Positions 1 through 22,736 of a stretch of 22,736 nt of DNA are shown piece after piece. Under the pieces are notes generated by a model. The model was not told where the DNA came from. It saw nothing but the letters and a program-made list of their open reading frames with translations, and searched no databases. The first letter of the stretch is position 1, and each line of letters begins with the position of its first letter. Made by a program: the position numbers and the translations under genes. This DNA comes from a virus, in the IMG/VR virus record IMGVR_UViG_3300025151_000328, positions 1-22,736 of that record; one strand, given 5' to 3'.

Positions 1-3000
1 TATGTTAAGTGCGATACAGCTGTAGTATATCCGTCTTGACTATTATATGAGTTAGGTATTGAACCAGAAGGATTCCAATTATCAAAATAAAATCCACCAT
101 TGACACCTCCTTGGCTACCGCTATATACATTATAAATATTATTATCTGTACCTAAAGGTATTCTTAAAAATAAATCATTATAAGCCATTTGCACAGTATC
201 ACCTACAATAGATGTTGGTGCTAAAGTATGTTGATGAAAAGCATCTGTTGATATATATTCTGCCCACCCTCTTATCTCTTGCATTGAACCTGAATAAGCA
301 TTTAAAAAAGTAAATAGTGAATTATCATTATTATTAGCAGAACCAGTACCGCCCCAATGTAAATATTGTTGATTTGCCCACATGTTGTTATGAGTACTTG
401 TAATAGCTCTTGAAGCAGATCCTGAATATGTTATTCTACCATTTGAATGTTCAGATGCTGCAGCATATCTTATTTCTATAGTATTTGCTGATGTACCTAC
501 TACAGGATGTTCAGTTACACCGAAAGATATATTCCACCAATCATTATCATAAAAAGGTGCATAATCAGTTGAACAAGATCTTGCAGGTTCTGAGGCTGAA
601 CCAGATATAACAAATGTTAATCTACCATAATGTGAATAAGCAGATGCTGATCCGGCTGCTATAGCTGATGGAGAATCAGAACCTGTAGCTGAAGAAGATG
701 GTTCTAAATATAATATCCATTTCTCACTACCTGGTCCGGCAGTTGATGCTTGTTCATTAGAACTTACAAGGTGCATGCTTTCAGTTACAGTTGTATCGAT
801 TCTAAACTCATACATACTTAAATAACGATTATTTGAACCAGGACTGGTTAAACTTAATCCTTCATCATCATAATCAATTGATGTATGGTATGTTTTAAGG
901 TGAGTTGAACCAGAAAAATTTAATGCATTATTAAATTTAGTTATTTGACGTAAATTATTAGCAGATTTTTTAGTAGGTCCACCATACTCTTGAATTCTTA
1001 AAATAGTGTCAGGTATACCATAAGTTGCTAGTAATGCTCTTAATCCTCTTGAGGTACCTTTAGTTTTTAATAATAACGGTAGATTGTTAACTATTCGCTT
1101 CCATGTTTGTCTTTCTATATCTTTATGTGATTTAGATTCTTTTTTTACAAACGTTAAAGTTTCACCAGATCCACTTGCTTGATATACACCTGATTCATCT
1201 GTTCCTAGTAATGCACTCCATAATTCAGAAGAATCAAACCCGCTCTGTAAAGTCCATCCGAATGATTTAGCTAAATCATAAATCATATCTTTCGATATAC
1301 CTATATTTACATCTTCATTTCGCTCATGCATTTCTTCTAATGCTTTGATATCATAAAACAAATTATCGAAGTGTTGACCTATCATATCAAAAAATAATAC
1401 ATAAGGATCGTTTAAAGGATCTGATTTTATATGTGTTGGAACAACATTTCGTAATGTTGATACATTACTAGCATCATATACAGATGCACTAACTAACCGT
1501 TCATTATACCAAGTTGTAGCTTCTGAAGATGTAACAGAAAATAAAGTGTAAGAACCTGCATCTTTTTCAGATGTTTGTTTCGGCCAAGTAGCAGCAGGAA
1601 AAGTTTCACTATCAATAGTTTCAGTTGAGTGGGATGTAAAAAATAAATATTTTTCAAAATTATCAAATCCTGCTTTTATATTTTCAGCTTTTTTATCGTA
1701 AAAAGTTTTATTATTAACAAAAACTTCAGATGCTGTCGCTGCTGATTGTGCTTTTCCTATCAATCCATCACTTACAGCAAATGATTTAGAAGCATAGTGT
1801 TCGATTAATGTTAGTTTATATCTAAAGTTTTTTAATCTTTCTTCAGCAGAGCTAAAATGTATAAAGTTATCAAATTTTCTAAAATCGTAATTTTGTTCTA
1901 TTGAGTTTGATCCGCTAATAACACTATTTAAAAGTTGATTTCTAACATTGGTATTTGATCCTACTATATCATCAAATGATTTTAAAATTGTATCATTACC
2001 TGTTCTTTCAGTTGTATTTATATCTAAATTAGGTCCACGAAGTTGACCAAATTCAATAATTACATCTTCTGTTAAATCGATATTGACAGGTATTTGATAT
2101 GCTGTCATTATCTCTTGTATTATTTCTACAGTACTATTTACAACAAAATTTTCAGGTAATCCTTGAGGTAACCTAAATATTATTGTATCTCTATCTACCT
2201 CTTCACCTTTATTATTTTTTCTAGTTATAGGATGATTTATCCAATTACTAGTTGCAACTATTGTAGTTTCATCTGGTCTTGTTGTGTTCCTAAATCTTAA
2301 AAGACATGGCCAAATTCTATTGTCTGAAACAGGTCTTATTTTTACAACAGGTGTTTTACCGTCAGCTTCTCTTCTTTCAATTTGAGAAAAATCTTCTGGA
2401 TAACCTCTCGCTTCTCTATGTTCAAAATATTCTTCTTCTGAACTAAAAGCATGATCATTACTTATATCATAATCAGGCATATCAGATGTTGTTGAGAAAT
2501 ATACTGTACCACCAGCTATATCTGGATTTTCATACATCCAATATACTTCATTAGGTAGTACACCAGGTTTATTATTTAATTGAAACTCAGCAAAAGAAAC
2601 ACCAACAGATTCATCAGCTTCTACTCTTACTTCTTTCCTTGTTGATGATATTTCTGTTATTCTTACAGTTGAAAGAATTACATTTTTAGTAGCAGTCTTT
2701 TCAATAGTTGTAAATGGTATTTCGGTAACATTTCCTTCATCATCTTGTTCTTCAAGATTAAGCCTATATATAGCAGAACGATAACCAGCAATATCAAGTT
2801 TAAAATTACCTGATCGTCTACCGAATGTATTAGCAACTAATCCTAAAGGATCAATTTTAAGTCTACCGTTTTCAAAAACTACATATTCATTTTGACCTAA
2901 TATTAATTCTGCACTAGCTAGTACTATATCACCCTGCCCTTCTGTTGCGGTTTCAGGTAAAAGGTTTACAACTATTCTATCACACGGATGTTGTTGACCT

Positions 3001-3092
3001 AATAAAGGAGCACTCGTATATTCAGTAACTTTATTAGAGCCTGGTATTCTAGGTTCATCATAACCTATATCTATATATCTATCTAGTGACAT
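1..3092 (-). CDS. Large baseplate/tail protein, P2 gpI-like segment plus LamG-like domain (3' end off window)
   Basis: The reading frame starts at ATG 3092 (MSLDRYIDIGYDEPR) and stays open to base 1, giving about 1,030 residues without a stop, so the C-terminus is missing. Around residues 655-700 there is a segment with the core LPLLLKTKGTSRGLRALL followed by YGIP; this helical 'KGT' pattern is typical of P2 gpI-like tail proteins and related baseplate proteins of large myoviruses. After about residue 760 the protein becomes Ser/Gly/Thr-rich and beta-predicted, with a stretch resembling laminin-G/concanavalin-like jelly rolls, which suggests glycan or receptor binding. It is the last gene of the gp25-gp6 block and starts 2 nt after the preceding stop. 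By position it could be the functional counterpart of T4 gp7 or a fibre-attachment protein. Structural role is likely; the exact role is inferred. Confidence 0.75.
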   Translation of the reverse strand, partial: MSLDRYIDIGYDEPRIPGSNKVTEYTSAPLLGQQHPCDRIVVNLLPETATEGQGDIVLASAELILGQNEYVVFENGRLKIDPLGLVANTFGRRSGNFKLDIAGYRSAIYRLNLEEQDDEGNVTEIPFTTIEKTATKNVILSTVRITEISSTRKEVRVEADESVGVSFAEFQLNNKPGVLPNEVYWMYENPDIAGGTVYFSTTSDMPDYDISNDHAFSSEEEYFEHREARGYPEDFSQIERREADGKTPVVKIRPVSDNRIWPCLLRFRNTTRPDETTIVATSNWINHPITRKNNKGEEVDRDTIIFRLPQGLPENFVVNSTVEIIQEIMTAYQIPVNIDLTEDVIIEFGQLRGPNLDINTTERTGNDTILKSFDDIVGSNTNVRNQLLNSVISGSNSIEQNYDFRKFDNFIHFSSAEERLKNFRYKLTLIEHYASKSFAVSDGLIGKAQSAATASEVFVNNKTFYDKKAENIKAGFDNFEKYLFFTSHSTETIDSETFPAATWPKQTSEKDAGSYTLFSVTSSEATTWYNERLVSASVYDASNVSTLRNVVPTHIKSDPLNDPYVLFFDMIGQHFDNLFYDIKALEEMHERNEDVNIGISKDMIYDLAKSFGWTLQSGFDSSELWSALLGTDESGVYQASGSGETLTFVKKESKSHKDIERQTWKRIVNNLPLLLKTKGTSRGLRALLATYGIPDTILRIQEYGGPTKKSANNLRQITKFNNALNFSGSTHLKTYHTSIDYDDEGLSLTSPGSNNRYLSMYEFRIDTTVTESMHLVSSNEQASTAGPGSEKWILYLEPSSSATGSDSPSAIAAGSASAYSHYGRLTFVISGSASEPARSCSTDYAPFYDNDWWNISFGVTEHPVVGTSANTIEIRYAAASEHSNGRITYSGSASRAITSTHNNMWANQQYLHWGGTGSANNNDNSLFTFLNAYSGSMQEIRGWAEYISTDAFHQHTLAPTSIVGDTVQMAYNDLFLRIPLGTDNNIYNVYSGSQGGVNGGFYFDNWNPSGSIPNSYNSQDGYTTAVSHLT

Positions 3093-3094
3093 AA

Positions 3095-4615
3095 TTAAAC
3101 CTTTTTATCTGAATATGGGACTTTAAATACCCCTAAATCAATTTCTTGTAATGGTACATCTAAATTTAATCTAGATCCATAATTTTTAGTAAGCTTATAT
3201 GTTCTTCTCCATTTTTTACCTAAATTTAAAAATCCTGACCTATAAGTAAAACTATAATAAACTTCAATTGTAAATGGTCCAGGTTTTTTTGTAGTCATAA
3301 CCATACTATTCCATTCATCATCATCTTTATTTGTATAGAGTAAAGCAGAAGCTTTTCCATCTGTCCAATCAGTAACACCTCTTTCACCTAAAGGTCTATT
3401 ATCGTCTAGAACATTACCTGAATCATCAAATATTTGTGCTAACTTTCCACCAGCAGCTAAACCAATACCAGAAACAATAGCAAATCCGATAGGACCTGCA
3501 AGAGCGCCAAATACACCAGCTGCTATTACTCCTAAAGGAGCTAGAAAATCGTTAAAAAATTCTCCAAATCCACTTCTCTTACCATCTAACTTAATTGCTT
3601 TATCATTATAAACGGTTACTCCATCTATTTTTACTTTTGCTTTACCTTTTTTAAATTTACGAACTGGTGATTCGCCTTTACCTAGATCTTTCCATTTGAA
3701 GCGCATAAAAGTTTCTCTAGGACCATATCTTGGATCATCTTCAAATTTAACTCCTCTCGGCTCATCAGGATCTATTACAAATCTACCTTCTAATGTTGAA
3801 GTAAAATTATCTACTTCATTAACACCAGCGAGATTTTGTGCATTATCAGAATCAATACATGCATATTTTATTTCTTCTGATATCATACCTGCTTTATTTT
3901 TTATTTCGCATCGTATAGTTCTCGGTACCATTACTGTTTCACCACCGATTTGTTGAACTGTTTCAGTTAATTCACCGAGCTCTAAATACCATCCTTTATG
4001 TACTTCTTTACCATCTAATTTCCATATTATATCATCTGCTACAACAGGTATAGCATTGTCACCTTCATAATGACTTATAGTATTTACTGAATAAAAGATT
4101 GGTGGGTCACCAGTAAAAAATAAATAAACAGGATCAAGGGTATAATCTCTAGGCCATTTGTGCCTGTTTTGCCACTGACCTGTTGACCAATCTGTAATTG
4201 CATTTATATCAGGATTTTTATTATTATTTGTTACTCCACCAAAATCTAATACTCTAGACCAGTTAGCTACATATACTTTACCAGCTACAGGTGGATTAAT
4301 AGGTAATTCTACAGGTTTTGGAAGAAGTTCAAATATAGTATTATCTTGAAGTTCTCTAATATCTTCATAATCGTAAATTTTATTTTGTACGTTATGTTCA
4401 ATTATATTTTTATCGTATTGATCTATATAATATACACCAGTTTCTAAATTTATACCATTAGGATCTCCTAAAATATTATTAGTTTCTTGAATAGGGTTTT
4501 TACCACCACCAATCATACTAACTTGATTACCAAATCTATCTGTTGTTATAGTACCAACAGTAGATTGTCTACCTTGAGGAGCTTGTTGTTGATATAGATT
4601 ACCTTTGTTCGCCAT
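3095..4615 (-). CDS. Baseplate-region structural protein with a Gly/Ala-rich hydrophobic segment (unknown)
   Basis: 506 aa starting MANKGNLYQQQAPQG. I do not recognise the family. The N-terminal 60 residues are Gln/Asn/Gly-rich and flexible-looking; residues about 110-340 are beta-rich with Trp/Tyr motifs and could hold Ig-like folds. Residues about 358-392 form a long hydrophobic Gly/Ala stretch (APLGVIAAGVFGALAGPIGF and onward) that looks like a membrane-active or buried helix pair. The C-terminal 100 residues return to beta-rich sequence. It sits between a DNRLRE-type protein and the large tail protein, 3 nt downstream of the former, so it is almost certainly co-transcribed with the baseplate genes and probably a virion component. 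No SD is obvious before ATG 4615. Confidence 0.7.
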   Translation of the reverse strand: MANKGNLYQQQAPQGRQSTVGTITTDRFGNQVSMIGGGKNPIQETNNILGDPNGINLETGVYYIDQYDKNIIEHNVQNKIYDYEDIRELQDNTIFELLPKPVELPINPPVAGKVYVANWSRVLDFGGVTNNNKNPDINAITDWSTGQWQNRHKWPRDYTLDPVYLFFTGDPPIFYSVNTISHYEGDNAIPVVADDIIWKLDGKEVHKGWYLELGELTETVQQIGGETVMVPRTIRCEIKNKAGMISEEIKYACIDSDNAQNLAGVNEVDNFTSTLEGRFVIDPDEPRGVKFEDDPRYGPRETFMRFKWKDLGKGESPVRKFKKGKAKVKIDGVTVYNDKAIKLDGKRSGFGEFFNDFLAPLGVIAAGVFGALAGPIGFAIVSGIGLAAGGKLAQIFDDSGNVLDDNRPLGERGVTDWTDGKASALLYTNKDDDEWNSMVMTTKKPGPFTIEVYYSFTYRSGFLNLGKKWRRTYKLTKNYGSRLNLDVPLQEIDLGVFKVPYSDKKV

Positions 4616-4618
4616 ATA

Positions 4619-5695
4619 TTACTTTACTACCTTGAATAGTTTTTTATTGTTAAAATATTTTGTACCAATTACATTAGTACCGTCATAATAATTTACTTTT
4701 ACTTCAACACTATAATACCTTTCAGGAAATAGAGCGTTAGTGTCAATATCAAAATAGTTTTCTGTATTACCTCTTCTACCAACATAAGTATAAGTAGCAT
4801 CATGGTCGATTATTTTTTCACCTGTAGCATTATCTACTATTGCATATGATGATGATTGTGGTAAATACGTTCTACTATATTTACCTACTCCTAGCGTTTG
4901 AGATCTTGCACTATATTTTTTTGATACATCTAAAATAATACGTTCTTCTGACCCTCTAATATATTCAGCTCTTATTCTTGGATCAATAATTATATCATCA
5001 TTTATTGTAGCTTCAGAACCGGTAGTCGTTGTAAATGCATGTGATGCATCATCATATCTAACTTCTACTCTTGGAGGATAAATAGTATTAGTTTCTCTAG
5101 AATAATAACATACTTTACCATATTCCGTTATATTTGTTTCTTCTGACCCGCTACGAAGTATTAATAATCCATAGTTATTATAAGCTGGATTATCATGCCA
5201 AAGATTTTCTACTATATTAGTAACATCAAAATTAATATCAGCAGTAACATTATTAAATGATTGTGATACAGCGTTAGATCCAAGAAAAACACCTCCTGCA
5301 GCACCCCAAGCTGTATCAGTTTTTCTATTAGTCCACGTACAATCAGTTTTAACGGTTGGTACATATGTTGATTTACCGATACCCATATCCCAGTCTTGAA
5401 GAACAACATAACCTCCTAAATTATAGCTAGCTTGTACATCTTCTTCTTTTGAGACAAACATCTTTAAAACGTATGTTAAACTTCCACTATCAGCTGATGT
5501 ATTGATTCCTTTTGCTGATAAAGACGCTGACATTTCTGTAGTATCAAATTGTACTAATGCTCTAGAACGCACAAGATCACCACCAGAGCCTGATACTATC
5601 TTTCGTATCTCTAAAATTTCATCAATACCTGTATTCATACTAGCAGTTGCTTCGTATAATGTTGTATCTTTAGAAAGAAAAATTGTTTTTATCAT
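4619..5695 (-). CDS. DNRLRE/CBM-like beta-sandwich protein, probable virion component
   Basis: 358 aa starting MIKTIFLSKDTTLYEA. Residues 1-215 follow the layout of DNRLRE/CBM96-type domains: an N-terminal strand with a D-T-x-L/V start, an RALVQFD core at 45-51 (family pattern: R-x-L-x-x-F-D), a helical 'DVTNIVENLWHD' segment near 157-168, and a closing YSRETNTIYPPRVEVRYD near 198-215 (family pattern: S-x-E...P-x-L-x-V). Residues 220-358 form a second, beta-rich domain. Such domains are known from secreted or surface proteins and often bind polysaccharide. Here the gene lies directly after gp6, preceded by AGGGATAAAT before the ATG, inside the baseplate cluster, so I infer an adhesion or decoration protein of the baseplate or fibres. 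Family assignment is from motif pattern only. Confidence 0.6.
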   Translation of the reverse strand: MIKTIFLSKDTTLYEATASMNTGIDEILEIRKIVSGSGGDLVRSRALVQFDTTEMSASLSAKGINTSADSGSLTYVLKMFVSKEEDVQASYNLGGYVVLQDWDMGIGKSTYVPTVKTDCTWTNRKTDTAWGAAGGVFLGSNAVSQSFNNVTADINFDVTNIVENLWHDNPAYNNYGLLILRSGSEETNITEYGKVCYYSRETNTIYPPRVEVRYDDASHAFTTTTGSEATINDDIIIDPRIRAEYIRGSEERIILDVSKKYSARSQTLGVGKYSRTYLPQSSSYAIVDNATGEKIIDHDATYTYVGRRGNTENYFDIDTNALFPERYYSVEVKVNYYDGTNVIGTKYFNNKKLFKVVK

Positions 5696-5703
5696 ATTTA
5701 TCC

Positions 5704-7593
5704 CTAATAGCTAACTACTTTACCTTTTATATCTTGATCCGGATATTTTATTTCAAAACAAGATGGATCTAATGATGGGTATATTACATCTTTATATGTA
5801 GCTTCATTAATATTATACCTATGTTCGCTGTAGCCATTTAACGTACCAAACTTATTCTCTACAATTACATCAACTACAGATTGTACACCTTCTATATTTG
5901 CTATACAAGTATAAATATCTTTAAAGTAGATAGCTGAAGAAAATGATAGGTTATCAGTTTTATATTTATTTTTTAATTCATCAATAGTTTTTAATAAAAC
6001 TTCATTTGAATTATAGCCTGGTACTACAGTTATTTCAAATTCGATTCCTATATTAACAATATAACCATCTTTAATATTTATTGCATCAGTTAACATTCTA
6101 AATTGAGATAAATATGTTCTTAAGTTTTCTTTAGCTGCTCTAGGAAGTTTTGTAAGTCTTCGATTTTTATCATATGTTAGTACATATAAATTTACAGCTA
6201 ATGGATTAGCAACAGATACTTCATCAGGTCTCATTTGTTCATCACTAGCAACATATGCTTTAGCTATAGAACCAAATTTTGATGGAATACTCATCGCTCG
6301 TATAATATAATCTTCTCTTGTTACCATTCTACTTTGTGCATAATTATTACCAAGAGCATTTTGCCTTACAGACTCTAAATCTTCAATAGACGCTCCTCCA
6401 GTTGCTGCTTCATTATTTTCTACATACATTGAATCAATTACTGTTTGTCTTGTACCTGATATTAAATTACCTAGTGGATTAAAAGTAATAGTTTTAGAAT
6501 CAATTGTTGTTAACGCTCCTGCATCAACATTTGCTCTTAATCCGTAACCTGCTAGATAGTTAACAGTAAGAGAAGTATTTGATGGTGCTAATCCGTAAGT
6601 ATTAGTATAAAGAAAATTAGCAGGATCAAATGCAGTGTCTAAATTGGTTGTATCACCGCCTAATGAAGTTCCTACATTATCAGGATTTGGAATAATATCT
6701 TCATCACTGTCAGAAGTATTTATACCACTACCAAATTGAAGTTGTATTTTATCTTGTGAAGTTATTTTAGTTGTAAATCTTCTATCAACTTTTCTAAGTT
6801 TTAAAATATATGGTACAGTACTACTATCTTCACTCATATACGGATCGTTTGCAACGTTATTAACAGCTTCATCAAAAACTGTTTCTTGTGCTAGGTAAGG
6901 AACTTCTGTCCATGTCATTCCATCTGAATCTGTTACAGATTCTATAGATTGTACACTATTATCATTAACTGTTACGTTTAAATATTCTGTAGCTGTACCA
7001 ACATCAATTACTGTAGCTCTTAATTCACCACTTTGAGCAGCTACTGTTTTTTTAAATAAATAATATTCTGGTAACCCTGTTGTAGCGTTAGTTTGATATT
7101 CAGTAATGTCAATAGGATCGTTAGAGCTAGATGTTGCAAAATCTAAAGCTTCTGATGTTCTAAACTTTATTCCATCAGTAGTACTTAAAACCATTCCCTT
7201 TTCTATTCTCGGTGCATATAGATAATCAGGTGCTACATTTGCTCCTGTACCTGTACTTGGTATTAAAATATAAACGTCAATATTAACAGTAGCAGGTGTA
7301 GTTAATCTTGGTTTATAGCCAAATGCTTGTGCTAGAGAATAAACATTTTTTTTCTCCTGTGCTTCATGGAGCATTGTTTCTTTCATAGCGTAATCAGTGT
7401 AATAAGATAATACATCACCTACATAAGCAGCCATCTCTATAAACATTGTAGATGGAGATGCTGCTGTAAAATCTTTTACAGTTTGAGGAAAGTAATTTTT
7501 TGCATGTTCAATTAAGTTTTCTTTCAACCCAGCAAAGTCTCTAGCTGTGTATCTTAACTCCCTATTAGAACTATTATTATTATATTTAGCCAT
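5704..7593 (-). CDS. Baseplate wedge protein gp6-like (baseplate J family)
   Basis: 629 aa starting MAKYNNNSSNRELRYTARDF. The N-terminal part has the baseplate-J signature: RDFAGLKENLIEHAKNYFP followed by DFTAASPSTMFIEMAAYVGD, in which the aligned phage enters its first helical domain before a long beta region. Near residues 405-440 is the conserved segment with SIEDLESVRQNALGNNYAQ and MVTREDYI, seen in gp6/gpJ proteins where the chain returns to the conserved core; the C-terminus repeats the 'VNIGIEFEITVVPGYN' strand pattern. T4 gp6 forms the inner ring of the baseplate wedges. The gene directly follows gp25 (1 nt gap), the usual pairing in T4-like and P2-like phages. SD AAGGG lies 6 nt before the ATG. 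Length is close to T4 gp6 (about 660 aa). Confidence 0.93.
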   Translation of the reverse strand: MAKYNNNSSNRELRYTARDFAGLKENLIEHAKNYFPQTVKDFTAASPSTMFIEMAAYVGDVLSYYTDYAMKETMLHEAQEKKNVYSLAQAFGYKPRLTTPATVNIDVYILIPSTGTGANVAPDYLYAPRIEKGMVLSTTDGIKFRTSEALDFATSSSNDPIDITEYQTNATTGLPEYYLFKKTVAAQSGELRATVIDVGTATEYLNVTVNDNSVQSIESVTDSDGMTWTEVPYLAQETVFDEAVNNVANDPYMSEDSSTVPYILKLRKVDRRFTTKITSQDKIQLQFGSGINTSDSDEDIIPNPDNVGTSLGGDTTNLDTAFDPANFLYTNTYGLAPSNTSLTVNYLAGYGLRANVDAGALTTIDSKTITFNPLGNLISGTRQTVIDSMYVENNEAATGGASIEDLESVRQNALGNNYAQSRMVTREDYIIRAMSIPSKFGSIAKAYVASDEQMRPDEVSVANPLAVNLYVLTYDKNRRLTKLPRAAKENLRTYLSQFRMLTDAINIKDGYIVNIGIEFEITVVPGYNSNEVLLKTIDELKNKYKTDNLSFSSAIYFKDIYTCIANIEGVQSVVDVIVENKFGTLNGYSEHRYNINEATYKDVIYPSLDPSCFEIKYPDQDIKGKVVSY

Positions 7594-7594
7594 A

Positions 7595-8005
7595 TTATAC
7601 CCTTACCGTTAAATTTAACACATTTTCTGATTCCCATCCTTCAATAGAATAAAGAACTGACACTTGTACTTTATTTACATCTCTTTGTGAACTTACACTT
7701 ACTGATTCTATTTGTATAGCAGGCATCCACAAAGCTACAGCATCTCTAACAGCATGTTCAGCTGCATTAGAAAGTTGAGCGTCATCAATCGGTTCAAATA
7801 ACAAATTATATAGATCACTACCAAAAGTAGGTTGCATTGGACGCTCCCCTTTCATAGTTAATATTAAGTTACGTAAATTATCATGTACCTGCGCTGATGT
7901 TAAAAAATTTTGTTTTTGATTACCAGCAGTCAAAGGAAAAGATATACCTATCGGTACATTTTCATTTACATCTAACGGATATATTTTTGGTACTAATCTT
8001 GCCAT
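7595..8005 (-). CDS. Baseplate wedge protein gp25-like (GPW/gp25 family)
   Basis: 136 aa starting MARLVPKIYPLDVNENVPIG. Contains the family hallmark near residues 36-72: LTSAQVHDNLRNLILTMKGE followed by RPMQPTFGSDLYNLLFEP, and a later RDAVALWMPAIQIESVSV strand/helix. gp25 is the small wedge protein that helps start sheath assembly at the baseplate and is also found in type VI secretion systems (TssE). Length matches T4 gp25 (132 aa). It lies 1 nt upstream of the gp6-like gene and 2 nt downstream of a small helical virion-type protein. The upstream sequence has no clear SD (AAGAAATAAAT-ATG). Confidence 0.95.
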   Translation of the reverse strand: MARLVPKIYPLDVNENVPIGISFPLTAGNQKQNFLTSAQVHDNLRNLILTMKGERPMQPTFGSDLYNLLFEPIDDAQLSNAAEHAVRDAVALWMPAIQIESVSVSSQRDVNKVQVSVLYSIEGWESENVLNLTVRV

Positions 8006-8007
8006 AT

Positions 8008-8361
8008 TTATTTCTTAAATCGTTTTACTAACTCAGTATAATCTCTTGTTATTGCTTTTGTTACTGAATCATCTATTCTACTTGCTGGTACTACTTGACC
8101 GTTATGACCTTCTAATGCAGTAGGTTGAGATGGGTTCATATTAAAATTATCTTGTTGTAAAGCAGCGAATCCTGCTCGAGCATCTGCTGCTGTAAATGTA
8201 TTCATTGTTGGATAAGCTTCTGATTCTGTTTGTGATAAAGCTTCATTTAATGATAATGAACTATTATTATTTTTTTGCTCTGTCAATACATTTTTTACTT
8301 CTTTACGTACTTCTTCACGTACAATTTTTCTTATAACTTGTGCTAACTGTTTTGCTTTCAT
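8008..8361 (-). CDS. Small helical virion-type protein (unknown)
   Basis: 117 aa from ATG 8361 (MKAKQLAQVIRKIVREEVRK). A longer start at 8373 exists, but GGAGAG sits 5 nt before the 8361 ATG and inside the longer version, so I choose 8361. The first 35 residues form a strongly charged amphipathic helix; the middle is Ser/Asn/Gln-rich and low in structure; the C-terminus has another charged helix (TRDYTELVKRFKK). Similar small helix-first proteins occur among the structural genes of marine T4-like phages, but I cannot name this one. It lies between the gp5-like spike gene and gp25, with a possible late-type promoter box in the gap upstream. Function unknown, likely virion or assembly related. 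Confidence 0.7.
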   Translation of the reverse strand: MKAKQLAQVIRKIVREEVRKEVKNVLTEQKNNNSSLSLNEALSQTESEAYPTMNTFTAADARAGFAALQQDNFNMNPSQPTALEGHNGQVVPASRIDDSVTKAITRDYTELVKRFKK

Positions 8362-8390
8362 TATTCTCTCCATAATTATAGTATATAATA

Positions 8391-8398
8391 TAAATATA
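8391..8398 (-). promoter_or_regulatory. Possible late promoter box TATATTTA without a -33 element
   Basis: On the minus strand this reads TATATTTA inside TATATTTATATTATA, 29 nt upstream of ATG 8361. The same 15-mer occurs in the strong promoter before the 17760 gene, but here no GTTG is found 20 nt further up. T4 late promoters have only a -10 element (TATAAATA), read by gp55, so this could be a late promoter. This is inference from sequence only. Confidence 0.35.
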
Positions 8399-8407
8399 CA
8401 GTTTAAG

Positions 8408-9457
8408 TTATTTCTGCTTTAATAAGCCTAGTTTTTGCTCAATAGAACTAACTTTAGTTTCAATACTTAATGCATTTTGAAATGCTGTAATATGGTCAGG
8501 TAATTTAGTAGAAAGTGCAGATGTACCCAATCCTGGTATTATAAATGTTTCTGAACTATTTGTTAGATTCATATCTTTTACTATACCGGTTAATTTTTTT
8601 ACTTCAATAATAAGTTCTTCAAGTGTATCTAGAACTTCATCAACATTATGTGCCCAATTTTGAGTTAAAAGTTGAATAGTTTTTTTACTATTTAAAATTA
8701 CATCATCAGTTCTACTACCTAAACAAATTCTATCACCATATAAAATTACTTGTGCTTTGTCATATTCTATTTTTGATGATTCTAAATCAGATGGAAATGC
8801 TGCTTTGAACGGTATATCTACATGCTGGTTAGATGTTAAATATATAGAAGCAGGATCGTAAGCTAAATCTTCTAATGGTAAGAAACCATTACGTAATACC
8901 ATAATAGGTGTAGGTGTATCTGATTTAGATCTTTGCCAAGGCGTTTTTATATCTTTATTTGTACCTGATAACCTTATACTTGATCCAAAACGGCTTTGTA
9001 TAGCATAATCTCCTTCATATAAATCTAATGAACGTATTGAATTAGGTATAACACGAAATAAATTTCCTGTATGTATATCGTTAGTACCTTGCTTATATGT
9101 TATAGATCTTGCATTTAGGAAATAGTTCATATTACCTCTATACATAGCAGGTGGAACTATACCAGTATAATAAAATTGATCATCCATAGGATCTTTAATA
9201 AGATGAACTCGTTCATTAGGTACAGGAACCATAAAATTATGAGGGTCAAAAGGTATAGCTGTTGTTTTAGTTTTCGAACCATCTTGAGCTCTAACTGTTA
9301 CAGCAATCTCACCTATACTCGTTTTTGTATTATCATATATAACAGATATTACATCACCACATGTACTTCCTGAATCAATATCGTCAGTACGTGAACTAAA
9401 AGGATTTCCAAGTTGTTGAGAAACATGTTTTTTTAAATTAGTTGAGAATTTAGACAT
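8408..9457 (-). CDS. gp5-like baseplate central spike/hub protein without lysozyme domain
   Basis: 349 aa starting MSKFSTNLKKHVSQQLGNPF. Residues about 33-105 look like the gp5 N-terminal OB fold: CGDVISVIYDNTKTSIGEI ... IPFDPHNFMVPVPNERVHL ... YYTGIVPP. Then follows the EGDYAIQSRFGSSIRLSG element seen in central-spike proteins of T4-like phages, and a beta-helix-like run (ILYGDRICLGSRTDDVILNS) leading to a C-terminal coiled helix (HNVDEVLDTLEELIIEVKKL). T4 gp5 has a lysozyme domain between the OB fold and the beta-helix; here no room or motif for it is seen. The ATG overlaps the stop of the 111-aa gene by 1 nt (TAATG). Role: needle and hub of the baseplate. Well supported by order (spike, gp25, gp6). 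Confidence 0.82.
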   Translation of the reverse strand: MSKFSTNLKKHVSQQLGNPFSSRTDDIDSGSTCGDVISVIYDNTKTSIGEIAVTVRAQDGSKTKTTAIPFDPHNFMVPVPNERVHLIKDPMDDQFYYTGIVPPAMYRGNMNYFLNARSITYKQGTNDIHTGNLFRVIPNSIRSLDLYEGDYAIQSRFGSSIRLSGTNKDIKTPWQRSKSDTPTPIMVLRNGFLPLEDLAYDPASIYLTSNQHVDIPFKAAFPSDLESSKIEYDKAQVILYGDRICLGSRTDDVILNSKKTIQLLTQNWAHNVDEVLDTLEELIIEVKKLTGIVKDMNLTNSSETFIIPGLGTSALSTKLPDHITAFQNALSIETKVSSIEQKLGLLKQK

Positions 9458-9792
9458 TACTTAACTCCAACTCTACCTACTTCTGCAATCAATTGTTCTT
9501 TTTCTGCTTCTGTTAACATAAAGTTATCACCGTCATTACCTGATCTATTTTGAGCTTTCTGAACTATAGCTGCCATTTTTATTAACGCTTCATCATTTTT
9601 TACAGCTATTTCCATATAATCTTTTATAAGTGGTACTATTATTACTGCATCACCTATATTTTTAATCATTGGTTTTAATTCGGTAATAAGTATTTGAATT
9701 TGCTTTTCTTTTCTTGTAGAGTTAGTATAAATATCTTTTAACAAACTTTCAAAAGTCTTACCCTCAAATATTTCATTATTATTTTCTTCCAT
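9457..9792 (-). CDS. Small helical protein upstream of the gp5-like gene (unknown)
   Basis: 111 aa from ATG 9792 (MEENNNEIFEGKTFESLLKD). An upstream in-frame ATG at 9879 would add 29 residues, but that region contains a rho-independent terminator and an A/T tract, while GGAG lies 8 nt before 9792, so the shorter start is preferred. The protein is mostly alpha-helical (residues 14-85), with alternating charged and hydrophobic residues and no Cys or metal motif. It heads the late structural run gp5-gp25-gp6. I do not recognise it; in T4 this neighbourhood holds small baseplate or recombination-accessory genes, but I see no diagnostic motif for either. Confidence 0.7.
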   Translation of the reverse strand: MEENNNEIFEGKTFESLLKDIYTNSTRKEKQIQILITELKPMIKNIGDAVIIVPLIKDYMEIAVKNDEALIKMAAIVQKAQNRSGNDGDNFMLTEAEKEQLIAEVGRVGVK

Positions 9793-9811
9793 ATGATAAA
9801 CTCCGTATATA

Positions 9812-9819
9812 TAAATATA
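9812..9819 (-). promoter_or_regulatory. Possible late promoter box TATATTTA before the structural operon
   Basis: Minus-strand TATATTTA (in CATATATTTATATATAC) lies 19 nt upstream of ATG 9792 and just downstream of the terminator at 9822-9856, so a new transcript of the baseplate genes must begin around here. The base run 20 nt further up is terminator stem, not GTTG, so the box lacks a -33 element, as a gp55-type late promoter would. Inferred from position and sequence. Confidence 0.4.
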
Positions 9820-9821
9820 TG

Positions 9822-9856
9822 TAAAAATAAAAAGCGCCTGTATTAGCAGGCGCTTT
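9822..9856 (-). terminator. Strong rho-independent terminator
   Basis: Perfect 10-bp stem AAAGCGCCTG / CAGGCGCTTT with a 6-nt loop (9831-9856), followed on the minus strand by TTATTTTTA. It ends the transcript of the 74-aa membrane protein gene (stop at 9884) and insulates the downstream baseplate operon. The A-tract before the stem on the plus strand could also let it work in the other direction, but no plus-strand gene is seen. Confidence 0.92.
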
Positions 9857-9883
9857 CTTAAATATATATATTTATTCAAATAA

Positions 9884-10108
9884 CTATTTTTTCACAAAAA
9901 ATGATGCTACGATAACTAGTACTACTAGTCCTACAAATCCTCCATTACCTAATCCTTCGATTAAAGCTGTAAGGTTTGCAATAACATCCATTCCGAAAAC
10001 GTTAGTACCAGTAAGTACTTGCCAAAGAATTGTTACTGGAAAAATAGCCATCATAATGCCTAATAATCCACTAAAAAATCCTGAAACGTATTTCATAATT
10101 GAATCCAT
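9884..10108 (-). CDS. Two-TM small membrane protein, holin-like
   Basis: 74 aa starting MDSIMKYVSGFFSGLLGIMM. Two hydrophobic segments (about residues 8-32 and 52-71) separated by a short polar link, ending in the basic tail FFVKK. Size, two-helix form and charged C-terminus fit class II-type holins, but many small phage membrane proteins look like this. AAGGAG lies 6 nt before the ATG. It is followed by the strong terminator and preceded by an outer-membrane beta-barrel gene; the lysozyme-like enzyme gene lies about 2.4 kb upstream, so this is not a compact lysis cassette. Holin role is inferred only. Confidence 0.75.
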   Translation of the reverse strand: MDSIMKYVSGFFSGLLGIMMAIFPVTILWQVLTGTNVFGMDVIANLTALIEGLGNGGFVGLVVLVIVASFFVKK

Positions 10109-10138
10109 GTTTATTCTCCTTAAATTAAGTCGTTGTGC

Positions 10139-10150
10139 GGCAAAATTGCC
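10139..10150. repeat. 12-nt palindrome GGCAAAATTGCC
   Basis: Perfect palindrome in the 66-nt gap between the beta-barrel gene stop and the SD of the 74-aa membrane protein gene. It could be a regulator site or a small hairpin in the message. No T-run follows, so it is not a terminator. Confidence 0.4.
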
Positions 10151-10174
10151 ATGAGAGTTTAGAGCGATTAATAA

Positions 10175-10582
10175 TTAGAATCTAAAACCAAACCCTAATG
10201 TAAGGTTTGTAGTTTTATCTCCTGTATTGTATATAATTTTTGGATCAACGTAAATATTATTTCTTAATGTAAATAATTTACCTGCTCCAAGTGACATTCC
10301 ATCCGTAGATAGTCCGTCAGTTGCTAAATATGCAAAGTATCCTTTCCAGAAATATCTTGCGTGAAAATCAATATCTATATCCACTGTTGAATCAGCTTGC
10401 GCAACTGAACAACCTACCATTAAGTTATCCGTTACACCATAACCGATTGTTGGTGAAACTGACCATTCAGTCCAAGCAGTATTTGCAATATCACCTGTTC
10501 CAATGTACCAGTCACCAGTCGTCTGTGCGTTAGCAGCGAACATACCGCATGCTAACATGATTGTTAAAATTAAGTTTCTCAT
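10175..10582 (-). CDS. Exported outer-membrane beta-barrel-like protein
   Basis: 135 aa starting MRNLILTIMLACGMFAANAQ. Residues 1-19 are a clear signal peptide with basic start, hydrophobic core and an ANA|Q cleavage site; ANAQ ends are common in Bacteroidota secreted proteins. The mature chain shows alternating beta strands with aromatic residues at the edges (WYIGTG, WSVSPTIGYGV, FHARYFWKGYFAYL, NIYVDPKIIYN) and ends in GFGFRF, a C-terminal Phe as used by the BAM machinery. At about 116 mature residues it could form a small 6-8-stranded barrel. SD AGAGGA precedes the ATG. A phage gene of this kind could alter surface receptors (superinfection exclusion) or assist outer-membrane disruption; neither is shown. 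It lies between gp55 and the 2-TM protein. Confidence 0.85.
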   Translation of the reverse strand: MRNLILTIMLACGMFAANAQTTGDWYIGTGDIANTAWTEWSVSPTIGYGVTDNLMVGCSVAQADSTVDIDIDFHARYFWKGYFAYLATDGLSTDGMSLGAGKLFTLRNNIYVDPKIIYNTGDKTTNLTLGFGFRF

Positions 10583-10674
10583 AAAATTTCCTCTTATTCT
10601 CTAAATGATGCTCTCACTCTCATTTATAATATAACCATTACCTTTATTGATTTGTAACCATTTTTATTTATAAT

Positions 10675-10682
10675 ACATATCA
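10675..10682 (-). promoter_or_regulatory. T4-late-like TATAAATA box upstream of the beta-barrel gene
   Basis: The minus strand has TATAAATA, identical to the T4 late promoter core, about 93 nt upstream of ATG 10582; a second near match (TATAAATG) lies closer to the gene. Because the region is very AT-rich, chance matches are possible. Confidence 0.3.
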
Positions 10683-10689
10683 TGCTAGG

Positions 10690-11478
10690 TTATCTTTCTT
10701 TATAAATTATATAAAGTCTTTTATATTCTTTCTTTAGTATATTTACAACACGTGTAATATATTGTGTTTTTACATTAACCATTTCTCGAACCATAATGTA
10801 TAAAGCTTTTTTATTATATGTTTCTATATTTTCACAACGTTTAAATATCTCTAATACTGCATATGCGATAGGGATATCTCGTTTATATTTTATTATTTTA
10901 TCAATATTTTTTTCACAATGTTTTATAAATGTATGAAAAAAATCTTGTATCTCACTTGTATATTCTTCTTTAATTATTTCATTAGTAATATTGCGTTGAT
11001 TATCAATATTAATAATAGGTGCTTTACTTTTCTTTCTATTATAATGCTTATAGTTATTTTGAATCAAATAATTTTTAGCAACAATACTAAAATAAGAAAA
11101 TGCTTTACCTTTTTCTTTAGAGTATTTAGGTAATTTTTCTAAAATAAAAGCAATTACTTCATGTTGTACATCTCTTGTAGTTGCATCAAAGTGATAAAAT
11201 TTATATCTATGAATTAAATTTTCTGCCATTTTAAATAATGGTTTATGTATAAATTCATTATAAACTTTATTTCGTAAATTATGATTTTGTTCAGCATTAT
11301 ATGCTATAATAGCATCTTCAGTATCTTGCGTAAAATATAATTTATTTTTTCGAGGTCTACCTCTTTTAGGTTTTTTTATATTACTATCTTCAAGGGCCTG
11401 TTGAAGTCTTTTACGTTCTATATTTTCATAAAATAAATTTACAGGACTAGTCTTCATTTTTGTTCTCATCAATGTCAT
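10690..11478 (-). CDS. Late-transcription sigma factor, T4 gp55-like
   Basis: 262 aa from ATG 11478 (MTLMRTKMKTSPVNLFYENI); internal ATGs at residues 4 and 8 are equally possible and would shorten the overlap with the upstream gene. Residues 35-46 hold an AT-hook-like basic patch (RGRPRK). Residues about 75-150 form the sigma region 2-like part: FIHKPLFKMAENLIHRYKF, then VQHEVIAFILEKLPKYS and GKAFSYFSIVAKNYLIQNNY, the last being the most typical gp55 element (promoter -10 recognition and core binding). The C-terminus is helical and very basic. gp55 redirects host RNA polymerase to late promoters with help of the sliding clamp and gp33. The gene is longer than T4 gp55 (185 aa). It overlaps the one-TM gene by up to 32 nt and is followed by late genes. 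Confidence 0.85.
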   Translation of the reverse strand: MTLMRTKMKTSPVNLFYENIERKRLQQALEDSNIKKPKRGRPRKNKLYFTQDTEDAIIAYNAEQNHNLRNKVYNEFIHKPLFKMAENLIHRYKFYHFDATTRDVQHEVIAFILEKLPKYSKEKGKAFSYFSIVAKNYLIQNNYKHYNRKKSKAPIINIDNQRNITNEIIKEEYTSEIQDFFHTFIKHCEKNIDKIIKYKRDIPIAYAVLEIFKRCENIETYNKKALYIMVREMVNVKTQYITRVVNILKKEYKRLYIIYKER

Positions 11479-11737
11479 ATTTTATATCTATCTGAGTTAT
11501 TAAATTATTAATACCTGTGAATATTGTACCCACTTCATCGTCTGATTCAAAAAAGCCTTTGCTATCCAATTCACGCATCTTTTCTTTTACAGTTTTTACA
11601 CTTACTATAAACTCCTCCATATTTAACGACACATCAGAAAGTTCGTCGTCAATCCTTTCTACCTTTCGAAGAAGATTTATAATAATAAAAATACAAACAA
11701 TCAACAAGATAGATAATATAGAAATAATTTCTATCAT
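11447..11737 (-). CDS. Single-TM coiled-coil protein (unknown)
   Basis: 96 aa starting MIEIISILSILLIVCIFIII. Residues 3-22 are one hydrophobic helix, followed by a charged region predicted as coiled coil (LLRKVERIDDELSDVSLNM) and a very acidic tail ending in DENKNED. The topology is probably N-out with a cytoplasmic helical part. The ATG overlaps the HD-domain gene stop as ATGA, so the two are translationally coupled, and its end overlaps the gp55 gene. Similar one-TM proteins recur among T4-like phages, but I cannot assign a role; it could anchor a partner (such as the HD protein) at the membrane. Confidence 0.75.
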   Translation of the reverse strand: MIEIISILSILLIVCIFIIINLLRKVERIDDELSDVSLNMEEFIVSVKTVKEKMRELDSKGFFESDDEVGTIFTGINNLITQIDIKYDIDENKNED

Positions 11738-12498
11738 TCTGAATCTCCAAATAAATCTTTAAATAAATCTTTTGCTGAATCAGTAGCACCTGTTACAGTT
11801 TTAGAGTTAGAAGCTTTTCTAGCTACCTTTTTTGTTTCTTTAACCACAGTAGAAGAATCAGATTTCCACATTTCATATTCTATTTGACTTGCCATATGGT
11901 CAGCATGATGTAAAATAATAGGTAGGTTTATTCTCATTCTTGATTCAGGTCTAAATGCTACAAAGTAAGGCTTATTAGAATCATCATATAACCCATCATG
12001 TAACTTTATACCCATCATTTCATTTTGATTAAACGTTATACCAAACTCATTAAGTAATAATAATGACCTATCTGGAACAGACATAAAAGGTATATCAGGA
12101 TTGATCTCATATATTTTACCTTGATTCTTTCTATGCCATTCTGAAGGATTAGGTTTATACATTTCCAACTCTTGTGTACCCACTTTACCAAGATCATGAT
12201 TAAGCGCTGCAAACATTAATTCTTCATAAGTATACCCTGAGCAATCTGAACCCATATCTTTCCATGAATGATAAACCTTATGAGCACAATCCATTACTCT
12301 AATAATATGATCAACATATCCTCCAGCAAAACAATTATGAAAATGCTCAAAGCTTGATGCAGGCATTAACATCATTCTATCTTGAAAAAATGTATACATT
12401 TCTATAAGTTTTTTTCTACGCGGGTCTGCAAAATTACCGTTAATCTTTTCTATTAACGTTTCCCAATTCTCTACTATTTTATTTTCATCTAGATGCAT
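11734..12498 (-). CDS. HD-domain phosphohydrolase with Lys/Ser-rich tail
   Basis: 254 aa starting MHLDENKIVENWETLIEKIN. The HD-superfamily metal ligands are visible: H64 (YVDHIIRV), H101-D102 (LNHDLGKVG), H167-D168 (LHDGLYD) and H197-H198-xD200-H201 (LHHADHMA). Such enzymes cleave phosphoester bonds in nucleotides, cyclic nucleotides or RNA; the substrate cannot be read here. Residues 212-243 are a basic, low-complexity linker and the chain ends in KDLFKDLFGDSE, an acidic-hydrophobic tail that resembles sliding-clamp-binding tails of T4-like polymerases and late factors (inference). It overlaps the lysozyme-like gene by 14 nt and the next gene by 4 nt. Possible roles: nucleotide pool control, or removal of host signals such as cyclic nucleotides or (p)ppGpp. 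Confidence 0.88.
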   Translation of the reverse strand: MHLDENKIVENWETLIEKINGNFADPRRKKLIEMYTFFQDRMMLMPASSFEHFHNCFAGGYVDHIIRVMDCAHKVYHSWKDMGSDCSGYTYEELMFAALNHDLGKVGTQELEMYKPNPSEWHRKNQGKIYEINPDIPFMSVPDRSLLLLNEFGITFNQNEMMGIKLHDGLYDDSNKPYFVAFRPESRMRINLPIILHHADHMASQIEYEMWKSDSSTVVKETKKVARKASNSKTVTGATDSAKDLFKDLFGDSE

Positions 12499-13066
12499 AA
12501 CTTTCCTCTAATTTTAATTCTACTTTGTTCCAATACTTTATTGTATAAGGATTATTAATTCCTCTCGGACCACCATTCCAACATCTTGCAATCTCTTCAG
12601 CAGTTGTTAGGTTATAATAATTACAATATATTTCAAACATTTCAGATGATTTATTTTTACACCATCTATCATTATACGTATAAAAGTTTAAATTATTTTT
12701 TCTTTTTAATATACGATTAACATCATCTACCATACATTGTCTAATTTGTAATATACCTACAGCGTCTTCACTTGCATTGTAAGCACTATCTATACCTCTA
12801 CTCTCTACATATACTATAGCATTCATTATATCTATAAATTCTCTAGCCGGTTTAGTTTCAAACAATTTATATCTATTTTGAATAGAATCTATATGCTGTT
12901 CTAAACTATCAATAATAATTGAATCTTCTTCTAATGAATCTTTATAAAAGTCTATTTCAGCTTCGAGACAATCTATTTCACGCTCATATCGTACTATTGT
13001 ACTAATGAGATAAAAAGATCCTAAATATAGCATAGCTATAATTAAGAAAAATTTTGTTGAGTTCAT
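12485..13066 (-). CDS. Membrane-anchored lytic transglycosylase/lysozyme-like endolysin
   Basis: 193 aa starting MNSTKFFLIIAMLYLGSFYL. Residues 5-24 are a signal-anchor helix, 25-67 a charged coiled coil (EREIDCLEAEIDFYKDSLEE and onward), and 75-185 a lysozyme-superfamily domain of SLT type: catalytic glutamate E88 in YVESRG, the AVGILQI motif at 102-108, and ARCWNGG at 160-166. The domain would cut the glycan strands of peptidoglycan on the outer side of the inner membrane. The N-terminal anchor fits a signal-anchor-release endolysin or a spanin-like rod carrying an enzyme. Its ATG follows the upstream stop directly (TAGTATG), and its 3' end overlaps the HD gene. It is alternatively a virion-associated lysin, but the TM segment argues for an exported enzyme. 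Confidence 0.82.
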   Translation of the reverse strand: MNSTKFFLIIAMLYLGSFYLISTIVRYEREIDCLEAEIDFYKDSLEEDSIIIDSLEQHIDSIQNRYKLFETKPAREFIDIMNAIVYVESRGIDSAYNASEDAVGILQIRQCMVDDVNRILKRKNNLNFYTYNDRWCKNKSSEMFEIYCNYYNLTTAEEIARCWNGGPRGINNPYTIKYWNKVELKLEESYASR

Positions 13067-13067
13067 A

Positions 13068-13313
13068 CTAGTCGTTTAAAAGTTTTTTATTACCTATTTC
13101 ACCTTCAAGATAAGTATTCAATACATCAATCTTATCTCTTGCTTCAGTTAATTTATCTAAAGCTTTCGAAGCTTCTTTCTTAAAGTGTTCAGATGTATGT
13201 TCGCCAATCGCAACAGGTTTATTAAAACACATATCTAATGTTAGTAAAGCTTCATTTATTTCAGCCTCACATTCACTTTTTAATGCATTGTATAATCTTT
13301 CTTTATGAGTCAT
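13068..13313 (-). CDS. Small helical protein (unknown)
   Basis: 81 aa starting MTHKERLYNALKSECEAEIN. Entirely alpha-helical by composition, with two Cys residues (15 and 28) and a charged C-terminal half (EASKALDKLTEARDKIDVL) able to form a helical hairpin. It has its own promoter (13341-13372) and a good SD (AGGAG, 7 nt before ATG). It heads the group leading to the lysozyme-like gene, HD protein and gp55. No known family recognised. Confidence 0.75.
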   Translation of the reverse strand: MTHKERLYNALKSECEAEINEALLTLDMCFNKPVAIGEHTSEHFKKEASKALDKLTEARDKIDVLNTYLEGEIGNKKLLND

Positions 13314-13340
13314 AAGTATTCTCCTATCGTTTAATTTTAT

Positions 13341-13372
13341 ATAATATAAGAAAAATAACTAAAGTAAGCAAC
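13341..13372 (-). promoter_or_regulatory. Promoter F: GTTG-N20-TATATTAT
   Basis: Minus strand: GTTG (13372-13369), exactly 20 nt, then TATATTAT (13348-13341). The box is 27 nt before ATG 13313. It shares the spacing and the TTTTTCT just upstream of the box with sites at 17191, 18049 and others, and fits the Bacteroidota TTTG/TAnnTTTG pattern. Confidence 0.7.
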
Positions 13373-13845
13373 TATTTTATAAGTTTTTGTAATTTTTTTA
13401 TTTCTGAATTAATCTTTCTAACATCTTTTTTATATTTAGCTTTATTTAACTTCTTTTTCAATTGATGAATTTGAGTTAATGCATCAGCTCTTAAACGATG
13501 TTTTTGAGATTTAGTAAGTTTCTTTTTTGGAGGTTTAGGCTTAATAACTGTAGGTTTAAGAGTTCCTTTTAATTTAGGTTGTTCTTTACCTTTATGATAT
13601 ACATTACCATCTTTATCAACATACTCTTTCATGAATGCCCAGCCTCTAGGTCTTCCAGTTGAAACATAACCTTGCTTTGGTGTAAAAGGAAAATCTTTTT
13701 CAAAATTTTCTCTTACACATTCATGACATGTAACTGCAGTCGTATCTTGTGCAACAGATGTCCACTGACCACACACTTTACATTCCATATGTAACTGTTT
13801 ATTTATTATTGTAGTTCTATATTCTATTTGTTTTTTTGCTTTCAT
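13372..13845 (-). CDS. Zinc-ribbon protein with basic C-terminal coiled coil (unknown)
   Basis: 157 aa starting MKAKKQIEYRTTIINKQLHM. Four cysteines, C22/C25 and C40/C43 (CKVCG ... CHEC), form a typical treble-clef or ribbon zinc site. Residues 55-75 include a GRPRGWAF segment, and 90-157 are very Lys-rich (KPKPPKKKLTKSQKHRLRAD, then a repeated QLKKKLNK/EIKKLQKLIK helix), which suggests nucleic-acid binding. The start codon follows an A/T-only stretch without SD. It lies between Hsp20 and promoter F. It might bind RNA or ribosomes, but function is unknown. Confidence 0.75.
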   Translation of the reverse strand: MKAKKQIEYRTTIINKQLHMECKVCGQWTSVAQDTTAVTCHECVRENFEKDFPFTPKQGYVSTGRPRGWAFMKEYVDKDGNVYHKGKEQPKLKGTLKPTVIKPKPPKKKLTKSQKHRLRADALTQIHQLKKKLNKAKYKKDVRKINSEIKKLQKLIK

Positions 13846-13873
13846 ATATTATATATATATAGTTAAAGTAAAA

Positions 13874-13885
13874 AATACAGGCAGG
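13874..13885. repeat. Left arm of 12-bp inverted repeat flanking hsp20
   Basis: AATACAGGCAGG on the plus strand; its exact reverse complement CCTGCCTGTATT lies at 14388-14399, on the other side of the Hsp20 gene. In an otherwise AT-rich region, these GC-containing arms stand out. They could pair in the message to form a long-range stem enclosing the hsp20 cistron, or be two operator sites. Confidence 0.5.
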
Positions 13886-13894
13886 CTTTTTAAT

Positions 13895-14329
13895 TTATTT
13901 TATTGTAACCATTTTTGGTAATGACTCTTTAGCTACTGGAATAGCAATAGTCAATAATCCATTTTTCATAGATGCAGTTATAACACTTAAATCATATTTT
14001 GCACTTATCTTCCATCCTAAGTCAAAACTCTTTCGTGTTATACCTTTATGGATATAATCTGGAGCTTCTTCGTCAGATGGATTAGACTCTACATTTGGTT
14101 TCTTATATGAAACTTTTAAAGTATTGCCTTCTGTCTGTATATTGATATCTTCTTTATCTAATCCAACACAAGCGATATCAAAACAAAGTTCATTATCTTT
14201 AGTATAAACATCAACCGGATAATTTGGTTTTTGTTCTACATAAGATTGAAACATTGAGTTTGTGTCGAAAAAATTTCTGAATAGTAAATCGGTCGGAAAG
14301 ACCCTTTCATTTAATTGTAATCTTGTCAT
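13895..14329 (-). CDS. Small heat-shock protein, Hsp20/alpha-crystallin family
   Basis: 144 aa starting MTRLQLNERVFPTDLLFRNF. Residues about 36-133 are the alpha-crystallin domain: YPVDVYTKDNELCFDIACVG, then GLDKEDINIQTEGNTLKV, and the family signature ASMKNGLLTIAIPV at 119-132 (A-x-x-x-N-G-L-L). The N-terminal arm is short and Phe-rich; the C-terminal tail is short, and a clear I-x-I motif is not seen. Hsp20 proteins are ATP-independent holdases and are common in marine T4-like phages, where they are thought to help virion folding. SD AGGAG lies 7 nt before the ATG. It is flanked by a 12-bp inverted repeat. Confidence 0.95.
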   Translation of the reverse strand: MTRLQLNERVFPTDLLFRNFFDTNSMFQSYVEQKPNYPVDVYTKDNELCFDIACVGLDKEDINIQTEGNTLKVSYKKPNVESNPSDEEAPDYIHKGITRKSFDLGWKISAKYDLSVITASMKNGLLTIAIPVAKESLPKMVTIK

Positions 14330-14387
14330 AATTAATCTCCTAAGATAATTTATTTAACATATTTTCTAAAATAATACTAATAACTAA

Positions 14388-14399
14388 CCTGCCTGTATT
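14388..14399. repeat. Right arm of 12-bp inverted repeat flanking hsp20
   Basis: CCTGCCTGTATT, exact reverse complement of 13874-13885. This arm overlaps the stop codon of the 215-aa gene, so pairing in the RNA would start at the end of that cistron. Confidence 0.5.
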
Positions 14400-15045
14400 A
14401 ATCACTAGTTTCGTTCATATTGAACACGTAACTATGTATAGTAACACTCCCATGCTTTTTTATTCTATGGTCGTAACTACACTTATTGTTTTTCATAATT
14501 CTATCTTTAAACCTATTTAAAGCATCTAAATTAGATGAACTAACAGCTATATAACCATCTAATATTTCAACTTTAGTTACAGGTTCTTTTATATACATAT
14601 CATCCGAGTGCAGTTTTTTACCATCTGCTGCACGATAAATATATGATTCAGTTTGATCATCAGATAATGTAGATAACCAATTATAGAAACTTTCTGGTGT
14701 TTTATAAAATTCTCTATCTACTTTATGCAACATATTCCATAACATATTAGGATTGGTTGCTGTAAACTCTTCTACATATTTTTCAAAATCTTTTAGATCG
14801 TTAGGTGAAAGAGTTTGTATAAACTGTATAACTGATTCTACCCTTCTATCAGAATCCATGTAAGGTGTTTTAAACTTCATAGCTTTAGAAACACTCTCTA
14901 ACATATGCTTATTTGTATCAATATCAAACCCTTCATGGAACATACTTACTTCATCATCTGAATATTGAAAAAGAGTATCAGGAAGCGTATGATCAAATAG
15001 ATCATGAGCATCTAAATAATTGTTATGTTTAGTTACATCTTCCAT
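14398..15045 (-). CDS. Unknown 215-aa acidic protein following the tmRNA
   Basis: 215 aa starting MEDVTKHNNYLDAHDLFDHT. Acidic and mainly helical in residues 1-140 (SPNDLKDFEKYVEEF, SFYNWLSTLSDDQTESYI), with a more beta-like C-terminal third (VTKVEILDGYIAVSSSNLDA ... SVTIHSYVFN) that could be a small alpha-beta fold. No catalytic motif seen. It begins about 20 nt after the 3' hairpin of the tmRNA coding piece, with GAGAG before the ATG, and ends at the inverted repeat before hsp20. Codon use looks like the neighbours. Role unknown. Confidence 0.72.
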   Translation of the reverse strand: MEDVTKHNNYLDAHDLFDHTLPDTLFQYSDDEVSMFHEGFDIDTNKHMLESVSKAMKFKTPYMDSDRRVESVIQFIQTLSPNDLKDFEKYVEEFTATNPNMLWNMLHKVDREFYKTPESFYNWLSTLSDDQTESYIYRAADGKKLHSDDMYIKEPVTKVEILDGYIAVSSSNLDALNRFKDRIMKNNKCSYDHRIKKHGSVTIHSYVFNMNETSD

Positions 15046-15067
15046 CTTCTCTCTTTTATATTTACCT

Positions 15068-15104
15068 CTAACCTCCGGGACTTTTACGACGTGGTCCCTG
15101 TTAG
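15068..15104 (-). other. 3' hairpin of the tmRNA coding piece
   Basis: CTAAC-A-GGGAC ... GTCCC-GGAG-GTTAG can fold into a two-part stem with a 12-nt apical loop. It closes the coding piece about 20 nt after the tag stop and could protect the 3' end from exonucleases. It has no T-run, so it is not by itself an intrinsic terminator. Confidence 0.6.
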
Positions 15105-15125
15105 CCGTTTGCTCTGGGTACCTAA

Positions 15126-15158
15126 TCAGGCAGCCATTGCATATTCAACTTGTTCGCC
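15126..15158 (-). other. tmRNA tag reading frame: GEQVEYAMAA-stop
   Basis: GGC GAA CAA GTT GAA TAT GCA ATG GCT GCC TGA. The resume codon is inferred as GGC because Bacteroidota tags usually begin Gly-Glu and because the upstream TAACT matches the conserved pre-resume element (UAGUC in E. coli, with the key A). The AMAA end fits the hydrophobic-Ala-Ala degron read by ClpXP-type proteases. Confidence 0.75.
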
Positions 15159-15216
15159 AGTTAATTGCGTTTGACCTTCCTTATACCCTTACTACCTGTC
15201 AAATCCAATCATCCCC

Positions 15217-15234
15217 ATATTGTTAGTTGTCACT
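15217..15234 (-). other. Intervening segment of the permuted pre-tmRNA
   Basis: 18 nt (AGTGACAACTAACAATAT) between the encoded CCA and the first G of the 5' half. In known permuted tmRNAs this loop is cut out by tRNA-processing enzymes (RNase P makes the mature 5' end), leaving two RNA pieces. Confidence 0.75.
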
Positions 15235-15300
15235 TGGTGGAGATGCCGGGAATCGAACCCGGGTCCAAAATAGCAGCTAATACAAGTACTAGCGGTCACA
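15235..15300 (-). other. Acceptor piece of the tmRNA
   Basis: Contains the P2 strand region (TAGTACTTGTATTAGCTGCT), the TTTTGGACC linker (compare UUUCGGAC in E. coli), the T arm and the CCA end. The upstream limit is uncertain; the region begins just after the stop of the 127-aa gene at 15310. Confidence 0.7.
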
Positions 15301-15309
15301 TATAAATAT

Positions 15310-15693
15310 CTATTTAGAGTTTAAAATCTTTTGAATACCTAAATGTTTCTTATAAATTTTATTAACTATATTCATACTAGATTTAGTTAATGTATTTGTA
15401 GAAACTAATTTAGATTTTATATTAAAGATCTTATTTTTATCTTCCTGATATTCTGCTTCAGAAAAATTATTATAACCTTTACTCTTTAAGATATTATCTT
15501 TTATCAAAGATACTACAGACATTAATTTATCTATCTCTTTAGCTTTATCTAAATTTTCGAACGCAGCAAAAATATTCTCTATTGCACTAGCCTGTTCAGG
15601 ATTTCTTCTACCTAAATCTCTTAATGCTTCTTCATGATCTTTCATTCGTAAAAGCTCATCAGCTAAATATTTTAGTTTCTTTTTAACGTCCAT
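15310..15693 (-). CDS. Small helical protein upstream of the tmRNA (unknown)
   Basis: 127 aa starting MDVKKKLKYLADELLRMKDH. All-helical, lysine-rich, without Cys or obvious motif; the central part (ASAIENIFAAFENLDKAKEI) and the C-terminal part (SSMNIVNKIYKKHLGIQK) could form a helical bundle. It is the first gene after promoter G, whose message has an unusual, almost purely A/T leader of about 90 nt, and the tmRNA begins about 10 nt after its stop, so both should be made from one transcript. Function unknown. Confidence 0.72.
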   Translation of the reverse strand: MDVKKKLKYLADELLRMKDHEEALRDLGRRNPEQASAIENIFAAFENLDKAKEIDKLMSVVSLIKDNILKSKGYNNFSEAEYQEDKNKIFNIKSKLVSTNTLTKSSMNIVNKIYKKHLGIQKILNSK

Positions 15694-15790
15694 AGTATCC
15701 CTAAATAATCTATTATATTATATTATAAATAATCATTAATATTTTTATTATATTACTTATTAACATTATTACTAATATTATATAATATAT

Positions 15791-15822
15791 TTAATATAAT
15801 AAATTTTTTGCAGAAAGGCAAC
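15791..15822 (-). promoter_or_regulatory. Promoter G: GTTG-N20-TATATTAA
   Basis: Minus strand GTTG (15822-15819), 20 nt, TATATTAA (15798-15791). It starts transcription of the 127-aa gene and, by read-through, the tmRNA; no nearer promoter is seen for the tmRNA. The leader from here to ATG 15693 is about 90 nt of almost pure A/T. It sits just after the stop of the 108-aa gene. Confidence 0.65.
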
Positions 15823-15829
15823 TTATTCA

Positions 15830-16156
15830 TTAATAAATTCCATTTTTAATTCCTGCATGAGAGTTAGTCCTCCCTAATCGCACTCCTACATTGTGCGCAT
15901 GCTGAGCATCTCTCAGAGTTTCAATAATACGATTTGTCTCTGAGAAAGTTAACTCATGAGATTTATCACCGATAAATATTTTACCTATTACAGGTCCTTG
16001 AGCATCACCTTGAGGTACTCTATCCCAATCATGTTCGAATCTAATAGATCCCCAAACTTCACCGTAACGACCCGGGTTAAATTTTTTACCTTGATTATGT
16101 CTCGTCTTAGGTGCTTGTTTTTGCCAAGCATGTTTTCTGGTTCTTTTATAAGCCAT
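15830..16156 (-). CDS. Small basic protein (unknown)
   Basis: 108 aa starting MAYKRTRKHAWQKQAPKTRH. The N-terminal 30 residues are strongly basic (Lys/Arg/His/Gln), suggesting nucleic-acid binding; the rest has an alternating pattern (WGSIRFEHDWDRVPQGDAQG, then a helix NRIIETLRDAQHAHNVGVRL). It shares the segment AQGPVIG with the 102-aa protein at 21687-21995. It is separated from the UVR-motif gene by 31 nt. No family recognised. Confidence 0.72.
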   Translation of the reverse strand: MAYKRTRKHAWQKQAPKTRHNQGKKFNPGRYGEVWGSIRFEHDWDRVPQGDAQGPVIGKIFIGDKSHELTFSETNRIIETLRDAQHAHNVGVRLGRTNSHAGIKNGIY

Positions 16157-16187
16157 TTTAATTTAGCAGTTGGGCTGCAAGCCGGTC

Positions 16188-16436
16188 TTAATTTTGAAGT
16201 GCATGTAAAATTATTTGATCACGAAGATAAGCGCACTTCTCATACTCTTCTATCGCGATATAATGTTCTATCATTTTATTTAAAACAGATAATTGTTTTT
16301 TACTATCACCTGGAATTGATTCATCAATACCATTAGTTTTTAGATCATTAAAAAGATCATTAATTAACGAGTTAATTAAATTATGAGTTAATGCTTCTAA
16401 ATCCTCTAATGTTATTTTTCTTCCGTTGATATACAT
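16188..16436 (-). CDS. UVR-motif small protein
   Basis: 82 aa starting MYINGRKITLEDLEALTHNL. Residues 49-77 (VLNKMIEHYIAIEEYEKCAY then LRDQI) match the UVR/UvrB-UvrC interaction motif: two helices with the pattern EYEKAAxLRDQI. This motif mediates protein contacts in UvrB/UvrC, ClpC and McsA. With no other domain, the protein may act as an adaptor or inhibitor toward a host protein with a matching surface. It overlaps the end of the 74-aa gene by 25 nt, and is likely co-translated. Confidence 0.75.
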   Translation of the reverse strand: MYINGRKITLEDLEALTHNLINSLINDLFNDLKTNGIDESIPGDSKKQLSVLNKMIEHYIAIEEYEKCAYLRDQIILHALQN

Positions 16437-16636
16437 TTTTCTATTTCTTTAATTAATTTTTTATCTGATCCTTTATGATAAATATCTAATATGTTACCTG
16501 ACTCATCATCAGTTACAATAAAAGCATCGGGAGTATGTAAATAATTTTTAACAGACTCTAATCCTTCTCTTTTATAGATTGAAATTATATTTTCGATATT
16601 TATCCAACGTTTGTGAAATCCCATAGCATCACTCAT
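16412..16636 (-). CDS. Small protein (unknown)
   Basis: 74 aa from ATG 16636 (MSDAMGFHKRWINIENIISI). A longer TTG start at 16648 is possible, but the ATG overlaps the upstream stop as TAATG, the usual coupling here. The chain shows a helix, then a beta-type stretch (DAFIVTDDESGNILDIYHKG) and a final charged helix (KKLIKEIEKCISTEEK). No motif recognised. Confidence 0.72.
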   Translation of the reverse strand: MSDAMGFHKRWINIENIISIYKREGLESVKNYLHTPDAFIVTDDESGNILDIYHKGSDKKLIKEIEKCISTEEK

Positions 16637-17187
16637 TACATTTTCCAATTTCTGAACGCGTATAGAATATCTTTATCTACCGGTTCGGGTTCTACTTCTT
16701 TTACTTTAACGGGTACAGTAGGCTTAAACGTTTCTAGTATCTCAAATATCTGTCTTCGTTGCATACCAGATATAATTTCATCTTTATAAGCCTGCTCTAC
16801 TTTCTTGATCGCATAAGGTTTATCATCCAACCAAAGCATAGCCTCCTCTAATACTTTCTCAAATTTAGCTCTAGTAAACTCAGGTAACTTTCTCATTACA
16901 CGTTTAGGAGTCTTACTCATATCAGAAGCTTTCGGTTCAGGAATAGATCTACTAGCTCGATATAAACTAGATCCAAATCCGGTTCTACCTTTAGCATCTA
17001 ATTGCTTAAGATATTCTTTAGTATCTTTATTCTTGATAACTTCTATCTCTGAATAAGTAGTCTTACCTGATATAATAGCTCGTACATAATTACGCTCTAC
17101 ATCAGAACATTCAACACAAGTTTTAGTACCAGGTAAAGCTTTAAGTCTAGCTTCAGGAATAACATTACAACATTTTATACAATTCAT
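16636..17187 (-). CDS. DksA/TraR-type zinc-finger protein with extended C-terminus
   Basis: 183 aa starting MNCIKCCNVIPEARLKALPG. C3/C6 and C24/C27 with the RLKALPGTKTCVEC stretch reproduce the DksA/TraR zinc finger (I-x-x-x-RL-x-A-x-P...C-x-x-C), but here the finger is at the very N-terminus and the coiled coil of DksA is absent. The rest (30-183) is helical and basic, with FEKVLEEAMLWLDDKPYAIK and a C-terminal acidic-Pro region (PVKVKEVEPEPVDKD). It may bind RNA polymerase or other partners. The -7 box of its promoter ends 3 nt before the ATG, so the transcript may be leaderless, and no SD is present. Confidence 0.78.
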   Translation of the reverse strand: MNCIKCCNVIPEARLKALPGTKTCVECSDVERNYVRAIISGKTTYSEIEVIKNKDTKEYLKQLDAKGRTGFGSSLYRASRSIPEPKASDMSKTPKRVMRKLPEFTRAKFEKVLEEAMLWLDDKPYAIKKVEQAYKDEIISGMQRRQIFEILETFKPTVPVKVKEVEPEPVDKDILYAFRNWKM

Positions 17188-17190
17188 AAC

Positions 17191-17222
17191 TAAATATAAG
17201 AAAATTAATTTATATATACAAC
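17191..17222 (-). promoter_or_regulatory. Promoter E: GTTG-N20-TATATTTA
   Basis: Minus strand GTTG (17222-17219), 20 nt ending TTTTCT, TATATTTA (17198-17191), then GTT and the ATG at 17187. The start point expected a few nt after the box would fall at or just inside the start codon. Confidence 0.75.
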
Positions 17223-17223
17223 T

Positions 17224-17760
17224 CTACTGAATATTTTCTGACTCGTTAGCCCACTCCATATCTAAATCCTTAGAACAAGGAATAGATTCATAACAAGCAG
17301 GAGAAATATTTTTATCAGCTCCTTTCATATGATAGTCATGCTTTGACCATCCATGACCAACCATCATAAATTTAGTTCTAGGTAGAAGTCCTGAGAAGCA
17401 TCCATAAGAGTATTCTTCGTGAATAGCATAATTTTGCATCATATCTAATTCGTTTCTGAACTCTGTATCAACATCTGCGATAGTATATCCAGAACCATAA
17501 CCAGAGAAGCAAACTAATCTCTGAAGTTTAACTAGCTTAGGAGCATGCTCTTTAAGCAATTCTTCTTCCCAGTCTTCAATCTCAATATCTACTGAATTAG
17601 GAGCACTCGTTAAAGTTTTAAGCTCCTGCTTCCAAACATTAAGAATATTAGTTTTCATTTCAGTAGCAACCATATCATTATGATCGTACATTTCTTGTGA
17701 GTGAGGTTTAGTAATTTCGATTCCGTATTTTACCTCGGCAGGTTTCTTTGCTCTCGCCAT
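17224..17760 (-). CDS. Unknown 178-aa protein with strong promoter
   Basis: 178 aa starting MARAKKPAEVKYGIEITKPH. Residues 1-70 are charged and helical (AEVKYG, TEMKTNILNVWKQELKTL); the middle has Gly/Tyr/Cys-rich stretches (LVCFSGYGSGYTIADVDTEF, EEYSYGCFSGLLPRT), and the end contains His, Cys and Trp (VGHGWSKHDYHMKG, ACYESIPCSKDLDM) that could bind metal. No family recognised. Its leader TATAATTTTAAAATAACACACT-ATG lacks an SD and resembles that of the AAA+ ATPase gene. Own promoter at 17786-17817. Confidence 0.75.
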   Translation of the reverse strand: MARAKKPAEVKYGIEITKPHSQEMYDHNDMVATEMKTNILNVWKQELKTLTSAPNSVDIEIEDWEEELLKEHAPKLVKLQRLVCFSGYGSGYTIADVDTEFRNELDMMQNYAIHEEYSYGCFSGLLPRTKFMMVGHGWSKHDYHMKGADKNISPACYESIPCSKDLDMEWANESENIQ

Positions 17761-17785
17761 AGTGTGTTATTTTAAAATTATAATA

Positions 17786-17817
17786 TAAATATAAGAACTT
17801 TATCTCGAACTTCCAAC
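17786..17817 (-). promoter_or_regulatory. Promoter A: GTTG-N20-TATATTTA
   Basis: Minus strand GTTG (17817-17814), 20 nt ending AAAGTTCT, TATATTTA (17793-17786), 25 nt before ATG 17760. The AAAGTTCTTATATTTA block is identical to promoter B and differs by one base from promoter C. It is followed by TATTATAA in the leader. Confidence 0.8.
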
Positions 17818-17820
17818 TGT

Positions 17821-18030
17821 TTACACGAAAAGTTTTTCACGAAGTCTAGTTATGTGCTTACATTGTCCTCTTCTAAACTGACTAGCAGGACAAGTACAAG
17901 AGAACGTTTCTCTCAGTACGTTTCTAGTAACAGTATAATACTTACGTTTACCTGTTTTCTTATCAATAGAACCCATCTCTCGGTATTTAGCCCAAGGGTT
18001 CTCTTGTCGCATTCTATCTATCCAATCCAT
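17821..18030 (-). CDS. SWIM zinc-finger mini-protein
   Basis: 69 aa starting MDWIDRMRQENPWAKYREMG. C45-x-C47 and C57-x-H59 (FSCTCPASQFRRGQCKHI) form a SWIM-type zinc finger, which is known from bacterial SNF2/MuDR-type proteins and binds DNA or protein. Here it is almost the entire protein, with a helical N-terminal 20 residues and a beta-hairpin (KRKYYTVTRNVLRETFSC). Its own promoter lies at 18049-18080; it ends just before the -33 element of the next promoter. Confidence 0.8.
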   Translation of the reverse strand: MDWIDRMRQENPWAKYREMGSIDKKTGKRKYYTVTRNVLRETFSCTCPASQFRRGQCKHITRLREKLFV

Positions 18031-18048
18031 AATCTAATTATTTATATC

Positions 18049-18080
18049 TAAATATAGGAAAAATATCTCGGGGAGGCAAC
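18049..18080 (-). promoter_or_regulatory. Promoter D: GTTG-N20-TATATTTA
   Basis: Minus strand GTTG (18080-18077), 20 nt, TATATTTA (18056-18049), 18 nt before ATG 18030. A TATAAATA sequence follows in the leader. Confidence 0.75.
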
Positions 18081-18129
18081 TATTTAGGGGGTTATTTTCG
18101 AGGGAGGGTGAGCGAAGCGAACGATGCGC

Positions 18130-18207
18130 TTACGCAAGTGCGAGCAAAAATACTACTATCATTAGAGTAATATATATAGCGGGTGTTACGTCTAGTTTGT
18201 TTTCCAT
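18130..18207 (-). CDS. Possible 25-aa membrane peptide
   Basis: ATG GAA AAC AAA ... GCG TAA encodes MENKLDVTPAIYITLMIVVF-LLALA, one transmembrane helix after a short polar head. It lies in the 221-nt gap between the zinc-binding 65-aa protein and the SWIM protein. Form is right for a small phage membrane peptide, but no SD is seen and it could be chance. The rest of this gap is a GC-richer block (18094-18150, with GCGAAGCGAACG) and A/T-rich sequence with no gene. Confidence 0.45.
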   Translation of the reverse strand: MENKLDVTPAIYITLMIVVFLLALA

Positions 18208-18273
18208 GTATATAAATAGAAAGAGTAACGATATAACATATTAAGCTAATATTAATTCTATATTAAATAATTA

Positions 18274-18471
18274 TTAAGTAAGATACTCGTTTATTTCAGA
18301 GATGGTAGGATAACGTAAACGTAGTAGACACTCATTACACTCCCACTTGTAATTGTTCTCATGAGCCGACCATCGTATAGTTTGATTATTGTGTTTACAT
18401 TTATTTTGTATTGACTCCAGCTCTCGTTTTAGCGCCTGTTGTTGTTGCTGGATATCATCGGCGCGTGACAT
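18274..18471 (-). CDS. Small zinc-binding protein (unknown)
   Basis: 65 aa starting MSRADDIQQQQQALKRELES. N-terminal Gln-rich helix/coiled coil (5-24), then C25/H27 and C45/C48 (NKCKHNNQ ... WECNECLLRL), a possible zinc knuckle. ATG follows the GNAT stop closely (TTAACATG), so it is translated from the same message. Role unknown. Confidence 0.7.
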   Translation of the reverse strand: MSRADDIQQQQQALKRELESIQNKCKHNNQTIRWSAHENNYKWECNECLLRLRYPTISEINEYLT

Positions 18472-18472
18472 G

Positions 18473-18883
18473 TTAACACGTTACTGGACAATCACCGTAA
18501 GGAATCCTTAACTGTGAATTGTCTGATGGAGTTACTGAACGTTCAACATATGTACAAACCTCTCCGGCGGTAAAGCCTTTCTCTATTAGTAATGGTAACG
18601 ATTTAGGTAAGCACCAGGCATATACTGTATAGTCTGGATAAGTAGTGGAAACGTAACCCCAGCGAGTCTCCCAAAGTGATCGAAATATACCTTTACGCCT
18701 ATGATCAGGATGTACCCAAGCATCTAGAAACTTGATTCTACGATCAGGTTCCAATTGCATGAATATATGACCTACGGTAAGGCCATCTACGATAGCCAGC
18801 CATCCCTCTAATCCTTGGGCGTGTGTCTTGAAAGGTGTTATAGTGTGCACTTGAAGTCTCCATGTGTGATTGTATATATACAT
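18473..18883 (-). CDS. GNAT-family acetyltransferase
   Basis: 136 aa from ATG 18883 (MYIYNHTWRLQVHTITPFKT). A longer frame begins at GTG 18946, but the shorter ATG keeps the whole fold. Residues about 30-110 carry the GNAT core: WLAIVDGLTVGHIFMQLE, then LDAWVHPDHRRKGIFRSLWE with the RRKGI acetyl-CoA loop (R-x-x-G-x-G/A variant), and the final YAWCLPKSLPLLIEKGF, where residues of a late strand and helix carry the acceptor site. The GNAT protein may modify a host protein, small molecule or antibiotic-like compound; substrate cannot be read. It sits between the AAA+ ATPase and the 65-aa gene. Base composition is slightly higher in G+C than neighbours. Confidence 0.85.
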   Translation of the reverse strand: MYIYNHTWRLQVHTITPFKTHAQGLEGWLAIVDGLTVGHIFMQLEPDRRIKFLDAWVHPDHRRKGIFRSLWETRWGYVSTTYPDYTVYAWCLPKSLPLLIEKGFTAGEVCTYVERSVTPSDNSQLRIPYGDCPVTC

Positions 18884-18963
18884 ATCATGTACCGGTCTAA
18901 ACAATGGGGCTATAGCAGAAAAAAATTGCCCCGATAGACACACCACATACCCCCCACTCGAGC

Positions 18964-19001
18964 AAAAAAAAATTTTATGATTTACAAGAAATTATTGCAA
19001 A
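18964..19001 (-). terminator. Possible weak terminator after the AAA+ gene
   Basis: Minus strand: TTTGCAA-TAATTTC-TTGTAAA stem (one G-U pair) followed after a few nt by TTTTTTTTT (18964-18972). The stem is AT-rich and the T-run is not directly next to it, so efficiency is uncertain. It lies in the 171-nt gap before the GNAT gene. Confidence 0.3.
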
Positions 19002-19054
19002 TACACGGAAAGCCAGCATCTCTGCCAGCTCTCCTCACACTATGTAGATCCTAT

Positions 19055-20209
19055 TTATTCTGCGGGATCCTCGCTTTCTACATTAAATAAGTCATCTGTA
19101 TTGGCATCCGTAGGGATATACTTCTGAACGATCTGCTTAACGAACGTTCTCTCGCTATCTAACCCTCCAGCATTATCATATTGAGGGTATATAAGTACCA
19201 TAGCAGCCTCCTCTATAGTAAAGCCATCATATATAAGACCAGCCATCTCTACTGAAGCTCTTGTCGATATATGTGTACTAATACGTGGTGCCTCTGTCGA
19301 CATCTCAGTACGTGTGTCGGCAACTATACCACTGATAGCATCTATTGAGTCTGTATCTAGATTAGGATAAAGGTATCGCAAAAGCTCAGCCTCTTCAGTC
19401 TTCGCAAGTACATCCATCTCTACTATAATGAATCTATCTATTAGAGCTCTATCCATTACTCTAGTAGCCGTATATTCATTTCCGATATTCGCAGTAGCAA
19501 TGAACGTCACGCCTTTCGCAACCTTGATAGTAGGAGCACCTTCAGCCTCATCTAGCCTTAGATACCTTTGTCCCTCATCTAATACAGTCATTAGTATATT
19601 ATGAGCTTCCGGATGGGCACGGGATAACTCATCTAAAAGGATCACAGCATTCTCAGTCTGGATAGCTTTGACAAATAATGCCTCCGAGAATACAGTCCCA
19701 TCCTCCTTATTAAAGTGGGTATTACCTATAAGAGTAGCTCGCGGGTCTTGCGTAGCACCTAGGTTAAAATAGAAGTCCGGTCTCTCAAGAGCATTTACAA
19801 CCGACTTCGCAGCCATAGTCTTACCACAACCAGCCGGGCCAGTCATCATAATATTCTTACCTCTCATAGCGCAACGCATAAGGTACTTCCACTTGATATC
19901 AGTCATCTTCATAACTTCAGGACGAAGCTCAGGTGACTTCTGAATAAACGACATAAGCTCTAACTGCTCTTCTGGTACGTCTACCGGAGCGTTAGCCTCT
20001 ACTATCATACGGTCAACAATCTTAGTAGCTACTTTAGACCATTTACCATTCTCTAATACAAAGCTCATACCTTCTTCCCAGGCTTTTTGAGCTGTATTTT
20101 TCCATATTGTAGGATAGTTATCTCCCGCTTGATTGAACGGAATCATATTACCCTTTGAATCTTGAGCTCTCAGAGTGGCTCCATCCTCTTTGTAAATCTT
20201 TACTAACAT
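19055..20209 (-). CDS. MoxR/CbbQ-type AAA+ ATPase
   Basis: 384 aa starting MLVKIYKEDGATLRAQDSKG. Walker A GPAGCGKT at 124-131, Walker B VILLDE at 189-194, sensor 1 region ATANIG at 238-243 and an arginine-finger segment (RVMDRALIDRF) at 250-260 place it in the AAA_5/MoxR group. The first 110 residues are an extra N-terminal domain that could bind a substrate or partner; the C-terminus ends in an acidic tail (TDDLFNVESEDPAE). MoxR-type ATPases remodel or activate partner proteins, often VWA-domain proteins, but no VWA gene is seen in this window. Own promoter B, leader ending AACACACACT-ATG without SD. Confidence 0.9.
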   Translation of the reverse strand: MLVKIYKEDGATLRAQDSKGNMIPFNQAGDNYPTIWKNTAQKAWEEGMSFVLENGKWSKVATKIVDRMIVEANAPVDVPEEQLELMSFIQKSPELRPEVMKMTDIKWKYLMRCAMRGKNIMMTGPAGCGKTMAAKSVVNALERPDFYFNLGATQDPRATLIGNTHFNKEDGTVFSEALFVKAIQTENAVILLDELSRAHPEAHNILMTVLDEGQRYLRLDEAEGAPTIKVAKGVTFIATANIGNEYTATRVMDRALIDRFIIVEMDVLAKTEEAELLRYLYPNLDTDSIDAISGIVADTRTEMSTEAPRISTHISTRASVEMAGLIYDGFTIEEAAMVLIYPQYDNAGGLDSERTFVKQIVQKYIPTDANTDDLFNVESEDPAE

Positions 20210-20234
20210 AGTGTGTGTTTTTTTAAATTATACT

Positions 20235-20266
20235 TAAATATAAGAACTTTATTTCAATTAGGCAAC
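20235..20266 (-). promoter_or_regulatory. Promoter B: GTTG-N20-TATATTTA
   Basis: Minus strand GTTG (20266-20263), 20 nt ending AAAGTTCT, TATATTTA (20242-20235), 25 nt before ATG 20209. The GTTG lies inside the last codons of the 42-aa gene. Confidence 0.8.
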
Positions 20267-20386
20267 TTTCTCCCTATTTATTTTCATAATATATTTCCAC
20301 ATTAATTCGTTGGAAATCTTACCATCATTAAACATTTCTACTGCTTCTGTCACAGTCTTTGGAGGATCGAATAATACTATTGCCAT
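20258..20386 (-). CDS. Small 42-aa protein (unknown)
   Basis: ATG GCA ATA ... GTT GCC TAA encodes MAIVLFDPPKTVTEAVEMFN followed by DGKISNELMWKYIMKINREK and VA. The pattern is a short strand then two helices. It has its own promoter C and no SD. Its last codons contain the -33 element of promoter B. No family recognised, but the coding frame, promoter and placement support a real gene. Confidence 0.65.
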   Translation of the reverse strand: MAIVLFDPPKTVTEAVEMFNDGKISNELMWKYIMKINREKVA

Positions 20387-20408
20387 ATCTTATCTTTTTA
20401 ATTATACA

Positions 20409-20440
20409 TAAATATAAGAACTATTTTCCAATTCTCCAAC
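20409..20440 (-). promoter_or_regulatory. Promoter C: GTTG-N20-TATATTTA
   Basis: Minus strand GTTG (20440-20437), 20 nt ending ATAGTTCT, TATATTTA (20416-20409), 22 nt before ATG 20386. Extended similarity to A and B covers the spacer end and the TATAATT in the leader. Confidence 0.8.
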
Positions 20441-20646
20441 TGTTTCCCCAGTTATTTTCCAGGTTTTTTCCGTAGTCTCCCAGGCAGAATATACACGTCA
20501 GAGAGGGATTCCATAGGAGAGACAAGGGGTTATATAGGAAATTTCAGGGGCTCGCGACACACACCCATGATGTTTTCATTAGAATAATACGCTTAAAACC
20601 TTATATATGCATATATACGTATATTAGTATATAAGTATATTACACT
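20441..20646. other. Gene-poor intergenic region with palindromes
   Basis: About 200 nt without a convincing gene. The part nearest the GIY-YIG stop holds overlapping AT palindromes (TATATATGCATATATA at 20602-20617 and ATATACGTATAT at 20613-20624). The other end is GC-richer (20441-20560) and leads to promoter C. A 20-aa frame starting at 20512 exists but lacks support. Confidence 0.5.
20602..20624. repeat. Overlapping AT palindromes
   Basis: TATATATGCATATATA (16 nt) and ATATACGTATAT (12 nt) overlap by 5 nt. Could be a regulator site, a DNA-unwinding element, or a transcript end structure after the GIY-YIG gene. Confidence 0.5.
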
Positions 20647-21054
20647 TTACCTTCGTACTACATTAAGCTCAGGCAATCCTCCATGCTCGTCATTATACGT
20701 CTGTAGGATCTGTCTTTCCAACGAATGAATGGGAGTATATCTGACCGTATGGCCTAGAATCTCTTCCTCGTAAGTTGCTACATCGTATACCCATACCGAT
20801 AAAGTACCGTTAGATCTCACATACTCTCGTATCCTATCGTTAGTAGTATTCCTTACATGTTTATACATGGTCTGGAATCTAGTTCGTATACATTGAGTGC
20901 ATCCTATCTTGACTATATCTCCCGCTCGATTACGCATTATATATACTCCGTGATGACCTCGATCCAATGGAATGAATGGATAGTGTATATCCACTCCTTG
21001 TTTGAAGTCATCACATGCGTATATATCACAATAATGATTGAATTCGTCCCACAT
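20647..21054 (-). CDS. GIY-YIG nuclease-like protein
   Basis: 135 aa starting MWDEFNHYCDIYACDDFKQG. The GIY-YIG core is GVYIM at 36-40 and VKIG at 48-51, followed by an Arg-rich helix (CIRTRFQTMYKHVRN, where R57/R59 could be the catalytic Arg), a strand with VWVYD, the metal-binding Glu in SLERQILQTY (E113) and the closing LPELN with N131. The second motif is KIG instead of YIG, as in many single-domain members. No extra DNA-binding domain (as in homing endonucleases) is seen, so it may be a host-DNA degrading or repair nuclease. ATG overlaps the upstream stop by 1 nt (TAATG). Confidence 0.78.
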   Translation of the reverse strand: MWDEFNHYCDIYACDDFKQGVDIHYPFIPLDRGHHGVYIMRNRAGDIVKIGCTQCIRTRFQTMYKHVRNTTNDRIREYVRSNGTLSVWVYDVATYEEEILGHTVRYTPIHSLERQILQTYNDEHGGLPELNVVRR

Positions 21055-21161
21055 TATTTCTTTCTTATGTTACGATCTATCCAATCACCTATCTGTGTGG
21101 TTATATACATACCTACCACTATGCCTATTCCAAAGCACATACCCATCATTACTATTTCCAT
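21054..21161 (-). CDS. Small 35-aa membrane protein
   Basis: MEIVMMGMCFGIGIVVGMYI then TTQIGDWIDRNIRKK: one TM helix and a basic C-terminal tail. ATG follows the upstream stop by 3 nt and its stop overlaps the GIY-YIG ATG, so it sits in a tight coupled chain. Function unknown. Confidence 0.7.
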   Translation of the reverse strand: MEIVMMGMCFGIGIVVGMYITTQIGDWIDRNIRKK

Positions 21162-21164
21162 CGG

Positions 21165-21320
21165 TTATCCATCTATTAAATTATTAATCCATAATCTTAT
21201 CAAAGAGATTGCACCCAATCCTATGGCCCATCCCCATTGTTCCAGTACCACATGATGAAATGCCAAACACAACAACAATAAAGGTACTTCCAAAACTTTT
21301 ATCGCTCGTCTCCAGTTCAT
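21165..21320 (-). CDS. Small 51-aa membrane protein
   Basis: MNWRRAIKVLEVPLLLLCLA then a second hydrophobic segment (WGWAIGLGAISLIRLW): probably two TM helices. SD AAGGAG lies 8 nt before the ATG, which overlaps the upstream stop as ATGA. This frame is the real gene; the overlapping longer frame at 21184-21384 is rejected. Confidence 0.75.
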   Translation of the reverse strand: MNWRRAIKVLEVPLLLLCLAFHHVVLEQWGWAIGLGAISLIRLWINNLIDG

Positions 21321-21724
21321 CTGTTCTCTCCTTTATACACCCAATTATACCATAAAGCTGCAAGACCGAACATCGTGAACACACTCAGGAACATATACAG
21401 TATATACATAGGAGTATCACCTTCAGTTACTAAAGCTGGCCATCCCATGGCTATAACCCATATAACAAATATCCAGAACACATTCTTCTCGATCTTACGC
21501 TCTACATACACAGTCTTCTCTTGATTCATTAGTCGACTCAAGGCATCTTGCATATCCTTACCGTATGCCGGCTGTTTATGTATCATACCATCTTTCTCAC
21601 AGATAGTAATCATGTATTTACAATAACCTTTATGGGTATCCGATTTTTTCAATATCTTACAATCGATAGCCCTTCTACGGTCATACTTATGCTTTTTTAA
21701 TTTCGCCATCATTTTCATATTCAT
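21317..21724 (-). CDS. Two-TM membrane protein with basic N-terminus (unknown)
   Basis: 135 aa starting MNMKMMAKLKKHKYDRRRAI; nearby ATGs at residues 3, 5 and 6 are possible starts. Residues 1-75 are basic and soluble (KKHKYDRRRAIDCKILKKSD, then a DGMIHKQPAYGKDMQDALSR stretch), and 81-130 hold two TM helices (NVFWIFVIWVIAMGWPALV; MYILYMFLSVFTMFGLAALW). The cytoplasmic basic domain could bind a partner or nucleic acid. It overlaps the upstream 102-aa gene by up to 38 nt. No known family. Confidence 0.72.
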   Translation of the reverse strand: MNMKMMAKLKKHKYDRRRAIDCKILKKSDTHKGYCKYMITICEKDGMIHKQPAYGKDMQDALSRLMNQEKTVYVERKIEKNVFWIFVIWVIAMGWPALVTEGDTPMYILYMFLSVFTMFGLAALWYNWVYKGENR

Positions 21725-21995
21725 TTACAATTTTATCTATTATTTCTTGATCTGATTTAGCACCTGATTCATGTACCTGATCGATAAAATCAAGTTTATC
21801 CAACCATGTTCTAGGAAACGCTCTTACCTCTGGATATGCGTTATTCGGGATCTTTTTCATTTCCGTATAAACTCTATCCTCGATAGCATGATCCATCACT
21901 TTTCTACCGATCACAGGTCCCTGTGCCTTACCATAATATTCATATAACGTGACCATTTCACTGGGATCACTCCAGTCCATATATAACTTTGTCAT
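21687..21995 (-). CDS. Small 102-aa protein (unknown)
   Basis: 102 aa starting MTKLYMDWSDPSEMVTLYEY. Acidic and mixed alpha-beta, with AQGPVIG near residues 24-30 that also occurs in the 108-aa protein at 15830-16156. SD AAGGAG, 7 nt before the ATG. It ends inside the start of the 135-aa membrane gene. Confidence 0.72.
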   Translation of the reverse strand: MTKLYMDWSDPSEMVTLYEYYGKAQGPVIGRKVMDHAIEDRVYTEMKKIPNNAYPEVRAFPRTWLDKLDFIDQVHESGAKSDQEIIDKIVNEYENDGEIKKA

Positions 21996-22005
21996 AACTT
22001 ACTCC

Positions 22006-22098
22006 TTAAAAATTTGGGTCGTTCGGATCGACCTCATCGATCAAATGATCTTTCACAAATTTACGCCACCACCTGGCTATTCGATTCCAAATAGACAT
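22006..22098 (-). CDS. Small 30-aa protein
   Basis: MSIWNRIARWWRKFVKDHLI then DEVDPNDPNF: an amphipathic, Trp-rich basic helix and an acidic tail, as in membrane-binding peptides. The ATG is inside the end of the DUF4494-like gene (38-nt overlap); its stop lies inside the SD region of the next gene (TTAAGGAG). Plausible but short. Confidence 0.55.
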   Translation of the reverse strand: MSIWNRIARWWRKFVKDHLIDEVDPNDPNF

Positions 22099-22285
22099 CT
22101 ATTACTCTCGATTTTTTCACCTCTTTCACTTCGAAATCCGATACTTGTGTACCCCACTGTTTGTGAGTAATAGCTTCTGCATCTGTACACGATACCGCAT
22201 TCACTAGATATCTTTCTGTAATTTTCTTTGCTTTTCCTTTGTCGTCAACGTCCACGTGTTGACATGTAACCTGATAATAAAACAT
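22061..22285 (-). CDS. DUF4494-like protein
   Basis: 74 aa starting MFYYQVTCQHVDVDDKGKAK. The order 'strand, DDKGKAKKITERYLVNAVSC, TDAEAITHK' matches my recollection of DUF4494 proteins, which occur in Bacteroidota genomes and their phages (E-x-Y-L-V-x-A followed by T-x-A-E-A). Function is not known for the family. AAAGGG precedes the ATG, which lies 1 nt after the upstream stop. Supports a Bacteroidota host. Confidence 0.72.
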   Translation of the reverse strand: MFYYQVTCQHVDVDDKGKAKKITERYLVNAVSCTDAEAITHKQWGTQVSDFEVKEVKKSRVIDVYLESNSQVVA

Positions 22286-22286
22286 A

Positions 22287-22421
22287 TTATTTCCCTTTAA
22301 ATTTTACGATTAAACTTCTTGTTCCTACATAGATCAACATCGCTATAAGTGATAAGTTGATCAAATTCGGGTGCCAATGCTCCCCACAAATGCCCAAGGC
22401 ATGGTATAAAAATTCTGACAT
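22287..22421 (-). CDS. Small 44-aa membrane protein
   Basis: MSEFLYHALGICGEHWHPNL then INLSLIAMLIYVGTRSLIVK: a Cys/His/Trp cluster (CGEHWHP) before one TM helix with a basic tail. SD AGAGGA lies 5 nt before the ATG. Function unknown. Confidence 0.72.
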   Translation of the reverse strand: MSEFLYHALGICGEHWHPNLINLSLIAMLIYVGTRSLIVKFKGK

Positions 22422-22422
22422 T

Positions 22423-22560
22423 TTATTCCTCTTTTAATTTTGTTAATAATTCTCTTAATTTATCTATCAATTCTGCAACAGTATCCGGTTCCATAGTAAT
22501 AGCACAACACACATTAATATTATCTTCTATCTCTTGTAATATTTCTAATGCTTCATCCAT
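22423..22560 (-). CDS. Small 45-aa acidic helical protein
   Basis: MDEALEILQEIEDNINVCCA then ITMEPDTVAELIDKLRELLT: two acidic/basic helices, with a CC pair. Starts 1 nt after the upstream stop (TAGCATG) and ends just before the SD region of the next gene. No family recognised. Confidence 0.7.
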   Translation of the reverse strand: MDEALEILQEIEDNINVCCAITMEPDTVAELIDKLRELLTKLKEE

Positions 22561-22561
22561 G

Positions 22562-22736
22562 CTATTCGTAACTAACCTCGTCTTCTACAACTACCACATT
22601 GTTCATATCATTACGGAACTTCTTCGAGTTTCTATCCTCGATTTTATTCCAATGTGATACAATATCCAAGTTGATATACGCGCTCATTACGTCCTTAGCA
22701 AATGCCAAATCTGGATATTTGAGAGCTATAATATTT
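22562..22736 (-). CDS. C-terminal end of an unknown protein (5' end off window)
   Basis: 58 residues ending in VVVVEDEVSYE-stop; the visible part has a helix (LAFAKDVMSAYINLDIVSHW) and a charged strand region. The frame is open at the window edge. Nothing recognised. Confidence 0.6.
   Translation of the reverse strand, partial: NIIALKYPDLAFAKDVMSAYINLDIVSHWNKIEDRNSKKFRNDMNNVVVVEDEVSYE

Follow-up and report, generated by a model that had tools for sequence, protein, structure and literature searches.

Among 133 unique phage tmRNAs, 53 are of the two-piece form, almost all of these aquatic, and phage Melnitz provides a worked case (PMC9004378). The Melnitz and pelagiphage tmRNAs resemble the RNA described here in being phage-encoded, permuted and marine, but differ from it in that phylogeny is reported to make them alphaproteobacterial (PMC9004378). 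A tmRNA database of 2025 holds 79 phage sequences and 11,946 permuted genes (PMC11915505). The alpha, beta and cyano two-piece tmRNAs, merged in the Rfam family RF04321, share with the present RNA the gene order, the two-piece tRNA-like domain, P2, the tag frame and the pseudoknot after the tag. Typical two-piece tmRNAs also have a pseudoknot before the tag, PK1 (PMC3985003), whereas the present RNA has PK2 and lacks PK1.

Phages of flavobacteria reported to carry a tmRNA of unstated form include Cellulophaga phage Calle and Maribacter phage Panino. In the part of the literature that was covered, no paper discussing a permuted tmRNA in Bacteroidota or crAss-like phages was found. The initial annotation of this locus had treated the permuted tmRNA as unfamiliar in Bacteroidota and their phages; a view of such RNAs as new to phages is not supported, as they have been published for marine phages (PMC9004378) and some crAss-like ones are annotated as tmRNA in GenBank. 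The RNA described below is thus new as a variant, not as a kind.

Organization of the tmRNA Gene

The window, that is, the whole stretch of DNA analysed, is a linear IMG/VR fragment of 22,736 bases. It contains genes for baseplate wedge proteins (phrog_219/6 and phrog_261), an Hsp20 and a CobS-type ATPase, which indicate a contractile-tailed phage. The tmRNA is flanked by ORFs at 15310-15693 and 14398-15045, whose function is unknown and which had no PHROGs match, and it fills the space between them. Elsewhere in the window, positions 10175-10582 encode a signal-peptide, beta-barrel-like protein with a weak OMP_b-brl match, below cut-off.

ARAGORN made a permuted call ('tmRNA*') on the minus strand, with the tag GEQVEYAMAA, and a cmscan of the whole window placed RF04321 (tmRNA_permuted) at 15287-15126 on the same strand (75.3 bits, cut-off 47, E=4.6e-13), the sole Rfam family to pass its cut-off in the window. 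Both results bear out the circularly permuted, two-piece, phage-encoded tmRNA that had been proposed from the letters of the sequence. The complete permuted-order tmRNA lies on the minus strand at 15297-15070, and consists of the 3′ tRNA half, an 18-nt spacer and the 5′ half, in that order; the arrangement of a CCA-bearing 3′ half ahead of the 5′ half, with the spacer at 15234-15217, is as first described. The limits given earlier for the pieces need small revisions: the acceptor piece begins near 15297, and inclusion of the pseudoknot after the tag takes the coding piece to at least 15077. The parts of the gene are as follows.

15301-15308, minus strand: TATTTATA box, candidate phage promoter element, immediately 5′ of the RNA; most relatives have a similar box in front of the gene
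15235-15297, minus strand: acceptor piece, with the P2 3′ strands, T arm, 3′ acceptor strand, discriminator A and CCA (ARAGORN, Rfam, 22-gene alignment)
15246-15262, minus strand: T arm with a 5-bp stem; double-sided changes in 2 of 5 pairs (G-C, C-G, A-U, U-A), 100% paired
15217-15234, minus strand: intervening sequence of 18 nt, between the encoded CCA and the GGGG 5′ end, presumably removed at maturation
15070-15216, minus strand: coding piece, with the 5′ acceptor strand, D-like loop, P2 5′ strands, tag frame and pseudoknot; 3′ end approximate
15210-15216, minus strand: 5′ acceptor strand GGGGAUG, partner 15239-15245; third pair G-U, 100% paired in the alignment
15192-15197, minus strand: P2a 5′ strand, partner 15268-15273 in the acceptor piece; double-sided changes in 3 of 6 pairs, 92% paired
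15180-15186, minus strand: P2b 5′ strand, partner 15280-15286; double-sided changes in 2 of 7 pairs, 94.5% paired
15173-15176, minus strand: P2c GGUC, partner GACC at 15294-15297; present in the minimum-energy fold
15126-15158, minus strand: tag reading frame GEQVEYAMAA, stop UGA; frame intact in 22 of 22 distinct genes
15077-15108, minus strand: H-type pseudoknot after the tag; stem 1 15104-15108/15086-15090, stem 2 15094-15098/15077-15081

On the minus strand, the acceptor piece ends with the acceptor strand CAUCUCC, followed by A and by a CCA that finishes at 15235. The intervening sequence varies in both length and sequence among relatives, reaching about 66 nt. A PK1 cannot be accommodated, since only 9-15 nt separate P2c from the resume codon.

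The TATTTATA box occurs in 9 coding-strand copies in the window, compared with 3.3 expected, and several of these lie 20-40 nt upstream of start codons, a distribution that is suggestive of a late promoter element of this phage group. Scans of the window for sigma-70 promoters and terminators gave nothing above chance, and Shine-Dalgarno counts were low, though not decisively so.

Conservation and Covariation

A scan for the acceptor-piece motif recovered relatives, in all 34 IMG/VR viral contigs that carry 22 distinct tmRNA genes, the window included; a blastn search with the tmRNA gene against 50,697 phage records gave no match. A secondary structure was first drafted by eye, using the window together with its relatives, and its pairs were then counted on the alignment, with 500 shuffles and slid partners as controls. 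Pairing was found in 97.0% of 608 cells, compared with 88.4% in shuffles, which leave the kinship of the relatives in place. Double-sided changes occur in eight pairs, and covariation scored 0.260, compared with 0.098 for shuffled alignments and at most 0.083 with slid partners. The acceptor stem, the T stem and two of the P2 helices that link the pieces, P2a and P2b, are all supported by compensatory changes. P2c is invariant, so that covariation cannot be applied to it. In the acceptor stem of 7 bp, the fifth pair changes on both sides, from C-G to U-A, while G3-U70, the key pair for alanine charging, is invariant (U-G in all sequences at alignment columns 57/133). An unconstrained fold recovers the acceptor stem, T stem and P2, with an energy mildly better than that of shuffles (z -1.78). 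The acceptor stem with its G-U pair, the T arm, the P2 helix and the tag frame, all listed in the initial annotation, are present, and covariation among the relatives exceeds both kinds of control.

The pseudoknot after the tag is 100% paired in 13 sequences, and 6 of its 10 pairs show double-sided changes, including all five of stem 2. The tags of all 22 genes end in AMAA or LMAA, and all three stop codons are used. In four genes (L094, L100, L105, L111), the tag is lengthened in frame to 36 residues (GKQVELAKVNVEDILSYITDLAMDAEYVEEPALMAA; L094:5948-6058), and ARAGORN misreads it. CCA is not encoded in 17 of the 22 genes, and in these it would need to be added after processing. Two relatives (L092, L112) have a terminator-like hairpin and a T run immediately past the pseudoknot, which fits a separate transcript end.

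Retention of the tag and the pseudoknot bears on whether the RNA could act as a decoy, being charged and bound by SmpB but mainly titrating or blocking the host tmRNA. As a precedent, such a role has been proposed for an RNA of the mycobacteriophage DS6A that consists of a tRNA-like domain only (PMC4131195, PMC11915505), and no smpB was found on the phage fragments searched, none of which is known to be complete, so that SmpB is assumed to come from the host. A decoy, however, would need neither the full tag frame with its AMAA or LMAA end and stop codon, kept in 22 of 22 genes, nor the covarying pseudoknot behind it, and we regard this explanation as quite improbable. The gene order, covariation-supported structure, intact tag frame, conservation and lineage signals (see below) shown by these sequences instead make it very probable that the window RNA is a functional two-piece tmRNA owned by the phage, for which we infer processing, charging, use of SmpB and a benefit to the phage.

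One further pattern match, the only one on a genome contig (L090), was rejected, as CTCCACCA stood there by chance ahead of a normal one-piece tmRNA of Bacteroidaceae. Permuted tmRNAs are also found on many other viral contigs (L005-L045); they are of several types, with tags that include ANNNNFALAA, GNDYTMEDYALAA, AANDAEYDVAIAA and others, and some of them lie inside large tRNA arrays.

Host Assignment

A sister contig of 80 kb (G428) carries the same tmRNA as the window. It encodes a T9SS type A sorting domain (PF18962, 50.4 bits; TIGR04183, 48.7 bits), as well as a CHU_C type IX domain (44.4 bits) and a PKD_6 domain. To our knowledge, type IX secretion is essentially restricted to the Bacteroidota group. 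These domains, together with the occurrence of related tmRNAs in a Bacteroidota prophage and in crAss-like phages, indicate that the host is probably a marine member of the Bacteroidota, and the sorting domains of the sister contig make infection of Bacteroidota, the group named in the initial annotation, very probable.

The baseplate genes are less informative. The closest isolates by one baseplate wedge protein are the Microcystis phage Mel-JY01 (47% identity) and Flavobacterium phages (42%), a split that makes this route alone ambiguous and the host not certain. A search with the baseplate protein of 395 Bacteroidota genomes returned two weak partial matches only, and hence no host. Since Mel-JY01 is the best isolate match, infection of Cyanobacteria, in which the two-piece form would be unremarkable, was weighed as well. 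The T9SS sorting and PKD_6 domains on the sister contig argue against it, as do the position of Flavobacterium phages as the next isolates, the lack of a permuted tmRNA match in Mel-JY01, and the failure to pass the cyano tmRNA model, a weak test as no control genome passed it. A cyanobacterial host is thus considered unlikely. No permuted tmRNA match was found in the Flavobacterium phages or in the 484-kb phage LR756508 either. This last phage, which is related by baseplate protein, has a match to the standard-form tmRNA (LR756508.1 92434-92880, L083; 72 bits).

tmRNAs of Bacteroidota Chromosomes

The standard one-piece model (RF00023) scored above cut-off in 60 of 61 sampled Bacteroidota genomes, in agreement with the earlier statement that this form is usual in the group. 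The permuted model did so in 1 of 395 Bacteroidota genomes, at a prophage locus (L123, G264:C1:986035-986308) with the tag GKVIQMNNAPVRLAA. Next to L123 are genes for tRNAs; genes for a DNA polymerase and a helicase occur in the same region, which is followed by a gene for a tyrosine recombinase and, beyond it, by chromosomal genes (as judged from the sequences themselves). It is from these surroundings that a prophage is recognised. Its host genome also contains a one-piece tmRNA of its own (160.3 bits) and SmpB, and so a Bacteroidota chromosome can carry both forms, the permuted one on a prophage. Nine weaker RF04321 matches examined in Bacteroidota genomes were one-piece tmRNAs.

The one-piece tmRNAs of Bacteroidota resemble the window RNA in the Gly-Glu start of the tag in several members and, in two of them (L137, L140), in UAACUGGCGAA around the resume codon, but have the standard gene order, are longer and contain more structure. 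A GGATTTGAC D-loop was considered as a mark of Bacteroidota ancestry and was dropped, having been found in 2 of 35 Bacteroidota tmRNAs checked.

Integration often takes place at tmRNA genes, and pieces of such genes occur in prophages (PMC9004378), so that the window gene might be a fragment or passenger, gained from a host tmRNA by recombination or integration and no longer used. The one-piece form of the Bacteroidota chromosomes speaks against such a source, the gene lacks none of its parts and shows conservation and covariation over 34 viral contigs, and no integrase was recognised among the listed window ORFs. We judge a disused passenger to be highly improbable.

Proposed Function

As a functional two-piece tmRNA, the RNA would be transcribed by the phage as one precursor, comprising the acceptor half, spacer and coding half. 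RNase P would cut before GGGG (15216), and 3′ processing would form the CCA end of the acceptor half (15235), so that the 18-nt spacer is set free, with the two halves remaining joined through the acceptor stem and P2. The host alanyl-tRNA synthetase would charge the tmRNA through G3-U70, and host SmpB would deliver it to ribosomes stalled on broken mRNA, where translation would resume at GGC and GEQVEYAMAA would be appended as a degradation tag. The phage may benefit by keeping ribosomes free while mRNAs are cut during infection.

The probable marine Bacteroidota host is expected to have its own one-piece tmRNA as well, in which case host and phage would use two gene forms of one rescue RNA in a single cell, with different tags. 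Phage-tagged and host-tagged proteins would then be distinguishable, so that the reason for which phages carry tmRNA could be tested directly. Without PK1, the RNA is in addition a compact natural case in which to examine the requirements of a two-piece tmRNA.

Relationship to Other Permuted tmRNAs

The window RNA matched the alpha_tmRNA (RF01849; 36.2 bits, cut-off 50) and beta_tmRNA (RF01850; 44.1 bits, cut-off 84) models only partially and below cut-off. The partial match to cyano_tmRNA (RF01851) reached 45.7 bits with a cut-off of 70, a weak test in that 0 control genomes reached the cut-off. In the same runs, other phage permuted tmRNAs passed the alpha model (L005, L010, L013, L023, L041) or the beta model (L010, L024, L041).

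A blast search with the prophage RNA L123 led to the crAss-like phages cr53_1 (NC_055889), cr60_1 (NC_055891), cr56_1 (NC_055890), cr10_1 (NC_055875) and cr50_1 (NC_055868). Three of these five RNAs pass RF04321, and three are annotated as tmRNA in GenBank. With a profile of the coding piece of the window clade, matches to cr53_1 (E=1.8e-4) and cr56_1 (E=9.3e-4) extend over positions 1-140 of 145, and every one-piece Bacteroidota tmRNA and every other phage permuted tmRNA tested ranked below them. The motifs AGGUCAA, UAACUGGC, ACAAGUU and an AACGGC..UGUCGU pseudoknot stem are common to the window clade and the crAss-like RNAs. Like the window RNA, the crAss-like tmRNAs are permuted, have a Gly-first tag and belong to phages of Bacteroidota; cr53, cr56 and cr60 also have UAACUGGC at the resume codon, the AACGGC..UGUCGU motif after the tag and no room for PK1. 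They differ in their spacers of about 70 to 600 nt, in their tags (such as GNTSYVMDYTRLAA) and in being from gut phages.

In a tree of 35 phage permuted tmRNAs, the window clade grouped with the RNAs of the crAss-like phages and of the prophage (support 92/87), with the crAss-like RNAs as a sister group separate from the marine clade; built on 264 unevenly aligned columns and holding no bacterial alpha, beta or cyano sequences, the tree cannot place the origin of the permutation. On these comparisons, the window tmRNA belongs to a phage-borne permuted lineage common to crAss-like phages and a Bacteroidota prophage. The lack of fit to any lineage model, together with this grouping, implies that any permutation or transfer event predates the present phage and belongs to this wider lineage. 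The tmRNA, as read from sequence, is intact and selected, is carried by a phage that probably infects Bacteroidota, and is of a lineage outside the known lineage models.

Two origins, which leave the proposed function unchanged, were considered for this lineage. One is an old acquisition from an alpha, beta or cyano bacterial donor, from which the crAss-like and marine forms would both descend after heavy change. The tRNA-like domain modelled by RF04321 is common to all permuted tmRNAs, and other marine phages carry alpha- or beta-type tmRNAs that pass those models, in keeping with such a donor, whereas the window RNA falls below all three lineage cut-offs, lacks PK1, and has a tag that starts with Gly-Glu, as in several Bacteroidota. 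Taken together, we give this acquisition a little less than an even chance. The other is that Bacteroidota phages, from marine myoviruses to gut crAss-like phages, have a PK1-less two-piece lineage of their own, the permutation of which arose independently of alpha, beta and cyano, possibly from a Bacteroidota one-piece ancestor. We advance this only tentatively, as a possibility that may well not hold. If the permutation is independent, it would represent a further origin beside the three main known bacterial lineages, and would suggest that permuted tmRNA genes originate, or are maintained, in phages.

Two observations concern the surroundings of the crAss-like genes. In cr56_1 (L175, NC_055890, about 840-1650), the acceptor half ends near 900 and the coding half starts from about 1501; the roughly 600 nt that separate the halves contain an annotated endonuclease gene, as though the intervening sequence harboured a homing endonuclease. 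Upstream of the crAss-like tmRNAs (L174-L177), at distances of up to about 1.4 kb, are RAGATH-9, RAGATH-20 or RAGATH-22 RNAs that scored above cut-off.
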